From the NCBI RefSeq assembly GCF_022387135.1, contig NZ_CP092462.1, forward strand, positions 2,852,001-2,916,000: DNA of 64,000 bases. The letters run 5' to 3'. This document shows, piece after piece, positions 1 to 64,000 of this stretch. Numbering within the stretch: the stretch's first letter is position 1; each line of letters begins with the position of its first letter. The stretch comes from Comamonas sp. B21-038. GTDB lineage: Bacteria; Pseudomonadota; Gammaproteobacteria; Burkholderiales; Burkholderiaceae_C. Both the position numbers and the translations under genes were made by a program. Under the pieces are notes generated by a model. The model was not told where the DNA came from. It saw only the letters and a list, made by a program, of their open reading frames with translations, and ran no database searches.

Positions 1-1
1 C

Positions 2-271
2 CCAGATTGCGCCCATGAGTGGTCATCCGAGGGCAATGAAGAAGCAGAAGAATCCGCTATTGTTATTAAGGACGCTGTCGGCAATGTGTTGCAAGACGGA
101 GACTCCGTAACAGTCGTCAAAGACGTGAAAATCAAGGGCTCCTCGCAGGTCGTCAAGGTTGGAACCAAAGTTCGCAACATCAAACTGATCGGAGGCGATC
201 ATGATATTGACTGCCGCATAGACGGCATCAGCAGCATGCAGCTCAAATCCGCGTTCGTGAAGAAGGCTTGA
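2..271 (+). CDS. yjdM: YjdM/PhnA zinc-ribbon protein, 3' part
   Basis: The reading frame is open from the window edge, so the 5' end lies outside. The visible part starts within the second half of the zinc ribbon (CAHEW), runs through an acidic linker and then the conserved C-terminal domain with [24 protein letters not shown] and [11 protein letters not shown], ending KSAFVKK. This matches the layout of the E. coli YjdM (PhnA) family as I recall it. The family is widespread; its role in phosphonate metabolism is not firmly established. The GTG at 86 is internal, not a start. It is the last host-type gene before the prophage. Confidence 0.85.
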
Positions 272-298
272 CCCTCAACTGAGCCTTGGTAAGCTAAG

Positions 299-613
299 TT
301 ACTTCGCGTGGACCGCCTTCGGTTTCGGCGTTCTCGGCTTCCGCTCCTTCACTATACGCGGCTCATCAGGCAACATGAAGGAGTGAATACCCTGCATATG
401 GCATTGGTAGCAAACCCGGTCATGCCAAACAGTCCCGCGCTTATAGTGGCCTTTCTCATCCAACTTTGCGCCTACGGTGGTCGTCATCATGGTCGTCCCG
501 CCGCATTTCTTGCACTGGAGCACACCATCAGGTAGCGGCAAGCTTTTAACCACTTGCTGTAGCTTCTCTGCCGGCGTCTGCTCTCGGGGTGGAACGATGG
601 ATAGTTTGGTCAC
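299..613 (-). CDS. Zinc-ribbon phage protein of unknown function
   Basis: A 104-residue basic protein with CKKCGG near residue 34 and CYQC near residue 68, a likely four-cysteine zinc site, and a lysine/proline-rich tail. It follows the MuF-type head gene with a 13-bp gap on the same strand, so it probably ends the surviving part of the late operon. The gene after it on this strand, where capsid genes would be expected, is missing. Function unknown. Confidence 0.6.
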   Translation of the reverse strand: MTKLSIVPPREQTPAEKLQQVVKSLPLPDGVLQCKKCGGTTMMTTTVGAKLDEKGHYKRGTVWHDRVCYQCHMQGIHSFMLPDEPRIVKERKPRTPKPKAVHAK

Positions 614-626
614 CGGCCAAGTCTAC

Positions 627-1736
627 TCAAAGACCAGCCAATTCAAAAGCCCGCTTGTCCCGCTGCCGAAGCTCGTCCAGGGTTAGAAACACGCCCTTGT
701 GAGAGTACATGTCCGCAAGATCAAGTTTTCCGTCACGCATAAGTCGCGCTCTCGTTTGGCCTAGCACCTCATCCTGGCGAGCGGCTGACTGCTTCTTGAG
801 CCAGTCCCCATAGCTCGTGTCAGGTGGCACCTGGCCATCCATACTCGCCCTACTCTTGTTGCGCATCTCCAGGTCCGGCAGGTCAATCCCCAACTCCTTG
901 TTGGATTTCACCACAGGGATGGACGCTGAGCGGCAGCGCCAGTGCAACCTTCCAGGCCCAGCGCCCCAGGGGATCTCGTGCCCAATCGGCTTGTGCGTCT
1001 CGGGCGTGTAGAGCTTGCCGTCGCGGATTCGGCATTCCGGCGTTGTCCGCAGGTCCAGGGTGGCAGACCATTTCAAGCCCTTGAGCACATCGGAGTTCTT
1101 GGCGTAGAAAGCGTCGTGGGCATTCCCAGCTACATGGCCAAGCGCCGTTCTCACAACAGCCTCGACATCGCGCCGTGACTTCTGCAACAAGCCATCAGCG
1201 TAACCCTTCGCCTTGGTGCCGCGCAACTCGCGAATGATCTGGTCTGTCGTCTTGCCTTCAAGAAAGCCCTGAGCAATCGATTGCCGAACCTGCTTGAAGG
1301 TCTGCGCTGCCAGGTCCTTCCACACTTCCCTTAGCAGCACGCCTTGGAATGGTCGGGACATCGCGGCCGAGTAGACCGCGGCCGTGGACACGGATGCAAT
1401 GTGGACCGATGCCGGCGTAAAGCTGAGCAGCATCTGATTCAGATACGCCGTCTCGTAGTCAACGAACACCTTCAATTCGTTCAGCAACTTTTCGCCCATT
1501 TCAGCGTTGCCGCCAGCGATCATCGATCGCACGCTAGCAAGCATCGAAGTCAAGCGCTCAGCCTGGAGGTTCGGTCCATCAACGCCCGTCAGGATCTCAG
1601 CGAGTTCAGCAGCCATCCGCGCATTTGAGCGATTCAGAATCGCCATGATCCGAGCAACGACGTTGTTAGAGTATCCATCCAACGCAGTCGCATGCCGGAT
1701 CATCTCGTCGCGAATCAGTTCATTTACCGTCGCCAT
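627..1736 (-). CDS. Phage head morphogenesis protein, SPP1 gp7/MuF family
   Basis: A 369-residue protein whose middle part (about residues 185-285) carries the MuF signature: an R(K/R)DVEAVVRTALGHV helix, a TPECRIRDGKLY segment, then GRLHWRCRS. SPP1 gp7-like proteins enter the procapsid with the portal and affect DNA exit or head assembly. The start overlaps the portal gene's 3' end by 17 bp, the usual portal-MuF arrangement. I infer a head role from family and position. It is full length, so the defect of this prophage begins downstream of it. Confidence 0.85.
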   Translation of the reverse strand: MATVNELIRDEMIRHATALDGYSNNVVARIMAILNRSNARMAAELAEILTGVDGPNLQAERLTSMLASVRSMIAGGNAEMGEKLLNELKVFVDYETAYLNQMLLSFTPASVHIASVSTAAVYSAAMSRPFQGVLLREVWKDLAAQTFKQVRQSIAQGFLEGKTTDQIIRELRGTKAKGYADGLLQKSRRDVEAVVRTALGHVAGNAHDAFYAKNSDVLKGLKWSATLDLRTTPECRIRDGKLYTPETHKPIGHEIPWGAGPGRLHWRCRSASIPVVKSNKELGIDLPDLEMRNKSRASMDGQVPPDTSYGDWLKKQSAARQDEVLGQTRARLMRDGKLDLADMYSHKGVFLTLDELRQRDKRAFELAGL

Positions 1737-3099
1737 TCATGTTCCCCAGGCTTGGCCCTTCAGCCTCGACCGCAGCGATCTCCGCTTCTGGATCCAGGTT
1801 TGGCGACACAACGCCAATGCGTTGGGCCTCCAACAGAGCCTGCCGCTTCGTAATGAGTCCACCTTGCTGGAAGCTCAAGATGAGCTGAGCAGTGGCTTCA
1901 GACAGTGAGCCGGCTGCAAAGTCCTTGAACAGTGACACATGACCCCCTTGTGGGAGGCCGAGCCATTCAGCAGTGAACTGCAAGGCTTGGTCTAATGAGT
2001 CCTCAAACGATTCAACTATGCGCTGGAGGTCACTCTTGTTTGCCTCGGCATCATTTGCAGCTTCAGTCGCAGTGCGCTGGCCAGGCTTTGCTGTTAGGAG
2101 TTCGGCCCCAGTTTGAACCATCTGCGATTCAAGTGAGTCGAGCTCTGAGCGTCCAACCGTCACCGATTCGGCAGAGCCTTGAATCACCTCAGCCTTTGCC
2201 TCCGGATTTTCAAAGCGCAGTGCGTAAGCAGATCCGGCTGACGGAGAGGCAAGCTCACCGTCGTTGACTCCCGTAAACACCAACATGCGCTTTCGGGCAA
2301 ACCGTGCAGAGTCGTCTTGATCAGACTGTTGTTGCCAGTGTTTGACGTTTAGGTGCGCCAGGTCCAGTAGCGGCGGAGTGCCCCACATGAAGCCCTTGCG
2401 GATGCCATAGATCGGCACGAAAGGAATGCGCTTGATTGTCGTTGTACCCTGTTCGAGCAGCGCCCAACCACCCGTGTCTTCCTGCCAGATCTCCCAGCGC
2501 CCTGGCGTCAACACACGGACACGGTTTACAACCTTCACTTCATAAGGGCCGTCATCAACTTCAGCGGTTTCCAGAATTCGAAGCTGAAGCAGTCCAGGCT
2601 TCCCGTCCACCACACCGGTTTTCCAGCCCAGAAGCTGGTGATGCTTCACGTGCACCCAATACGGCCGAGCGCCGAGCGCCTTTTCATCTGCTTGTGTGCG
2701 TGCTTGTCCCTCTGTACGGGTGTAGTCAACGAGAATGCCGCCAAACCCAAATGCCACCGCTTCACTCATCAAGTCAGAGCTGAATGCATGCAGGCTGCGC
2801 CCCTCGCCATCTATGTCCTGAGACAAGTCTTTGATGCGCTGAGGAACATCCTCGCCAAGAGTCAATTCCTTCGCAAACGGCTTGCCGGTCATCACGCCTA
2901 CTGTGCGCCCCAACGCAGGAAACAATGTGGACGTTTTCAGCCGGTACTCGTAGTCTTCGTCATCTTCCCGGGGCTGCTGCGGCAGCAGGGTCTTGCCTGC
3001 CTTCCGCATAGCCTGAGTGCCCCCCATAAGAGGATCAATCACCGCCCATGCTTCAGCCATCCGCTTGACCGTTTCGTTTTGTTGGTTGATAGCTGTCAT
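1720..3099 (-). CDS. Phage portal protein (DUF4055 type)
   Basis: A 459-residue protein between terminase and MuF genes, where the portal gene is expected. The N-terminal part (WAVIDPLMGGTQAMRKAG, then DYEYRLKTSTLFPALGRTVG) and the later TATEAANDAE segment near residue 345 fit the DUF4055 portal-like family. Portal subunits form the dodecameric DNA-entry ring at one capsid vertex and dock the terminase. The ATG has an AAGGA-type ribosome site. Gap to the terminase gene is 7 bp. Confidence 0.85.
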   Translation of the reverse strand: MTAINQQNETVKRMAEAWAVIDPLMGGTQAMRKAGKTLLPQQPREDDEDYEYRLKTSTLFPALGRTVGVMTGKPFAKELTLGEDVPQRIKDLSQDIDGEGRSLHAFSSDLMSEAVAFGFGGILVDYTRTEGQARTQADEKALGARPYWVHVKHHQLLGWKTGVVDGKPGLLQLRILETAEVDDGPYEVKVVNRVRVLTPGRWEIWQEDTGGWALLEQGTTTIKRIPFVPIYGIRKGFMWGTPPLLDLAHLNVKHWQQQSDQDDSARFARKRMLVFTGVNDGELASPSAGSAYALRFENPEAKAEVIQGSAESVTVGRSELDSLESQMVQTGAELLTAKPGQRTATEAANDAEANKSDLQRIVESFEDSLDQALQFTAEWLGLPQGGHVSLFKDFAAGSLSEATAQLILSFQQGGLITKRQALLEAQRIGVVSPNLDPEAEIAAVEAEGPSLGNMNGDGK

Positions 3100-3106
3100 G
3101 TTTTCC

Positions 3107-4381
3107 TTACCAGCGGAATGTCTCTACCTTGGCGGTGCGCTTCACAATCGGCCACTTGTTGGCTATCACATACCCAGCTGCATCGATAACGTGGTCCACG
3201 CCACTTGATTTGTCTGGCACGCCGTTCTTGTCATAGGCCTGCTGCTCCAGCGCATCGGTCAGCTTCGGGCATCGGTCTGTGTTGACCAGGTAGCGCCGCT
3301 CACCCTCTCCGTTCAGGATCAGGGCATTCACGGCATTCACGCGGTCCGCAACAGCCGGATTGGTTGAGTTCACACGCACTGTCAGGTCATGCGCCTTCAG
3401 GATGCTCAGGTCTGACTCGGTCGCGTTCTTGCTGCTCGCGTTTTGCCCAGAGGCATCCGGGAACACCTGCACCGCATGGCCCTTGGCCTTGTAGCGCTCG
3501 TTAAACAGCTTCGCCATATACGGCGTATCGCGGCCGTCCGTGATCTCATCCACCGCCACCGGCCAGCCATCGCGCAACACATAGACCACCGCAGCCATCG
3601 CCAGGCGGTTGAAGTCCATCCCGATCATGACAGGCTCACCGGCTTGCAGTGATGCATCGGAGTGGTTCAGCCGGCGGTCAAAGTCTGGATAGACACTGCC
3701 CGCCGTCAGGTTCGTGAACTGACCGCGCAGATAGGCGTCGATCAGTTGCTTGGGATAGCTCTCATAGAGAGACTGGATGTAGTCATCAGGAAGGTTGGCC
3801 GCGTTGTCGAATGTGCTGGCCTGAACCATCCCATACAGCTTGCCCAGCGCAGCGCGCTCTTGTGGCTGCTTGTGGAACCGCTGATAGACGAACTTGAAGC
3901 CCTCAGGCGTCGTCGTCACATCGATCCCGTTTTTCAGCCCGTCCACCTTATAGCGCATCCGGGCAATGATCTTGTTCCAGGCCTGCTCCGCTTTGACCGC
4001 CTGCATCACGTCCAGCTCATCAACCAGTGCATGCCCGATCTTGAAGCCCACGATGTTAGAAGGCTTCTCCATTGACCGGCAGATGATCGTCGTGCGGTAC
4101 TGCGAGCCGCTGAACAGGTGAACTTCCTTGTTCGCCTCTTTGATGTCAGCCTTCAGGCCCCAGTCAAACGCAACCTCGTCAATCGTGGGGAAGAAGATGT
4201 CCCGGATCTGCGGATAGGTCGGCGCAAAGTAGCCCTGGTTGACTTTGGGCCACTCCCAGGCATTGCGGCACGTTGATGCGCAGCCGGCCCAGGTCTTGCC
4301 CGAACCGAACCCGGCGACGTATGCGCGGTATTTATGAGGCAGCTCCAGGAACCGAGCCTGCGGAATGTTCAGGCTCGGCAT
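3107..4381 (-). CDS. terL: Terminase large subunit (ATPase and nuclease)
   Basis: A 424-residue packaging motor. The ATPase half has a Walker A motif GFGSGKTW near residue 25 and a Walker B-like HALVDELD near residue 124. The C-terminal half shows nuclease-domain acidic motifs: GMDFNRLA near residue 236 and a late GVDHVIDAAGY segment. It cuts concatemeric phage DNA and pumps it into the head through the portal. The start overlaps the small subunit gene by about 50 bp. Length is normal and no frameshift is seen. Confidence 0.9.
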   Translation of the reverse strand: MPSLNIPQARFLELPHKYRAYVAGFGSGKTWAGCASTCRNAWEWPKVNQGYFAPTYPQIRDIFFPTIDEVAFDWGLKADIKEANKEVHLFSGSQYRTTIICRSMEKPSNIVGFKIGHALVDELDVMQAVKAEQAWNKIIARMRYKVDGLKNGIDVTTTPEGFKFVYQRFHKQPQERAALGKLYGMVQASTFDNAANLPDDYIQSLYESYPKQLIDAYLRGQFTNLTAGSVYPDFDRRLNHSDASLQAGEPVMIGMDFNRLAMAAVVYVLRDGWPVAVDEITDGRDTPYMAKLFNERYKAKGHAVQVFPDASGQNASSKNATESDLSILKAHDLTVRVNSTNPAVADRVNAVNALILNGEGERRYLVNTDRCPKLTDALEQQAYDKNGVPDKSSGVDHVIDAAGYVIANKWPIVKRTAKVETFRW

Positions 4382-4850
4382 GCTTTCTTGCGTCCTTTAC
4401 TGTCACTTCGATCTTGACTGGCACGGGTTGGGCGTTCTCGCCCTCTCCGCCCTCGTCTGGCTTGTCGCCGTAGACCTTGGGCCTGAGCTTCCCGGCCATC
4501 CATTTGCGGGCGTCAATCCGAAGCCGGTTGCGCTGCACTGCGACGTTGTCAAACACCACCTCTGTGTTGCCTTCGCCGTCATCGTCTCGACTGCCATGCT
4601 TATCGGCTCGAACCATCGTGCAATCCTCATCTGCGATGTCGAGGATTTCATCGAATAGCGCGTCGGCCTGGGCCTCTCGCGCACGCACGTATTGGTCTCG
4701 GAACTTCTCGTGGCTTCTCAGCCACCGAAACACTGTCGCCTTGCCTGGCATCTTGTCGCCGAGACAGATGCTCCTGAGGCTCTCCCCATCTGCAAGCCGT
4801 TCACATATCTGGTCAGCTAGGACAAGGGTGAATTTTGTTGGCCTCGCCAT
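4332..4850 (-). CDS. terS: Terminase small subunit
   Basis: A 172-residue protein beginning MARPTKFT with a helix-turn-helix part (GESLRSICLGDKMPGKATVFRWL, here quoted in pieces: GESLRSIC, then KATVFRWL) followed by an acidic middle and a C-terminal tail. It should recognise the packaging site and regulate the large subunit. I chose the ATG at 4850 because AAGGAGGGG lies just before it; an upstream in-frame ATG at 4889 has no such site. It overlaps terL, as is common. Confidence 0.8.
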   Translation of the reverse strand: MARPTKFTLVLADQICERLADGESLRSICLGDKMPGKATVFRWLRSHEKFRDQYVRAREAQADALFDEILDIADEDCTMVRADKHGSRDDDGEGNTEVVFDNVAVQRNRLRIDARKWMAGKLRPKVYGDKPDEGGEGENAQPVPVKIEVTVKDARKHAEPEHSAGSVPGAAS

Positions 4851-4928
4851 TCGCCCCTCCTTATAAGGCTCCCGCAAGCTTTTCGCCATTTACGCCAAGC
4901 TACGGAACTAGCCCTACCTGATACTTGG

Positions 4929-5141
4929 CTAAGCCGAGGATTCCACTTTGAGCGTCTCCACTGAAACCCTCAGGTCACATTCGTTCATATATACGCCGGC
5001 AGCCTGGTTGAAGCGGAAATCCCTCTCCCAAGCGGCCCGAACAGACATCTCAAAGCCCGTCACCCGATTGAACTCCAGCATTGCAGCTCGGATTGCCTGG
5101 GCTGCCTTCTCAGCTTCAGCTTGAACTTGATCTTTCAGCAT
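4929..5141 (-). CDS. Small phage protein, unknown function
   Basis: A 70-residue protein, helical and alanine-rich at the N terminus (AEAEKAAQAIRAAMLEFNR) and ending in a strand-rich part. It lies 79 bp upstream of the terminase small subunit on the same strand. I do not recognise a family. Confidence 0.5.
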   Translation of the reverse strand: MLKDQVQAEAEKAAQAIRAAMLEFNRVTGFEMSVRAAWERDFRFNQAAGVYMNECDLRVSVETLKVESSA

Positions 5142-5156
5142 TGAGTTCTCCCAAGG

Positions 5157-5495
5157 TCAAACAAAGCTCTTGGCCACCCAGCCGAACAACAGCGAAACAC
5201 CACTGACCAAAGGCGCCGCCATAAAGGCTCTCCCCAGCAACGTGCCGAAGCTATCAGCGTTCTTATCAGTCCGCGTGTCCCATCCCTTGGCGGTACGGAC
5301 TACCAGGGCGATGCCATATGCCTGAGCTACAGACAGAGCTGGCAAGCTGAACACCGGGACCACAAACCAGCCCCAGAGTACAGAAAGTGTGAAGCCTGAC
5401 CAGGCGGCCGCCCAGACAAAACCGAGGATTGTTGCGGCGACTACGCCCAGAGCAGCTGATGCCGCTACGCCAGTTGTCATTGCTTTGCGTGTCAT
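5157..5495 (-). CDS. Small phage membrane protein
   Basis: A 112-residue protein with three likely membrane segments: residues about 8-30 (AAS..GVVAATILGFVWAAAW), 35-58, and 92-108. An AAGGAATGGC ribosome site precedes the ATG. It lies upstream of the terminase genes, where some phages carry holin or spanin genes, but there is no endolysin beside it and I see no holin signature. Treat lysis as only a possibility. Confidence 0.5.
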   Translation of the reverse strand: MTRKAMTTGVAASAALGVVAATILGFVWAAAWSGFTLSVLWGWFVVPVFSLPALSVAQAYGIALVVRTAKGWDTRTDKNADSFGTLLGRAFMAAPLVSGVSLLFGWVAKSFV

Positions 5496-5544
5496 GCCAT
5501 TCCTTCCATTGGGCAGCCCAAACCATGCCGAGCTGCACCTTCAA

Positions 5545-5569
5545 TAAAAAAAGCCGCCACAAGGACGGC
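5545..5569 (-). terminator. Rho-independent terminator after rha
   Basis: On the minus strand GCCGTCC-TTGT-GGCGGC forms an imperfect stem followed by seven T residues. It lies 26 bp past the rha stop and would separate rha from the membrane-protein and terminase genes. Confidence 0.6.
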
Positions 5570-5594
5570 AACCACGAAAGGACAGTGTGGTAAT

Positions 5595-6089
5595 TCAGTT
5601 CAACAGGAGTCCTGGCTGAATCTCAGATTCGAGCCGGTGGATCTCGCTTTGCAAGATCGGCTTGTCCTTCTTCCGATCCAACATTAGGCGTGAGCCAAAC
5701 GAAGCACGGACAGCAGAGTCCACCTCCTGCGCAATCGCTACCTGGAGCTGACGCCACAAGGTCATGTCACGCTGACCGAGCGCGTCGCGCATACGGAAGA
5801 ACTCGCGAATCAACTTCACCTTGAAGGAAACCACTTCCTTCCTATTGCGCATCAGCGAAATCAACAACGCTGACTGCTGCTCATTGAGCATGGCGTACTC
5901 AGTGTCGCTGCCCTGAGGGTTAAGTCGGATTTCAAATCTGACTTCGCCAAATGTCTGCAGTTGCTTCAGATGCTTTCGCAAGAGCTTCATGGTGCTGGCG
6001 TGCTGCGCCTTCATGCCGGTGCAAATTGTCTCAGTGTTGGTCAGCAATTCGCCATCAACGACGACAACCAGATCTTCGGAATCGTGCAT
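5595..6089 (-). CDS. rha: Phage regulatory protein, Rha family
   Basis: A 164-residue protein with the Rha N-terminal domain (about residues 10-105): an opening VVVVDGELLTNTE, then HASTMKLLRKHL, a MLNEQQSALLISLMRN segment and VSFKVKLIREF. Rha proteins were described from lambdoid phages whose growth is hindered by host IHF; they act as phage regulators. I chose the ATG at 6089, which has GAAAGGACA before it, over one at 6110. Terminator hairpins lie on both sides, so it is probably its own transcription unit. Confidence 0.8.
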   Translation of the reverse strand: MHDSEDLVVVVDGELLTNTETICTGMKAQHASTMKLLRKHLKQLQTFGEVRFEIRLNPQGSDTEYAMLNEQQSALLISLMRNRKEVVSFKVKLIREFFRMRDALGQRDMTLWRQLQVAIAQEVDSAVRASFGSRLMLDRKKDKPILQSEIHRLESEIQPGLLLN

Positions 6090-6114
6090 AACTGTCCTTT
6101 CATGATGCACAAAT

Positions 6115-6140
6115 GAAAAAACCGCCTCGATGGGCGGTTT
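6115..6140 (-). terminator. Terminator upstream of rha
   Basis: On the minus strand AAACCGCCC-ATCGA-GGCGGTTTTTT is a perfect short stem with a T run, about 26 bp before the rha start. It should stop transcripts arriving from the right. Confidence 0.6.
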
Positions 6141-6177
6141 GCTTGTTGGCTACTGAGTAGCTCTGTTGTTGTCGGGT

Positions 6178-6232
6178 CGCAGGGGCTAGGCTCCAAGTGT
6201 GTAGGTCGCGTGTGCGGAGAGCCTGCCCTGCG
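6178..6232 (+). other. Long imperfect hairpin in leader of 6296 gene
   Basis: CGCAGG-GGC and AGGCT on the 5' side pair with AGCCT and GCCCTGCG on the 3' side, giving a stem of roughly 15-18 pairs with small bulges around a 20-nt loop. It lies in the same leader as the ribosome-site hairpin just downstream. It could be a terminator-free regulatory fold; no T run follows. Confidence 0.4.
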
Positions 6233-6241
6233 GTAAAAGAA

Positions 6242-6291
6242 ACCCTCTTGGCTTACGATGGGAGTTCTCACACAACCATCACCAAGAGGGT
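6242..6291 (+). promoter_or_regulatory. Hairpin masking the ribosome site of the 6296 gene
   Basis: ACCCTCTTGG at 6242-6251 is exactly complementary to CCAAGAGGGT at 6282-6291; inside, GATGG at 6258-6262 can pair with CCATC near 6276-6280. The 3' arm contains the AAGAGGG ribosome site that serves the ATG at 6296, so folding would hide it from ribosomes. This is seen directly; regulation is inferred. Confidence 0.6.
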
Positions 6292-6295
6292 GCTT

Positions 6296-6613
6296 ATGAA
6301 ATTTGAATCACTTGAAGAGGTGGCGAAGTTCTGTGCGCACATAGAGCGCGAGAAAGACATGTTGCTGTGCTTGGCCCAGGTCCATGAGCTACTAATTGCA
6401 GCTCTAGTTTCATCTCACCCAGATCACGGCCAGTTTCAGTTGATGACGACTTCCCTCTTGGAGCGGTCCATGAACACCACATTCAAGGATCTCCCTGAGG
6501 ACCAGAAGCAACTAATTCGCAACAGGGTTGAGAACATGCAGCTGATCCCCAAAACGAACTTACCAAACCCAGTCGCCCACTTATCAGGGACTAGTCAAAG
6601 GCCACCAGAATAG
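6296..6613 (+). CDS. Small protein under a masked ribosome site
   Basis: A 105-residue, mostly helical protein (EREKDMLLCLAQVHELLIAALV at residues about 17-38, quoted in part). The start is the ATG after AAGAGGGTGCTT; a longer frame from 6197 runs through the leader hairpins and is not used. It is on the plus strand inside the minus-strand late block, a pattern typical of phage accessory (moron) genes. Its 3' end overlaps the convergent gene by 19 bp. No family recognised. Confidence 0.6.
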   Translation: MKFESLEEVAKFCAHIEREKDMLLCLAQVHELLIAALVSSHPDHGQFQLMTTSLLERSMNTTFKDLPEDQKQLIRNRVENMQLIPKTNLPNPVAHLSGTSQRPPE

Positions 6614-6981
6614 TTTGGCGGGCTCTTTGCGAACTCTTCGGCGCTGGGTCGGTAGCCTGCTACGACCATGCAAGCCTTGTTGCCTGCGGCCGGGATGATC
6701 CGCTCGCCTTTATGAATGGCTGGGTGCATCTGCTGCATCTTGAGCAACTGAGTGCGGAGCCCTCCAATGGTGCAGACCTCATCGCCTACAGGTGTACCGG
6801 CGTTGATCGGCTCGCCACCAAGAACCGTTGCGCGAAGGCTCTTGAGCACCTGCGCGACCTCTGGAAACGCGCCAAGCCAACGCTGGTAGTCTTCGCTGTA
6901 GACGCGGAACCTCCACGACTCATTGGTCTCATGCCACAGCTCAGGGCACAGCCACAGGGCTATCTTTCGTCTTAGGCTCAT
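6595..6981 (-). CDS. Phage protein of unknown function
   Basis: A 128-residue protein. An N-terminal helix-rich part with several tryptophans (RRKIALWLCPELWHE) is followed by GGLRTQLLKMQQ and ends in an irregular glycine/proline-rich tail. The ATG overlaps the stop of the upstream gene (ATGA) and GGGAGG lies before it, so the two are translationally coupled. Function unknown. Confidence 0.55.
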   Translation of the reverse strand: MSLRRKIALWLCPELWHETNESWRFRVYSEDYQRWLGAFPEVAQVLKSLRATVLGGEPINAGTPVGDEVCTIGGLRTQLLKMQQMHPAIHKGERIIPAAGNKACMVVAGYRPSAEEFAKSPPNYSGGL

Positions 6982-7220
6982 GGGCGCCTCCCGTAGCAAT
7001 GGAACAAGCATGGCTTGATACCGCCACCATAGATAGGGTGGATTGAATCAAAGTGGATCGTCTCCCGGTCTACCTTGCCCTTGTGGTTCAGTCGCAGAGG
7101 AAGCTTGGCCACCACGACTGAGCCCGTTCCAGTGTTGACCAAGAGCGGCATTTCAAACTTCTCGTTACGGTCCACGTCATAAACCGCTGCTCGGTCAACG
7201 TTAGCTGGGCTGTAGATCAT
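6978..7220 (-). CDS. Phage protein of unknown function
   Basis: An 80-residue protein, probably strand-rich (NTGTGSVVVAKLPLRL). The ATG at 7220 is preceded by TTTGGAGC; an ATG at 7247 has no site. It is coupled by ATGA to the next gene. No family recognised. Confidence 0.55.
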   Translation of the reverse strand: MIYSPANVDRAAVYDVDRNEKFEMPLLVNTGTGSVVVAKLPLRLNHKGKVDRETIHFDSIHPIYGGGIKPCLFHCYGRRP

Positions 7221-7279
7221 GGCTTGCTCCAAAAGAAAAGCCAGCACTTGGCTGGCCTTGGTATTCGTACCCCATCAGA

Positions 7280-7371
7280 CAACCCTCATGGGCTGGGGTT
7301 GCTGTTCGCTTCTTCAAGCACTGGGAAGCTCTCAGTAGGAGATGCCGCACCTTCATACCGCTCGGGTGCGG
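7280..7371 (+). other. Two stem-loops upstream of the 7432 gene
   Basis: CAACCC (7280-7285) pairs with GGGTTG (7296-7301), and CCGCACC (7345-7351) pairs with GGTGCGG (7365-7371). They fill the 211-bp gap between the divergent genes starting at 7220 (minus) and 7432 (plus), so they may be leader structures of the 7432 gene. No T run follows, so they are not ordinary terminators. Confidence 0.35.
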
Positions 7372-7431
7372 GCCGCGCTTGCTGCAGCTGGAATTGATGG
7401 CAAACTCATCCTCTTTTTATGGGGGTAGAAG

Positions 7432-8076
7432 ATGACAGATGGAATTGCTACAGTCGCAGCAGCTGCTTTAGCGGGCTTGATTTCATTGCTGGTGGTTGTA
7501 ATCACCAAAGAACAAAAAGTTTCTGAGTTCCGACAGCAATGGATCGATGCATTGCGCGCCGACGTGTCTGCCCTGTTGGCGGCGTATTCAGTTGCTCATC
7601 AGATGGTCATCGCTTGGAAGAAGGACAACAGGTCTGAGTCTGAACTATGGGAAAAACACAAAGATCTTGTAACCCAAGCGGACACACTTATGAGTCAAAT
7701 CAAGCTAAGACTAAACCCGAACGAGCACCTACACCAAACACTCGAAAAGCATCTGGATCAGCTAGATGAGCAATTTGCTTCAGATAAGCCCTGCGAAGAG
7801 GTCAACACTGAGACTTTAGATAAAAGAATTCTTGAGACCACAAGAAAAATACTCAAGGAAGAATGGAACCGAGTTCGGCGGGGAGAAGCAACTCACAGAT
7901 GGGCTTTGCGCATAGCCACAGCGATTTTTGCCATATGCGCCGCGATATTGGCATTTTTAGTCTACGAGTCAATTGCAGACAATTTTGAGCAAGATGCGAC
8001 AGCGCAACCACAGACTAGCCAGATAACGCTGGAACCTACAGCGACTAAGAGCAAGAAGGCGGGCGCCACAAATTGA
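7432..8076 (+). CDS. Two-helix membrane protein with long central domain
   Basis: A 214-residue protein. A hydrophobic segment at residues about 5-26 (IATVAAAALAGLISLLVVV) is followed by a charged, coiled-coil-prone region of some 130 residues and a second membrane segment at about 162-182 (ALRIATAIFAICAAILAFLV), then a polar tail. GGGGGTAGAAG precedes the ATG. It stands alone on the plus strand among minus-strand late genes, which suggests an accessory gene expressed in the lysogen, for example in exclusion or defence; that role is a guess. Confidence 0.6.
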   Translation: MTDGIATVAAAALAGLISLLVVVITKEQKVSEFRQQWIDALRADVSALLAAYSVAHQMVIAWKKDNRSESELWEKHKDLVTQADTLMSQIKLRLNPNEHLHQTLEKHLDQLDEQFASDKPCEEVNTETLDKRILETTRKILKEEWNRVRRGEATHRWALRIATAIFAICAAILAFLVYESIADNFEQDATAQPQTSQITLEPTATKSKKAGATN

Positions 8077-8172
8077 ACCCTTGCGACACCTCGCTACCAA
8101 TTACGAATTGCACAAGCGAGAATCCTGTTAACTAGCGCCCAGCCCCGCACTTGGCGTGATTGGGAGCTGGTT

Positions 8173-8285
8173 ATCTTCTAAGCGTGCAGGGCTCGACACC
8201 TGCTCAGCTATTGCACGCTTCGGGACGCATTGCCCTCTGCCGCCGTCCTGCGATGCGTGTCCTTCCACGCCGCCGCTTAGAAGAT
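8173..8285 (-). ncRNA. Candidate structured RNA, copy A
   Basis: ATCTTCTAAGCG on the minus strand (8285-8274) is exactly complementary to CGCTTAGAAGAT (8184-8173), closing a 113-nt element. Inside lie a GCGTG-GAAGGA-CACGC hairpin directly after the 5' arm and a GCAGG-N7-CCTGC hairpin just before the 3' arm. The same GCGGCGGCGTGGAA block and the same AGCAGGnGTCGnGCCCTGCnCGC block occur in the 17,349-17,492 element, so this is a repeated design. On the plus strand a competing pairing also exists (AGCGTGCA with TGCACGCT), so strand is inferred from the match. It lies just downstream of the HNH gene in the late direction. Confidence 0.55.
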
Positions 8286-8336
8286 GACCAAATTCTGGGG
8301 CAGATGAATGGAGTAGAACTAGTTCCCCAATCGACA

Positions 8337-8825
8337 TCACAAAACGCCAAACTTGTGGTGCTCGCGCTTCGCATTGACATAAGCAATGTGCGATTCGTCT
8401 ATCGAATCAAAATACCCAAGATGACGAATGCGGCCATCTATACGAATCTGTGAGCGCCACTTTTTTTTGGTTTTGCTCCAGTACACACCCAGGACCCCGC
8501 TAGATTTATTGCTTAGCCGCGCCTTCTGAATATTCTGCTGATTCTCAGAACCGCTACACAAGCGGAGGTTTGACCATCGATTGTCATCGCGATTCAGGTT
8601 GATGTGATCAACCATCTCGGGAGGCTCTCTCCCAGTCATAAGGATAAAAGCAAGCCTGTGAGCGTAGTAACCCACCTTATTGACTTGCACATATCTGTAG
8701 CCGCAATTCGTCAAGCAGCCAGCCTGGCGGCCTGCCACTTTAGCAGGTGCATTTCGTGTCCAGGTTAGATGACCGGTATCGGGGTCATAAGCTATGACCG
8801 CGCGCAACTTATCCAAATCGATCAC
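8337..8825 (-). CDS. HNH endonuclease with AP2-type DNA-binding tail
   Basis: A 162-residue protein of the free-standing phage homing-endonuclease type. Residues about 40-100 hold the HNH_3 fold (YYAHRLAFILMTG, VDHINLNRDDNRWSNLRLCS, quoted in parts: VDHINLNRDDN, WSNLR). Residues about 108-160 form an AP2-like domain (SGVLGVYWSKTKKKW, RHLGYFDS). Such proteins cut and copy themselves into related phage genomes. It lies between the Q-like gene and structured RNA copy A; I see no interrupted host gene that would mark an intron. Confidence 0.85.
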   Translation of the reverse strand: MIDLDKLRAVIAYDPDTGHLTWTRNAPAKVAGRQAGCLTNCGYRYVQVNKVGYYAHRLAFILMTGREPPEMVDHINLNRDDNRWSNLRLCSGSENQQNIQKARLSNKSSGVLGVYWSKTKKKWRSQIRIDGRIRHLGYFDSIDESHIAYVNAKREHHKFGVL

Positions 8826-9003
8826 GAAGACTCCTTAGCTCATGAATGATCGCCAGCCTACATAGCTCCGCCATCTAAGGCCTGCCATGGAATCCATGGG
8901 ATGGTTTATCTGAATCATGGGAGGCCTAAGCACAGCCCAAACTGATTCATCATCAAACTAACGCAGTCCGAACGTTATCACAATTCTCGCTGCGTTACAA
9001 GAT

Positions 9004-9447
9004 TTATTTGAGCAGGCTGAACATTCTTCCGCCGTGGGCTGCGCGGCAGGTGCGTACGTGGTCGATCAGCATCTGGGCTGCGCGGCTTGCCGGCTCCTTG
9101 CGGTATTTCTCGCCCTTGCACTTGGGGCAGACGTGCTCCTTGTCACCCTTGGTCACCACACCAGCCGCATGGCAGACCTTGCAACGCGGATCAACCAGCC
9201 ACTCGATGGCCGCCACGATTGCCTCTGTCCCGCCTTCCAACTTCTTCTCTTGCGTGTACTGCAGGAGCGCGGCGTAGAACCGGGTCATGTCCTCCTTGGT
9301 GGGCTTGGAGATCAGGCGCAGGTAATGGGCAGCCATGTTTCGAGGGCTCATGCCGCTGGCCTTGATGACATCGACCTGGCCAATCTTGTGAGGCTCGTCT
9401 GTCAGGCAAGAGGCCAGGGATGCGGATAGGTAGCGTTCTTCAATCAT
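9004..9447 (-). CDS. Lambda Q-like late antiterminator
   Basis: A 147-residue protein. The zinc site CKVC..CPKC near residues 93-110, followed by GEKYRKEPASRAA, resembles lambda Q (two CxxC pairs, then YSRMPASAA). Position agrees: directly after ninG and before the late genes, as in lambda. Q proteins load onto RNA polymerase at the late promoter and let it read through terminators. The start overlaps the ninG stop by one base. The 178 bp after its stop (8826-9003) should hold the late promoter region; I see no gene there and cannot place the promoter. Confidence 0.65.
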   Translation of the reverse strand: MIEERYLSASLASCLTDEPHKIGQVDVIKASGMSPRNMAAHYLRLISKPTKEDMTRFYAALLQYTQEKKLEGGTEAIVAAIEWLVDPRCKVCHAAGVVTKGDKEHVCPKCKGEKYRKEPASRAAQMLIDHVRTCRAAHGGRMFSLLK

Positions 9448-10031
9448 CAGGCTCTCTCTTTCTTCAATTCGTTGGTCTTTGCTCTGTACTCAGCCTTGAT
9501 GGCCCTCAACTCGTCTTTTGTCCATTTGTGGACTTCGTTGTTGGCTTCGAGCTGGAGTAGCCGTTCTTCGCCAATACGCCCCAAAAGGCCGATTCGGTAA
9601 TCTGCGACCCGACCTGATAACCAACGATTGCAGTGCTTGCACTGGCCGTGAGCGTTATCAGGATGGAAGCGAAGGTGCTTGGCGGCACCAGTGCTGCGGT
9701 AATGCCCGCAATCAAACCCACCACCAACCCCACCACTGTCCAGCGCTTGGCCGCACGAAATGCAAGGTTGTCGCTCGTCTCGAACGCGGATGTATGCATT
9801 GAATTCCTTCTGAGCCTCTCTGGTCAGCTCGTTGATTGACTTGGTCGCCTCCTTGCGACGCTTGGTTTCGGCTCGCTCTACCTTTGCCGCGGCCCGGACG
9901 CGCTTGGCTTCCTCTCGTTCCTTCTTGGCGGCTTGAGCCTCTGCCCATGGCTCGATGCAGTCGGGGTGGATTCGCTGGCCTGCCTCAAGCTTGGCCTTGC
10001 AGTGTGGGCAGCGGGTACGGCGGAAGGTCAT
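9447..10031 (-). CDS. ninG: NinG/Rap Holliday-junction endonuclease
   Basis: A 194-residue protein with an N-terminal zinc finger (CPHCKAKL), a long basic coiled coil (about residues 30-75) and the NinG core: CISCG, FDCGHYRSTGA, LRFHPDNAHGQCKHCNRWLSG. NinG (Rap) cleaves branched DNA in lambda recombination, working with the Red system, which is present here (bet/exo at 21,748-23,104). It overlaps ninB by 4 bp. Confidence 0.9.
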   Translation of the reverse strand: MTFRRTRCPHCKAKLEAGQRIHPDCIEPWAEAQAAKKEREEAKRVRAAAKVERAETKRRKEATKSINELTREAQKEFNAYIRVRDERQPCISCGQALDSGGVGGGFDCGHYRSTGAAKHLRFHPDNAHGQCKHCNRWLSGRVADYRIGLLGRIGEERLLQLEANNEVHKWTKDELRAIKAEYRAKTNELKKERA

Positions 10032-10438
10032 CGGCCCTCCAGGTCGTAGAAGGTCACCCCGAGCTCGGTAGCGGCATATGCCTCCACCTTGGTGCAGAAT
10101 TCGCTGAACTCGGCCGTGGTCAGCTTGGTAGAGCTCTTGCCGATCAACTCCCCATTGGGCAGCTCATCCACGCCAATGAACATGCGCTTGAACATCTCGT
10201 GCCAGGTCTCAGCGCTGAACTGCTTCCCGTTGACCACCGCTTGGGCTGCAACCTGGGCGAGAACGCCCTGCCCCCAATAGCGACGGTTCTGCGGCTGGGT
10301 GCGCTTGCGGCGGGTGACGGTCAGCACCCAGCGGCCACCGCCCTGCAGCACATTGGCCAGGAATGGGAACAACTGGCCCTTGAGGGCCAACTTAGCCTGC
10401 ATGGGGTTGTGGAGTTCGAACTCGAGGCGCTCAGTCAC
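10028..10438 (-). CDS. ninB: NinB recombination protein
   Basis: A 136-residue protein with the NinB features: KLALKGQLFPFLANVL, then RRKRTQPQNRRYWG and the HEMFKRMFIG helix. NinB binds single-stranded DNA and acts with the lambda Red recombination proteins. I start it at the GTG at 10,438, which overlaps the upstream stop (GTGACTGA) and leaves a normal family length; a longer open frame upstream is an artefact. It overlaps ninG by ATGA. Confidence 0.85.
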   Translation of the reverse strand: MTERLEFELHNPMQAKLALKGQLFPFLANVLQGGGRWVLTVTRRKRTQPQNRRYWGQGVLAQVAAQAVVNGKQFSAETWHEMFKRMFIGVDELPNGELIGKSSTKLTTAEFSEFCTKVEAYAATELGVTFYDLEGR

Positions 10439-10754
10439 GGCCAGCCCCCATGTCGATAACGGGCAGCTTGAGCAGGTCCGTCTTGCCGCCCTCTTGGGCC
10501 ACCAATCGCTGACCAAAGAAGACCACCTTCTCGGCGTCGTACAGCCCATCCTTGTAACCGGCCTTTGCCTTACCCATGCGAGCAGCTGCCCGGCGCCACA
10601 AAGCCTTGAACGCATTGCCCTCGGCGTAGTTCATGCCAAGCGCCTCGATGATGTCGTTGCACTCAGCCGCGTATGCGCTGCCGCCAGAAGTGGGGCTCTC
10701 CACCTCAACGGTGTAGTAGCTCACGCTGCCGCCTGTGTATTCGTTGTTGCTCAT
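10431..10754 (-). CDS. Phage protein of unknown function
   Basis: A 107-residue protein with a central helix-rich section (CNDIIEALGMNYAEGNAFKALWRRAAAR, here in part) that may be a small DNA-binding or packaging-independent early protein. It overlaps both neighbours by a few bases in the operon from the replication genes to ninB. No family recognised. Confidence 0.6.
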   Translation of the reverse strand: MSNNEYTGGSVSYYTVEVESPTSGGSAYAAECNDIIEALGMNYAEGNAFKALWRRAAARMGKAKAGYKDGLYDAEKVVFFGQRLVAQEGGKTDLLKLPVIDMGAGRD

Positions 10755-11089
10755 GCTGCCTCCTTCGCGATTGGCTCTTTCTGACGGGCTGCTTCAACCA
10801 GGAAGTAGCCAATGGCCAAGATGGCGCCCAGCCAGAGGTGCCCCACCCACACGATCAGGCACACCACCACTAGATCAGTGACTGCGTGGTAAACGCCGAA
10901 GCCCGTCGGCCGTATCTCCTTGAACATAGTTTTGTTCCCCAACAAGCCAACCAAGATGCGCATCACTGCTGTGAACCACAGGAAAAAGAGGGCCACGCGG
11001 CCGGCGCCGTCCATACCTGCCACCAGCCACGCATACAGCGCCAATGCCAGCAGGCTGTCGAATGCGATTGCTTTGATCCAATAGTTCAT
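10751..11089 (-). CDS. Small phage membrane protein
   Basis: A 112-residue protein with four hydrophobic stretches (residues about 3-25, 28-48, 66-85, 84-103), including DLVVVCLIVWVGHLWLG. The ATG at 11,089 sits 4 bp after the upstream stop. Overlaps the next gene by ATGA. Role unknown; a membrane protein in the replication-nin operon is unusual. Confidence 0.55.
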   Translation of the reverse strand: MNYWIKAIAFDSLLALALYAWLVAGMDGAGRVALFFLWFTAVMRILVGLLGNKTMFKEIRPTGFGVYHAVTDLVVVCLIVWVGHLWLGAILAIGYFLVEAARQKEPIAKEAA

Positions 11090-11093
11090 CCCC

Positions 11094-11294
11094 TCACCCC
11101 TTCCTGTTGAGCCAGGCATCCCTGGCCTTGATCACATTTACCGGTGCAGCCTGGTGGCTGTTGCATGTTTGGTGTGGTGGCAGGAACCGCCACGATGGGC
11201 CAAACTCGCATGGCGCCATGTGGTGCTTTGCCATCGGTGTTGTTTGGCCGGACGAGTCCTTTAGCTGCCAGTGTTTGCAGGTTGCACATGTCAC
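11094..11294 (-). CDS. Small zinc-finger-like phage protein
   Basis: A 66-residue protein that begins with a GTG preceded by AAGGAGG. It opens TCATCKHWQL and has further Cys and His residues (HHMAPCEFG, HQTCNSHQ), suggesting a metal-bound fold. It lies between the replication genes and the membrane protein. Function unknown. Confidence 0.55.
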   Translation of the reverse strand: MTCATCKHWQLKDSSGQTTPMAKHHMAPCEFGPSWRFLPPHQTCNSHQAAPVNVIKARDAWLNRKG

Positions 11295-11303
11295 TGGGCC
11301 TCC

Positions 11304-11960
11304 TTAAGCGATCTGCGGCTGGGTGCCGGTGTTGGCCAGCAAGCGCATGGCTTCGGCCGGCAGAGTCGTGATCCGGGTTTTGCTTCCCACGTTGCCGTTC
11401 TGGAGTACCGCAATGGCCTTCTCCTTGACCCCGACCAATGCGGGGCGCGGCAGCGGGATTCCCCGGCTGGTGTATTCATGGTCTGGCGAGCGGTCGCCGG
11501 GCAGGCGGCGCATGTACTCAAACTGACCGCGCTCGGTATAGGCCCGATGCGCTTCTTGAAACCGGTGCTGCAGGTAAGACAGCTCGGCAATCTCCATGCG
11601 GCAAATCTTTGGCCAGCCGCCCAGGTCCTCGATGACCGCATGGATTGCTGGGTCGTCGAACACGACATCGGTGTAAGCGCCGACCGAAGACATCGCCCCA
11701 TGCACCTTGCCCCAGGCAATTGCTGCGCGGTCTGTGCTGGTCCCCTGCAGGACGCGGACGATGTCAGCCACCTTTGGAGCAAACTGACCACGCTCAGGGT
11801 CGGTTGCGTGACGCTGCAGCGCCTTGGAAACCTGCTCAAAATCGAAGTTCTGGCATGCGCCCCACCACACGGTCAGAGTGAAGCTGCTGCAGTCTTTGCC
11901 GTAGTACGCCATCACGTCCGTCAGCAAGGTGCGGAAGTCGCCCATTTGATCCAATTTCAT
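11304..11960 (-). CDS. Probable phage replication accessory protein
   Basis: A 218-residue protein beginning MKLDQMGDFRTLLTDVMAYYGK and containing FTLTVWWGACQNFDFEQVSKALQRH (quoted in pieces), a pattern I associate with phage proteins placed where lambda P, the helicase loader, would be. The ATG overlaps the stop of the O-like gene (ATGA) and has GGGAG before it. Role as helicase loader is inferred from position only. Confidence 0.55.
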   Translation of the reverse strand: MKLDQMGDFRTLLTDVMAYYGKDCSSFTLTVWWGACQNFDFEQVSKALQRHATDPERGQFAPKVADIVRVLQGTSTDRAAIAWGKVHGAMSSVGAYTDVVFDDPAIHAVIEDLGGWPKICRMEIAELSYLQHRFQEAHRAYTERGQFEYMRRLPGDRSPDHEYTSRGIPLPRPALVGVKEKAIAVLQNGNVGSKTRITTLPAEAMRLLANTGTQPQIA

Positions 11961-12814
11961 GCTGGTACTCCCTTCATTTGCGCCCGCATCTGGGCTTCCC
12001 ATTGCTCGCCGACAGCTCGGTTACGCGCCTCCAACGCCTCTTGCTTGTTGAGTTGTTGGGCCGGAACAGACTTGCCCGCAGTGGGCGTCCAGTCCGATGA
12101 GTAGTGCTGCCCTGGGCCAAAAAACGTCGATGGCTGCTTGATGTAAGCCGGCTCCGTTCGACATGCTTGGCAGTACGCGGCATACCGTTGAGTGCCAGCG
12201 ATCAAGTCCTCAGGTGAGACCCCCTCCTTCAATCTCGCTTTCCAAGCTTTGAAGGCGTCTGCTTTCGAAGCACCGGGGCGCGCTGGATACTCGCTCCACG
12301 CTTGCTCAAACTCAGCTGAGTAGTTCGAGCTCACGTTCTTGGCAGCCATCACATCCACGGCGCCGGAAGGCGCGGAATCAGAGTTAAGGGAATCAGGAAT
12401 CAGAGAATCAGAGTTAAGGGAATCAGCGCGAGTGCTTCCGATCAATTCGGGAGCTGCTCCGATTTCCTCGGTATCTGCACTTCCAGCCTCGGGGCCAGGT
12501 ATTTCCGAGGCGGACTCGTTCTTATGTGGGTTCTGATGTTTTACGAACTCACATACAACGATGTACCGCTTGCCTCTCACTGAGTAGCGCTGGATGAAGC
12601 CATTCGACTGCAGCCAGTTGAGCATCTCATCCATGTTCAGGCCATCCCTGTATGGGAAGACTTCAGCTTTGATGCGCAGGGGGCGATCCTCCATGCGACC
12701 CTCTCTGTCTGCCAATACCCACAATCCTTCAAACAGGAGCGTGTACAGAGGGTCAGCAACTCCCAGGACCTCGTTCTTGAAGAGCCCAGGCTTAACATTG
12801 CGTGCTCTAGCCAT
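11957..12814 (-). CDS. Lambda O-like replication initiation protein
   Basis: A 285-residue protein. Residues about 1-95 look like a winged-helix domain (KPGLFKNEVLG, LYTLLFEGLWVLADREGR, LNWLQSNGFIQRYSVRG in pieces); a low-complexity serine/aspartate linker with repeated DSLNSDSLIPD units follows; residues about 165-230 carry FEQAWSEYPARPGASKADAFKAWKARL in pieces, a module common in phage replication proteins. The start overlaps the HNH gene end. Probably binds an origin in or near its own gene; the DSL repeats are a candidate place. Confidence 0.65.
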   Translation of the reverse strand: MARARNVKPGLFKNEVLGVADPLYTLLFEGLWVLADREGRMEDRPLRIKAEVFPYRDGLNMDEMLNWLQSNGFIQRYSVRGKRYIVVCEFVKHQNPHKNESASEIPGPEAGSADTEEIGAAPELIGSTRADSLNSDSLIPDSLNSDSAPSGAVDVMAAKNVSSNYSAEFEQAWSEYPARPGASKADAFKAWKARLKEGVSPEDLIAGTQRYAAYCQACRTEPAYIKQPSTFFGPGQHYSSDWTPTAGKSVPAQQLNKQEALEARNRAVGEQWEAQMRAQMKGVPA

Positions 12815-13583
12815 ACATTGCCCTTTCGCAGTCAGACAGCCAGTCGAGGTACGAAGTCCAGTTCTTCGTGTACTTCGCTTCTTCAACCATTTCGTCAACC
12901 GGGATGCCTGCCTTTACCCAAACCTCTAGTTGCCGTACCACGTCATAGGGGACATAACTCAGTCGCTTACGCAAAATGCCTTTGACGTAATGCAGTCGCT
13001 GGATCTCAACTGGCATCGCCCCCACTCGCAGGATGCCGCCCACCTTGGGCCAAGCAACGCTGACACTCTCTTGGGTCGCTTTCCCGTCTTCCCCATGGCT
13101 GATGTAGACAGCTGCGGCCTTGTCGATTGCTTCCAAAACAGTTTGCAGACCAAACTTCTTTAAGTAGGTTTTTGCCTCTTTCTGGCCTTTCTCGTTGAGC
13201 CTCCAACCAGGCGCAACTTCATTCCAGGCGTCCATGACGGCAGCACATTGAACGTCGTCAATTTCCTTCAAGCCATCACGCCACTGGAGCATCATTTCCA
13301 ACTGCTCGCGGCGCATCTGCAGATCATCCAACTGCGTCTTTTGCTTCGACACCGCTGTGTTGTCGGAAAGAAGCCGATCACTTTTCCCTGCATTGCACGC
13401 CTTGCAAGCTGTGATGAAGTTCATCAGATCATTCGAGCCGGACTTGCTAACTGGCTGGATGTGATCGACCTCCAACACGGCTTCTGGCGCAGAAGCGCCG
13501 CAGTACTGACATTTGAATGAGTCGCGCTTGAAGACTTCGAACCGAGTCTTCTTGCTGATTGATTTGCGTTTGGTAGTTGCCAT
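12807..13583 (-). CDS. HNH-domain phage protein with long C-terminal domain
   Basis: A 258-residue protein. Residues about 12-66 are a clear HNH nuclease (RFEVFKRDSFKCQYCGAS, LEVDHIQPVSKSGSND, CKACNAGKSD). A coiled-coil linker and a further 170 residues of mixed helix, with KKFGLQTVLEAIDKAA and LRKRLSYVPYDVV, follow. It sits first in the replication operon, so it may act in replication or recombination rather than as a homing enzyme. Overlaps the O-like gene by 8 bp. Confidence 0.75.
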   Translation of the reverse strand: MATTKRKSISKKTRFEVFKRDSFKCQYCGASAPEAVLEVDHIQPVSKSGSNDLMNFITACKACNAGKSDRLLSDNTAVSKQKTQLDDLQMRREQLEMMLQWRDGLKEIDDVQCAAVMDAWNEVAPGWRLNEKGQKEAKTYLKKFGLQTVLEAIDKAAAVYISHGEDGKATQESVSVAWPKVGGILRVGAMPVEIQRLHYVKGILRKRLSYVPYDVVRQLEVWVKAGIPVDEMVEEAKYTKNWTSYLDWLSDCERAMYG

Positions 13584-13703
13584 GGAATCACTCTTGTGCG
13601 TTGACGAGCACTCTGTTAAAGTCTCGCCAACGACCTTTTTGAAGAAGTTGTTAAACAGTCAAACCCGCTCGGTTGCCGCCGATGCGGGTTTTCTCTTTGG
13701 GGC

Positions 13704-13994
13704 TCATACAGCCTCCCAAACTCGGTATCCATTGCGCAGCAGGTCCTCGCCTTCGAACTGAACAACTTGCACCTGGCCGCGGGCCTGCAGCTCAGGCAGA
13801 CGGCGGCAGACCTGCTCTACCGACATCCCCGTGGCCCGGGCCATCTCGCCAGCCGTCATGCCGCCCCAGACGGGCGGGTTCAGATCATCGGCCAGCGCGG
13901 CCAGGATGCGGTCGTAGTGATTGCCAGCAAACAGGGCTGCGCGCTCGCCTGCGATGACGCTGGTAATTGGGTCGCTTGCTCGGGCGTTGTTCAT
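13704..13994 (-). CDS. Small winged-helix phage regulator
   Basis: A 96-residue protein; residues about 45-80 (MTAGEMARATGMSVEQVCRRLPELQARGQV in pieces) form a typical winged helix followed by a wing ending GYRVW. It lies in the pR-like operon, where lambda keeps cII, but it has no specific cII likeness. Overlaps the upstream gene by 4 bp. Confidence 0.6.
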   Translation of the reverse strand: MNNARASDPITSVIAGERAALFAGNHYDRILAALADDLNPPVWGGMTAGEMARATGMSVEQVCRRLPELQARGQVQVVQFEGEDLLRNGYRVWEAV

Positions 13995-14164
13995 CGCAGG
14001 GCTCCTTTCAGAATTCGTTGGGTCTTGAGGGTTGATGCCTGGGCCTGAGCCCCGCTTTCGATGTAGTAGCCGTGGTAGCGAGGGTTGCGGTCTACTGTCT
14101 TGAGGATTCGGGGCTTGGTGAGCTGGGTTGCGAGGGATTCGTTACGCTTGGAGAAGGCATTCAT
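13991..14164 (-). CDS. Short phage protein, unknown
   Basis: A 57-residue basic peptide (MNAFSKRNESLATQ, ending KTQRILKGALR). The ATG at 14,164 lies 11 bp after the stop of the upstream gene and its stop overlaps the next start. Ribosome site is weak (GGATTC). Coding status rests on context. Confidence 0.4.
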   Translation of the reverse strand: MNAFSKRNESLATQLTKPRILKTVDRNPRYHGYYIESGAQAQASTLKTQRILKGALR

Positions 14165-14174
14165 ATCGAATCCG

Positions 14175-14381
14175 TTACGCAAAAGTGTTTGGGAGGGTGC
14201 GCCGCTTCGGGAACGGCACAACGGGAGCAGCAGACAGCTTGGGGATCAGGTATCTGCGCTGGATCTCTGCTGAGATCAGTTCGGTTACTAGCTCGTCAAC
14301 AGTGACGCCCTGTTCAACTGCTTCGGCTTCTAGTGCGGAGAGGTCATTGCCTGCAAATGTGGTGTCATGGGTTGGTTGCAC
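14175..14381 (-). CDS. Short phage protein, unknown
   Basis: A 68-residue protein with an acidic helical N-terminal half (LSALEAEAVEQGVTVDELVTELISAEI in pieces) and a basic tail with PFPKRRTLP. The layout suggests a small ribbon-helix-helix-like or DNA-binding protein but no motif is decisive. Confidence 0.45.
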   Translation of the reverse strand: MQPTHDTTFAGNDLSALEAEAVEQGVTVDELVTELISAEIQRRYLIPKLSAAPVVPFPKRRTLPNTFA

Positions 14382-14399
14382 TGGTGAGTTCCTGAACGG

Positions 14400-14606
14400 T
14401 TACGCATAAGCGTGTCGCTTTTCCTCGGCACCAGTTGCAGACTTGGAGCCATGCAAATGCTTCAAAGCCTCCATGGCCAATTCACGGATGAAGACGGACG
14501 GCTGTACGCCGTGCAGCTCAGCCATCGCTTCCACAACACGCATCTCCGTGCTGTTCAGCGACAGGTTCACGCGCTTGGAACGAATGTGGACAGGGTCTGC
14601 ATACAT
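14400..14606 (-). CDS. Ribbon-helix-helix-like small regulator
   Basis: A 68-residue protein. KRVNLSLNSTEMRVVEAMAELHGVQPSVFIRELA (given here in pieces) is the pattern of a ribbon-helix-helix DNA-binding fold: a short strand, then two helices. It lies three genes downstream of cro in the same operon. Confidence 0.55.
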   Translation of the reverse strand: MYADPVHIRSKRVNLSLNSTEMRVVEAMAELHGVQPSVFIRELAMEALKHLHGSKSATGAEEKRHAYA

Positions 14607-14651
14607 GGTGTGTTCTTCCTCTCTCTACAAAAACACGGGGTTGGAAATCAG

Positions 14652-14906
14652 TTAGGCAGCAAGAGCGATAGCCGCCCTGCGCATGGAATGGATCGACTCG
14701 TCGGGCAATGCCAGATACAGGCAGCGGTGGACGAAGTTCACGAAGACGCGCATATCGCCCTCGGCAGCCTTGCCGCTCATCAGGTCTGCGCCATAGAGGC
14801 GGTCGAATTCAGTGATGAGCACGGGGGTGTCCAGGGCCACTGCGATGCAGGCATCAAATGCAGGGTCTGCGTATGCCATCGGCAGTGGGAGGTGTGATGC
14901 AGTCAT
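14652..14906 (-). CDS. Early phage protein, unknown
   Basis: An 84-residue protein (MTASHLPLPMAYADPAFDAC...). Its ATG overlaps the cro-like stop (ATGA), so it is coupled to cro. In YdaS/YdaT-type pairs a second small gene follows the antitoxin-like repressor, but this protein shows no recognisable YdaT features. Confidence 0.5.
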   Translation of the reverse strand: MTASHLPLPMAYADPAFDACIAVALDTPVLITEFDRLYGADLMSGKAAEGDMRVFVNFVHRCLYLALPDESIHSMRRAAIALAA

Positions 14907-15154
14907 GCAGCCTCCTTTTTGCTCTTGATGAGTTCTGGCCAAATGGCGCCCCACTCACTTGGGTACAGGTCTTTGCGAGTGACCTGCCCGCCAGTTGCTT
15001 GCTCGATCGCTACTGCGTAGGCAGGACTTGGCCGGCGGTTTTGATAGCCATCCCGCCATTGGCGAACCTGGGCATCACTCTTCGCACTAATGCGCGCACG
15101 CAACTCCCCAACGCTGAGGGCGTTTGGCTTCAAGAAATACTCGGATAGCTTCAT
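14903..15154 (-). CDS. Cro/YdaS-like repressor
   Basis: An 83-residue helix-turn-helix protein (AQVRQWRDGYQNRRPSPAYAVAIEQATGG in pieces; RRPSPAYAVAIE is the recognition part) of the Cro/YdaS family. It is divergent from cI, with the operators between. It should turn down the repressor promoter and set the lytic course. The ATG at 15,154 is only about 9 bp past the likely -10 box (TAGACT), so the mRNA may have almost no leader. Confidence 0.75.
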   Translation of the reverse strand: MKLSEYFLKPNALSVGELRARISAKSDAQVRQWRDGYQNRRPSPAYAVAIEQATGGQVTRKDLYPSEWGAIWPELIKSKKEAA

Positions 15155-15162
15155 GAGAACAA

Positions 15163-15221
15163 AGTCTATAGCATTTGCTACAGCTTCGCAAGAAGCTTTT
15201 GCTACTGAAGCATCTGCTACT
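15163..15221. promoter_or_regulatory. OR-like operators and divergent promoters
   Basis: Three 16-bp near-palindromes with half-site TAGCA: 15,167-15,182 (TATAGCATTTGCTACA), 15,191-15,206 (AGAAGCTTTTGCTACT) and 15,206-15,221 (TGAAGCATCTGCTACT). The right halves are almost constant (TGCTACW), the left halves vary. For cro, minus-strand TTGCGA at 15,191-15,186 and TAGACT at 15,168-15,163 are 17 bp apart. The same palindrome recurs at 17,145-17,186, which argues strongly for CI/Cro binding sites. Confidence 0.75.
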
Positions 15222-15230
15222 GTCTGGCTC

Positions 15231-15902
15231 ATGGATGAACATGAGCTTCAGGAGTGGCGCATTAAGCGTTTGGCAGACCTTGCCCAGCGGGAAGGTGGCA
15301 ACGCTGCGCTTGGGCGTCGGCTTGGGTACAAAGACGGCGCGTACGTAGGTCAGATGTTGCGCGGGGAGCGCGTCATCAGTGAAAAGACTGTGATGGCGGT
15401 CCACAACATCCCAGGCTATACGGGATGGTTCGACACCGAAGATGACGCCGTTAGACCAACTTTGATAGCGCTAGAAAACAACCCAGATTTCCCTGCAATC
15501 CGGCGAGTGGTATTCAAGCTGTCGGCCGGCGCCTCGGGTTTTAGCGTGTCATACCTGGATGACTCCGCACCGCCCATCGTCTTCCAGCGCAGTTGGTACG
15601 AGAGCAAAGGTTACAGGCCTGAAAAGCTTTTTGCGACAACTGTCGTGAATGGAAGCATGGAACCAGGCCTTTATGACGGTGACACCGTGGTAGTGAATAC
15701 TGCGCAGACGGAGCCCATTGATGGCACCGTCTTCGCTGTTAACTACGAAGGAGAACTTGTCATCAAACGACTAGTGCGCGATGAGGGGAAGTGGTGGCTT
15801 TCTTCCGATAACCCAGATAAAAGACTGTATCCGCGAAAGGCATGCCATGAGGGCGTGTTCTTGCTGGGGGAAATAGTTCACAAGCAAAGCGAGCGAATAT
15901 GA
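15231..15902 (+). CDS. cI: CI-type phage repressor with S24 peptidase domain
   Basis: A 223-residue repressor: N-terminal helix-turn-helix (about residues 12-60: LAQREGGNAALGRRLGYKDGAYVGQMLRGER in pieces) and a C-terminal LexA/S24 autoprotease domain with VNGSMEPGLYDGD (catalytic serine in GSME) and VIKRLVRDEG (catalytic lysine). It keeps the prophage silent and is inactivated after RecA-stimulated self-cleavage. I start it at the ATG at 15,231; no ribosome site precedes it, so the mRNA may be leaderless, as for lambda cI. An upstream open frame from 15,090 runs through the operators and is not used. Confidence 0.9.
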   Translation: MDEHELQEWRIKRLADLAQREGGNAALGRRLGYKDGAYVGQMLRGERVISEKTVMAVHNIPGYTGWFDTEDDAVRPTLIALENNPDFPAIRRVVFKLSAGASGFSVSYLDDSAPPIVFQRSWYESKGYRPEKLFATTVVNGSMEPGLYDGDTVVVNTAQTEPIDGTVFAVNYEGELVIKRLVRDEGKWWLSSDNPDKRLYPRKACHEGVFLLGEIVHKQSERI

Positions 15903-16033
15903 AAAGGTGCGCCTGTCTACTTTGAGCTGCTCGCTTCTCAAATCCGTTTCCATGCGTAAATCCAAAGATTTCTCTTAGAACATTTTTCTGACGTCCTACT
16001 GATTGCATAGCTACTTTGTAGCAGGAGTTTGTT

Positions 16034-16225
16034 ATGGCTAAGTTTGACCCCCTCAAGCGACCACCTACCTACCAGGAAAGCATGGAGTTGCTGCGCCGTG
16101 CGGATAAGCAGGTGCAGGATAAGGAAGACCGAAAAGCTCTTTTCGAAATCTTGATCGGCTTACTTGGAATTGTCGGCTTAATTGGGGGAGTGCTTTTCTT
16201 TGCCGTCAGCTTCTTCAGCCACTAA
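16034..16225 (+). CDS. Small single-span membrane protein
   Basis: A 63-residue protein: charged N-terminal 38 residues, then one membrane helix (LFEILIGLLGIVGLIGGVLFFAV). AGGAG precedes the ATG. Downstream of cI on the same strand, so likely expressed in the lysogen; small membrane proteins in this place often act in superinfection exclusion. Function unproven. Confidence 0.55.
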   Translation: MAKFDPLKRPPTYQESMELLRRADKQVQDKEDRKALFEILIGLLGIVGLIGGVLFFAVSFFSH

Positions 16226-16344
16226 ATTTGCTGAGAGTATGTAGCACCAGCTCTGGGAAACCTTGCTGATTGACTTCGCCATAGCACATTCGACGCGATT
16301 GAGCAGTCCCGGGACGCAACGATTATTTAGAGAGTTACGATCAC

Positions 16345-16614
16345 ATGTCATCCTCATTTTTCGATACCCCGCCTGAATCTGGAGCGGAGAAACAGGTTCG
16401 CGAGTGTCGTTATGGACACGGACCCCTGACATTGATTGATAAGTTCGGCGGGAAGCCAGTAGTCTTTTCGATGTTTTTCAGCGTACCTGATCAATCACCG
16501 ATGGCTACTAACCAGTTTGGCCCCTTCCACTACTATGTTTGTTCACATTGCGGCTATACAGAATTCGTAGATACGACGCCCTCGGTGAGTATTCAACATC
16601 GGGAACACGAATAA
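16345..16614 (+). CDS. Zinc-ribbon-like small protein
   Basis: An 89-residue protein with CRYGHGPL near residue 21 and CSHCGYTEFVD near residue 65, a possible zinc ribbon. No strong ribosome site. Its stop directly abuts the start of the next gene, so the two are probably one unit of the repressor-side operon. Function unknown. Confidence 0.5.
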   Translation: MSSSFFDTPPESGAEKQVRECRYGHGPLTLIDKFGGKPVVFSMFFSVPDQSPMATNQFGPFHYYVCSHCGYTEFVDTTPSVSIQHREHE

Positions 16615-17022
16615 ATGGCTGACGTATACCAACTACAGGGAAGTGGCCGCTCTCCGGCGCCTGACAAATCTTCCGAACCACCCGATAATGGAGGCATGGA
16701 AGCTCGACTCGCGGCACTTGAGGCAGCCATCAAAGATCTACCCACCAAGGTGGACATTGCTGAGCTGCGTGCGGACATCGCGAAGGGACAATCCGACATG
16801 CACAAGGCGATTGCAGACAACCACCGGTGGACGCATGGTGCGTTGATCGGGATTGCGACTGTAGGAATCATTGGCATCATTGGGGTCATCGGCGCCATCT
16901 GGAATGCTAGCAAGCCGACATCTGCTCCGACATCTACACCCGCTGTTGTTCAGCCCGCACCACAGCTCCCGCCCATCATCATTAACGTCCCCGCAGCCTC
17001 CTCTCCCACACAAACGAATTAG
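16615..17022 (+). CDS. Coiled-coil membrane-anchored protein
   Basis: A 135-residue protein: a flexible N terminus, a coiled coil (residues about 28-70, MEARLAALEAAIKDLPTKVD and ELRADIAKGQSDMHKAIADN), one membrane helix (GIATVGIIGIIGVIGAIW, about 82-99) and a proline/threonine-rich tail. The architecture resembles phage-encoded exclusion or hypothetical proteins in lysogenic operons. A strong terminator follows. Confidence 0.6.
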   Translation: MADVYQLQGSGRSPAPDKSSEPPDNGGMEARLAALEAAIKDLPTKVDIAELRADIAKGQSDMHKAIADNHRWTHGALIGIATVGIIGIIGVIGAIWNASKPTSAPTSTPAVVQPAPQLPPIIINVPAASSPTQTN

Positions 17023-17040
17023 ATCCCACCTGCCAGTCAA

Positions 17041-17061
17041 ACCGCCTTCGGGCGGTTTTTT
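17041..17061 (+). terminator. Terminator of the repressor operon
   Basis: ACCGCC-TTCG-GGCGGT followed by six T residues, 18 bp after the stop of the coiled-coil membrane protein gene. Confidence 0.85.
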
Positions 17062-17144
17062 ATTGGCTACGTATAGCCGCGTGATGTCTCAGACTGACCG
17101 GTTGACGTGCTATTGCTACAGGCGAAAATAAAAAAAAAGGATCA

Positions 17145-17188
17145 AGTAGCAATTGCTACTTGCAATCAACAGTAGCATTTGCTACATT
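17145..17188 (+). promoter_or_regulatory. pL-like promoter with OL-like operators
   Basis: TTGCAA at 17,160-17,165 and TACATT at 17,183-17,188 are 17 bp apart, a good sigma-70 promoter facing the left-early genes. Operators overlap it: AGTAGCAATTGCTACT at 17,145-17,160, a perfect 16-bp palindrome ending in the -35 box, and AGTAGCATTTGCTACA at 17,171-17,186, covering the spacer and -10. A weak half-site TGCTACA lies at 17,114-17,120. They match the OR-like sites, so CI should shut this promoter. Expected transcript start is about 17,195. Confidence 0.8.
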
Positions 17189-17313
17189 ACACCCATCGCA
17201 GCAACGAACGCGAAACGACCGAAGGGGTAGCGATCCGGCCCCTGAACCGACTCGATGCAAGAGGAAGGTCTAGCTCCAGTGGAGCGCAGCTAGTTGCAGA
17301 ACGCGATGGGTGT
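17189..17313 (+). other. Inverted-repeat element at the pL transcript start
   Basis: ACACCCATCGC (17,189-17,199) is the exact complement of GCGATGGGTGT (17,303-17,313). Between them are AGGGG-N12-CCCCT and a CTAGCT-CCAGTGGAGCGC-AGCTAG hairpin. The promoter predicts a start near 17,195, so only part of the outer stem would be in the RNA. It may be the first domain of a longer structured leader. Confidence 0.4.
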
Positions 17314-17348
17314 GAAGTGATCGAGCTAACTCCCCTTCTTTAAAAAAC

Positions 17349-17492
17349 GAGGGCTACAGAGAGATGCGGCGGCGTGGAAAGCAGACACGCAGCTTTGATT
17401 CCTGGGGATGGTGTTCTGGCGAGGATGCACCCTTCGGGCAAGGCTTACGCACAGCAGGAGTCGCGCCCTGCCCGCATCACTCTGTAGCTCTC
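17349..17492 (+). ncRNA. Candidate structured RNA, copy B
   Basis: Positions 17,349-17,369 pair with 17,472-17,492 over 21 positions with one G-U pair and one A-A mismatch. Directly inside the 5' arm is GCGTG-GAAAGCAGA-CACGC; a CC(UUCG)GG loop lies near 17,431-17,438; and GCAGG (17,454-17,458) pairs with CCTGC (17,467-17,471), abutting the 3' arm. This layout and two sequence blocks are shared with copy A (8,173-8,285). No gene overlaps it convincingly. Known RNA family not recognised. Confidence 0.65.
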
Positions 17493-17620
17493 CTGGTGTG
17501 ATTTGGAGAGGCGGTGAGAGGTAGCTCTTGGCGACGTGCGCTGGCAGGTGGAAAGCAAGCTTCGGCAACCCATAGCCGCAGGGAAACACAGGCCCTGCCC
17601 GCCTCTCCCAATCACATCAG
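17493..17620 (+). ncRNA. Candidate structured RNA, copy C
   Basis: Positions 17,493-17,514 pair with 17,599-17,620 over 22 positions with one mismatch and one G-U pair. Inside are AGAG-GTAG-CTCT at 17,517-17,528, GTGGAAAGC (as in copy B) followed by a GC(UUCG)GC loop, and GCAGGG (17,578-17,583) pairing with CCCTGC (17,593-17,598), again abutting the 3' arm. It begins right after copy B ends, so B and C are a tandem pair with different stem sequences but one architecture. Confidence 0.65.
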
Positions 17621-17957
17621 ACCGAAGGATGAACAGTCGAAAGACCTGCCCCTGTGATCTGTCGGCAGAAGCGAATAGCGAAAAGACAGCGAGCGCACGA
17701 ACCAACACCTGCGCCCCAAGGCCCTGCTGGGCTAGATCAAAAAAGCATCACTCGCAGCCTGAGCGGTCAATCAGGAAAGCTGGACAGATGCCAGCAGCAG
17801 CACACGCCCGCAGTAGTGACGCGGGTTGTACATAGCCAAGGACGTGCTGCAGGCCCTTCGCGAGAGGGGCAAAACCAAAGCCGAGTGACAGTCAGTTTTG
17901 GTTTTTCTGGTAAGTCTTTGTGCGATCCGGTTTTAGGGGATTAAAGAGAGTAGTGTG
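17621..17957 (+). other. Noncoding stem-loop stretch before the first early gene
   Basis: No convincing gene. Short hairpins visible include GTC-GAAA-GAC near 17,637-17,646, GCCC-TGCT-GGGC near 17,720-17,731, CCTGA-N8-TCAGG near 17,758-17,775 and GCAGCAC pairing with GTGCTGC across an inner CCCGC-N9-GCGGG. It ends at a terminator. I read it as the continuation of a structured leader from pL. Confidence 0.4.
17871..17906 (+). terminator. Hairpin terminator before the small-gene array
   Basis: AAAACCAAA (17,871-17,879) pairs with TTTTGGTTTT and the T run continues to 17,906. It resembles the boxes before the genes at 18,737 and 19,114, each with a CAAA-type lead-in, so it may be part of a repeated terminator module. 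Confidence 0.6.
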
Positions 17958-17994
17958 GGTCTAGGTGGTCTATCTCGATCCACCGCACTAGACC
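17958..17994 (+). promoter_or_regulatory. Hairpin next to the ribosome site of the 18005 gene
   Basis: GGTCTAG-GTGG pairs with CCAC and CTAGACC around an 11-nt loop, 11 pairs in total. Its last base touches the GGAGG ribosome site at 17,995, so it could affect translation of the 58-residue gene. Confidence 0.45.
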
Positions 17995-18004
17995 GGAGGT
18001 CTAT

Positions 18005-18181
18005 ATGCTACTGCACCCACTTCCAACATCCAAGCATTCCTTCTGGCAAATGTTGAAGTCACTATTCACACCTAAAAAGCCAGAACTCACCCCGGACAAA
18101 GATCAAGGTCAAAAAATACCCAAAACCGTCAACGATGGAGATCGTAGGACTACAGTATTTCCAGGTTCCGGCGATTTTTAA
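18005..18181 (+). CDS. 58-residue early protein, unknown
   Basis: Begins ATG after GGAGGTCTAT and ends TAA. The product has a hydrophobic-aromatic stretch HSFWQMLKSLFTPKKPEL and a polar tail. It weakly resembles the product of the gene at 18,438 (FW, then F.TP..P.L.P). The same 13-base ribosome-site/start block is repeated before the next gene, which supports translation. Function unknown. Confidence 0.5.
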   Translation: MLLHPLPTSKHSFWQMLKSLFTPKKPELTPDKDQGQKIPKTVNDGDRRTTVFPGSGDF

Positions 18182-18200
18182 CTAACACATGGAGGTCTAT

Positions 18201-18425
18201 ATGACTTTCACTGACAAAACAGTTTTCAATATACGCTTGCGGAATCCACCGCTCGCGAAAGACATCGATAGCCGAAACGTATGGGAAGACGACTATGTCT
18301 TTCATGAGCCCTTTGGCACTGATGCCGAGGGTAAAGAACCATTGGAAGGTTCTATTGTGATCAAGAAAATTGCACGCCTCATGCGTCAAGCTGCGCTTCA
18401 AAATCTTCCCGTACGGGAAAAATAG
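18201..18425 (+). CDS. 74-residue early protein, unknown
   Basis: Starts at the ATG after GGAGGTCTAT, the same block as the previous gene; an ATG at 18,189 lies upstream of this site and is not used. The product (MTFTDKTVFNIRLRNPPL...) is mixed strand and helix with no known motif. A small leftward operon-type early gene under pL. Confidence 0.55.
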   Translation: MTFTDKTVFNIRLRNPPLAKDIDSRNVWEDDYVFHEPFGTDAEGKEPLEGSIVIKKIARLMRQAALQNLPVREK

Positions 18426-18437
18426 ACTGGAGTCTTT

Positions 18438-18611
18438 ATGTTTTCACTTCTTATGTACAGAAGGAAAATGGAATTTTGGAGCGACATGAGAGCCATCTTT
18501 TTAACTCCCGTTGAGCCATTACTCCAACCCGCGACCAATGTTCGAAGCCCTCAAAAGCAGCAACCTAAGGATGATCGATCCCGCAGTAAAAAGCGGAAAA
18601 CAGAATGGTAG
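18438..18611 (+). CDS. 57-residue early protein, unknown
   Basis: ATG preceded by TGGAGTCTTT, a variant of the ribosome block in the two genes before it. The product has FWSDMRAIFLTPVEPLLQP, similar in spacing to the 58-residue protein, and a strongly basic tail (RSRSKKRKTEW). Possibly a diverged duplicate. Function unknown. Confidence 0.5.
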   Translation: MFSLLMYRRKMEFWSDMRAIFLTPVEPLLQPATNVRSPQKQQPKDDRSRSKKRKTEW

Positions 18612-18621
18612 CTAACTATAG

Positions 18622-18644
18622 AGAGCGCTATTGAGGCGCTTTTC
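18622..18644 (+). terminator. Short terminator after the 18438 gene
   Basis: AGCGC-TATTGAG-GCGCT followed by TTTTC. Weak T run; likely a partial terminator. Confidence 0.4.
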
Positions 18645-18674
18645 GTAACCGAGCAATCGGCGCACGCCCTTGAG

Positions 18675-18724
18675 CGAGATCAGGGGCAAAACCAAAGCGC
18701 TCCATCGGGAGCGTTTCGTTTTTC
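18675..18724 (+). terminator. Repeated terminator module, copy 1
   Basis: CGCTCC-ATCG-GGAGCG (18,698-18,713) then TTTCGTTTTTC. The flanks (GCGA.ATCAG.GG.AAAA.CAAAG before, TTTCGTTTTTC after) recur at 19,050-19,099 with a different stem, so stems differ while pairing is kept. Confidence 0.7.
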
Positions 18725-18736
18725 TAAGGAGTAGCA

Positions 18737-19027
18737 ATGCTAGATCACGGAGTACTGAATGTTCCGCTGTCCAAGCGCGGGAACATCGACAACCAGATTG
18801 ACCGCTACAAGCGTGAGCAGGCAATCGCAAAGCGCAATGAGCTCGACGCTCGGAAGGCTGAATTCGATGCCAAAAAGACCAAGGCTTTGGCCCTGATTGC
18901 CGAGCTATCCGATGAGCGCGCCAAGGAGCTAATGGCGAAGCACAAGCTGACCCGCAAGCAGCTTGATGAGGTACTTAAGTCCATCGCCAGAACCAAACCT
19001 GATGCATTCCTGTGGCGCGGCATCTAA
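18737..19027 (+). CDS. 96-residue H-NS-like-sized coiled-coil protein
   Basis: A highly charged, helical protein: RYKREQAIAKRNELDARKAEFDAKKTKALALIAELSDERA (in pieces) predicts a coiled coil over residues about 22-65, with HKLTRKQLDEVLKSIA after it. TAAGGAG precedes the ATG. The plan, coiled coil then basic end, recalls small nucleoid-associated proteins, but the AT-hook-like motif of H-NS is absent. Unknown role. Confidence 0.6.
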   Translation: MLDHGVLNVPLSKRGNIDNQIDRYKREQAIAKRNELDARKAEFDAKKTKALALIAELSDERAKELMAKHKLTRKQLDEVLKSIARTKPDAFLWRGI

Positions 19028-19049
19028 CGCCATCGGCGCTCCCCTCTGG

Positions 19050-19100
19050 GCGACATCAGAGGGAAAAACAAAGCCCTCCCATCGGAGGGTTTCGTTTTTC
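19050..19100 (+). terminator. Repeated terminator module, copy 2
   Basis: CCCTCC-CATC-GGAGGG (19,074-19,089) then TTTCGTTTTTC. It aligns with copy 1 over about 50 bp, with paired changes in both stem arms. Confidence 0.7.
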
Positions 19101-19113
19101 AACAGGAGTGAGC

Positions 19114-19317
19114 ATGAAATTTCAGAAGGGCTTTACCTCAGTTAAAGGCGCCGTAACCCTGGTGCTATCCACCCTGGCCATTGCTGGTGTGGTGGGCTGG
19201 ATTTGGAACATCGTGAAGATCATCAACACCGGCTTTGATGTGTTCACCGGCTTGCTCATCGCTCGGGTGGTCGGTGTGTTCTTGGCGCCTCTGGGTGCAG
19301 TCCTGGGCTATCTCTAA
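19114..19317 (+). CDS. Small two-span membrane protein
   Basis: A 67-residue protein with two hydrophobic segments: residues about 11-32 (GAVTLVLSTLAIAGVVGWIW) and 43-66 (VFTGLLIARVVGVFLAPLGAVLG in pieces). ACAGGAGTGAGC precedes the ATG. In the left-early array; function unknown. Confidence 0.6.
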   Translation: MKFQKGFTSVKGAVTLVLSTLAIAGVVGWIWNIVKIINTGFDVFTGLLIARVVGVFLAPLGAVLGYL

Positions 19318-19324
19318 CCCCCAA

Positions 19325-19345
19325 GCGCCCTACTCAGGGCGTTTT
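19325..19345 (+). terminator. Terminator after the 19114 gene
   Basis: CGCCC-TACTCA-GGGCG then TTTTC. Short T run, moderate support. Confidence 0.5.
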
Positions 19346-19377
19346 CAATTTATGCGCACAGGCGCGGAAGGATGATG

Positions 19378-19659
19378 ATGGAAGCGAAAGAAACGAAGAT
19401 CGGTGCGCTGCGCGTCTGGCACATTCCCCAAATTCCTGGGGAGCCATTCCATGTGCAAGTTGAGAGCCCAGAGGAAGCAAAGCGTGTGCTTGATCTTCTG
19501 GCCAACTATGACCTCTTCCAGTTTGAGAACAACATCAAGCCGGACTACTGCAATGCGCAGGGGCTGGAGGTCTACGAGGCTGACGGTGGCGAGCCGGACT
19601 GGTGCGAATGGTGCGACGAGGACACCGGCGACGACATCAACGATTGGGTCAAGCCCTGA
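19378..19659 (+). CDS. Acidic early protein, unknown
   Basis: A 93-residue, strongly acidic protein (…EPDWCEWCDEDTGDD) with a CEWC pair and an SPEEAKRVLDLLANYDLF helix. Three ATGs stand in a row (19,372, 19,375, 19,378) right after GGAAGG; spacing best suits the third. No family recognised. Confidence 0.6.
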   Translation: MEAKETKIGALRVWHIPQIPGEPFHVQVESPEEAKRVLDLLANYDLFQFENNIKPDYCNAQGLEVYEADGGEPDWCEWCDEDTGDDINDWVKP

Positions 19660-19811
19660 ACCAATTCATAAGCACCCCAAGAGCATCAGATCAGATGATT
19701 TGATGCGTTGGGTAATCCTCGAAAGAGGGCCATCAAGAGCAGAGATTGGCGCGTGACTGGTTTGCACGCCTGGCTAAAAAGAAGCCCGATACCGGTGCAA
19801 CGGTGCCGGGG

Positions 19812-19906
19812 GACTGGAGGGTATGAAGCCCCTCTCGCCAGTCTCTGCCCTCGATGGTGGACTTGCTAAGCGTCCGGGGATAAGCATGTCGCGCCCGGCC
19901 ACCATC
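19812..19906 (+). other. Two nested hairpins in a 267-bp intergenic stretch
   Basis: GACTGG (19,812-19,817) pairs with CCAGTC (19,838-19,843), with AGGG-CCCT inside. GATGGTGG (19,853-19,860) pairs with CCACCATC (19,899-19,906), with CCGGG-CCCGG nested and contiguous on the 3' side. They fill most of 19,660-19,926, which holds no gene. A leader or small RNA is possible. Confidence 0.4.
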
Positions 19907-19926
19907 CCCTATTCAAAGGAATGCAC

Positions 19927-20376
19927 ATGGTCCCCATGAGAAAAAGCAAGGAGCGGGACAAAGAAAGCAGGCTCAAAGAGTTGACTGGTTTCGGCGTCGA
20001 ATACTCAACAAAGGATGGTGTCAGCTTCCTCACCACCAACGTGCCCACACCGTTTGAATTCTGGCCAACCACTGGCGCCTGGCTCAATCGGGCTACGCGG
20101 GAGAGAGGCAAGGACTTTGCAGATTTGAAGTCGCAACTCCTCAGCGGAGACGGCCCGTCGGTGACGGATAACAGATGCTACGCCCCGCCTGCTCCAGTTG
20201 AGCGAACCCAGAAAAACAAGGGCGATCGCTGCATAAAAGTCAACGTCAGCATTGATGGAAGATTCTTCTCAGTAAGCAGCAAGCGATTTGCAGTGACCGA
20301 TGCAAGCCAGATGCAGGGTGCACGCGAGCAACTTATGCGAGACATTGCAGCTGCCATAGATGCAGAGCAGCAGTAG
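19927..20376 (+). CDS. Early phage protein, unknown
   Basis: A 149-residue protein with basic N terminus (RKSKERDKESRLKE), PTTGAWLNRATRERGKDF in the middle and a C-terminal part with KVNVSIDGRFFSVSSKRF. I chose the ATG at 19,927, six bases after AAAGGA, rather than that at 19,921. No family recognised; its place in the left-early operon suggests an accessory role. Confidence 0.55.
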   Translation: MVPMRKSKERDKESRLKELTGFGVEYSTKDGVSFLTTNVPTPFEFWPTTGAWLNRATRERGKDFADLKSQLLSGDGPSVTDNRCYAPPAPVERTQKNKGDRCIKVNVSIDGRFFSVSSKRFAVTDASQMQGAREQLMRDIAAAIDAEQQ

Positions 20377-20432
20377 AAGACTGCCCCTATTCATAGATGT
20401 AGCCAACCCTGGCCAATCTATTCACAAACACC

Positions 20433-20509
20433 GCGTCATTAGCTCAACTGGATAGAGCAGCTGAATTCTAGTCAGTAGGTTGAGGGTTCAAATCCTTCAT
20501 GACGCACCA
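20433..20509 (+). tRNA. tRNA-Arg (anticodon UCU)
   Basis: A complete 77-nt cloverleaf. Acceptor GCGTCAT/ATGACGC (7 pairs), D arm GCTC/GAGC, anticodon arm GCTGA/TCAGT (one G-U) with loop ATTCTAG, so U33 and anticodon UCU; 5-nt variable loop; T arm GAGGG-TTCAAAT-CCTTC; discriminator A and encoded CCA. It reads AGA, a codon rare in GC-rich hosts, and would help phage translation. A terminator follows at 20,542. Confidence 0.9.
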
Positions 20510-20541
20510 CAAACACACTCCAGCACTACCACGCTGGATTT

Positions 20542-20562
20542 GCCGCCTTCGGGCGGTTTTTT
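20542..20562 (+). terminator. Terminator after the tRNA gene
   Basis: GCCGCC-TTC-GGGCGG stem followed by six T residues, 33 bp past the tRNA. Confidence 0.8.
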
Positions 20563-20576
20563 ATTTGGGAGACGCC

Positions 20577-20837
20577 ATGACTGACTTGTCCAACTATCAC
20601 GCGCTGGCCCGTGGGCAAGCGGCATGGGACAGCAGAGTACCAGACTTCGACCCGCCAGCACGCATGCAGAGCCAGCTGGAGTTGCAAGACGAAAACTTCA
20701 CGCTGCGCGATCAGCTGACCCAGCTTTTGGAAGAAGCCCGCGACCTGGCCGAAACCGCGAACCGAATCCGCTGCTGCACCGGGGATCGCATGCTGCGCCT
20801 TTGCAACAAGATCGAGGGGATTGAAGATGACGAGTGA
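20577..20837 (+). CDS. Small coiled-coil early protein
   Basis: An 86-residue protein with a helical, acidic second half (QSQLELQDENFTLRDQLTQLLEEARDL in pieces). GGGAGACGCC precedes the ATG. Overlaps the next gene by 11 bp. Function unknown. Confidence 0.55.
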   Translation: MTDLSNYHALARGQAAWDSRVPDFDPPARMQSQLELQDENFTLRDQLTQLLEEARDLAETANRIRCCTGDRMLRLCNKIEGIEDDE

Positions 20838-21171
20838 GAAGCTGAAACCTACGCCCGGGCCCTGGACGGTTCACAGCGAGATGCGTGACTGCGTCACATT
20901 TGAAGGCCGGCACGGCACCGAGAATCTGTTTCTCCAAAATCTGGATGGCTACTTTGCTTGCCAGAACGAAGTTGATGCCACCCTCATCGCCGAAGCTGGA
21001 ACCGTTTTCCACGAATGCGGCCTGAGCCCTCGGGAGCTGCTGGAGGCGGTGCGGGAGTTGCACGAGGCCCTCGCAACCATCTACGACCAGTGTGGAGGCT
21101 ATGTGCCTGACACCTACAAATCCGCGTGGAGCCAAGCATTCGCCGCTCTCGCCAAACATAAGGAGGTGTGA
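20827..21171 (+). CDS. Early phage protein, unknown
   Basis: A 114-residue protein opening TSEKLKPTPGPW, a phrase I associate with a family of small proteins common in phages; contains NEVDATLIAEAGTVFHECGL and RELLEAVRELHEAL. GAGGGG before the ATG. Part of a chain of overlapping genes leading to bet. Confidence 0.6.
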   Translation: MTSEKLKPTPGPWTVHSEMRDCVTFEGRHGTENLFLQNLDGYFACQNEVDATLIAEAGTVFHECGLSPRELLEAVRELHEALATIYDQCGGYVPDTYKSAWSQAFAALAKHKEV

Positions 21172-21172
21172 G

Positions 21173-21295
21173 ATGTTCATCTACAAGCTAGGCTCCGTTG
21201 TGAGCCTCCCTTTTCCCTCTCGCCAAGCCGCAACTGATGCGGCTTTTTCTTTGTTCTCTGGACCCGTGGGCGGGATTGTGGTGAGGCCAGCATGA
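21173..21295 (+). CDS. 40-residue protein with embedded terminator
   Basis: ATG after a strong AAGGAGGTGAG site; the product is MFIYKLGSVVSLPFPSRQAA followed by a hydrophobic end. The stop overlaps the next start (ATGA). The coding part contains a hairpin plus T run (21,226-21,248), which is odd for a gene; either the frame is a translated leader for the next gene or coding is accidental. Confidence 0.4.
   Translation: MFIYKLGSVVSLPFPSRQAATDAAFSLFSGPVGGIVVRPA
21226..21248 (+). terminator. Terminator inside the 40-residue frame
   Basis: AGCCGCA-ACTGA-TGCGGCT followed by TTTTCTTT. A perfect 7-bp stem with a T run, upstream of bet and exo. Confidence 0.6.
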
Positions 21296-21495
21296 ACGAA
21301 GTCGCCATCCGCCGAGCGTTTTTAGTGCAGGCAGACCAGCTTGTTAAGCAGCACGCTAGCGCGTTCAGCATTTACGCAACCGTGGCCGCGCTAGAGGCTG
21401 CCATCAACACCATGGTTGATGAGCCAATGCGCTTGCTGCTGGTTACAGCAGATGAGGCGGCTGAAATCAAGGAAAAGGCAGGGATTGATCCATGA
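21292..21495 (+). CDS. Small helical early protein
   Basis: A 67-residue, alanine-rich helical protein (VQADQLVKQHASAFSIYATV). Coupled by ATGA at both ends to its neighbours. No family recognised. Confidence 0.5.
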   Translation: MNEVAIRRAFLVQADQLVKQHASAFSIYATVAALEAAINTMVDEPMRLLLVTADEAAEIKEKAGIDP

Positions 21496-21644
21496 CCACC
21501 ACCCCCATGCTGACCATGCCAACCCGAGCACTGTGCCCCGAGCGAGGCCAGAAGAAGAGCCGCTACGTGCCGGCGCTCGAAACCGACATCCGCAAGACCT
21601 TTACTAAGTACCGGCGCCTACGGGCGATGCAGGAGAAGAAATAG
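21492..21644 (+). CDS. 50-residue basic early protein
   Basis: Starts with an ATG overlapping the previous stop (ATGA) and encodes a basic peptide with PERGQKKSRYVPALETDIRK. It is too short for easy recognition but the coupling and the lack of other genes support it. Confidence 0.45.
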   Translation: MTTTPMLTMPTRALCPERGQKKSRYVPALETDIRKTFTKYRRLRAMQEKK

Positions 21645-21747
21645 TGCCACCCATCAAGTACATCCACCACGCCCCCAAGCCGCTCTTTGTAGCGGCTTTT
21701 CTTTTGCTCGCGCTCTGCCTGGGCGCTGTGGCTAGCTGAGGAGGCAT

Positions 21748-22518
21748 ATGAGCAACATCGTCGTAAGCAACGCCCAGACCCTGGCGCAAGCGCTGAGCAT
21801 TCAAGGTGACCCGCAAGAGCTGGTAGCCACCCTCAAGGCAACAGCCTTTAAAGGCCAAGTATCTGACGCGCAGATGGCTGCCCTCTTGGTGGTAGCCAAC
21901 CAGTACGGCCTAAATCCCTGGACCAAGGAAATCTACGCCTTCCCGGACCGAAACAACGGCATCGTCCCAGTGGTCGGCGTGGACGGCTGGAGCCGGATCA
22001 TCAATAGCAACCCGCAGTTTGATGGGATGGACTTTGCGCAGGATGATGAATCCTGCACTTGCATCATCTACCGCAAGGACCGCTCCCACCCCATCAAGGT
22101 CACTGAGTGGCTGAGCGAGTGCAAGCGTTCCGGCCAAGGCCCGTGGCAATCACATCCGAAGCGCATGCTGCGCCACAAGGCGATGATCCAGTGCGCCCGC
22201 CTGGCCTTTGGCTACACAGGCATCTATGACCAGGACGAGGCTGAGCGCATCAATGAAGTGCCAGCGCCCACTACCCCGGCCCCGGAGGCCCCGCAGCATT
22301 TGCTGGACCAGGCAGAAGAAGCGGCGAATGCTGGAACTGAAGCCTACAAGGTCTACTGGCAATCCACAGCAACGCCCGATGAGCGCAAGCTTTTGGCCAA
22401 GCACCACGCGGCGTACAAGAAGATTGCTGAGTCAGTGGACCGTGAGCGCACGGTGACCGATGTGCAAGCCAAGGAGGTGACCGATGCTGACGATAACAGC
22501 GGCACAGAAAACGCCTGA
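21748..22518 (+). CDS. bet: Bet/RecT single-strand annealing protein
   Basis: A 256-residue phage recombinase of the lambda Bet (RecT) family. Residues about 40-190 carry the core: NQYGLNPWTKEIYAFPD, GIVPVVGVDGWSRI, then KRMLRHKAMIQCARLAFG. It anneals complementary single strands and works with the exonuclease encoded next. GAGGAGGC precedes the ATG. The 3' end overlaps exo by 35 bp, which fits coupled expression. The acidic tail ([12 protein letters not shown]) is variable in the family. Confidence 0.93.
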   Translation: MSNIVVSNAQTLAQALSIQGDPQELVATLKATAFKGQVSDAQMAALLVVANQYGLNPWTKEIYAFPDRNNGIVPVVGVDGWSRIINSNPQFDGMDFAQDDESCTCIIYRKDRSHPIKVTEWLSECKRSGQGPWQSHPKRMLRHKAMIQCARLAFGYTGIYDQDEAERINEVPAPTTPAPEAPQHLLDQAEEAANAGTEAYKVYWQSTATPDERKLLAKHHAAYKKIAESVDRERTVTDVQAKEVTDADDNSGTENA

Positions 22519-23104
22519 ATGGTACGAGGCCCGGCTTGGCAAAGCCACCGGCAGCCGATTTGCTGATGTCCTGGCCGGGGGCAAGGGCCTGACCAGAAAG
22601 TCCTACGCCACCCAGCTAGCACTAGAAATCATCTCAGGGAAGGCGACCGAGACGTACACCAGCCAGGACATGGAGATCGGCACTGAGCGCGAGCCCATCG
22701 CCCGCGCCGAGTACGAGGCCCTGACAGGCAACTTCGTGGAGGAAGTGGGCTTCTGCCTGCACGACACCCTCCCCGCCGGCGTCTCGCCTGATGGCTTGAT
22801 TGACGAGGACGGCGGTGTGGAGATCAAGTGCCCGAAAGCCAAGACCCACGCCGAGTACCTAGAGCTGACCCGCGAGCCCTCAGCCTACACAGCCCAGATT
22901 CAGGGGTGCATGTGGGTCACGGGTCGCCAATGGTGGGACTTTGTCAGCTACCACCCCGATTTCCCAGAGAACGCACGGTTGATTGTTCGACGCATCCCAA
23001 GGGATGAAGCGTTCATTGAGAAGCTTCAACGCGCCATTGAGGAATTTTCCCAAGAGGTGCATCGAACAGTCGACCTGATCCGCAACTACAAGAACGCGGC
23101 ATAA
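22484..23104 (+). CDS. exo: Lambda exonuclease-like (YqaJ family) recombinase
   Basis: A 206-residue nuclease. The PD-(D/E)xK core is visible: [19 protein letters not shown] at the start, [24 protein letters not shown] and [11 protein letters not shown] (catalytic D, E, K), then [10 protein letters not shown]. It digests the 5' strand of double-stranded ends to load Bet. Overlap with bet and the SSB gene 40 bp on completes a Red-type set. Confidence 0.93.
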
Positions 23105-23144
23105 CCAACACCCTCCGGGAAGGCCGGAGGGACGAAAGGCAACT

Positions 23145-23684
23145 ATGGCATCCGTCAACAAAGTCATCATCGTCGGCAACCTTGGCCGCGACCCTGAAAT
23201 CCGCACCTTCCCCTCGGGCGACCAGGTAGCCAACGTCACCATCGCCACCACTGACCGCTGGCGAGACAAGAACAGCGGCGAGAACAAGGAAGCCACTGAG
23301 TGGCACCGCATCGTGTTCAACGGCCGTCTGGCTGAAATCGTCGGCCAGTACCTGCGCAAGGGCAGCCAGGTCTATGTGGAAGGCAGCCTGCGCACCCGCA
23401 AGTGGACCGACCAGGCCAGCGGCCAGGAGCGCTATGCCACTGAGATTCGCGCCGACAGCATGCAGATGCTGGGCCAGCGCGGCGAATCGGGGCAAACCGG
23501 CGACGAGGGCTATGGTCAATCAAACCATCAAGCCGCACCACCGCCGGCACCGCGACAGGCCCAGCGCCCCACCCAAGCTCCGCGGCAACAGTTCGAGCAC
23601 GACGGCAAGAACTCGCCACATGAAGGGACTCGCGCCCGGGCCCCTGGAGGTTTTGACGATCTCGATGACTCGATCCCATTCTAG
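23145..23684 (+). CDS. ssb: Single-stranded DNA-binding protein
   Basis: A 179-residue SSB. The OB fold spans about residues 1-108 ([51 protein letters not shown] in pieces); a glutamine/proline-rich linker follows and the acidic tail ends DDLDDSIPF, the usual interaction tip. It protects single strands during phage replication and recombination. Confidence 0.95.
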
Positions 23685-23692
23685 GAGGGCCC

Positions 23693-24175
23693 ATGCTCTG
23701 CAAAACCTGCCTCACCGATAAGCCAGTTGATGGCTTCTACAAGGGACAGAAAAGCAAATGTAAAGAGTGCACAAAGGCCTATGTCCGGGCGCATCGCCTT
23801 GCCAACATTGAGCACTACCGCGCATTCGATAAGGCCCGTGCTTCCATGCCTCATCGAGTTGCTGCTAGGGAAGCCTATCGGACGACCGCTGCATATGCGG
23901 AGAGCCACAAGGCAGCAGCCAAGCGATGGGCAGAGAAACACCCAGAGCGCCGCCGGGCAAACACCATGCTAGATAACGCAGTGCGAGATGGCCGTGTCAT
24001 CCCTTGGCCTGTTTGCGCCGTGCCTGAATGCTGCGGAAAGCCAGAGGGCCACCACCCAGACTACAGCAGGCCACTAGATGTGGTCTGGCTATGCGACAAG
24101 CACCACAAAGCAGCCCACGCCATAGCGCGGGAAGCAGCCAACCAACCCAGGACCGCCCAAGAGGCGGTTTTTTAA
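23693..24175 (+). CDS. Zinc-binding phage protein, HNH-like end
   Basis: A 160-residue protein. An N-terminal zinc motif (CKTCLTDKPVDGFYKGQKSKCKEC in pieces) is followed by a basic helical part and a C-terminal CAVPECCGKPEGHHPDYSRPLDVVWLCDKHH (in pieces), a treble-clef pattern of HNH-like proteins, although the catalytic HNH order is not fully present. A terminator is formed by its last codons (24,152-24,173). Confidence 0.65.
   Translation: MLCKTCLTDKPVDGFYKGQKSKCKECTKAYVRAHRLANIEHYRAFDKARASMPHRVAAREAYRTTAAYAESHKAAAKRWAEKHPERRRANTMLDNAVRDGRVIPWPVCAVPECCGKPEGHHPDYSRPLDVVWLCDKHHKAAHAIAREAANQPRTAQEAVF
24152..24173 (+). terminator. Terminator at the end of the 23693 gene
   Basis: ACCGCC-CAAGA-GGCGGT with six T residues; the stop codon TAA follows the T run. 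Confidence 0.75.
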
Positions 24176-24179
24176 CGCC

Positions 24180-24521
24180 ATGAACAAAGCAAGCCCATTC
24201 CCCCAAGTTGTGCGCAAGAAGCACGCCACGATGAAGCACATCGACCCCGATCTGATCGAGATTTGCAACGACCCATACGTTGGCGTGCGCTCCAGCCCCA
24301 AGGGGAAGTACGATGAAAAGTTTTCCTCGCTCAGACCAGGCCAGTGCCTCAAATGCGAGCCGCACGAATCTGCGCCATTGGCTACTGCCCTGCGCAAATG
24401 GCTGCAGAACAACGGTAAGGATACTGAGCTGGAAGTACGGGCGATGACCCGCTTCTCCAAGGACGGCCGTGGCCGCGTCTGGCTGCTCGCCAAGGAGCAG
24501 AAGCTCAAACGGGCAGCCTGA
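24180..24521 (+). CDS. Early phage protein, unknown
   Basis: A 113-residue basic protein with an ALRKWLQNNGKDTELEVRAMTRFSKDGRGRVWLLAK section (in pieces), possibly a small nucleic-acid-binding fold. It starts 5 bp past the terminator and its stop overlaps the next start. No family recognised. Confidence 0.6.
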   Translation: MNKASPFPQVVRKKHATMKHIDPDLIEICNDPYVGVRSSPKGKYDEKFSSLRPGQCLKCEPHESAPLATALRKWLQNNGKDTELEVRAMTRFSKDGRGRVWLLAKEQKLKRAA

Positions 24522-24862
24522 TGCCTGCTGACGACACCCTAACCCAGGCGCCCAGCCCGAAGCATGGCAACGGGGGCGCGCCCTACCCATGCAGCCGGGC
24601 CAAGCAAGCGCCTGGTGCGGCCTGGGCTATCAATTACGGGTACTGCCGGCATTCCCTGGACCAGCTCGCTGGCAGGAATGACAAGCGGTGCCCAACGGAC
24701 TGCCAGCACAAGGCGCCCGGTCCGGTCGCTGAGAAATTCATTGAGGTCTACCGCGCTGAGGGAAACGCTGCAGCTGCGGCCTATAGCTGGAGGGCAAGAC
24801 AAAATGCCAATGCCACAAACGAAGCGAGCGCAGATTCTGGCGCACATCCAATCCCTGGGTGA
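24521..24862 (+). CDS. Cysteine/histidine phage protein, unknown
   Basis: A 113-residue protein with CRHSLDQLAG, CPTDCQHK and a C-terminal low-complexity part. Start overlaps the previous stop (TGATG). Its last 59 bp overlap the start of the next gene in another frame, more than the usual overlap, so the C-terminal end may be less constrained. Confidence 0.5.
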   Translation: MPADDTLTQAPSPKHGNGGAPYPCSRAKQAPGAAWAINYGYCRHSLDQLAGRNDKRCPTDCQHKAPGPVAEKFIEVYRAEGNAAAAAYSWRARQNANATNEASADSGAHPIPG

Positions 24863-25184
24863 GGATGAGTTTGACGGGCCAAGCCTAGCCAATTTGCTGG
24901 ACATCAAGCTGGTGACGGTCAACGAGTACCTAGGCGTCTTGCACCAAAGAAAGCAGGTGCACATCACCGGTTGGCTGCCTAGTGGCAGAACCACCCAGCT
25001 AAGCACGCGGGTCTATCGCATGGGGCCGGGGGAGGATACACCCCGGCCAAAGCAGAGCCCAGTGGATCGAAAGGCCTCCAACGCGGCGCATTACCAGAGG
25101 TGGCTGCAACGGCAGAAGGAAGAGCCGAAGAGCCAATACAACGGCTCTCCGACATCGGTCTTCGACTTAGCGCGTCACCTCTAG
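24804..25184 (+). CDS. Winged-helix-like phage protein
   Basis: A 126-residue protein: TKRAQILAHIQSLGEDEFDGPSLANLLDIKLVTVNEYLGVLHQRKQVHIT (in pieces) is a winged-helix fold, followed by a polar tail. I start it at the ATG at 24,804 after GGAGGGCAAG. It ends 4 bp into the convergent gene at 25,181. Probably a local regulator. Confidence 0.6.
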   Translation: MPMPQTKRAQILAHIQSLGEDEFDGPSLANLLDIKLVTVNEYLGVLHQRKQVHITGWLPSGRTTQLSTRVYRMGPGEDTPRPKQSPVDRKASNAAHYQRWLQRQKEEPKSQYNGSPTSVFDLARHL

Positions 25185-25432
25185 CCCAGCGGCACCCGAG
25201 TCCCATCCTTAGCGACCAGCGCGTTTGTATCGCCTGGCACCAGTTTCACCCCCAACAGCGTCTGCACCGCCTCAGTCGATGGCGGGCTACCCAGCCCTTT
25301 GCGCACGATCTTGCGCGTCTCTATGAAGTCTTTCAGGGACGTGGCATCAAGCTCGATGCACTGAGGGTAGGCGTTGTCATGTTGGGACCAGTGCGCGCGG
25401 ATGGCACTGACCATGGTGTCGTAAAGCGTCAT
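25181..25432 (-). CDS. Small phage protein on the opposite strand
   Basis: An 83-residue protein (MTLYDTMVSAIRAHWSQHDN..., ending GVKLVPGDTNALVAKDGTRVPLG in part). The shape, a short helical start and a strand end with GV.LVPGD.NALV..DG, recalls small proteins seen in many phages. It is the only minus-strand gene in this part of the left operon. Confidence 0.55.
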   Translation of the reverse strand: MTLYDTMVSAIRAHWSQHDNAYPQCIELDATSLKDFIETRKIVRKGLGSPPSTEAVQTLLGVKLVPGDTNALVAKDGTRVPLG

Positions 25433-25510
25433 AGGGCCAAGTCTACCGCCCCCAGTGGGCCCCTATTCACAGCCCGCCTTGAGCGGGCATTTCCATTTCT
25501 GGAGCCCAAC

Positions 25511-26338
25511 ATGGCTGAAAACAACTCTTCCGCTCCCCTCAAGACTGCCGAGGGGATGGCGCTTGGCGATCTGTCCCAGCGCGTCATCTTGGATGCTATT
25601 CGTAGCGCATACGACACTGGCTATAACGACTCTCGCCTTGCTAAGAGCGTTCCCGGAGACAGCGCTCCCGGATATGAAGGCCGCAACATTGAAGCCGATC
25701 ACGGCGGCGCTTTAATCGCTCGCTTAAATCAGCTGCTTGCAGCACCCCAGGCCCAGCCCGCTTTCCAGCAGCGCGTGCAGCCCTGGATGATGGAATGCTT
25801 CGGCGCCGAGATTGCGGCCGACCGCATCGAGCGCAATCACCGCTTTCTAGAAGAGGCGCTGGAACTGGTGCAAGCCACCGGCTGCACGCAGAGCGAAGCG
25901 CATCAGCTGGTGGACTATGTGTTTGGCCGCCCAGTGGGTGAGCCAGCGCAGGAGGTGGGCGGAGTGATGGTCACTTTGGCCGCGCTGTGCCTGGCCAATG
26001 GCCTGGACATGCACCAGGCGGGCGAAACGGAGCTGGCCCGCGTGTGGACAAAGGTGGAAGCCATCCGTGCGAAGCAGGCAGCAAAGCCTAAGCACTCCCC
26101 GTTGCCCCAGGCCCAGGCCCAGCCCGCTGATGCGCTGGATGCGTCGAGATTCGCATGGCTTGCCAAAAGCAGTTGGTATGTTGGCCCATCAAGCTTTTAT
26201 GCGGACGAAGCTGGCGGTCTGCAGGACTACGACGATATGAACCTATCGCCTAAAGAGTTGCGTGCATCTATCGACGCCGCCATGGCTGCAGCCCAGGAAG
26301 GCGGCAATGCCGCAGCCGGAAAGGATGGTGCAGCATGA
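25511..26338 (+). CDS. MazG-like phage protein
   Basis: A 275-residue protein. Residues about 105-185 (ERNHRFLEEALELVQATGC, VFGRPVGEPAQEVGGVMVTLAALCLANG in pieces) look like the helical MazG/NTP-pyrophosphohydrolase fold with EE..EL and the later E/D pattern. The C-terminal part is unassigned. Start chosen at the ATG after TGGAGCCC; the frame is open for 410 bp upstream but has no site there. MazG-type phage enzymes adjust nucleotide or alarmone pools; the role here is inferred. Confidence 0.6.
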   Translation: MAENNSSAPLKTAEGMALGDLSQRVILDAIRSAYDTGYNDSRLAKSVPGDSAPGYEGRNIEADHGGALIARLNQLLAAPQAQPAFQQRVQPWMMECFGAEIAADRIERNHRFLEEALELVQATGCTQSEAHQLVDYVFGRPVGEPAQEVGGVMVTLAALCLANGLDMHQAGETELARVWTKVEAIRAKQAAKPKHSPLPQAQAQPADALDASRFAWLAKSSWYVGPSSFYADEAGGLQDYDDMNLSPKELRASIDAAMAAAQEGGNAAAGKDGAA

Positions 26339-26670
26339 GCACCCAGACCAAAGAGCAAGCAATCCTTGACTTCGACCCTTTCGAGGGTGATTTCGGGGAG
26401 CCCGGTGATTCCATCCTAGCCAACAAGATGGTGACCGCCCGGAAGCCTGGGCCGTGCTCTCACTGTGAGCAGGAGATACAGAAGGGCGAGCGCGTGCGCA
26501 GCATGGCTGCCAAGTTCGGGGACTTCATGCGCTACCGCTGGTGCGCGGCCTGCTGCGATGCCATGGTTGCAGCCGACGACGATTCTGACGATTCGGCGGA
26601 TCCGTGGGAGGCATGGGAAGCGCGTGCCGCCCTCCGCAACGACCAACGCGCCCAACAGAGGGAGGGCTAG
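26335..26670 (+). CDS. Zinc-finger phage protein, unknown
   Basis: A 111-residue protein with CSHCEQEIQKGERVR near residue 42 and CAACCDAM near residue 70, a likely zinc site, and an acidic tail. ATGA overlap with the gene before it. Unknown role. Confidence 0.55.
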   Translation: MSTQTKEQAILDFDPFEGDFGEPGDSILANKMVTARKPGPCSHCEQEIQKGERVRSMAAKFGDFMRYRWCAACCDAMVAADDDSDDSADPWEAWEARAALRNDQRAQQREG

Positions 26671-26672
26671 TG

Positions 26673-26882
26673 ATGGCAGGTCAATACCTTGAAATTGGCG
26701 ATGCCGTGAAGGACAGCCCGCAAGGCGCCGGCACAGTGACCGACATCACCGACGCCGGATTCCCGCGCGTCAACCATGAGGCCGTGGCCTGGCTGGAGCG
26801 AGACGACGGAGCGATCTTCGACCCGCGCGGCGTGCGAGAGAAGCACCTTGCCCAGCGCGCCCAGCAGAGGGAGAGCCAGTGA
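26673..26882 (+). CDS. Small phage protein, unknown
   Basis: A 69-residue protein (MAGQYLEIGDAVKDSPQGAGTVTDITD in pieces), strand-rich with a GDAV..GTVTDI pattern like small SH3-type barrels. GGAGGG before the ATG. Unknown role. Confidence 0.5.
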   Translation: MAGQYLEIGDAVKDSPQGAGTVTDITDAGFPRVNHEAVAWLERDDGAIFDPRGVREKHLAQRAQQRESQ

Positions 26883-27118
26883 TGCGAGCCCTAATCCTCA
26901 TCGCTATCGCAGGCGCGGCATACAGCCAGCCAATCACCATGCAGAAGTTTTACCACTTCACTGGCCGCGTCGTACCTGGCGCAGTCGCTGCGAGGTGCGA
27001 ACAGGCTGGGGGCTGCTATGTGCTCACACACAAGGAACTGATGGACGGCCTTCAATCTGCGCATCGCGCGGGGCAAAGATCGGCCCAGGCCCAACCACAG
27101 AAGGACAGCAACCAATGA
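26882..27118 (+). CDS. Small secreted-type phage protein
   Basis: A 78-residue protein with a short hydrophobic N terminus (MRALILIAIAGAAYSQP) that looks like a signal peptide, then a mixed part with two cysteines (RCEQAGGCYVLTHKEL). Start overlaps the previous stop. Export is inferred. Confidence 0.5.
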   Translation: MRALILIAIAGAAYSQPITMQKFYHFTGRVVPGAVAARCEQAGGCYVLTHKELMDGLQSAHRAGQRSAQAQPQKDSNQ

Positions 27119-27621
27119 CAGCTGCAGTTTTAGACCCATGCTGCGGTGGCCGCATGATGTGGTTCGATAAAGCGGACCAGCGCTGCCTTTTTGGCGATCA
27201 GCGCAGCGAAACCATCGTCGTCACTGATCGCAGCCACCGAGAAGACGGCACAAGAACTCTGGTGATCGAGCCGGACATGCTCATGGACTTCCGCGCCCTA
27301 CCGTTTCCGGAGGCCTCGTTCTGGCATGTGGCTTTCGATCCTCCTCATTTGCAGAGGGCTGGCCCTCGGAGCTGGCTGGCAGCCAAGTACGGCAAGCTGG
27401 GCGCCGATTGGCGCGACGACATGCGCCTTGGATTCACTGAATGCTTTCGCGTCCTCAAGCCCAACGGCACGCTGATTTTCAAGTGGAACGAAACGCACAT
27501 CAAGGTCAAAGAGGTGTTGGCCTGCACCCCGCACAAGCCCCTTTACGGCCAAGTGTCCGGGCGAACCGGAATGACGCACTGGTTGGCATTCATCAAGCCC
27601 GCCCCCAAGGAAGCACCATGA
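27115..27621 (+). CDS. Phage class I methyltransferase-like protein
   Basis: A 168-residue protein beginning MTAAVLDPCCGGRMMWFDK, which is the SAM-binding motif I (DPCCGG), with VAFDPPH near residue 80 (DPPY-type motif IV), and FRVLKPNGTLIFKWNE as a motif typical of the fold. I think it modifies DNA or a small molecule. No target-recognition domain is visible, so it is probably not part of a restriction system. Coupled by ATGA to its neighbours. Confidence 0.7.
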   Translation: MTAAVLDPCCGGRMMWFDKADQRCLFGDQRSETIVVTDRSHREDGTRTLVIEPDMLMDFRALPFPEASFWHVAFDPPHLQRAGPRSWLAAKYGKLGADWRDDMRLGFTECFRVLKPNGTLIFKWNETHIKVKEVLACTPHKPLYGQVSGRTGMTHWLAFIKPAPKEAP

Positions 27622-27818
27622 CCCAAGTAAACGACATTGTTCAAGTCAATCCCGACCGCGAGACATTCGGCGCCTGCATGGTTGTAGTCACCGAGGTTAA
27701 GTCTTGGGGCATCCAGGGATACGTCCAATCGGCCGGCGTTGATGGCCAGCAATACATTCGCCTCAAATCTGGCGACTTCGAGCCAACTGGAGGAAAAGCA
27801 GTATGGGTAGCACCATGA
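27618..27818 (+). CDS. Small phage protein, unknown
   Basis: A 66-residue, strand-rich protein (IVQVNPDRETFGACMVVVTEVK in pieces). AAGGAAG before the ATG, which overlaps the previous stop. Unknown. Confidence 0.5.
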   Translation: MTQVNDIVQVNPDRETFGACMVVVTEVKSWGIQGYVQSAGVDGQQYIRLKSGDFEPTGGKAVWVAP

Positions 27819-28570
27819 CCGACAAGACAGAAGCACAGCCCGAAGCGCTGCGGCTGGCCGCCGAGTTCGAGGATTGCATTCGAATAGACGCTATACCGTC
27901 AATCAACGACGTGAAGAAATCAGCCGCCGAACTGCGCCGCCAGCACGCCGAGATACAGCAGCTCAAGGCCCAGCTATCAGCGCGGCAGGCTGCGCCGGAT
28001 GAACGTCTGCGTACGGCGCTGGAGCGAATTATTGGGTGGAACCGCGACCATGCCAACGAGCTATGCGGCGATCCTGACAGGGCGGAAGGATGGGCTTGTG
28101 TTCGTGAAGCACGCGCCGCCCTCTCAGCCGCCCTCTCCACACCTGAGCGGGAGCCGCTGACGGATGAGCAGATCGAAGCTGCCTACAAAAATCTGCAAGT
28201 GCGGCGCAATAAGGACCAGGACGAAGCCTTTCAGGCAGGCATCGGCAAGAGCTGCATGCACTGCAGTGAGGGCCACTATCAAGCCGACTGGAATGGCTAT
28301 TCCACCTTCCACCGCTGCAACAAATGCCGCCATGTGCCGTTTGACCTGTCCGGGCTGGTCAAGAAGTCAGCCACATCCTGCTGGTGTGAAACCTGCCGGC
28401 CCAACACGCTATCCGACATGCGGATGGTTCTTTGCCCCGATTGCGGCAACAAGCGATGCCCCAAAGCCACCCACCACGACAACGCCTGCACCAACAGCAA
28501 CGCGCCAGGGCAGCCTGGTTCGAGCTGGGAGCATGTGAAACCTCATGGAGCCACCAATGACAACCCCTGA
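27815..28570 (+). CDS. Cysteine-rich phage protein with zinc motifs
   Basis: A 251-residue protein. The first 100 residues hold a coiled coil (AAELRRQHAEIQQLKAQL); the second half has CMHCSEGHYQ, CNKCRHVPF, CWCETCR and CPDCGNKRCPKATHHDNAC in pieces, several zinc-ribbon-like pairs. Starts at the ATGA overlap. Perhaps binds DNA; no specific family recognised. Confidence 0.55.
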   Translation: MTDKTEAQPEALRLAAEFEDCIRIDAIPSINDVKKSAAELRRQHAEIQQLKAQLSARQAAPDERLRTALERIIGWNRDHANELCGDPDRAEGWACVREARAALSAALSTPEREPLTDEQIEAAYKNLQVRRNKDQDEAFQAGIGKSCMHCSEGHYQADWNGYSTFHRCNKCRHVPFDLSGLVKKSATSCWCETCRPNTLSDMRMVLCPDCGNKRCPKATHHDNACTNSNAPGQPGSSWEHVKPHGATNDNP

Positions 28571-28880
28571 CCCAAGCCGTGAGGCTTTCTACGCATGGTT
28601 GCGAACCCACGAGGACGAGGTGGGTGCTCTTGATGACACCAGCGCTCTGGCGGGATGGCTAGCTGGCACCCGAGATCTGCGAGAAGAACTGCAACGCGCC
28701 CACGAGGCTCGGCGTCAAGCCCAGACGGAAGTGGCCGCCCTCCAGGAGAAGTGCAACCGCATCGGCCTGGACATCGACCGGGCGCTGCGCGGCGAAGTCA
28801 ACGAGCAGTCGCCCATCGCTGGCCGGCTCAAGCTAATCGCCCAAAAGGCAGGGCAATGGAAACCCTGGCCAATGGGGTGA
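28557..28880 (+). CDS. Coiled-coil early protein
   Basis: A 107-residue helical protein (REELQRAHEARRQAQTEVAALQEKCNRI in pieces). ATG at 28,557 after GGAGCCACC. It ends the early operon before a terminator. Unknown role. Confidence 0.55.
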   Translation: MTTPDPSREAFYAWLRTHEDEVGALDDTSALAGWLAGTRDLREELQRAHEARRQAQTEVAALQEKCNRIGLDIDRALRGEVNEQSPIAGRLKLIAQKAGQWKPWPMG

Positions 28881-28917
28881 CAAACGAGCACCCCTCCCCG
28901 AACAAGACGAACCCGAG

Positions 28918-28944
28918 CCCCGCCAATGAGCGGGGTTCTTTTTT
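28918..28944 (+). terminator. Terminator of the left-early operon
   Basis: CCCCGC-CAATGA-GCGGGG followed by TTCTTTTTT, between the coiled-coil gene and the AlpA-like gene. Confidence 0.8.
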
Positions 28945-28957
28945 GGAGAACTGATAA

Positions 28958-29230
28958 ATGATCGCAACAGCACCCGCCCTGCTGCGTCGTCAAGATGCAG
29001 CGGAGTTCCTCGCCATCGGCAAGGACACCTTTGATGACCTGCTCAAACAGGACAAGACTTTCCCCAAGGCCCGGGAAATTTCAGCCCGTCGCGTCGGCTG
29101 GCTTGTCTCCGAACTGGCCAGCTGGGCAGCAGCGCGCCCCCAAGCGGACATGCTGCCGCCACCCAACACTGCCCACAAAAATCGCGCTAGGGGGCCGCGC
29201 TCGCAGCCAGAGCCTCATAGTGAGCACTGA
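28958..29230 (+). CDS. AlpA/excisionase-like protein
   Basis: A 90-residue protein. Residues about 8-60 (LLRRQDAAEFLAIGKDTFDDLLKQDKTFPKAREISARRVGWLVSELASW in pieces) fit the AlpA/MerR-type winged helix of excisionases and integrase regulators. TTGGAGAACTGATAA precedes the ATG. The gene converges on the integrase and overlaps its 3' end by 44 bp, an arrangement that lets one transcript oppose the other. I infer an excision or integrase-control role. Confidence 0.65.
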   Translation: MIATAPALLRRQDAAEFLAIGKDTFDDLLKQDKTFPKAREISARRVGWLVSELASWAAARPQADMLPPPNTAHKNRARGPRSQPEPHSEH

Positions 29231-30470
29231 TGACGGCAAGCCACTCCCGGCGCTCCTTGTCGTAGGAGTGCCGGTCATACACCCCGACGATGCCCGAAGG
29301 CATGTGGCCGATTACCGCCTCGGCCACATCCCGCGGGCAACCCAGTTTCGAAAGCTGTGTCCGCGTTGTCCGGCGCAGATCATGAGGCGCCCATTCAGTC
29401 ACAGGAAGTTTTGCCCTGTGCAACTCACTGGGATGATTGGCATAGGGCTGCTTAGTCCAAACTTGGGTTGCAATCGACTTTTGAGGCATGGGCAAATGGC
29501 GCTCCGCTTTACGAACTCTTGGGAAAAGCCATCCGTCGCCCTTCTCATCCTTGCGGCGCAGCACAATCTCTAGCGCCCGACCTATCAGAGGCACGCGATG
29601 ATCGTATGCGGCATCGTGCCCCTCGATCTTGATCATCTCAACTGGCACAGTCACCCACCACCCATCTGCCTCCTCGACCACCCATTCCCCACGCAACGCG
29701 CAGATCTCGGAGCCGCGCATGGCCGTCCATAAATAGAGCTGCAGCACGTCAGCCACTTGCCGCGAGAAGTTGGGCAACCAGCGGAGTAATTTGCCTACTT
29801 CTTCGTCGCTCAGAACACGCTTGGCCGTGACTTGCTTGCCCTGCCGCACCTTTCCCTTGCTGCGCAGCCGACCTTTGAAGATTTGACGCCAGTGATTAGG
29901 CGTCTCTTCCGGCACCCGCCCAGACTCGATAGCGAGATCCCAGGCCGCCCCCAGCTCCTGTTTCAGCATGCGTGCCTGCACTGGGGTCTCTTCCAGCACG
30001 CTGATCAAGTCATAGGCATCTGCTCGCTTCACATCGGACACACGCATAGCCCCAAATTTTGGTGTTACGTGGTTCCTGAACAGCCGCTTCATTTCCTCTT
30101 GGCCCTTAGGCTTGCGGCGCTTTTCCACATGCTCTGTGATGTACATCTGCACAATGTCGGCCACGGTATCGCCTCGCCCGGGAGCCTGCGGCCGCGCCGC
30201 CTTCGCCTTGACCTTGACGGGCGAAACAACGGCTTGTCCATCTCCACGCTGATCCCGTAATACCTCCCAGGCCGCTACAGCTGCTGCATACGACATGGCT
30301 GGCCACTGGCCCACTGCGACCTGCTTCATCAAGCCGGTCTGCGGGGACTTGAATCTGTAGATCCAAGATCGGCGCGTTTTACCCGCAGTCAAGCGCAATC
30401 CCGGCGCATCGGTTACGGTAATATGCTCACCCGGTTTCAGCAGCTTCGCTGCGCGTGCATCAAATGTCAT
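29187..30470 (-). CDS. int: Tyrosine-family prophage integrase
   Basis: A 427-residue site-specific recombinase. N-terminal DUF4102-like domain (about residues 1-95), SAM-like core-binding domain (about 100-200), catalytic domain (about 215-415). Catalytic residues visible: Arg in AMRGSE (about 252), His and Arg in APHDLRR (about 363, 366), His in IGHM (about 389) and nucleophile Tyr in VYDRHSY (about 398). It inserts and excises the prophage at att. It is transcribed away from mutS and ends at the prophage side. Length is normal. Confidence 0.93.
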   Translation of the reverse strand: MTFDARAAKLLKPGEHITVTDAPGLRLTAGKTRRSWIYRFKSPQTGLMKQVAVGQWPAMSYAAAVAAWEVLRDQRGDGQAVVSPVKVKAKAARPQAPGRGDTVADIVQMYITEHVEKRRKPKGQEEMKRLFRNHVTPKFGAMRVSDVKRADAYDLISVLEETPVQARMLKQELGAAWDLAIESGRVPEETPNHWRQIFKGRLRSKGKVRQGKQVTAKRVLSDEEVGKLLRWLPNFSRQVADVLQLYLWTAMRGSEICALRGEWVVEEADGWWVTVPVEMIKIEGHDAAYDHRVPLIGRALEIVLRRKDEKGDGWLFPRVRKAERHLPMPQKSIATQVWTKQPYANHPSELHRAKLPVTEWAPHDLRRTTRTQLSKLGCPRDVAEAVIGHMPSGIVGVYDRHSYDKERREWLAVISAHYEALAASAAP

Positions 30471-30496
30471 GGCGTACCATTGGCTATTGGCAGCCA

Positions 30497-30566
30497 GGCG
30501 TAGGAATTTTCAAGCTCCAGCAGCCGTGGCGTAGGAAGGTTTTAGGAAGTGCATTTTTCCTACGCC
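30497..30566. repeat. GGCGTAGGAA repeats in the integrase upstream region
   Basis: GGCGTAGGAA occurs at 30,497-30,506 and 30,528-30,537 and, inverted as TTCCTACGCC, at 30,557-30,566. The first two are both preceded by CAGCC. Repeats of this kind beside an integrase are typical of recombinase binding sites at an attachment site. I could not find the matching core repeat at the other end of the prophage. Confidence 0.6.
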
Positions 30567-30626
30567 ATTCTACCCAGTGCAGACCCTCGCAGACCAGATG
30601 CAAACCCTTTCAATGAAGACGGCAAA

Positions 30627-30645
30627 GATTGGATTTTGTCCAATC
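30627..30645 (+). other. 7-bp hairpin in the mutS leader
   Basis: GATTGGA-TTTTG-TCCAATC, a perfect stem 11 bp before the first mutS ATG. No T run on the plus strand. It might mark the end of the integrated element or affect mutS translation. Confidence 0.4.
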
Positions 30646-30656
30646 AAAACAAATAG

Positions 30657-33311
30657 ATGAGATCACAAGACATGGGAAATCAAGCACTTAAAGACGCTGA
30701 TTTTTCATCGCATACCCCCATGATGCAGCAGTACCACGCTGCCAAAGTGGATCACCCCAACACCCTGCTGTTCTACCGCATGGGGGACTTTTACGAGCTG
30801 TTTTATGGCGATGCCGAGAAGGCCGCGCAGCTGCTCAATATCACCTTGACCCAACGCGGCCAGTCGGCCGGCCAGCCGATTCCAATGGCGGGCGTGCCCT
30901 TCCATGCGCTGGAGAACTACCTGGGCCGTTTGCTCAAGCTCGGCGAATCGGTAGCGATCTGCGAGCAGGTGGGCGAAGTGGGGGCCAGCAAGGGGCCGGT
31001 GGAGCGCAAGGTGGTGCGCGTCGTCACGCCGGGCACGGTGACCGACAGCGAGCTGATGAGCGACAAGGCCGAGGCCATGCTGCTGGTGGTGCACCAGGCC
31101 CAGCGCGCCCGCTGCGGCCTGGCCTGGCTGAGCGTGACCCAGGGCAAGATTTTCCTGGCCGAGTGCACCCATGAAGAGCTGCCCGCCTGGATTGCCCGCA
31201 TCGCGCCCAGCGAAGTGGCCTACAGCGCCGGTGCCTCGCAGCGCTTTGAACAATCGCTGTACCAGCTGCGCAGCAGCGGCGTGCTGACCTGCCCGCTGGC
31301 GCTGCGCCCCGACTGGCAGTTCGACGAAAAGCTGGGCGAGCGCAAGCTGCTGGAGCAGCTGGGCGCCGCCAGCCTGCAGGCCTGGAATGCGCAGACCCTG
31401 TATGCCGCCCATGCGGCCGCTGGCGCGCTGCTCACCTATGCCGAGCACACCCAGGGCCGCAACCTGCCCCATGTGCAGACCATCTATGTCGTGCGCGACG
31501 ATGCACTGATCGACCTGCCAGCGACCACGCGCCGCAACCTGGAGCTGGTCAAGACCTTGCGCGGTGAAGACAGCCCCACCTTGTTCTCGCTGATCGATAC
31601 CTGCCAGACCGGCATGGGCAGCCGCCTGCTCAAGAGCTGGTTGCTCGAACCCAGCCGCGACCGAAGCGATGCGCGCGCGCGCCTGGGCGCCATCGGCGTG
31701 CTGCGCGGCGACAGCGACACGCTGTCTGCCGCACCGTGGCAGATCCTGCGCACCGAGCTCAAGGGCGTCTCCGATGTGGAGCGCATCACCGCCCGCATCG
31801 CGCTGCGCCAGGTGCGCCCGCGCGAGCTGGTGGCGCTGGGCCTGACCTTGCAAAAGGCGCAGCAGCTGGCGCGCAATGCCGCCGCACCTGCGCCTTTGCT
31901 GGGCGAGATTTTTGAAGCGCTGCAGCCGCCTTTGGATGCGATGGAACTGCTGATCCGCGCGATCGCGCCCGAGCCCGCGGCGCTGGTGCGCGATGGCGGC
32001 GTGATTGCCGAAGGCTTTGATGCCGAGCTGGACGAGCTGCGCGCGATCCAGACCAACTGCGATGCCTTTTTGCTGGACCTGGAGACGCGCGAGAAAGCGC
32101 GCACCGGCATCAGCAACCTGCGCGTGCAGTTCAACAAGGTGCATGGCTTCTATATCGAAGTCACCAGCAGCCACAAGGACAAGGTGCCCGACGACTACCG
32201 CCGCCGCCAGACCTTGAAGAACGCCGAGCGGTTCATCACCCCCGAGCTGAAAACCTTCGAGGACAAGGCGCTGTCGGCCCAGGAGCGCGCCCTGCAGCGC
32301 GAGAAATGGCTGTACGAGCAGGTGCTGGACCAGCTGCAGCCGCAGGTGACGGCGCTGTGCCGCGTCGGCCAAGCGATTGCATCGCTGGATGCGCTGTGCG
32401 CACTCGCCGAGCGCTCGCTGACCTTGAACTGGTGCGCCCCCCAGTTTGTGCCCGAACCCTGCATCGACATCGATGCGGGCCGCCACCCGGTCGTGGAAGC
32501 ACGCCTGGCCGAGACCTCCAACGCCTCGTTCATCGCCAACAACACACGGCTGTCGAGCCTGCAGCGCCTGCAGATCATCACCGGCCCCAACATGGGCGGT
32601 AAATCGACCTATATGCGCCAGGTGGCGCTGATTGCGCTGCTGGCCAGCATGGGCAGCTATGTGCCTGCCACACGCTGCCTGCTCGGGCCGATCGACGCGA
32701 TCCACACCCGCATCGGCGCGGCCGATGACCTGGCGAACGCCCAGTCCACCTTCATGCTGGAGATGACCGAGGCCGCGCAAATTCTGCACAGCGCCACGCC
32801 CTTCAGCCTGGTGCTGATGGACGAGATTGGCCGGGGCACCAGCACCTTTGACGGGCTGGCGCTGGCCAGCGGCATTGCGACGCACCTGCATGACAAGACC
32901 AAGGCGCTGGCCTTGTTCGCCACCCATTACTTTGAGCTGACCGAGCTGCCGGCCAAGGCCAAGCATGCGATCAACATGCATGTGGCCGCGACCGAGGCGG
33001 GCAGCGACATCGTGTTTTTGCACGAGCTGCAACCGGGCCCGGCCAGCCGCAGCTATGGCGTGCAGGTGGCCAAGCTCGCCGGCATGCCGGCGCCCGTGCT
33101 CAGCCATGCCCGCCATGCGCTGGCCGCGCTCGAATCGCGCCAGCAGGCAGGCGACTCCCAGGTGGACCTGTTTGCCCAACCGGCTTCGGCCGAGACCCCG
33201 ACCCCCAGCGCCGTCGAGGCGCAACTGCGCGAGCTGCAACCGGACACGTTGACACCGCGCGACGCACTCGATCTACTGTATTCACTCAAGCGACTCGCTG
33301 ACAAGTCATGA
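30657..33311 (+). CDS. mutS: DNA mismatch repair protein MutS
   Basis: An 884-residue MutS of normal length. The mismatch-binding motif [10 protein letters not shown] lies near residue 41; connector, lever and clamp domains follow; the ATPase has [15 protein letters not shown] near residue 640 and [16 protein letters not shown] near residue 720. It starts mismatch repair with MutL. No clear ribosome site lies before the ATG at 30,657; the in-frame ATG at 30,672 is an alternative. Only 186 bp separate it from the integrase start, so the prophage end lies in or near its promoter. The stop overlaps the next gene (ATGA). Confidence 0.96.
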
Positions 33312-34132
33312 CCTATTGTGTAGCCATCAAGCTGAACGCCGGCCTGGTGTTCCTCTCCGACTCCCGTACCAATGCGGGCCTGGACCATATCAGCACCTTC
33401 CGCAAGATGATGGTGTATGAGAAGCGCGGCGAGCGCTTCATGGTGCTGCTGTCTGCCGGCAATCTGTCGATCTCGCAATCGGTGCGCGAGATTTTGCAGA
33501 CCCAGCAGCTCGAAGACGAGAACGGCGGCCCGCCCATCACCATCTGGAACGCCAAGAGCATGTTCGACGCCACCCGCGTGCTCGGTGCCGCCGTGCGCCA
33601 TATCCAGGAGCGCGACGGCAAGGCGCTGGAGCGCGCCGGCGTGGACTTCAACTGCAGCCTCGTGTTTGGCGGCCAGATCGCCGGCGAGAGCCCGCGCCTG
33701 TTCCAGGTCTACTCGGCTGGCAACTTCATCGAGGCCACGGCCGAGACCCCCTACTTCCAGATCGGCGAAGCCAAGTACGGCAAGCCCGTGCTGGACCGCG
33801 TGCTGACCCCTACGACGCCGCTCAACGAAGCAGCCAAGTGTGCACTGGTCTCCATGGACAGCACGCTCAAATCCAACCTGTCGGTGGGTCTGCCGCTGGA
33901 CCTGGTGGTTTATGAAACCGACGCGCTCGCCTGCGACAACATCGCCTGCATCGACGAGTTCAACCAGTACTTCCGCATGGTGCGTAACACCTGGGGCGAC
34001 AAGCTGCGTCAGGCCTTTGACAGCATCGAAGACCCGCACTGGGACAGTGGCGACAATGCAGCGTCCATCCAGCCGGACAGCAGCGCGATTCGGCCGGTAA
34101 AGAAGATCACCAACTCCAACGTGATGCTCTAA
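33308..34132 (+). CDS. Anbu-type proteasome-like peptidase
   Basis: A 274-residue Ntn-hydrolase of the bacterial Anbu (proteasome-type) family. It begins [24 protein letters not shown]; removal of Met would expose Thr1, the expected nucleophile, and SDSRTNAG is characteristic. Anbu proteins form ring or helical assemblies; their substrate is not known. It is translationally coupled to mutS by an ATGA overlap, an unusual partner. Cytoplasmic. Confidence 0.85.
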
Positions 34133-34176
34133 ATGGATGTGGTAGCGCGGGGCTCGCAAGGCCCCAGCGCTGGCAC

Positions 34177-34977
34177 TCAGCCATGCACCAGGTTCGGGTT
34201 CTGCGCCAGCTGCAGGGCAATCGCGCGGCAGGTGCGCAGCAGCGGCTGGATGTAGGCAGCCTGCACATCCTCACGCTGGCGGAACAGCAAGGTGCTGACG
34301 CTGATGGCGGCCACGGGGCTGCCGTCCGGCCCCAAGACGGCGGCGCCAAAGCAGTAAATGCCCTCCTCATTCTCCTGCGCATCGGTGGACCAGCCGCGCT
34401 CGCGCACCTCGTCCACCTGCTGCTGCAGCGCCTTGGCATCGCCCACGGTCTGCGCGGTCAGCGGCGCATAGCTCAGCGCTGCCATCAATGCGCTGGCCTC
34501 GGGCTGCGGCAATGCGGCCAGATAGGCCTTGCCGACGGCGGTGGAGTACAGGTTCACGCTGGTGCCAATGCGCGATGACATCTGCACAGCGCTGTCGCTT
34601 TCGAGCTTTTCGATATAGACCATGCTGTGGCCCGACGGCACGGCGAAATGGATGGTCTCCTGTGTCGCATCGCGCAAATCACGCAGCGCCGGTGTAGCGG
34701 CCAGACGCAGGCCCGAGCGGCTCCAGCTGCGGCTGGCCAGTTGCACCAGGCGCGGGCCCAGGGTCCAGCAGCGCGTCGACCCGGCCTCCACCAGCATGCG
34801 CTCGGCCTGCAGCGCCGCCACGATGCGGTGCACTGTGGGCCGCGGAAAGCCCGTCGCCTTGGCTATTTCTGCAATGCCCAGGGGCTCGCTGCTGTCGGCC
34901 ACCAGTTGCAGCACACGCATGAACTTGGAAAATGCTGCCGTGCCGGCAACACTGCTTTCAGAAGACGAAGTAACCAT
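34177..34977 (-). CDS. IclR-family transcriptional regulator
   Basis: A 266-residue regulator: winged helix (about residues 15-75: LVADSSEPLGIAEIAKATGFPRPTVHRIVAAL in pieces) and IclR effector domain (GHSMVYIEKLES, GTSVNLYSTAVGKAYLA, QENEEGIYCFGAAV in pieces). Such proteins bind small aromatic or short-chain acids. I start at the ATG at 34,977 after GGATCC. Convergent with the Anbu gene and divergent from the LysR gene at 35,244; the target is likely nearby but is not visible. Confidence 0.85.
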   Translation of the reverse strand: MVTSSSESSVAGTAAFSKFMRVLQLVADSSEPLGIAEIAKATGFPRPTVHRIVAALQAERMLVEAGSTRCWTLGPRLVQLASRSWSRSGLRLAATPALRDLRDATQETIHFAVPSGHSMVYIEKLESDSAVQMSSRIGTSVNLYSTAVGKAYLAALPQPEASALMAALSYAPLTAQTVGDAKALQQQVDEVRERGWSTDAQENEEGIYCFGAAVLGPDGSPVAAISVSTLLFRQREDVQAAYIQPLLRTCRAIALQLAQNPNLVHG

Positions 34978-35243
34978 GTTTGGATCCCATACTGCGCAGA
35001 GCATACCCCAGCGCAGGCCAGGTCACGGCCGCCAGCCGCAGGCGATGCACGGTTTGCGCAGGGCGGCATGCCTGCGGCCGTCGCAGCCCTGCGCTGGCCG
35101 AAGCCTTCATTTTTTCCATAGGCATGCGGAGCAGCACCTTTTGCAGCAATGCACTCCGAACAGTGACTCCGGAAAATCCGTATCCACGATGGCGGCGGCC
35201 CGTTACGATGTCGCATCCCCACGCTCCGCTGCCCTCGTCCGCC

Positions 35244-36143
35244 ATGCGCTTTGACCTGCAAGACCTGCGCCTTTTTGTCCATACGCTGGAGTCCGGCACC
35301 ATCACCCAGGGGGCCGAGCGCTGCCATATCACGTTGGCATCGGCCAGCGAGCGCATCCGGGGCATGGAGACGGTGCTTGGCGCGCCGCTGCTCCACCGCA
35401 GCAAGCGCGGTGTAACAGCCACCGAAGCGGGGGCCGTGCTGCTGCCCCATGCACGCCGCATGCTGCTGCAGATGGAGCAGCTGGCCGGCGACATGCAGGC
35501 CTTTGGCCAGGGCCTTGGCACGCGCATCGAGCTGCTGGCCAACACCTCGGCGATCAGCGAACACCTGATTGCGCCGCTGGGCGCCTTCATGCAGGCCAAC
35601 CCGCAGCTGCGGCTGGAGCTGCGCGAATGCACCAGCGATGCAATTGCCCGTGCGCTGGTGGCCGGTGAAGCCGACATGGGCGTGCTCTCCAACGCCGTGC
35701 CTGCGGGCAGCCTGCACACCCAGGTCTGGCGCGATGACCCACTGGTGCTGCTGGGGACGACGCGCCTGTTGAGCGCCCTGCCCCAGGACGTGCAGCTGAA
35801 CCACCTCAAGGACATTGCGCTGCTGGGCCTGCTGCCCCAGCATGCGCTGCACCAGCTGATGGCCGCGCAGGCGCTGCAGGCGGGTGTGGCCCTGCGCTAC
35901 CGCGCCCTGGCCCCGCACCTGGAAGCGCTGTGCGACTGGGTCGCGATGGGCCTGGGCGCCGCACTGGTGCCACGCACTGCTGCAGAATGCGCCACCCTGC
36001 GCTGGCCCCAGGCGCGGCTGCGCCTGCGGCCGCTGAGCGCCGACTGGGCCGCGCGCCAGCTGGTGCTGGCCTGCCGCGACCCGGCGCAACTGCCGCCCCA
36101 GGCGCTGCGGCTGTGGACGTTTTTGCAAGAGGCCGCCCACTAG
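35244..36143 (+). CDS. LysR-family transcriptional regulator
   Basis: A 299-residue regulator starting MRFDLQDLRLFVHTLESGTI with a winged helix (residues 1-60) and substrate-binding domain. An ATG at 35,208 would add 12 residues; 35,244 gives the usual family start. It is divergent from the IclR gene across 266 bp that hold no other gene. Target not evident. Confidence 0.8.
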   Translation: MRFDLQDLRLFVHTLESGTITQGAERCHITLASASERIRGMETVLGAPLLHRSKRGVTATEAGAVLLPHARRMLLQMEQLAGDMQAFGQGLGTRIELLANTSAISEHLIAPLGAFMQANPQLRLELRECTSDAIARALVAGEADMGVLSNAVPAGSLHTQVWRDDPLVLLGTTRLLSALPQDVQLNHLKDIALLGLLPQHALHQLMAAQALQAGVALRYRALAPHLEALCDWVAMGLGAALVPRTAAECATLRWPQARLRLRPLSADWAARQLVLACRDPAQLPPQALRLWTFLQEAAH

Positions 36144-36250
36144 CCAGCCGCAACGGGTACCCGCAGGCGCCCCCGCCAAGCCCCGCATAGCCGACGGCCT
36201 GCCCGGCCTTTGCGCCGGGCGCCCCGATCTTGTGCAACACTTGCGCGCTT

Positions 36251-36961
36251 ATGTTTTCTCGCCTCTCTGTTTACCTGGCGCCCATGCTGCTGTGCGCCGC
36301 CGCCCCTGCCCTGGCTGCAGGCTTTGATGACTGTCCCCAGTTCTTTGCGGGCAAGCCGCCCAGTACCAGCGCCTACGGCCAGTTGCGCCCGCTGTGTTTT
36401 GAAGAGTTCGCAGTGCTGCACTCGGGCCAGACCAAGACACCCATCTTTGTGGCCCAGCGCCTGAACGCCCGCATGCTGGAGCAGGCCAAGGACTTGAAGC
36501 GCAGCGACAAGTTCTACCCCGAAGCGCGGCTGCCCGAGCGCGAACGCGCCCAGCTGTCGGACTACCGGCGCTCCGGCCTCAGCCGTGGCCATATGGCTGC
36601 CGCTGGTGACATGAGCACCAAGTACGGCAAGGCCCAAAGCTACTCGCTGGCCAATATGGTGCCGCAGGACCCGACCCAGAACGGCAAGCCCTGGTCGCAG
36701 ATCGAGCAGGACACGCGCCGCTATATCCGCCGCGCCCAGGGCGATGTGTTTGTCATCACCGGCCCGGTGTTTGGCAAGCAGCGGCGCACCATTGGCGAAG
36801 GCCAGGTCTGGGTGCCCGACGCCGTGTTCAAGATGGTCTACGACCCGGCCACCGGCCAGCGCTGGGTGCATCTGCAGGACAACCAGCCATCGGCCAAGGC
36901 CGGCAAGCCCCTGAGCTACGAAGAGTTTGTGCAGCGCACGGGCATTCGCCTGCTGGACTGA
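36251..36961 (+). CDS. Secreted DNA/RNA non-specific endonuclease
   Basis: A 236-residue ββα-metal nuclease with a signal peptide (residues about 1-23, ending APALAAG). The catalytic motif, usually DRGH, reads SRGHMAAAGDM near residue 117; the catalytic His and the Mg-binding NMVPQDPTQN region with the later W..E are retained. It should degrade nucleic acid in the periplasm or outside. A bidirectional terminator follows. Confidence 0.8.
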   Translation: MFSRLSVYLAPMLLCAAAPALAAGFDDCPQFFAGKPPSTSAYGQLRPLCFEEFAVLHSGQTKTPIFVAQRLNARMLEQAKDLKRSDKFYPEARLPERERAQLSDYRRSGLSRGHMAAAGDMSTKYGKAQSYSLANMVPQDPTQNGKPWSQIEQDTRRYIRRAQGDVFVITGPVFGKQRRTIGEGQVWVPDAVFKMVYDPATGQRWVHLQDNQPSAKAGKPLSYEEFVQRTGIRLLD

Positions 36962-36980
36962 GCACCGCCCTCACACCCAC

Positions 36981-37021
36981 AAAAGGGCCCATGCTGCAGT
37001 GCGCAGGCATGGGCCTTTTTT
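36981..37021. terminator. Bidirectional terminator
   Basis: GGCCCATGC (36,986-36,994) and GCATGGGCC (37,007-37,015), with A4 before and T6 after. It separates the nuclease gene from the convergent CoA-transferase operon. Confidence 0.85.
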
Positions 37022-37039
37022 GCGGGTTGACGGTGCAGA

Positions 37040-38182
37040 TCAGTGGTCGTTGGCGGCATCCAGGAACGCCGTACCCTCGGTCAGCGGCGCAAAGCGGTAG
37101 GACGCGGGCGTGCGGCTCAGCTTGACCGGAGCGCCCAGGCCGGTGTAGTCGCCCATCTTCACAACCATCTCGCGGTGCGCGGTGTGCGGGGCTTGCAAGG
37201 CCTGCTCCACATTCAGCACCGGCGCGGCGGGCACGCCGATGGCCATCAGGTCTTCGGCGAGTTGCACGCCGTCATGTGTGGCAAACGCTTGTTCCAGCAG
37301 CGGCTTGAGCGCATCGCGGTGGACCGAGCGCTGGCCGGCGGTGGCAAAGCGCGGGTCGTCGGCCAGGGCTTCCTGCCCCAGGTGCTGGCACATCAGGCGG
37401 AACTGGCGGTCGTTGCCCACGGCCAGAAAAATCGGCGCCTTGCCGGTGTTCACAACATCGTAGGGGTAGATGTTGGGATGGGCATTGCCGGAGCGGCCAG
37501 GGATCTTGCCGTTCATGAACCAGTTGGCAGCATGCGGGTGCAGCAGCGAGATGCCGGCGTCGTACAGCGAGGCATCGACCAATTGGCCCAGGCCGCTGCG
37601 GCCGCGCTCATGCAGCGCCAGCAGCACGCCGATGACGGCATTGAGGCCGGTGACCATGTCGACCACCGGCAGGCCCACGCGCAGCGGGTCGCGGTCGGCC
37701 TCGCCGTTGATGCTCATCAGCCCGGCCATGGCCTGGATGGCGGCGTCATAACCGGGCAGGCTGCCCAGCGGGCCATCGGCACCAAAGCCGGTGACACGGC
37801 ACCAAACCAGGTGCGGAAACGCATGCTGCATCTGCTCGTAGCCAATGCCCCATTTCTCCATCGTGCCGGTCTTGAAGTTCTCGACCACCACATCGGCCTG
37901 TGCCATCAGGGCGCGCACCTGGGCCTGGCCTTCGGCACTGGCCAGGTCCATGAACTGCACGCGCTTGTTGCGGTTCAGCCCCAGGTAATACGAGGCCACG
38001 CCATCGCGGAACGGCGGGCCCCAGCTGCGCGTGTCGTCGCCTTGCGGAGGCTCGACCTTGAGCACATCGGCACCATGGTCACCCAGGATCTGGCCGCACA
38101 GCGGCCCGCCCAGAATACGCGAGAGATCGAGCACCTTGATGCCCTGCAAAGCGCCACCATGGGCCGCCTGTGTTGTTGTCAT
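37040..38182 (-). CDS. CaiB/BaiF-type CoA-transferase
   Basis: A 380-residue class III CoA-transferase: KVLDLSRILGGPLCGQILGDHGADVLKVEPP (in pieces), the nucleotide-binding part NRNKRVQFMDL, and catalytic Asp in LPGYDAAIQAMAGLM near residue 157. It moves CoA between organic acids. Start at the ATG at 38,182. Last gene of the unit below a Bug protein and an acyl-CoA dehydrogenase, so it probably activates an acid taken up by the Bug system. Confidence 0.9.
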   Translation of the reverse strand: MTTTQAAHGGALQGIKVLDLSRILGGPLCGQILGDHGADVLKVEPPQGDDTRSWGPPFRDGVASYYLGLNRNKRVQFMDLASAEGQAQVRALMAQADVVVENFKTGTMEKWGIGYEQMQHAFPHLVWCRVTGFGADGPLGSLPGYDAAIQAMAGLMSINGEADRDPLRVGLPVVDMVTGLNAVIGVLLALHERGRSGLGQLVDASLYDAGISLLHPHAANWFMNGKIPGRSGNAHPNIYPYDVVNTGKAPIFLAVGNDRQFRLMCQHLGQEALADDPRFATAGQRSVHRDALKPLLEQAFATHDGVQLAEDLMAIGVPAAPVLNVEQALQAPHTAHREMVVKMGDYTGLGAPVKLSRTPASYRFAPLTEGTAFLDAANDH

Positions 38183-38199
38183 CTCCGTTTTCCGTTGGG

Positions 38200-39195
38200 T
38201 CAGTCCAGCGTCACACCCGACTGCTGAACCACTGCCTGCCATTTGTCCACTTCGGTGGCGATGAAGCGCCCCAGGTAGGCAGGCGAGCGATCGGGTGATG
38301 CCTCCAGGCCCTGCGCGGCAAAGGCCTTTTTCACACTGTCCGAATCCAGCGCCCTGGAGAAGGCCTGGTTGAGCACCTGCACACGCTCGGGCGGCGTGCC
38401 CTTGGGAGCCACAACACCGAAGAAGACACTCACGTCATACCCGGCCATGCCCTGCTCGGCCACGGTGGGAATGTCGGGCAAGGCGCTGGAGCGGCGCGCG
38501 GTGGCGACGCCCAGCGGCTTGACCTTGCCTGCCTTGATATAGGGCATGGCCGTGAGGATATCCGTAAAGCTCATGTCGACCTGTCCCGCCAGCAAATCAT
38601 TGAGCGCCGGGCCCGTGCCCTTGTAAGGGATGTGCTGCAGCTTGGTGCCGGCCAGGTTGTTGAACAGGACCCCGGCCAGGTGCGACGAAGCGCCATTGCC
38701 CGACGACGCGAAATTGAGCTTGCCCGGATGGGCCTTGTCCAGCGCGATCAGGCCCTGCACGTTGTCGGCCGGCAGGCTCGCCTTGACAACCAGGATATTG
38801 GGCAGGTAGCCCACATAGATGATGGGCGCGTAGCTGGTGCGCGGGTCGTAGCTGATCGACTTGTACAGGCTCTTGTTGATCGCCAGCGGGCCCGAGGTGC
38901 CGAACATGATGGTGTAGCCATCGGGCTTGGCGCGCGCCACATACTCGGCGCCGATATTGCCACCCGCGCCCGCGCGGTTTTCCACCACCACGCTCTGGCC
39001 CAGCTCGCGCGTCAGCTCCGTCGCCAGAATGCGGGCCATCGCATCGGTGGGGCCACCGGGCGGGAAAGGCACGGTGAACATGATCGGGCGGTCGGGAAAC
39101 TTGTCAGCGGCCTGCGCCGATGCCATACCCAAGCCACCCGGGCCACCCAGGCAAGCGAGGGCGAGCGCGGCCGCGTTCAACGAAAATTTTTGCAT
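38200..39195 (-). CDS. Bug-family tripartite tricarboxylate binding protein
   Basis: A 331-residue periplasmic solute-binding protein with signal peptide (about residues 1-30, ending ASAQA). It shows the Bug pattern PFPPGGPTDAMARILA, then VENRAGAGGNIG and YKGTGPALNDLLAGQVD. Bug proteins bind carboxylates; specificity cannot be read from sequence. Membrane partners TctA/TctB are not in the window, as is usual for Bug proteins in this group. Confidence 0.9.
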   Translation of the reverse strand: MQKFSLNAAALALACLGGPGGLGMASAQAADKFPDRPIMFTVPFPPGGPTDAMARILATELTRELGQSVVVENRAGAGGNIGAEYVARAKPDGYTIMFGTSGPLAINKSLYKSISYDPRTSYAPIIYVGYLPNILVVKASLPADNVQGLIALDKAHPGKLNFASSGNGASSHLAGVLFNNLAGTKLQHIPYKGTGPALNDLLAGQVDMSFTDILTAMPYIKAGKVKPLGVATARRSSALPDIPTVAEQGMAGYDVSVFFGVVAPKGTPPERVQVLNQAFSRALDSDSVKKAFAAQGLEASPDRSPAYLGRFIATEVDKWQAVVQQSGVTLD

Positions 39196-39276
39196 TTTGT
39201 CTCCATGGATTCAGGAATGCAGGTCTGGTGCCTGCGTGTTGATCTCGGCATCTGCGCCGGTCTGCGGATAGGCGAA

Positions 39277-40983
39277 TCAGGCCAGCCACTCTTGCGGAAT
39301 GGACTCGCTGGCCAGCGGGTCGCGCGGCAGCACCCGGTGCAGCAGCACCAGTTGCGACAGGCGCAGGCGCTCGGCCGATGCGATCTGGCCGGCTTCCCAG
39401 GCCATCGCAATGGCGGTGGTGCAGTTGTACAGACCGGTGGCGGCCTGGCGGGCCAGCACCGCGCCGCCGTCTTGCGCGGCACGCTCGGCCAGCGCACTGG
39501 CGCGGGCCAGTGCGGCATCCAGCGCCTGGCGGTAGCCGGCACTGAGGCGGCAGTCCGCCAGCAGGCCTTGCAGGTAGGCCTGCAGCACCGGCAGCGAGCC
39601 TTCACGCTGGATGGCGCGCACGACATCGAGCGCAACGATATTGCTGGTGCCTTCCCAGATGGAGCCCAGGTGCGCATCGCGCACCAGACGGGGATCCGTC
39701 CATTCCTCGATGTAGCCGCAGCCGCCGCGCACTTCCATCGCGTCACCCGTCACCTTGCGCGCATCGCGGCACGCGCGGAACTTGATCATCGGCGTCAGGA
39801 TGCGCAGCAGCGCATAGGCCTCCTTGTCGCCCGCGTCCGAGCGCATCAGGGTCTGCGCGGTCTGGAACACCATCGACCGCGCCTGCTCGGCGGGCACGCG
39901 CAGCTTGTCCAGCTGGCGCTGCATCAGCGGCATGTCCTGCAGGCGCTTGCCAAAGGCCACGCGCTCGCTGGCCACAAACTCGGCTTCGGCGACAGCGCGG
40001 CGCATCATGCCGGCCGAGCGCACGCCGTTGGACAGGCGCGAGTTGTTGACCATGTCGGCCATCTGCACAAAGCCCCGGCCCTGCTCGCCAATCAGGTAGG
40101 CCATCGCGCCTTCCATGCGGATCTCGCCGCTGGCCATTGACTTGGTGCCCAGCTTGTCCTTGAGGCGGATGATGCGGTAGTGGTTCTGGCTGCCGTCATC
40201 GAGCTGGCGGGGCAGCAGGAACAGCGAAATGCCCTTCATGCCAGCGGGTGCGCCGTCGACACGGGCCAGCACCATCGCAAACTCGGCATCGGGGTTGGAG
40301 CAGAACCACTTGTCGCCCGTCACCCGCCAGCTGCCGTCGGCCTGCGGTTGCGCCAGGGTCTGGGTATTGGAGATGTCGGAGCCAGCGGCCTGCTCGGTCA
40401 TGAACATGGCGCCCTGGGCCTGGCTGTCCCAGTCCAGCGACAGCAGCTGCGGCAGGTACTTGGCGACCAGCTCCGGCGCACCGAATTTCTTCAACGTGCG
40501 GGTCAGCGAGTCGGTCATCGACAAGGGGCAGCACAGGCCAAACTCGGACTGCACGAACAGGTAGGTCAGCGCATATTTGACGATGGGCGGCATCTTGCCC
40601 TGCCAGCCCAGCATGTCGTCGCGGTGCGAGATCGCCTGCAGCCCGAATTCGCCATAGGCGATGCGCTCCAGCTCTTCATAAGCCGGGTGCTTGATGATGC
40701 GCTGGCGGTCTTGCCCGGCGCGGCTGCGGTGCTCCAGGGTGGGCGGGTTCTTGTCGGCAATGCTGGCCAGCTCGTCGATGCGGCCGCCGGCCAGCGCGCC
40801 CATGCGCTGCAGATAGGGCTGCAGATGGGCCACCAGATCGGCGGGCAGGTAGAGCTGCAGCAGCTGCTGCAAAGCCGGGTCGGTGCTGTAGAAATTGCTG
40901 CCGTGGCGATCGGGCACGGGGTGGTCATGGGCGTGTGCCACCTGCGCGATGGCGCTGCGCTGGGATGGGTCCGGTGCGGACAT
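39277..40983 (-). CDS. Acyl-CoA dehydrogenase
   Basis: A 568-residue flavoprotein of the long, two-domain acyl-CoA dehydrogenase class. GAMFMTEQAAGSDIS and WRVTGDKWFCSN fit the FAD-binding central part, ACRDARKVTGDAMEVRGGCGYIEEW and EGTSNIVALDVVR the C-terminal core. It oxidises an acyl-CoA at the alpha-beta bond. First gene of the unit divergent from the LysR gene at 41,180. Confidence 0.9.
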   Translation of the reverse strand: MSAPDPSQRSAIAQVAHAHDHPVPDRHGSNFYSTDPALQQLLQLYLPADLVAHLQPYLQRMGALAGGRIDELASIADKNPPTLEHRSRAGQDRQRIIKHPAYEELERIAYGEFGLQAISHRDDMLGWQGKMPPIVKYALTYLFVQSEFGLCCPLSMTDSLTRTLKKFGAPELVAKYLPQLLSLDWDSQAQGAMFMTEQAAGSDISNTQTLAQPQADGSWRVTGDKWFCSNPDAEFAMVLARVDGAPAGMKGISLFLLPRQLDDGSQNHYRIIRLKDKLGTKSMASGEIRMEGAMAYLIGEQGRGFVQMADMVNNSRLSNGVRSAGMMRRAVAEAEFVASERVAFGKRLQDMPLMQRQLDKLRVPAEQARSMVFQTAQTLMRSDAGDKEAYALLRILTPMIKFRACRDARKVTGDAMEVRGGCGYIEEWTDPRLVRDAHLGSIWEGTSNIVALDVVRAIQREGSLPVLQAYLQGLLADCRLSAGYRQALDAALARASALAERAAQDGGAVLARQAATGLYNCTTAIAMAWEAGQIASAERLRLSQLVLLHRVLPRDPLASESIPQEWLA

Positions 40984-41179
40984 GCGGGTCTCCTGATGGC
41001 AGGACTGGCGGCGCTGCGCTCGACGGAGTGCGCTGCCGGTCCGCGTGGTTACGCGTGTTTTATGCGAGGGTTCGCGCTCTGGTCGCGGGGTTTTGCGCCA
41101 TTTCAGCAGCCGCTGCTATTCGCGTCAAATATTATTAAAATCTTTATCGATATGTATTAAATATAGTTAGGAGCACCCC

Positions 41180-42079
41180 ATGGAGCTGCGGCTGCTGAAC
41201 TACTTCGCAACCCTGGCCGAAGAGCTGCACTTCAGCCGTGCAGCCCAGCGCCTGTCCATCTCGCAGCCGCCGCTGTCGGTCGCGATCCGCCAGCTGGAGG
41301 AAGAAATTGGCGCCGCGCTGTTCGAGCGCAGCAGCAAGGGCGTGCGCCTGACCGCTGCCGGCGCCCACCTGCTGCCACGCGCACGCCAGCTGCTGGCGCT
41401 GGCCGGGCAGGCGGTGCAGGAGACGCGGGATGTGGGCCAGGGCGTAAGCGGCCATCTGCGCCTGGGCTTTGTGGGCTCGGCGCTGTACCGGGGCGTGCCC
41501 CAGGCGCTGGCCCATTTTCAGAATGCGCATCCACAGGTGCGCATTGACATGCGCGAGCTCAACAGCGCCGAGCAGCTGCTGGGCCTGCAGCAGGCCGAGC
41601 TGGACATGGGCCTGGTGCATTCGGTGATGCTGCCCGAAGGCCTGCACAGCCAGTTGCTGATGCAAGAGCCCTTTGTGGCCTGCCTGCCGCGCCAGCATCC
41701 GCTGGCCGGCCATGCGGTGCTGGATTTGGCACAGCTCAGGCATGAGCGCCTGGTGCTGTTTTCCAGCGCCGTCTCTCCGCTCTACCACCAGCGCATCTAC
41801 CAGATGTGCATGGCCCATGGCTTTGCGCCCGAGGTGCGGCATGAGGTGCGGCACTGGCTGTCGGTGCTGTCGCTGGTGTCGCTGGGCCAGGGCTCGGCCA
41901 TTGTGCCGGCCGCGCTGCAGCGTGTGGGCATGCCCGATGTGGTGTTCATCCCGCTGATGGGCGAGCAGCCGCAATCCGAGCTGCTGGCCGTCTGGCGCAG
42001 CCAGCCCGACAACCCTTTGGTGCACAAGCTGCTGCTCAGCCTGCAATCGGCCGTGCAGGCAGTGGCGCAAGGCGCTTGA
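41180..42079 (+). CDS. LysR regulator of the acyl-CoA unit
   Basis: A 299-residue LysR protein: RLLNYFATLAEELHFSRAAQRLSISQPPLSVAIRQLEEEIGAALFERSSKGVRLT (in pieces) is a classic helix-turn-helix start. It diverges from the acyl-CoA dehydrogenase over a 196-bp AT-rich gap (ATATTATTAAAAT near 41,130), where its binding site should be. Start at ATG after AGGAGC. Confidence 0.9.
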   Translation: MELRLLNYFATLAEELHFSRAAQRLSISQPPLSVAIRQLEEEIGAALFERSSKGVRLTAAGAHLLPRARQLLALAGQAVQETRDVGQGVSGHLRLGFVGSALYRGVPQALAHFQNAHPQVRIDMRELNSAEQLLGLQQAELDMGLVHSVMLPEGLHSQLLMQEPFVACLPRQHPLAGHAVLDLAQLRHERLVLFSSAVSPLYHQRIYQMCMAHGFAPEVRHEVRHWLSVLSLVSLGQGSAIVPAALQRVGMPDVVFIPLMGEQPQSELLAVWRSQPDNPLVHKLLLSLQSAVQAVAQGA

Positions 42080-42898
42080 TCAGCCCGTGTGGCCGCTGAG
42101 CACGGTGCGCAGCAGCAAGTCATCAAGCGGCGCAAAGTCCACGCTCGGCGTCTGCGGCGCCGGGGCGGCTTCCAGCTGCGCCAACGTGGTCTCGATAAAG
42201 GCATTGAGCACCGGCATTGCGGGGCCATGCTCGGACTCCTTGGCCGCACGCTTGACCACCAGCAGCGCCGCAATCGCGTCGCGCACCGCCGGATCGGCGA
42301 CCGTGCCATCGACCAGATCCTGAAAGCGCATCGGCGCCACACCCCGGCCTTCGGACACCCACAGGCAGGCCAGCAGCGGGCGCAGCACATACAGGTACTT
42401 TTTGAGCCGCACCGTCTCGCCCTGCAGGTATTCGCGGTAGTTCTTGCGCGCCATGTGCAGGTAGTGGTAATGCGTGCGCTCAGGCAGGTGCACGCGTTCG
42501 ATGGCGGCACGCATGTCGGCGACAAACAGCGGATCGGCCTGGTAGACCACCGGCGAATCAAACCATTCGATCAAGGTGGCATTGCCCTTTTTGAGCAGGC
42601 CCAGCGCCTTGCGCAGCTCCCAGCCGTTGACATCGAACACATCGGAGATCGGCAGCTCGATCACATCGCGCTGCTCGCTGACGCTCAGGTACCAGGGCAG
42701 GCGCGGCGCGTAGATGAAGCGCACATCGTAGTCACTGTCGGGCGAGGCAAAACCCCAGCCCCGGCTGCCGGACTCGCAGGCAAACAGGATGCGCACCTGG
42801 TGCTCGATCTCGATCTGCGCCAGTTTGGCCTCGATGCTGGCGCGCACCGCCGGGTCGATGGGGTGGACCTGCGCTTGCCAGGCGTCGGATGGGTTCAT
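42080..42898 (-). CDS. Predicted nucleotidyltransferase (RlaP type)
   Basis: A 272-residue protein of the nucleotidyltransferase superfamily (the PF10127-like group). Signature ESGSRGWGFASPDSDYDVRFIY holds the GS..G and paired Asp residues (SDYD). The remaining helices (HYHYLHMARKNYREYL in part) are characteristic of this group. The substrate is unknown. Stop directly abuts the convergent LysR gene. Confidence 0.8.
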   Translation of the reverse strand: MNPSDAWQAQVHPIDPAVRASIEAKLAQIEIEHQVRILFACESGSRGWGFASPDSDYDVRFIYAPRLPWYLSVSEQRDVIELPISDVFDVNGWELRKALGLLKKGNATLIEWFDSPVVYQADPLFVADMRAAIERVHLPERTHYHYLHMARKNYREYLQGETVRLKKYLYVLRPLLACLWVSEGRGVAPMRFQDLVDGTVADPAVRDAIAALLVVKRAAKESEHGPAMPVLNAFIETTLAQLEAAPAPQTPSVDFAPLDDLLLRTVLSGHTG

Positions 42899-43108
42899 GC
42901 TCGCTCCCTTCAAAACCCCTGATCTTGCCAGAACCGCTGCGTCCCAGCCCCGGGCATCGTCCGCGCAGGCGGCACAGGCAATGCGAATGCATCTGCTTAC
43001 GGCCCGCATCCAGAGCGGTGGTGCATGGGCATTTGGCTGCTGTCGCAACCAAGGCCACACAGACACGCGATACTGCAGGCTTCGCAAACTTTAACCGAGA
43101 ACAAGAAC

Positions 43109-43573
43109 ATGCAAGGCCATCCCGACGTCGTCGATTACCTCAAGGACCTGCTGCGTGGCGAGTTGGCCGCACGCGACCAGTACTTTGCCCACTCGCGCAT
43201 TTACGAAGACCAGGGCTTCACCAAGCTGTTCACCCGCCTGGACCATGAGATGCAGGAAGAAACCCAGCACGCCGATGCGCTGCTGCGCCGCATCCTGATG
43301 CTGGGTGGCCGTCCCGATATGCGCCCCAAGGAATTCACGCCCGGCGCCACCGTGCCCGAGATGCTGCAAAAGGACCTGGACACCGAATACGAAGTGCGCG
43401 CCGGCCTGCGCCAGGGCATGGAACTGTGCGAGAAGCACAGCGACTATGTGAGCCGCGACATTCTGCTGGCCCAACTGCGCGATACCGAAGAGGACCATGC
43501 CTACTGGCTGGAAAAGCAGCTCGGCCTGATCAACATGATGGGCCTGCCCAACTACCTGCAAAGCCAGACCTGA
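43109..43573 (+). CDS. bfr: Bacterioferritin-type ferritin lacking the haem Met
   Basis: A 154-residue four-helix ferritin. Ferroxidase residues are in place by E. coli Bfr numbering: Glu18, Glu51, His54, Glu127, His130 (EEDH), and an acidic residue near 94. Position 52, the haem-ligating Met of Bfr, is Thr (EETQH). It therefore stores iron but should not bind haem on its own, as in the haem-free FtnA-type subunits of some species. A bidirectional terminator follows. Confidence 0.85.
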
Positions 43574-43592
43574 AGCTACGCCGCGCCCATGC

Positions 43593-43629
43593 AAAAAGGC
43601 CGCCAGATTTGATTCTGGCGGCCTTTTTT
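43593..43629. terminator. Bidirectional terminator
   Basis: AAAAAGGCCGCCAGA and TCTGGCGGCCTTTTTT form a 10-bp-plus perfect stem between the ferritin and the convergent yhhQ gene. Confidence 0.9.
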
Positions 43630-43682
43630 ATTGCAGCATATCGCCCAGAGCCCCCTCAGGCGCTGGCACCTGCCAAAGACAT

Positions 43683-44360
43683 TCAGGATGCCGCAGCAGG
43701 CGCCGTCGGCATGCGCATCGAGCGCACCAGCGCGGCCAGCACCACGCCATAGGCGGGCACAAACAGCAGCAGGCTCACGGCCAGCTTGATGACATAGTCC
43801 ACCAGCGCGATCTCCACCCAGTTGGCGGCCATGAAGGGATCGGCACTGCGCCAGAAGGCGATGGAGAAAAAGGCAGCGGTATCGAGCGCCTGGCCAAACA
43901 CCGAGGCGGCAGCGGGCGCCATCCACCAGGCATGGCTCTTTTGGCGGATGCGGTCAAACACCTGGATGTCTAGCAGCTGGCCCAGCACATAGGCGGCAAA
44001 GCTGGCCAGCGCAATGCGGAACACAAAGCTGTTGAAGGTCTGCAGGGCCTCCCAGCCGTTGAAGCGCCCTTCATGGAAGATGACGCCGACGATATAGGAC
44101 ACCAGCAACGCAGGCAGCATGGCCCGGGTGATGACGCGGCGCGCCTCGGCCTTGCCAATCAGACGCACGGTCAGATCGGTTGCCAGAAAGATGAAGGGAA
44201 AGCTGAAGGCCCCCCAGGTGCTGTGAAAACCAAACAGCGAGATGGGCAGCTGCACCAGGTAGTTGCTGGCGATGACGATGGCGATATGGAAGGCCACCAG
44301 CAAGGACAGATAGAAGGGCACGCGAGATGCAGGGGTCTGCACGGCATGAGCGGAGTTCAT
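43683..44360 (-). CDS. yhhQ: YhhQ-type queuosine-precursor transporter
   Basis: A 225-residue membrane protein of the VUT/DUF165 family with about six helices and the conserved FIFLATDLTVRLIGKAEARR and SFAAYVLGQLLDIQVFDRIR segments. YhhQ imports 7-cyano-7-deazaguanine or related precursors for queuosine synthesis. Upstream 200 bp contain no recognisable preQ1 aptamer. Confidence 0.88.
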   Translation of the reverse strand: MNSAHAVQTPASRVPFYLSLLVAFHIAIVIASNYLVQLPISLFGFHSTWGAFSFPFIFLATDLTVRLIGKAEARRVITRAMLPALLVSYIVGVIFHEGRFNGWEALQTFNSFVFRIALASFAAYVLGQLLDIQVFDRIRQKSHAWWMAPAAASVFGQALDTAAFFSIAFWRSADPFMAANWVEIALVDYVIKLAVSLLLFVPAYGVVLAALVRSMRMPTAPAAAS

Positions 44361-44563
44361 GACATTCCTTTTTGGTCAATGGGGGCGAGGGAACCCATGG
44401 CTACGAAAAAATGGCCCGAGAACCACGCAGGTTCCTGGACTCAGGGGGGCGTATTGTATCCGTGCTGTGCAAAACCGGCTTCGGCGAGGGTGCAATCCCA
44501 GACCGCGAGTGCATGCGCGCGTCCGTCCCCGGCCACACCCATGCAGAGGCCGATGATAAAAAC

Positions 44564-44614
44564 CTGTACAAATAAACAGTTAGCAGAGATACTAAGCACT
44601 GTTTATTTAAACAG
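44564..44614 (+). promoter_or_regulatory. Two exact LexA-type boxes
   Basis: CTGTACAAATAAACAG at 44,564-44,579 and CTGTTTATTTAAACAG at 44,599-44,614 are both perfect CTGT-N8-ACAG. They are 35 bp apart centre to centre and the second ends 11 bp before the start of the 44,626 gene. Confidence 0.8.
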
Positions 44615-44625
44615 TCATCTAATCT

Positions 44626-44919
44626 ATGGAAGTCTCTACCCCGATCGCCATCAGCCTGCAGGATTGCCACGGCATTGATCCCGCCCTCAAGCACCGCGCC
44701 GAAGCGCGCTTTGCCAGAGAGATCGGCAAGTTTTTCCCCGATGAGCAAGACATGCTGGAAGCGCTGAGTGCCTACACCGATGCTGCCGAAGGCGGCGAGA
44801 TCTCTGCCCGCCAAGAGGTGCTGGCACGCGCCTGGCTCAAGGCCTTCGACAAGGCACGGCAGGCAGGCTTTCAGGGGATTGGCGTCGAAGAGGCGTACTT
44901 CGACGTGCGCCTGGGCTAG
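44626..44919 (+). CDS. Unknown protein, probably SOS-induced
   Basis: A 97-residue acidic, helical protein (ARFAREIGKFFPDEQDMLEALSAYTDAAEGGEISARQEVLARAWLKAFDKARQAGFQ in pieces). I do not recognise a family. Two LexA boxes upstream point to control by LexA and use after DNA damage. No clear ribosome site lies before the ATG, so the mRNA may be short-leadered. It could be an SOS effector such as a division or repair factor; nothing shows which. Confidence 0.7.
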   Translation: MEVSTPIAISLQDCHGIDPALKHRAEARFAREIGKFFPDEQDMLEALSAYTDAAEGGEISARQEVLARAWLKAFDKARQAGFQGIGVEEAYFDVRLG

Positions 44920-44994
44920 AAACCCCCTGCAAGGCGTCAGTGAATGGATCCCCACCTGGGCTGGGCGCTGATGCGCCCTGCCCGCCGCGCCATG

Positions 44995-45453
44995 TCAGCG
45001 CGCGCAGCTGAGCGATTCGCGCCAGCTGGGCTCGCTCACCATGCGTTTTTGCGACTGCAAGGTGTCGCGGCAGAGGTTTTCCAGCGTACTGCGGTTGCCC
45101 GGGTCATTCCAGTCCCAGGGACTGGTGCCGGCCAAGGCCAGCGCTTGTTGCGCACGCGGGCTCTGGCTGCGCACATCCTGCTCGATGCCCTGGTGCGCGG
45201 CCAGAAAATCGGCGCTGCTCTGGGCGGTTTCATCGGCCCGCAAAAAGCCTGCGCTTTCGCAGCGCTGCACCTGGTACCAGTTGTCCAGTGCATACATCAC
45301 GGCGCCCTCACAGGGCGTCGCCTGCGCGCTGGTGACCTCGGCAGAGGCGGCGCTGTCCGTGGCGCCACCCTGCACTTGCGCCAGGCTGGCACTGGCCATC
45401 ACTCCAGGCACCAGCAGCGCCACCACATATTTCCACATCTTCATCGGACTCAT
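44995..45453 (-). CDS. Periplasmic protein of unknown function
   Basis: A 152-residue protein with a signal peptide (about residues 1-25, ending ASLAQ) and a mature part with four cysteines (ATPCEGAV, VQRCESAG, ENLCRDTL, ESLSCAR). GGGAGAA precedes the ATG at 45,453; a second ATG nine bases on is possible. Cysteine spacing suggests disulphides. Function unknown. Confidence 0.6.
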   Translation of the reverse strand: MSPMKMWKYVVALLVPGVMASASLAQVQGGATDSAASAEVTSAQATPCEGAVMYALDNWYQVQRCESAGFLRADETAQSSADFLAAHQGIEQDVRSQSPRAQQALALAGTSPWDWNDPGNRSTLENLCRDTLQSQKRMVSEPSWRESLSCAR

Positions 45454-45603
45454 TTCTCCCGTCGGGCATGTCTACAAATGGGGCAAGCAAGCCTGGCCAT
45501 GGCCAGGCCCTCCGGCGCACAGGCACGGCCTGCGGCCAGCGAACATTGTGCATACCTCCGTTTTTTTTGCACGGGGCCGCACGCAAAACCTAGATACATG
45601 GCA

Positions 45604-45627
45604 TAAAAAAACCCGCCGAAGCGGGTT
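45604..45627 (-). terminator. acnB terminator
   Basis: On the minus strand ACCCGC-TTCG-GCGGGT followed by seven T residues, 44 bp beyond the acnB stop. Confidence 0.8.
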
Positions 45628-45670
45628 GGAAGGGCAGAGGCTGCAAACCCCTGCACTTGGGCCAAAAGGC

Positions 45671-48256
45671 TTAGATCTTCTCGGCCACCTCGGCGTATTC
45701 CGAGATTTCGTTGAAGTTCATGTAGCGGTAGACGGAAGCCTTGTCGGCATCGATCACGCCCATTTCCTTCAGGTACTCTTCCTTGGTCGGCAGCTTGCCG
45801 ATGCGCGATGCGATCGCGGCCAGCTCGGCCGAGCCCAGGAACACATTGGTGTTCTTGCCCAGACGGTTGGGGAAGTTGCGGGTCGAGGTCGAGATCACCG
45901 TGGCGCCTTCACGCACCTGGGCCTGGTTGCCCATGCACAGCGAGCAGCCGGGCATTTCGGTACGGGCACCCGCGGTACCAAAGGCGGCGTAGTGGCCTTC
46001 CTTGATCAGTTCGCTCTGGTCCATCTTGGTGGGCGGTGCCACCCACAGCTTGACGGGGATGTCACGCTGGCCGCCCAGCAGCTTGGCTGCAGCGCGGAAG
46101 TGGCCGATGTTGGTCATGCACGAACCGATGAAGGCCTCATCGATCTTGGTGCCGGCCACCTCGGACAGGAACTTGGCGTCGTCCGGATCGTTGGGGCAGC
46201 AGACGATAGGCTCCTTGATGTCGGCCAGATCGATCTCGATGATGTGCGCGTACTCGGCGTCCTTGTCGGCTTCGAGCAGATCGGGCTTGGCCAGCCAGGC
46301 TTCCACTTTCTCGATACGGCGCTGCAGGGTCTTGGCATCGGCATAACCGTCGGCGATCATGTTCTTCATCAGAACGATGTTCGAAGTCAGGTATTCCTTG
46401 ATCGGCTCGGGGTTGAGCTTGATCGTGCAGCCAGCGGCAGAGCGCTCGGCCGACGCGTCGGACAGCTCGAACGCTTGCTCGACCTTCAGGTTGGGCAGGC
46501 CTTCGATTTCCAGGATGCGGCCGGAGAACTCATTGATCTTGCCGGCCTTGGCGACGGTCAGCAGACCGGCCTTGATCGCGTACAGCGGAATCGCGTGCAC
46601 CAGATCGCGCAGGGTCACGCCCGGCTGCATTTCGCCCTTGAAGCGCACCAGCACCGATTCAGGCATGTCCAGCGGCATCACGCCGGTCGCGGCACCGAAG
46701 GCCACCAGGCCCGAGCCTGCGGGGAACGAGATACCGATAGGGAAACGGGTGTGCGAGTCACCGCCGGTGCCGACGGTGTCGGGCAGCAGCAGGCGGTTGA
46801 GCCAGCTGTGGATCACGCCGTCACCAGGGCGCAGGGCCACGCCGCCGCGGTTGCTGATGAAGTTGGGCAGTTCGCGGTGGGTCTTGACGTCCACCGGCTT
46901 GGGATAGGCCGCCGTGTGGCAGAAGGACTGCATCACCATGTCGGCGGAGAAGCCCAGGCAGGCCAGGTCCTTCAGCTCGTCACGGGTCATCGGGCCGGTG
47001 GTGTCTTGCGAGCCCACGGTGGTCATGCGCGGTTCGCAGTAGGTACCAGGGCGCACGCCCTGGCCTTCCGGCAGACCGACCGCACGGCCGACCATCTTTT
47101 GCGCCAGGGTGAAGCCGGCCTTGGATTCGGCAGGCGCCTGGGGCAGACGGAACACGGTGGACGCGGGCAGGCCCAGCGCTTCACGCGCCTTGGCCGTCAG
47201 CGAGCGGCCGATGATCAGGTTGATACGGCCGCCGGCACGCACTTCGTCGAGCAGTACATCGCTCTTGAGCGAGAACTCGGCGATGGTCTCGCCGTTCTTG
47301 ACGATCTTGCCGTCGTAGGGCAGCACATCGATGACATCGCCCATCTCCAGCTTGGAGACGTCCACTTCGATCGGCAGCGCGCCGGAGTCTTCCTGTGTGT
47401 TGAAGAAGATCGGAGCGATCTTGCCACCCAGGGTCACGCCACCAAAGCGCTTGTTGGGCACAAAGGGAATGTCCACACCCGTGCCCCAGATGATGGAGTT
47501 GGTAGCGGACTTGCGCGAAGAACCGGTGCCGACCACGTCGCCGACGTAGGCAACCAGGTTGCCCTTCTTCTTGAGCTCTTCGATGAACTGCATCGGGCCG
47601 CGCTTGCCATCTTCCTCGGGCTTGAAGGCCGCGTCAGGGCGCGTGTTCTTCAGCATCGCCAGATAGTGCAGCGGGATGTCGGGACGGCTCCAGGCATCCG
47701 GTGCGGGCGACAGGTCGTCGGTGTTGGTCTCACCGGGCACCTTGAACACGGTGACGGTGATCTTCTTCTCGACTTCGGGGCGCGACGTGAACCACTCGGC
47801 ATCGGCCCAGCTTTGCATCACTTCCTTGGCCTTGGCATTGCCGGCCTTGGCCTTGTCGGCGACATCATTGAAGAAGTCGAACATCAGCAGCGTCTTCTTG
47901 AGCGCATCGGCAGCCACGGCTGCCACGTCTGCGTCATCGAGCAGCTCGATCAGCGGATGAACGTTGTAACCACCTACCATCGTGCCCAGCAGCTCGGTGG
48001 CCTTGGCCTTGGAGATCAGCGCCACTTTCAGGTCGCCGTGTGCCACGGCAGCCAGGAAGGAAGCCTTGACCTTGGCGGCATCGTCCACGCCTGGCGGCAC
48101 GCGGTGGGTCAGCAGATCGAGCAGAAATGCTTCTTCACCGGCAGGCGGGTTCTTGATCAGCTCGATCAAGTCAGCGACCTGCTTGGCATCCAGCGGCAGT
48201 GGGGGGATGCCCAGAGCGGCACGCTCAGTCACATGGTCGCGGTAGGCTTTCAACAT
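45671..48256 (-). CDS. acnB: Aconitate hydratase B
   Basis: An 861-residue aconitase B of normal length: HEAT-like domain (about residues 1-155), the swivel domain, then the three Fe-S domains. Cluster cysteines are seen in CCPNDPDD and [28 protein letters not shown] and [10 protein letters not shown] bear the substrate site. It interconverts citrate and isocitrate. First of a run of minus-strand TCA-linked genes; tam for its side product lies close by. Confidence 0.96.
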
Positions 48257-48326
48257 ACGTTCTCCGGTTCTCTATTTCAATGGTGGGGCGCTCGCAAGGC
48301 GTCGGGCATCCGCGCCGCTGTTCTTA

Positions 48327-48920
48327 TCAGCGGCCGTTGCCTTCAAACAGTGCGGCAGGTGGGTTTTTCTTGATGGCTTCGGCAACCTGGTTCTGCTCGG
48401 GGCTCATGCACTCGTCGGCCAGACGCTGACCGAGCTTGCGGTTGATCAGCATGGACTTGTTGGCCACCTGCAGCCACATGGCGCCTGCGTGCTGGTCTTC
48501 CAGGCGGATGGTGCCGGTGGAGGTGGACACCGGTGCCATGTGGTACTTGAAGCCCTTGCCTTCAACGAAGAAGTAGCCGGGGTTGACCGAGTCCTTGGCG
48601 ATATTGATCGAGGCGCCCAGCTCGCAGTTGATGCGGCCCTGGTAGACCTGCTCGGCGATGGCCAGTTCGGCAGGGGTCAGGGTCTGCTGGGCGGGAATGG
48701 CGGCGGCCGCAGTGGCGGCGCCGGCGCCCGCGGCGACCGCAGCACCCTTTTTGGCAGTGGCGGCACGCTTGGCAGGGGCCTTTTTGGCCGGTGCCTTCTT
48801 GGCCGCAGTGGTTTTGGCAGCCGCTGGCTTGGCAGCCTTTTTCTCTTGCGCCTGCACACTGCCCATGGCCAGAGTCAATGCAGGAACCAAGACCAACAAA
48901 GAAATCACGCGATTTTTCAT
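48327..48920 (-). CDS. Exported protein with histone-like Ala/Lys tail region
   Basis: A 197-residue protein. Signal peptide (residues about 1-24, ending GSVQAQ) is followed by an Ala/Lys/Pro repeat region (KPAAAKTTAAKKAPAKKAPAK and on), then a folded part (residues about 80-197) with CELGASINIAKD and a second Cys near LADECMSPEQ. The tail resembles bacterial histone H1-like sequences, but with a signal peptide it should be outside the cytoplasm. Function unknown. Confidence 0.65.
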   Translation of the reverse strand: MKNRVISLLVLVPALTLAMGSVQAQEKKAAKPAAAKTTAAKKAPAKKAPAKRAATAKKGAAVAAGAGAATAAAAIPAQQTLTPAELAIAEQVYQGRINCELGASINIAKDSVNPGYFFVEGKGFKYHMAPVSTSTGTIRLEDQHAGAMWLQVANKSMLINRKLGQRLADECMSPEQNQVAEAIKKNPPAALFEGNGR

Positions 48921-48973
48921 AACAACTCCCGCGATACAACGCAAGAAACAGGAAAAGGGCTGGACCCGGATGG

Positions 48974-49960
48974 TTACAGCCACTCCCGCACTGTACCCGG
49001 CAACGGACAACCCGTCTGCGCAGCACGCTCCAAAATTTGCCAAAAGTAACGATAACTTGCACGGTCATGCAAGACCCCATCGACGCTGATCGGCGCCCAT
49101 TGCGCGTCTGCCGCCGCCCGCACGATGCGGGCCGCTTCATCGACCTGGCTCTGCGTCGGCGCGAAGGCCTGCAGGATGGGCCGGATCTGCGCGGGGTGGA
49201 TGCTCCATATGCGGGTGTAGCCCAGCTCGCCATAGGCGCGGCGGGCTGCCTGCTCCATCGCATCGGGATTCTTGAACTCGGTCACCACGCAGTGCGACGG
49301 CACCTTGCCGTAGGCGTGGCAGGCGGCGGCGATCTCCAGCTTGGCCCGCAGCACCAGCGGATGCGTGAACTGGCCTTGCACACCCATCGCGCTCGAAGGG
49401 ATGGCGCCGCCATGGGCAGAGACAAAATCCATCAGGCCAAAGCTGATGCTCTGCACGCGGGGGTGGGCCGCAATCTCGAAAGCGCGGTGCACCGCCTGGG
49501 GCGACTCGATCAGTGCATGCAGCGGCACCGGGGTGCTGGTGGCCGCCTGCAGCAAGCGGTCGACCTTGTCGATGTCATCGGCCGACTCGACCTTGGGAAC
49601 CATGATGTGGCACAGCTGCTCGCCTGCCTCACCGGCGATGGTGGCGATGTCCTCGGCCAGCGCCGCGTGGTCAGCCGCATGCACGCGGGCCGCGACACGG
49701 GCGCCGGGTGCGGCGTTCCTGGCGAGCGAGGCGACCAGCCGGGCATGGGCCTTTTCCTGGCCAACGGCCGCGCCGTCTTCACAATCCAGGGTCACATCGA
49801 ACACGCAGCGGCCAAACTCTTCCATCATCTGCGCCTGCAAGGCCAGGCTCTTGCGCATGCGGTCTTCAACACCGCTGTAGTGGTCGCAGACCGGCAATGC
49901 CAGGGCCCCGGACTGGGCGCCGAGCAGTACCTGTGCAGGATGGATGGCGGAAACACTCAT
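48974..49960 (-). CDS. HpcH/HpaI aldolase, CitE/malyl-CoA lyase-like
   Basis: A 328-residue TIM-barrel enzyme. [20 protein letters not shown] and [12 protein letters not shown] and [17 protein letters not shown] hold the usual Mg-binding and substrate residues; [15 protein letters not shown] and [11 protein letters not shown] are typical of the CitE group. It should cleave or form a malyl- or citramalyl-CoA-like compound. Between acnB and mdh, but substrate cannot be told. Confidence 0.82.
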
Positions 49961-49972
49961 GGCTACTGATCG

Positions 49973-50761
49973 TCAGATGGGGCGGCGGGCCACCAAAAAC
50001 AAGCGGGGAAAGGCCAGCAGGCGCCGGCCATCGCTGCGCAGGCTGTAGGCAGCATCGATGCGGCGCGTGTATTCGGCCACAAAGCTGGTTTGCAGCTCGG
50101 CACGCAGAGGCTGGAGAAACGGCCGCAGACCGGTGCCACGAACCCATTGGACAATCGCCTCCGCACTGTCCATTGGGTGCTGGTACGCCGTACGCCAGGC
50201 ATCCACCTGCGCAACACGGGCCAACACATCGTAGTAATCATTCAAAGACAGCAAATCCGTGCGCAACGCATGCGGATCGCCGATCTCTGCAGCCCAGGGC
50301 TGCAGCGCTGCCACCTCACGCATCAGGCGGTGGGTGGGCTCATCGCGGTTGTCCGGCATCTGCACGGCCAGTACGCCACCGGGCGCCAGCATGCCCATCA
50401 AGCGGGGCAGCAGCTGCGCGTGGTCCGGCACCCATTGCAGGGCCGCATTGGCAAAAATCAGGTCGGGCAAACGCCCGTTGTGCAGTGGAGCCTGCCAATG
50501 GGCGATGTCACCCTGCTCAAAATGCACATGCGCAAGACGCTGGCGCGCAGCGGCCAGCATGTCTTGCGACTGGTCGACACCCAGCACCCGTGCATGCACG
50601 AAGCGCTGGGCCAGCAGCTCGGTGGAATTGCCCGGCCCGCAGCCCAGATCCACCACATAGGCGGCATCGTCGGGCAGCGCCACGCGCGCCAGCAGCTCGG
50701 CGGCCGGGCGCGTGCGCTCGTCCTCGAACCGGCTGTAGAGCTGGGCATTCCATGCAAGCAT
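49973..50761 (-). CDS. tam: Trans-aconitate 2-methyltransferase
   Basis: A 262-residue SAM methyltransferase with [15 protein letters not shown] (motif I), then [30 protein letters not shown] (in pieces), all characteristic of Tam. It methylates trans-aconitate, a spontaneous by-product of aconitase that inhibits the enzyme, which makes the closeness to acnB sensible. Confidence 0.88.
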
Positions 50762-50777
50762 GCGGGTCGGCCTTGGA

Positions 50778-51764
50778 TTACAGCAGGTGCTTGACGCCGT
50801 CCTGCTCGCCTTGCAGCTCAGCCAGGGTCTTGTCGATGCATTCTTGCGAGAATGCGTCGATTTCCAGGCCTTCGACGATCTTGTATTCGCCGTTTTCGGT
50901 GGTCACGGGGAAGCCGAAGATGATGCCGGCAGGGATGCCGTATTCGCCATTCGAAGGCACGCCCATGGTCACCCATTCGCCCGCCGAGCCCAGGGCCCAG
51001 TCACGCATGTGGTCGATGGCGGCGTTGGCAGCCGATGCTGCCGACGACAGGCCACGAGCGGCAATGATGGCGGCGCCACGCTTGCCCACGGTGGGCAGGA
51101 ACACGTCCTTGTTCCAGGTCTGGTCGTTGATCGCTTCCTTGACCGACTTGCCGTCCACGGTGGCGAAACGGTAGTCGGCGTACATCGTTGGCGAGTGGTT
51201 GCCCCAGACGGTCAGCTTGCGGATGTCGCCCACCTTGAAGCCGCCCTTGGCAGCCAGCTGGGAAGCAGCGCGGTTGTGGTCCAGGCGCAGCATGGCGGTG
51301 AAGTTCTTCGCGGGCAGGTCCGGAGCCGACTTCATCGCGATGTAGGCATTGGTGTTGGCAGGGTTGCCCACCACCAGCACCTTGACGTTGCGCGAAGCGA
51401 CAGCGTTCAGGGCCTTGCCTTGGGCGGTGAAGATCTGGGCATTGGCAGCCAGCAGGTCAGCGCGCTCCATGCCTGGGCCGCGAGGACGGGCGCCCACGAG
51501 CAGTGCGTAGTCGGTGTCCTTGAAGGCTTGCAGCGGATCGCTGTGGGCTTCGATACCGGCCAGCAGAGGGAAAGCGCAGTCTTCCAGCTCCATGATCACG
51601 CCCTTGAGCGCGTTCTGTGCCTTTTCGTCAGGAATTTCCAGCAGTTGCAGGATGACAGGCTGGTCCTTGCCCAGCATTTCGCCCGACGCGATGCGGAACA
51701 ACAGGGCATAACCGATTTGACCAGCGGCACCGGTAACGGCGACACGTACGGGCTTCTTGCTCAT
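50778..51764 (-). CDS. mdh: Malate dehydrogenase
   Basis: A 328-residue NAD-dependent malate dehydrogenase: [35 protein letters not shown] (substrate Arg), [11 protein letters not shown], and catalytic His in [12 protein letters not shown]. Divergent from the GntR gene; the palindrome at 51,923-51,934 lies between. It completes oxaloacetate formation in the TCA cycle. Confidence 0.96.
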
Positions 51765-51922
51765 GGGAAAACTCCAGAAAATAGAAATGAGGTGTCCAAG
51801 CAGGCCAGCATCGGAGAACGTGTCAAACGACTGGAATCAGCGATCGGGAGGCCCCGATGGCAGGTCTGTAAACAGCGCGTAAGTGTACTCTTGAACAGAT
51901 CACTCAGTCAATTTGTCTTATG

Positions 51923-51934
51923 TCTTATATAAGA
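51923..51934. promoter_or_regulatory. Palindrome between mdh and gntR
   Basis: TCTTATATAAGA is a perfect 12-bp palindrome; GTCTTAT is repeated directly just before it (51,914-51,920 and 51,922-51,928). A GntR dimer site between mdh and its neighbour gntR is likely, but the other TCA promoters in the window show no clear second copy. Confidence 0.5.
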
Positions 51935-52041
51935 TATGATTGACCTCTGATGCGCTATACAATGCGCGCTGTAATTTTGAACCGTTGGATGTCACATCCA
52001 CTGTGACACCCGAGAGATTGAATCTCTCCCAAGACAAGCGC

Positions 52042-52836
52042 ATGACATCTTCCACCCCCAATGCAAACGACACCGGCATCCCGTCCGCTGGCGACAGCGT
52101 GGGTGGTGCGACCCCTGCTTTCAGCCCGCTCTACCAGCAGATCAAGGGCCTGATCCTGCAAAGCCTGGAGGCTGGTGCCTGGAAACCCGGCGAGATGATC
52201 CCCAGCGAGATGGAGCTGGCAGCCCGCTACCGCGTCAGCCAGGGCACCGTGCGCAAGGCCATCGACGAGCTGGCCGCCGAGAACCTGCTGCTGCGCCGCC
52301 AGGGCAAGGGCACCTTTGTGGCCACCCATGCCGAGCGCAATGTGCAGTACCGTTTCCTGCGGCTCCTGCCCGACAGTGGCGACCTCAATGAGGAAGGCCC
52401 TGCCCAGCGCAACATCATCTCCTGCCGCAGCATCAAGGGTCCCAGCGAGATCTGCAAGCTGCTGCAGGTGCCCACCGGTGAATCGCTGATCCATGTGCGG
52501 CGCGTGCTCGTGTTCGCAGGCATTCCGACGATTGTCGAAGACATCTGGCTGCCCAGCAGCAGCTTCAAGGGCCTGTCGGCCGAGCAGATGCGCGACTACC
52601 CCGGCGCCACCTATGCCATGTTCGAGGTGGAGTACGGCGTGCGCATGGTACGCGCCCAGGAAAAGCTGCGCGCCGTGCTGCCCGATGCCGCCCAGGCCCA
52701 ACTGCTCGATGTCGATGCGCACACTCCATTGCTCAGCGTGGAGCGCGTTGCTTACACCTATAACGATGTTCCCATGGAATTACGACGAGGTCTTTATCGG
52801 ACGGACACCCACCATTACAGCAATACCCTGAGCTAA
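52042..52836 (+). CDS. GntR/HutC-type regulator of the TCA block
   Basis: A 264-residue regulator: winged helix (about residues 30-90: LEAGAWKPGEMIPSEMELAARYRVSQGTVRKAIDELAAENLLLRRQGKGTF in pieces) and a UTRA ligand domain. Located at the head of sdh-gltA and divergent from mdh, the normal place in this family of bacteria. I start at the ATG at 52,042; the frame is open to 51,940. It probably senses a TCA or related acid. Confidence 0.85.
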   Translation: MTSSTPNANDTGIPSAGDSVGGATPAFSPLYQQIKGLILQSLEAGAWKPGEMIPSEMELAARYRVSQGTVRKAIDELAAENLLLRRQGKGTFVATHAERNVQYRFLRLLPDSGDLNEEGPAQRNIISCRSIKGPSEICKLLQVPTGESLIHVRRVLVFAGIPTIVEDIWLPSSSFKGLSAEQMRDYPGATYAMFEVEYGVRMVRAQEKLRAVLPDAAQAQLLDVDAHTPLLSVERVAYTYNDVPMELRRGLYRTDTHHYSNTLS

Positions 52837-52971
52837 TGCACCGGTCAAGTCAGAGTAGTCACCACGGGGTTAAAGAGAAACCCTTAGACCTGCGCGCTGC
52901 ATTGCAATAAAATTTTGCAGGTTTGCGCCTAGCGATTACATAGCAGTTACATCCACGAAAGTTTTCACACC

Positions 52972-53406
52972 ATGACAGATACCACGAAGAAGCGGCCCGA
53001 GTTTCGCAATATCAACCCTTTGTCGGACCTCACCACCTACCGCTTGCCGCTGGCCGGCAAGCTGTCGATCCTGCACCGCGTCAGTGGTCTGGTCATGTTC
53101 TTCCTGCTGCCTTTCGTGATCTGGCTGCTCGACACCTCGATCTCCTCCGAGTTCTCCTACGCCCGCTTCACCGCCGCCTTCAACACCGGCGCTGGCATCT
53201 TCCCGGGCTGGTTCATCAAGCTGGCCGTGCTGGCGCTGATCTGGTCCTACCTGCACCACTTCTGCGCCGGCCTGCGCCACATCTGGATGGACGTCTCGCA
53301 CAAGGCGGTCAACAAGGAATTCGGCAAGAACTCGGCGCTCGCCTGCTTTGTCGTCAGCCTGGCGCTGACGGCCATCCTGGGCGCCAAGCTGTTTGGCCTG
53401 TACTGA
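52972..53406 (+). CDS. sdhC: Succinate dehydrogenase cytochrome b subunit
   Basis: A 144-residue protein with three membrane helices. LHRVSGLVMFF holds the quinone/haem Ser-Arg pattern and GLRHIWMD the haem-ligand His. Anchors SdhAB in the inner membrane. The preceding 135 bp (52,837-52,971) hold the promoter; no gene. Confidence 0.93.
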   Translation: MTDTTKKRPEFRNINPLSDLTTYRLPLAGKLSILHRVSGLVMFFLLPFVIWLLDTSISSEFSYARFTAAFNTGAGIFPGWFIKLAVLALIWSYLHHFCAGLRHIWMDVSHKAVNKEFGKNSALACFVVSLALTAILGAKLFGLY

Positions 53407-53448
53407 TCGCCCACGACTGCATTCACTGATAAATAGAAAGGATTCCCC

Positions 53449-53814
53449 ATGTCCGTCAATTACGGCTCCAAACGTGTCGTGACAGGTGCCCACTACGGTT
53501 TGCGCGACTGGCTGGCCCAGCGCGTGACCGGTCTGCTGATGGCCCTGTTCACCGTGGCCCTGCTGGTGCAGGTGCTGATGATCAAAGGCCCCATCGGCTA
53601 CGAACAGTGGGCAGGCATCTTCGCCCACCAGTGGATGAAGTTCATCACCGTGGGCACGCTCGTCGCGCTGGCCTACCACGCCTGGGTCGGCATGCGTGAA
53701 ATCTTCATGGACTACATCCAACCCGTCGGCCTGCGCCTGGTGATGCAGATTTTCGTGCTGGTCTGGCTGGTCGGCTGCCTCGGCTGGGGCCTCCAGGTTC
53801 TGTGGCGTCTGTGA
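53449..53814 (+). CDS. sdhD: Succinate dehydrogenase anchor subunit
   Basis: A 121-residue protein with three membrane helices. LAQRVTGLLMALF and ALAYHAWVGMREIFMDYI (haem His) are typical. Pairs with SdhC to bind haem b and ubiquinone. Confidence 0.93.
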   Translation: MSVNYGSKRVVTGAHYGLRDWLAQRVTGLLMALFTVALLVQVLMIKGPIGYEQWAGIFAHQWMKFITVGTLVALAYHAWVGMREIFMDYIQPVGLRLVMQIFVLVWLVGCLGWGLQVLWRL

Positions 53815-53836
53815 TACCCGCGATTGAAAGAGAACA

Positions 53837-55642
53837 ATGAGCTATACAAAAGAGAACATCACCAAGCGCAAGTTTGATGTCGTCATCATCGGCGCTGGCG
53901 GATCGGGCCTGCGCGCTGCGCTGGAACTGTCCAAGGCCGGCCTGTCCGTGGCCGCCTTGTCCAAGGTTTTCCCCACCCGCTCGCACACCGTGGCAGCGCA
54001 AGGTGGCGTGTCTGCCTCGCTGGGCAACATGTCGCCCGACAACTGGGAATGGCACTTCTACGACACCATCAAGGGCTCGGACTGGCTCGGTGACCAGGAT
54101 GCGATCGAGTTCATGTGCCGCGAAGCACCCAAGGTGGTGTACGAGCTGGAACATTTCGGCATGCCTTTCGACCGCAACCCCGACGGCACCATCTACCAGC
54201 GCCCGTTTGGCGGCCACACCGCCAACCACGGCGAAAAGCCGGTGCAACGCGCCTGCGCTGCCGCTGACCGTACCGGCCACGCGATGCTGCACACGCTGTA
54301 CCAGCAGAACGTCAAGTCCAAGACCAACTTCTTCGTCGAGTGGATGGCACTGGACCTGATCCGTGACGAATCCGGTGACGTCATTGGCGTGACCGCGCTG
54401 GAGCTGGAAACCGGCGATCTGTATGAGCTGCACGCCAAGGCAGTGCTGCTGGCCACCGGCGGTGCAGGCCGCATCTTCCAGGCATCGACCAACGCTTTCA
54501 TCAACACCGGCGATGGCCTGGGCATGGCGGCACGTGCAGGCATCCCGCTGCAGGACATGGAGTTCTGGCAGTTCCACCCCACCGGCGTGGCCGGCGCGGG
54601 CGTGCTGCTGACCGAAGGCTGCCGTGGTGAAGGCGCCATTTTGCGCAACAGCGACGGCGAGCGTTTCATGGAGCGCTATGCGCCCACCTTGAAGGACCTG
54701 GCCCCGCGCGACTTCGTCTCGCGCTCGATGGACCAGGAAATCAAGGAAGGCCGTGGCTGCGGTCCGAACAAGGACTACATCTTGCTGGACATGACCCACC
54801 TGGGTGCAGAAACCATCCGCAAGCGCCTGCCGTCGGTGGAAGAGATCGGCCACAACTTCGCCAACGTGGACATCACCAAGGAACCGATTCCTGTGGTGCC
54901 TACGATCCACTACCAGATGGGTGGCATCCCCACGAACATCAACGGCCAGGTCGTTGTCTGGGACGGTCAGGAAAACAAGGTTGTCAACGGCCTGTACGCG
55001 GTGGGTGAATGCTCCTGCGTGTCGGTGCACGGCGCCAACCGCCTGGGCACGAACTCGCTGCTGGACCTGCTGGTCTTTGGCAAGTCGGCCGGCAAGCACA
55101 TCGTCAACTACGTCAACGGCTATGGCGAATTCAAGCCCATGCCTGAGAACGCATCGGACTTCTCGCTGTCGCGCCTGAACAAGCTCGACGAGTCGAGCAG
55201 CGGTGAATACGCGCAGGACGTGGCCAATGACATCCGCGCCTGCATGCAACTGCACGCCGGCGTGTTCCGTACACAAAAGAGCATGGACGAAGGGGTCAAG
55301 AAGATTGCCGACATCCGCGCCCGCGTTGGTGGCGTAACCTTGAAGGACAAGTCCAAGGTCTGGAACACCGCCCGCATGGAAGCACTGGAAGTGGCCAACC
55401 TGATCGAAGTGGCACAAGCGACGATGGTCTCGGCCGCCGCCCGCAAGGAATGCCGTGGCGCCCACACCGTGGACGACTACGAACACCCTGCCGATGATCC
55501 CAAGTACCCACTGGGCCGCAATGACATCGACTGGCTCAAGCACACGCTGTGGTACAGCGCCGCCAACAGCCTCGAGTACAAGCCCGTGCAACTCAAGCCG
55601 CTGACCGTGCCGTCGGTACCGCCCAAGGTTCGTACCTTCTAA
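53837..55642 (+). CDS. sdhA: Succinate dehydrogenase flavoprotein subunit
   Basis: A 601-residue flavoprotein. [21 protein letters not shown] is the FAD-binding motif; [17 protein letters not shown] holds the covalent FAD-attachment His; [11 protein letters not shown] and [14 protein letters not shown] are also typical. Oxidises succinate to fumarate. Normal length. Confidence 0.97.
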
Positions 55643-55673
55643 ATCCACGCAGCCCACGAAAGAACATCCCAAA

Positions 55674-56378
55674 ATGAAGCGTACTTTCAAAATCTATCGC
55701 TACGATCCCGATAAAGATGCCAAGCCCTACATGCAGTCCGTGGAGGTGGAACTCGACGGTCACGAGCGCATGCTGCTGGACGCACTGGTCAAGCTCAAGG
55801 AACTCGATCCGTCGATCTCCTTCCGCCGCTCCTGCCGCGAAGGCGTCTGCGGTTCGGACGCGATGAACATCAACGGCAAGAACGGCCTGGCGTGCCTGAC
55901 GAACATGAACACCCTCAAGGGTGACATCGTCTTGAAGCCTCTGCCCGGTCTGCCGGTCATCCGCGACTTGATCGTGGACATGACCCAGTTCTTCAAGCAA
56001 TACCACTCGATCAAGCCCTACCTGATGGCCGACAGCTTTGTCGCCAACGAGAAGGAGCGCCTGCAGTCGCCCGAAGAGCGCGAAGAGCTCAACGGCCTGT
56101 ACGAGTGCATTCTGTGCGCCAGCTGCTCGACCAGCTGCCCATCGTTCTGGTGGAACCCCGACAAGTTCGTGGGCCCTGCCGGTCTGCTGCAGGCCTACCG
56201 CTTCATCGCCGACAGCCGCGATGACCATACCGGTGAGCGCCTGGACAACCTGGAAGACCCCTACCGTCTGTTCCGCTGCCACACCATCATGAACTGCGTG
56301 GACGTGTGCCCCAAGCACCTCAACCCCACGAAGGCGATTGGCAAGATCAAGGAACTGATGGTTCGCCGTGCGGTGTAA
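55674..56378 (+). CDS. sdhB: Succinate dehydrogenase iron-sulphur subunit
   Basis: A 234-residue protein with three cluster sets: [21 protein letters not shown] (2Fe-2S, in pieces), [12 protein letters not shown] (4Fe-4S) and [17 protein letters not shown] (3Fe-4S). It carries electrons from SdhA to the quinone. Confidence 0.97.
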
Positions 56379-56393
56379 GAACCAGATTGAGCA

Positions 56394-56687
56394 ATGATGG
56401 AAAACGAACTGCTGGATGAACGTGAACGCGACCTGCTGCGCTGGCGCAGCCGCCGAGGGCTGGTGGAGAACGACATCTTCGTCGAGCAGTTCTTCCGCAC
56501 ATACGGAGCAAGCCTGAATGTCCGCCAGGCGCAAGGGCTGACCACTTTGATGAACCTGTCGGACAACGACCTGCTGGACTTGCTGCTCAAGCGCAAGGAA
56601 CCAACAGGCGACCTCGACACGCCAGATGTTCATGAAGTGCTGGAGATGCTGCGCAGCCGAAAACCACGCGCATCTCTTGCGGACTAA
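56394..56687 (+). CDS. sdhE: SdhE flavinylation factor
   Basis: A 97-residue protein with the family motif RGLVENDIF (RGxxE), needed for covalent FAD attachment to SdhA. Located right after sdhB. The ATG at 56,394 or 56,397 may start it. Confidence 0.92.
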
Positions 56688-56707
56688 CTCGAGAAGGAAC
56701 CAGTTTT

Positions 56708-58018
56708 ATGAAACTAGCAGACAACAAAGCCACGCTATCGTTTAGCAACGGCGCAGCAAGCGTAGACCTTCCCGTCTACCAGGGCTCGATCGGCCCGGAT
56801 GTCATCGACATCCGCAAGCTGTACGCGCAGACCGGCATGTTCACGTACGACCCCGGTTTCCTCTCGACGGCTGCCTGCCAGTCGGCCATCACCTATATCG
56901 ATGGTGACAAGGGCGAGCTGCTGTACCGCGGCTACCCGATCGAGCAGCTGGCCAAGAACTGCAACTACCTCGAAACCTGCTACCTGCTGCTGTACGGCGA
57001 ACTGCCCAATGCAACGCAGAAGGCCGAGTTCGAAGACACGGTGACCAAGCATACGATGGTCAACGAGCAGATGCAGTTCTTCTTGCGTGGCTTCCGCCGC
57101 GATGCGCACCCCATGGCCGTTCTGACGGGCCTGGTGGGCGGCATGTCGGCCTTCTACCATGACAGCACCGACATCACCAACCCTGAGCACCGCAACATCG
57201 CTGCGATCCGCCTGATCGCCAAGCTGCCCACGCTGGTGGCCATGGCCTACAAGTACGGCACGGGCCAGCCATACATGTACCCGAAGAACGACCTGTCCTA
57301 TGCAGGCAACTTCATGCGCATGATGTTTGGCAACCCTTGCGAAGACTATGTGGTGAACCCTGTGGTGGAGCGCGCGCTCGACCGCATCTTCATCCTGCAC
57401 GCAGACCACGAGCAGAACGCGTCGACTTCGACCGTGCGCCTGTGCGGCTCCTCGGGCACCAACCCGTTTGCCGCCATCTCCGCTGGTGTTGCCTGCCTGT
57501 GGGGCCCTGCCCACGGCGGCGCCAACGAAGCCTGTCTGAACATGCTCGAAAGCATCCAGGCCAATGGCGGCATCGCCAAGGTCGGTGAGTTCATGGAGCA
57601 GGTCAAGGACAAGTCCAGCGGCGTCAAGCTGATGGGCTTTGGCCACCGCGTCTACAAGAACTACGACCCACGTGCCAAGCTGATGCAGGAAACCTGCAAC
57701 GAGATCCTGGCCGAGCTGGGCCTGGAAAACGATCCGCTGTTCGCACTGGCCAAGCAGGTCGAGAAGATCGCGCTGGAAGACGACTACTTCGTCTCGCGCA
57801 AGCTGTACCCGAACGTCGACTTCTACTCGGGCATCGTGCAGCGCGCCATCGGCATCCCCGTCAAGCTGTTCACCGGCATCTTCGCACTGGCCCGTACCGT
57901 CGGCTGGATCGCCCAGCTCAACGAGCAGATGGCCGATCCCGAGTACAAGATTGGCCGTCCACGCCAGCTGTACACCGGCTCGGTGGTGCGCGACGTCAAG
58001 CCTATCGCCCAGCGTTGA
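56708..58018 (+). CDS. gltA: Citrate synthase (type II)
   Basis: A 436-residue citrate synthase of the hexameric, NADH-sensitive type by length. Catalytic residues visible: His in [11 protein letters not shown], His in [24 protein letters not shown], and Asp in VDFYSG. It makes citrate, and with acnB, sdh and mdh in this window covers much of the cycle. AGAAGGAACC precedes the ATG; a terminator follows. Confidence 0.97.
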
Positions 58019-58073
58019 TGGGACGCAGCCAGGCAGCCCATGCGCCGCCTGGCACTGCGCCGCAACTCTTTGA

Positions 58074-58097
58074 AAACCCGCTACGGCGGGTTTTTTT
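58074..58097 (+). terminator. gltA terminator
   Basis: AACCCGC-TAC-GGCGGGTT stem and seven T residues, about 55 bp after the gltA stop. Confidence 0.85.
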
Positions 58098-58149
58098 ACG
58101 CCAGCTGCGCATTAATCGCTTGTTAAGCTGGCGCGCCGACGATGGCGGG

Positions 58150-60006
58150 ATGAATTTCTTTGCCCGGTTTATCACTTCCACAGGCAAGGCCGCCGGCACG
58201 GCGGCATTCCCGCCCCATCCGGCCGACCTGCCCTTCAGCGCTGACCTGGCCACCACCACCCCCCACCAGCCGCCGCGGCCCGTGTGGCTGTGGAGCCTGG
58301 TCGTCAGCCTGTGGCTGGCCAGCGTAGGCAACCTGGCTTTGTGGAAGGCGATATCGCAGGCCGAAGGCCTGAGCAGCGCCCAGCAGTGGGTATTGGGAAC
58401 GAGTCTGGGCCTGGCCATTGCATGCGCCTGCTGGGCGTTGCTGACCCTGGTCAGCTGGGGCCGTGCGGCCAAGCCGGTGATGGCCACGCTGTGCTGGATC
58501 TCCGCCTTTGCGGCCTGCTTCATGCTGAACTATGGCATCGCCATTGATGCATCGATGCTCACCAATGTGCTGCAGACCGACGTCAAGGAAGCGGCGGACC
58601 TGCTGCACTGGAGCCTGTTTGTGACCGTCGGCGCCATCGCCATTCCCCCCACCTGGTGGATCTGGCGCCAGACCCTGCCCCGGCACCATGGCTGGCGCCC
58701 GGTGCTCCAGCAGCTGGGCATGGTGCTGCTGGCCGTGCTGGCGATGGTCGTCGTCGTGATGGCAGGCTTCAGACCCATCTCGTCGGCCATGCGCAACCAC
58801 ACCAATCTGCGCTACATGATGAACCCGCTGTCGACCGTCTATGCCGCAGGCAACCTGGTGGCCCAGCAAATCCACCACCGCGACACGACCCTCTACCCGA
58901 TTGGCGAAGACGCCAAGCTCGGCGCCAGCTATGCGGGCCAGACCGCGTTTCCGATCTATGCACTGGTGGTCGGCGAGACAGGGCGCGCGGGCAATTTTGC
59001 CGTCAATGGCTATGACCGGCCCACCACGCCTTTGCTGTCTGCGCGCGACGATCTGGCAGTCGCCACCAATGCCTGGTCCTGTGGCACCAGCACCGCCGTG
59101 TCGGTGCCCTGCATGTTCTCCCACCTGGGGCGCAGCAGCCAGAACAGCGACAAGTCCTATGAAAACCTGCTCGATGTCTTGCAGCGCGCCGGCCTGGCCG
59201 TGCTGTGGGTGGAGAACCAATCGGGCTGCAAGGGCGTCTGCACCCGCGTGCACAACGCCAACACCGAGACCGACCTGCCTGCCGCCGCCCGCAAGGCGCT
59301 CTGCCAGGACGGCGAGTGCGTGGACATGGCCTTGCTAGAAGGACTGGACGAGCGCATCAATGCGCTGCCCGCCGAGCAACGCGCCAAGGGCGTCGTCCTG
59401 GTGCTGCACCAGATGGGCAGCCATGGCCCAGCCTACTTCAAGCGCTCGCTGGGCGAGGACAAGCGCTTCAGCCCCGAGTGCAATAACGTCAATCTGCAGT
59501 CCTGCGACCGCGCATCGCTGGTCAACGCCTATGACAACAGCGTCGTCGCCACCGACCGCATGCTGGGCAGCCTGATCGGCTGGCTCGCCAGCAAGGGCCA
59601 GCGCCAGCCCACCGCGATGATGTATGTGGCCGACCATGGCGAATCGCTGGGCGAGAACAACCTCTATCTGCATGGCCTGCCCTACTCTGTCGCGCCCGAT
59701 GTGCAAAAGCATGTGCCATGGATCACCTGGCTGTCGCCCGCGATGCAGCAGCGCATGGGCATGCGCACCAGCTGCCTGCAGCAAGCGGTGGCCACCGCCC
59801 GCATCAGCCACGACAACCTGTTCCACTCGATGCTGGGCCTGACCGATGTGCAGACCGCGCTGCACCAGCCCGATCTGGACATTTTTGCCAGCTGCAAGGG
59901 CTCTGCGCCGCCCGCGACCCTCGCGCACCTGGCGTCAGCCTCTGCGCCTGCAAGCTTTGCGACAGCGCAGCCAGTCCATGTCGCTGCTGCACGAAAGCGC
60001 GGCTAA
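58150..60006 (+). CDS. Phosphoethanolamine transferase (EptA-like)
   Basis: A 618-residue inner-membrane enzyme with four or five N-terminal membrane helices (about residues 45-205) and a periplasmic sulfatase-fold catalytic domain. VVGETGRAGNF and ADHGESLGENNLYLHG hold zinc ligands, SCGTSTAVSVPCMFS the nucleophile Thr. It adds phosphoethanolamine to lipid A, lowering negative charge. I start at the ATG at 58,150 after GGCGGG; a 45-residue upstream extension runs through the gltA terminator. Confidence 0.88.
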   Translation: MNFFARFITSTGKAAGTAAFPPHPADLPFSADLATTTPHQPPRPVWLWSLVVSLWLASVGNLALWKAISQAEGLSSAQQWVLGTSLGLAIACACWALLTLVSWGRAAKPVMATLCWISAFAACFMLNYGIAIDASMLTNVLQTDVKEAADLLHWSLFVTVGAIAIPPTWWIWRQTLPRHHGWRPVLQQLGMVLLAVLAMVVVVMAGFRPISSAMRNHTNLRYMMNPLSTVYAAGNLVAQQIHHRDTTLYPIGEDAKLGASYAGQTAFPIYALVVGETGRAGNFAVNGYDRPTTPLLSARDDLAVATNAWSCGTSTAVSVPCMFSHLGRSSQNSDKSYENLLDVLQRAGLAVLWVENQSGCKGVCTRVHNANTETDLPAAARKALCQDGECVDMALLEGLDERINALPAEQRAKGVVLVLHQMGSHGPAYFKRSLGEDKRFSPECNNVNLQSCDRASLVNAYDNSVVATDRMLGSLIGWLASKGQRQPTAMMYVADHGESLGENNLYLHGLPYSVAPDVQKHVPWITWLSPAMQQRMGMRTSCLQQAVATARISHDNLFHSMLGLTDVQTALHQPDLDIFASCKGSAPPATLAHLASASAPASFATAQPVHVAAARKRG

Positions 60007-61307
60007 AACAGGTTTCCCTGCCCCGGGTGTGGTGCCTGCGCGGCGCCCGCTTGCCGGGGCACCAGCAACTGCCGGGCCCGCCAGGCCTCAAAACCGCGCC
60101 AATCCATCTCCAGCCGCTCGCGCCCATAGCCCAGCTGCACGCAGGCACGCACAAAGCGCTGCCGCACCAGGTCGGCCCACAGGCCCTGGCCCTTCAAGCG
60201 GCTGAACGACTGGCTGTCATAGCTCTTGCCGCGCAGCCGGTCGGCCTCGCTGATCTGGTGCAGGTCGCGCACCCGCTGCATCACCCGGGCGGCGCGCTGC
60301 GGGTAGTGGGCCTGCAGCCACTGCTGGAAAACGCCATTGAGCTCCCAGGGCAGGCGCAGCACGGTGTAGAAGGCGGTGCTGGCACCGGCCTCGCGCGCCG
60401 CTGCCAGCACCTCCTCCATGTCCTCGGTCAAAAACGGAATGTGCGGCGCCACACTCACGCCCACCGGGATGCCCGCCTCGGTCAGCCGGCGTATCGTGCG
60501 CAGCCGCCGGTGGGGGGCCGCTGCCCGTGGCTCGAGCAGGCGGGTGAGCTGCGGATCCAGGCTGGTGATGGTGATGTAGACCGCCGCCGCGTTCTTGCGC
60601 GCCGCTGCAGCAATCAGGTCGATATCACGCTCCACGGCGCTGCTCTTGGTGATCAGCGAGAACGGATGCTCGGCCTCGCTGAGCACCTCGATCAGCTGCC
60701 GCGTCAGCCCCAGCTCCCGCTCGATCGGCTGGTAGCAGTCGGTGGCAGAGCCGATATTGAGCGAGGCAGGCTGGTAGCTCGGGCGGCTGATCTCAGCCTT
60801 CAGCACCTGGGCAATATTGGTCTTGGCAAACAACTGGGTTTCAAAATCCAGCCCGGGCGAGAGATTCAGGTAGCTGTGGTACGGCCGGGCATAGCAGTAG
60901 ATGCAGCCATGCTCGCAGCCTCGGTAGGGATTGACCGAGTGATCAAAGAAGATATCGGGCGAGTCATTTTTCTGGATCGCGCTGCGGGCCCGCTCCTCAT
61001 GCACCTGGGTCGGCAGGCTTTCCGCGTCCTGCTGCCACCAGGCGCCTTCTTCCAGATGCTGGTCTGCATCGCCTGCAACAGGCGCCGCAGCGGTGGCAGG
61101 GGTCCAGCCATCGTCGGCCCATTCCCGCACATCGCTGGCAAAGCGGTGGCGGGGGGCGCCTACTGCGCCCCGCCCCTTGCGGGCCACCGGCAGCGGCACG
61201 CGCACTGGCACAGGCCCATCCAGCTCGTCCGCGCAGCGCTGCAGCACCTGCGGGTCTTCCCGCGCGGCAGCGTTCAAGGTATTGGTGGAGGGATGGCGGG
61301 CAGGCAT
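60003..61307 (-). CDS. PA0069-type radical SAM protein (SplB-like)
   Basis: A 434-residue radical SAM protein. Near residue 103, RGCEHGCIYCYARPYHSYL carries the CxxxCxxC cluster motif, in the spore-photoproduct-lyase/PA0069 lineage; GSATDCYQP follows. Members resemble DNA photoproduct-repair enzymes but their reaction is uncertain. A LexA-type box sits 6 bp before this start. I prefer the ATG at 61,307 over one at 61,337 because the box would otherwise be inside the gene. Tail overlaps the EptA gene by 4 bp. Confidence 0.85.
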   Translation of the reverse strand: MPARHPSTNTLNAAAREDPQVLQRCADELDGPVPVRVPLPVARKGRGAVGAPRHRFASDVREWADDGWTPATAAAPVAGDADQHLEEGAWWQQDAESLPTQVHEERARSAIQKNDSPDIFFDHSVNPYRGCEHGCIYCYARPYHSYLNLSPGLDFETQLFAKTNIAQVLKAEISRPSYQPASLNIGSATDCYQPIERELGLTRQLIEVLSEAEHPFSLITKSSAVERDIDLIAAAARKNAAAVYITITSLDPQLTRLLEPRAAAPHRRLRTIRRLTEAGIPVGVSVAPHIPFLTEDMEEVLAAAREAGASTAFYTVLRLPWELNGVFQQWLQAHYPQRAARVMQRVRDLHQISEADRLRGKSYDSQSFSRLKGQGLWADLVRQRFVRACVQLGYGRERLEMDWRGFEAWRARQLLVPRQAGAAQAPHPGQGNLF

Positions 61308-61312
61308 GAAAA

Positions 61313-61328
61313 CTGTTTTTATATACAG
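61313..61328 (-). promoter_or_regulatory. Exact LexA-type box
   Basis: Minus strand CTGTATATAAAAACAG, with flanks TA and TT, close to the Escherichia coli SOS consensus TACTGTATATATATACAGTA. It is a perfect CTGT-N8-ACAG just before the radical SAM start. Confidence 0.85.
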
Positions 61329-61459
61329 TATTTCCATGCATTGTGCGCGATCCGGAGCGGCCGTGCAAGCGCCGAGAAAACCAGGGCTATTCGCACCGTT
61401 TTGGTGCGAAATGGGGCATGGCCTACATTCGGGGATTACATACTCCGGAGGAAGTTTTC

Positions 61460-61873
61460 ATGTCTCGCAAACCCCAACTCATCCTGTCATCCCTGGATGT
61501 GGACCGCTTGGAAGCACTGCTGGAAGCGATGCCAGCCAGTGCCTTCCCTGGCAAGGCGGATCTGGAGGCCGAGATTGCCCGTGCCGATATCGTGGAGCCG
61601 GCCGATATCCCACCGGATGTGGTGACGATGAACTCCACGGTGAACTTCGATATTGCCGAATCGGGCAAGCAGTTCCAGCTGACCCTGGTCTACCCCAAGG
61701 ACCTGGACGACACCAGCAGCAAGATTTCGGTATTTGCACCGGTGGGCAGTGCACTGCTGGGCCTGTCGATTGGCAATGAACTGGCCTGGCCATCGGTGGG
61801 CGGAAAAACCATGACGGTGCGCGTGACCGGCATCAGCTACCAGCCCGAGCGGGCTGGAGATCTGCACCGCTAG
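61460..61873 (+). CDS. rnk: Nucleoside diphosphate kinase regulator Rnk
   Basis: A 137-residue protein of the Rnk group with a GreA/GreB C-terminal-type domain (about residues 50-130: STVNFDIAESGKQFQLTLVYP, FAPVGSALLGLSIGNELAWP in pieces). It binds RNA polymerase and may affect nucleotide pools. ATG after CGGAGGAAG; the longer frame from 61,343 has no site. Confidence 0.8.
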   Translation: MSRKPQLILSSLDVDRLEALLEAMPASAFPGKADLEAEIARADIVEPADIPPDVVTMNSTVNFDIAESGKQFQLTLVYPKDLDDTSSKISVFAPVGSALLGLSIGNELAWPSVGGKTMTVRVTGISYQPERAGDLHR

Positions 61874-61879
61874 CAATCC

Positions 61880-63064
61880 CTACATCGACAAGCGCGCGCC
61901 GACCAGACTGACCAGCAGGCCGGCACCGACCAGACCCAGCTCCCAGCGGGCCACCGAACGCAGGCTGGGCGTGCGCGCCTCGACACCCAGGTAGAGCGCG
62001 CGCCCGGCCAGCAGCGACAGCGCAAAGGCCAGGCCCATGCCCAGCCAGTTCAGCCAGGGCTGGCTCGGCCAGACATGCGAGACCACCGCGTTGCACAGCA
62101 CCACGATCGAAAAGTGCACCAGAAACACCGAGTAACCCATTTGGCCCAGCGACTGCAGCCAGCGCACCGGCGCCTGGCGGCCCAGCCAATCGACCAGGCG
62201 GCTGTCCGAAGGCACACGCATCAACCACAGCAGTGCCACGGCGCCACACAGGGCCACCGCGATGCGCAGGCGGAAATCCACCTCCAATGACAGCAGGCCC
62301 AGTGCCAGCAATGCGGCCGTCCAGGACCAGGGCTTGGCACTTTGGCTGCCCCAGAAAGCCAGCATGCCCATGCCATAGGCGCCGATAAAGTAGACAAACC
62401 ACATGTCCAGCTCACTGTGGCGGTTGAGCACCAGCAGCGACAGCGCCGTCATCGCCAGAACCACCCACTGACCCAGTTGCAGGCCCAGCCACTGGCGCGG
62501 CCAGCGGCGGCTGAATGCGAACAGCAGCGTCACCGCAGCAAACAGCTGGAAGTCGATGGCAACATACCAGACGCCTGCCGACAGCGCGTCTTCACCGCTG
62601 ATGTCCTGCAGCATCAGCGCATTGGCGATCAACTGCTGCCAAGTCGGCTCGGCGGGTACGGATTCATGGGCAAACCAGGGCCGCACCAGCGCTGCGATAA
62701 GCACCGCCAGCAACAGCGCGACGGAATAAGGCGCCAGCAGCCGCAGCGCGCGCTGGCCGATCTTGGCCAGCGGGCTGCCAAAGCGGGCCACGCCTTGGGG
62801 TGCCAGGCTGGCGGCCGACAGAAAGCCACCCATGACCAGGAAAATCTGCACGGCGATGCGCGCATATTCCGCCAGCCACTCGATGATGCCGGGGGTGACT
62901 TGTGCTGCAACATCCGACATCGGGCCATAGAAAGCCAGGTGGTGCCAGACGATGGCAGCACAGCAAGCCCCTTTGGTCATGTCCAGCCACAGATTTCGTT
63001 TGTTATGGGTTGTGGTGGTAGGCAAGATAGTCTCTGGCCAGCTGATCCGCCATGGGCATGCCAT
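61880..63064 (-). CDS. Acyltransferase family 3 membrane protein
   Basis: A 394-residue protein with about ten membrane helices. The conserved opening WLDMTKGACCAAIVWHHLAFYG includes the family's catalytic-type His; GYSVFLVHFSIVVL closes the core. These proteins move acyl groups to sugars or lipids outside the cell. The start is uncertain: ATG at 63,064 fits best, 63,121 is possible. Confidence 0.75.
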   Translation of the reverse strand: MACPWRISWPETILPTTTTHNKRNLWLDMTKGACCAAIVWHHLAFYGPMSDVAAQVTPGIIEWLAEYARIAVQIFLVMGGFLSAASLAPQGVARFGSPLAKIGQRALRLLAPYSVALLLAVLIAALVRPWFAHESVPAEPTWQQLIANALMLQDISGEDALSAGVWYVAIDFQLFAAVTLLFAFSRRWPRQWLGLQLGQWVVLAMTALSLLVLNRHSELDMWFVYFIGAYGMGMLAFWGSQSAKPWSWTAALLALGLLSLEVDFRLRIAVALCGAVALLWLMRVPSDSRLVDWLGRQAPVRWLQSLGQMGYSVFLVHFSIVVLCNAVVSHVWPSQPWLNWLGMGLAFALSLLAGRALYLGVEARTPSLRSVARWELGLVGAGLLVSLVGARLSM

Positions 63065-63273
63065 CGCGGCGCAGTCCGGCAATGTTCTGACAAAGGTGTG
63101 GCACCGCGCGCGCAGTGCCACTCCATGTGTAACGCCGTTGTATCCGCTGCCGTTGACGGGGCGGCCCTGCTCATAGACCGAAAACTGCCGTCTTTACAAA
63201 GCGGCTATAGCAAGCGCCGGGCCATGGCGGCCTGGCGTTTCAGCTTTTCCAGAAAAAACCGATAATCAGCGCC

Positions 63274-63858
63274 ATGAAACAAGCCCCAACGCCGCTGCCC
63301 GAGCTCACCCGCCAATTCGTGTCACATTTTGGCGAAATGGGCAGCCGCTGGGGCATCAACCGCACGGTAGGACAGATCTACGCGCTGATCTTTCTGTCGC
63401 CCCAGCCCATCAATGCCGACGAGATTGCCGAGGGCCTGTCGTTCTCGCGCTCCAATGTCAGCATGGGCTTGAAGGAGCTGCAATCCTGGCGCCTGGTACA
63501 CATGCGCCACCAGCCGGGTGACCGGCGCGAGTACTTTGAAGCGCCAGCCGATGTCTGGGAAATCTTCCGCACCCTGGCCGAGGAGCGCCGCCGCCGCGAG
63601 ATCGAACCCACCCAGTCGATGCTGCGCTCCGCGCTGCTGCAGGAAACCCATTCCGCCGACGAGCAATACGCCCAGCAGCGCATGCAGGAGATGTACGACC
63701 TGATCGACAAGCTGATGACCTGGTTTGACGATGTGCAGCGCCTCAACCCCGACACCGCCTTGCAGCTGATGGGCATGGGCAGCGCCGTCACCCGGGTGCT
63801 GACCATCAAGGACCGCCTGACCGGCAAATCGCCCGCCCGCAAGGAAGGCAACGACTGA
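63274..63858 (+). CDS. GbsR/MarR-type regulator
   Basis: A 194-residue regulator with a winged helix (about residues 30-90: GQIYALIFLSPQPINADEIAEGLSFSRSNVSMGLKELQSWRLV in pieces) of the GbsR family and a helical C terminus. Divergent from the acyltransferase gene; its partner gene follows at 63,861. Confidence 0.85.
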   Translation: MKQAPTPLPELTRQFVSHFGEMGSRWGINRTVGQIYALIFLSPQPINADEIAEGLSFSRSNVSMGLKELQSWRLVHMRHQPGDRREYFEAPADVWEIFRTLAEERRRREIEPTQSMLRSALLQETHSADEQYAQQRMQEMYDLIDKLMTWFDDVQRLNPDTALQLMGMGSAVTRVLTIKDRLTGKSPARKEGND

Positions 63859-63860
63859 GA

Positions 63861-64000
63861 TGCTGGCGCTGCAAACCCCGGCCGCCATTGCCGAGCGGCT
63901 CTGGCCCGGCACGAGCTGGCCTGCGCTGATGCCCGGCCATGGCCTGCCCCGCGCCGAGATTGCCGGTGATTTCTTGCTGCTGGACCACCTCGAAGCCGCC
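63861..64000 (+). CDS. Partial gene, unknown product
   Basis: Starts 2 bp after the GbsR stop with ATG and is open to the window edge (46 codons; MLALQTPAAIAERLWPG...). Too short to identify; coupled to the GbsR gene. Confidence 0.5.

Follow-up and report, generated by a model that had tools for sequence, protein, structure and literature searches.

The described systems closest to the locus analysed here are the leaders of rRNA operons and several structured RNAs of phages. In the model given in PMC10250234, boxA of the rRNA operon leader (boxB-boxA-boxC with a leader-trailer helix) is tethered at the polymerase and the adjoining arm meets the trailer on emergence, a leader-trailer helix of >17 bp being critical; the same paper, where nut is described as well, reports that loss of boxA in E. 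coli lowers 30S activity only 2- to 3-fold, which counts against an rRNA-like reading of the leader described below. For the lambda-like phage HK022, PMC9378689 describes a putL RNA of ~70 nt that folds into two stem-loops and is located at the 5′ end of the left early transcript; the text of that paper does not mention boxA. GOLLD and ROOL, as portrayed in PMC12286853, are structured non-coding RNAs of phages and prophages.

The window (the whole 64-kb stretch of DNA analysed) is part of a 5.18-Mb single-contig genome, and a PHROGs scan revealed in it a lambda-like prophage with genes for terminase subunits, head morphogenesis, NinG, NinB, HNH and a repressor-family protein on the minus strand, for a CI-type repressor, a Bet-like annealing protein, an exonuclease and SSB on the plus strand, and for an integrase at 29187-30470 (minus strand). 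The CI-type repressor gene (15090..15902, plus strand; PHROGs transcriptional repressor, E 3.1e-29) lies 5′ of the leader, and the repressor-family gene of the opposite operon (14903..15232, minus strand; PHROGs transcriptional repressor, E 1e-12) is, judging by its position, probably of the Cro type. Between the repressor and the first plus-strand early operon genes, over ~17190-17905, follow in order a repressor-type promoter, a conserved 5′ domain, boxA, two stem-closed elements (elements 1 and 2), a conserved 3′ module and a terminator-like hairpin; the left early operon also carries a tRNA-Arg (TCT) gene (~20433-20509; covariance models and ARAGORN). Sequence conservation reaches ~17905, beyond both stem-closed elements. 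Of 100 genomes searched by BLAST, 19 gave a match, the window's own among them, and all 19 belong to one genus; two of these (L018 and L019) were judged on reading to be chance hits. Among named relatives, Acidovorax phage AP1 and Variovorax plasmids come closest, which suggests a host in the Comamonadaceae. The first small genes (17990-18205) begin behind a repeated GGAGGTCTATATG, a sequence also present in L031.

We propose, with a probability of about one half, that 17190-17905 is the untranslated leader of the left early operon of this prophage and that it functions like the start of an rRNA operon. The anatomy of the leader and the identity of its boxA with the host rRNA boxA point to recruited host rRNA antitermination machinery. 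Shared with the rRNA operon leader are the boxA letters (TCTTTAAAAA), a long helix with its 5′ arm ~2 nt behind boxA and its 3′ arm far downstream, and a structured untranslated RNA within the loop. The phage leader differs in its repressor-controlled promoter and phage-specific 5′ domain, in the exchange of its loop contents, and in the absence of rRNA inside the helix (cmscan of the whole window).

The promoter (17146..17188, plus strand) is composed of TTGCAA (17160-17165), a 17-nt spacer and TACATT (17183-17188), and operator-like repeats can be read from its sequence (GTAGCAATTGCTAC at 17146-17159 and GTAGCATTTGCTAC at 17172-17185). The 17160-17188 site was not listed by a promoter-consensus scan of the window. 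Sixty distinct relatives were compared: 52 have a best -10 box whose end lies 6-7 nt 5′ of ATCGCAGC, and 48 reach a promoter score of at least 9 of 12, compared with 9 of 60 shuffled sequences; in the relatives, too, the 5′ domain lies directly behind a promoter with operator-like repeats. The initial annotation placed the RNA pair just inside a pL-like promoter; the promoter with its operator-like repeats, at ~17160-17188, directly abuts the conserved RNA on the 5′ side.

The 5′ domain (17190..17312, plus strand) is closed by a stem (17190-17199/17303-17312) around an inner stem (GCAAC/GTTGC) and internal hairpins; the pairing of 17184-17199 with 17303-17318 is a third long-range pairing, upstream of both elements. 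A covariance model of the 5′ domain plus boxA (R1, with the boxA columns inside the model) finds matches in 12 of 399 genomes of the host family (own included), or 10 of 141 genera, and at E up to 1 gives 63 matches over 98 sources, duplicates included. Another 5′ domain with boxA is present in the same genome outside the window (L286, G000:C1:2634951-2635133), presumably in another prophage. In 47 distinct rows fitted to R1, 91.5% of cells pair and covariation is 0.272 against 0.130±0.007 in shuffles (0/500 as high). An unfitted 14-row alignment gives 0.182 against 0.124 (0/500); its double-change pairs are not above shuffles (302/500 reach the count), because the inner stem is misaligned there. 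An alignment-free count found strict pairing of both stems in 26 of 58 leaders and its failure in 32, the main inner-stem types being GCAAC/GTTGC (11) and GCACC/GGTGC (6). Folded alone, the 5′ domain of the window is hardly better than shuffles (z -1.7, 10/200 as good), which counts against the rRNA-like reading.

Could this domain itself bind RNA polymerase and confer terminator resistance, as in a PUT-like leader, with boxA as an aid and the elements as passengers? It begins at the transcription start of the left early promoter, where putL lies according to PMC9378689, and it is kept also in relatives without boxA. The leader shares with put the position of a structured RNA, but neither size nor fold, and it is set apart by the description of put: the long form of the 5′ domain is larger (~123 nt) and folds differently, and boxA accompanies it in 51 of 75 relatives. 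We consider a PUT-like mode of action unlikely.

The boxA TCTTTAAAAA (17337..17346, plus strand) is the sole perfect TCTTTAAMAA in the 64-kb window (0.03 expected), and its ten letters recur unchanged in the rRNA leaders and 16S-23S spacers of the host. Among 75 distinct relatives, those 51 have boxA with at most one mismatch (reached by shuffled sequence in 0.1%), three have two mismatches and 21 have three or more; the 5′ domains of this last group, lacking boxA within two mismatches, count against the rRNA-like reading. In a set of 15 loci obtained from the 3′ module motif alone (L353-L367), two (L356 and L365) have no convincing R1 match and one (L362) duplicates L353; of the remaining 12 leaders, 11 have boxA with at most one mismatch.

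A long stem starts within 120 nt of boxA in 35 of 53 distinct boxA leaders (boxA with up to two mismatches), and its absence from the other 18 counts against the rRNA-like reading. The 5′ arm begins 0-9 nt behind boxA in 34 of the 35, namely at 0 nt (6), 2 nt (18), 3 nt (4) or 5-9 nt (6), and at 116 nt in the remaining one; these boxA-adjoining stem-loops measure 100-672 nt from first to last base, and the 34 leaders do not represent independent events because many share related stems. In the window, the stem arms are 21 nt long and the 5′ arm begins 2 nt behind boxA, that is, the boxA-adjoining helix exceeds 17 bp. The host 16S leader is built in the same order, with boxA, 2 nt and a 23-nt arm, AACAGCCGATAAGCGTGGGCGTT, which pairs at 22 of 23 positions (one G-U) with AACGCCCACACTTATCGGTTGTT behind 16S. 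Another locus, L408, has a promoter, TCTTTAACAA, 1 nt, a 32-nt stem, a type a RNA (see below) and a stretch resembling the 3′ module; the R1 domain was not detected in it (0 matches in 83 sources).

A lambda-type nut site, dependent on a phage N-like protein, would likewise place boxA ahead of structured RNA in the leader of a left early operon, and lambda nutL, with its boxA, occupies this same position in a temperate phage. The window leader differs from nutL by a long-range stem and an RNA cargo behind boxA, and the two leader-proximal proteins scanned (18189-18425 and 18737-19027) matched no Pfam family; we regard a nut site of this type as very unlikely.

Behind boxA, the two stem-closed elements reported in the initial annotation were recovered. 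Element 1 (17349..17492, plus strand) has a closing stem of 21 nt (17349-17369/17472-17492, 90% complementary) and hairpins P1 (17371-17390) and P3 (17454-17471); element 2 (17493..17620, plus strand) has a closing stem of 22 nt (17493-17514/17599-17620, 91% complementary) and a 3′ hairpin (17578-17598). Their folds beat dinucleotide shuffles both separately (z -4.6 for element 1 and -5.9 for element 2) and together (17340-17630, z -6.3), with 0/200 shuffles as good in each case. The same annotation had seen no gene across 17349-17620, and each of the six frames indeed has 1 to 3 stops, which led us to reject a coding origin. Its remark that the family was not recognised agrees with the Rfam 15 scans: the whole window yielded only the tRNA at 20433-20506 by cmscan, with no match to GOLLD or ROOL, from which the element described here also differs by its modular build and a much smaller size of each unit. 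The 17000-18100 segment, scanned at E up to 10, gave four sub-threshold matches (best 22.6 bits), and no element of L374, L128, L309 and eight type a loci matched. On the gathering scores, a known Rfam 15 family was rejected.

Element 1 belongs to what we define here as the type a RNAs, with a P1 hairpin, a 3′ hairpin and pairing flanks at fixed offsets. At least 120 IMG/VR stretches contain its 20-mer GGCGTGGAAAGCAGACACGC, and a matching 5-bp 3′ hairpin follows it in 105 of 121 distinct copies; P1 is invariant among these copies because the 20-mer served as bait. With the 3′ hairpin located by motif and the closing stem disregarded, the 9-nt arms adjoining it form at least 7 pairs in 101 of the 105 copies, compared with 11% for shuffled partners, and the arm sequences vary (72 distinct inner 7-mers in 105 copies). 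In 31 copies, selected because their middle is short and their stem identified, pairing extends to 96.8% of cells and covariation is 0.545 against 0.122±0.013 (0/500 shuffles), with slid controls at 0.05-0.09. The inner closing stems contain 24 G-U pairs against 10 A-C mismatches, an excess that fits type a as an RNA read from the strand of element 1. A generic structural scan of all loci obtained returned 213 matches versus 70 in block-shuffled DNA, its recurrent loop pairs being nearly only type a. These sequence comparisons lend strong support to the view that element 1 is structured, conserved and a member of an unrecognised RNA family that is wide among phages. Neither condition named in the initial annotation as refuting applies: covariation is above background, and no frame is open across both stems. 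Its statement that the fold is kept while the stem changes holds for element 1.

The rejection of a coding origin is also based on the 105 type a copies, in which each frame is open in 13 to 38, versus 20 to 31 in shuffles. Some observations stand against the non-coding reading: an ORF of at least 100 aa overlaps 50 of 105 type a copies by >60 nt (by mechanical ORF choice in GC-rich DNA), and a hypothetical protein is annotated over the core in Orimi01 and Orisa01-03.

Element 1 scores 90.7 bits with the type a model R2, and a second type a-like element lies in the same prophage at 8173..8285 (minus strand; 41.9 bits, fold z -3.3), with stem ATCTTCTAAGCG/CGCTTAGAAGAT, P1 GGCGTG-GAAGGA-CACGC and P3 GCAGG-TGTCGAGC-CCTGC. 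Further R2 copies were found in phages PotUPM1 (where the 3′ hairpin is a separate partial match), Persinger, POI1126, vB_PaeS-D14H and Orimi01 (E 2.5e-5 or better), and Orisa01-03 share the core by BLAST, which brings it to eight named phages. It is located between the repressor and the first early gene in PotUPM1, Orimi01 and D14H, behind the integrase in Persinger and among late genes in POI1126. We found no conserved neighbour gene (the largest cluster comprises 7 of 105 loci), which argues against a riboswitch for one gene. Among 369 genomes of the class, the 20-mer with at most one mismatch is present in one, the window's own, and R2 matches are present in two, own included; E. coli genomes gave no type a match, and our search of the open-licence literature and of Rfam 15 found no report and no family for this RNA. 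Plasmid matches were judged chance, those listed lying mostly within annotated genes, as was, on reading, Rhizobium plasmid H24. In 74 of 105 copies the score of the closing stem is 7-11. A nearby boxA accompanies 3 of the 18 copies with a long stem and 1 of the 87 with a short one; most copies elsewhere are short-stemmed and without boxA, and therefore the cargo does not need boxA, which counts against the rRNA-like reading. Type a RNA offers a concrete target for the discovery of RNA function in temperate phages. A minor observation, which may be due to chance, is that the P1 12-mer GTGGAAAGCAGA (17374-17385) also occurs behind boxA in the host 16S-23S spacer (L368-L370).

Element 2 can be regarded as an RNA family only tentatively. 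Three Variovorax plasmids contain stretches similar to parts of its interior (E 0.7, with no annotated feature beneath the match), and in the one of these that was read, L497, the closing arrangement differs; with such a partial relative, a fold maintained under stem change is no more than tentative for element 2. The suggestion that both elements copy a single fold was not upheld, the GTGGAAAGC blocks not being equivalent: the block lies within the hairpin 17371-17390 beside the closing stem in element 1 and ~35 nt further in within element 2, and therefore the two are different RNA types.

The conserved 3′ module (17627..17743, plus strand; from GGATGAACAG to GATCAAAAA) was delineated by an alignment of 14 relatives, which contains 21 predicted pairs, four of them with changes on both sides. 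The copy in the window folds no better than shuffles (z 0.03), which counts against the rRNA-like reading. In L003, L006, L024, L358 and L360, a second conserved block (GTTGCCGATAGGCGAGTTACC... GGCAAAGGAAGCG), perhaps structured, lies near the 3′ end of the leader. The terminator-like hairpin, an inverted repeat at 17871..17905 (plus strand), is located 5′ of the first genes; by a crude rule, a similar hairpin is present within 1,250 nt in 43 of 71 leaders, and in 28 of those 43 it is followed by an RBS-like sequence and a start codon.

Such end hairpins are what would be expected of a stand-alone non-coding RNA gene, whose single product would act in trans, with boxA as a shield from Rho and the operon read by leak-through; the first genes behind the hairpin differ, and type a RNAs occur in many contexts with no conserved neighbour, both in line with this view. 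The interior is, however, exchanged or replaced by antisense genes while the 5′ domain, boxA and 3′ module stay, and swapped contents between constant flanking parts fit a leader better than one RNA product. A stand-alone gene, like the PUT-like leader, therefore appears to us an unlikely explanation.

Relatives retain the closing stems found in the window but have other contents between the arms, either structured RNAs or antisense genes. For example, GAGGGCTACAGAGAGATGCGG or close variants enclose type a RNAs in the window, L348 and L151, GGCGTGAATGGACACG in L359, GCACC-type RNAs in L358, L355, L354 and L321, and GGCTGA-loop RNAs in L353, L357, L361, L363 and L364. One may consider an inverted-repeat cassette or recombination site, where the stems serve as DNA ends for content swaps and RNA pairing is a by-product, and near-identical arms around different interiors, including complete antisense genes, are what it predicts. 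The arms of type a copies, on the other hand, differ and yet pair, their G-U pairs exceed A-C mismatches, and the position of the stem behind boxA is fixed; we consider such a DNA cassette very unlikely.

In the GGCTGA-loop elements, the first and last hairpin loops are complementary, GCUGA with UCAGC or UCAGU (L357, L307, L427, L021, L353, L361 and L375; GCGA with UCGC in L312), which suggests from the sequences a kissing contact like that of the tRNA elbow. Elements of the slot also resemble tRNA in having a closing helix, a hairpin right behind the 5′ arm and a 5-bp hairpin abutting the 3′ arm. Unlike tRNA, the window elements are not called by ARAGORN or RF00005, and the P1 and P3 loops of type a, unlike those of the GGCTGA type, show no evident complementarity. 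The L309 cargo is called tRNA-Ala by ARAGORN and gives no RF00005 match at E up to 1.

Returning to the rRNA-like leader, the mechanism might be as follows. Upon release of the CI-type repressor, RNA polymerase would transcribe the 5′ domain and boxA, to which host NusB, NusE (S10) and other Nus factors would bind while remaining tethered to the polymerase, which would then resist Rho and the terminator-like hairpin. The 5′ arm of the 21-bp stem, 2 nt behind boxA, would be held at the RNA exit until the 3′ arm emerges, and looped out between stem arms would be the type a RNA and then the RNA of element 2, closed by its own stem. Cleavage of the stems by RNase III is probable and may free the cargo, the slot for which is exchangeable between phages. 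Nus binding, antitermination, RNase III cutting and the action of the cargo in trans are all deduced here from leader anatomy and analogy. If phage leaders do use the rRNA boxA and adjoining stem, they would be a compact natural system, separate from the essential rRNA operons, in which to ask whether a polymerase tethered to boxA helps RNA arms that lie far apart to meet. Such leaders would also reveal how untranslated or antisense cargo can be carried by phages in an early operon that is not blocked by it.

A more far-reaching version, which we regard as rather doubtful, is that temperate phages copied the rRNA operon layout into an exchangeable RNA-cargo slot. Its new, widespread stem-closed RNAs would be built like a tRNA elbow (a closing helix with two hairpins whose loops meet), be folded with the aid of the host rRNA transcription machinery, be cut by RNase III and act in trans early in infection, perhaps against a tRNA- or ribosome-centred host defence; antisense genes, toxin-antitoxin pairs among them, would also fit into the slot and be hidden from the leader by the stem.

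Antisense genes inside the boxA-adjoining stem were found in several relatives. The stem of L020 encloses an antisense 93-aa protein without a Pfam match together with a HicA-family protein (E 1.6e-6), that of L352 and the near-identical L347 an antisense HNH protein (E 5.2e-8, L352 scanned), those of L278 and L012 antisense proteins with no Pfam match, and that of L322 an antisense gene; L025 has a DUF7661 protein and a weak stem. The leader stem-loops may possibly provide a slot for lysogen-expressed genes. A short hydrophobic antisense ORF starting MKTQVKVIVKIDIAKC was read by eye in the L004 stem-loop (leader 165-592, blocks of ~33-45 nt), and it looks like a small membrane peptide in the style of a type I toxin.
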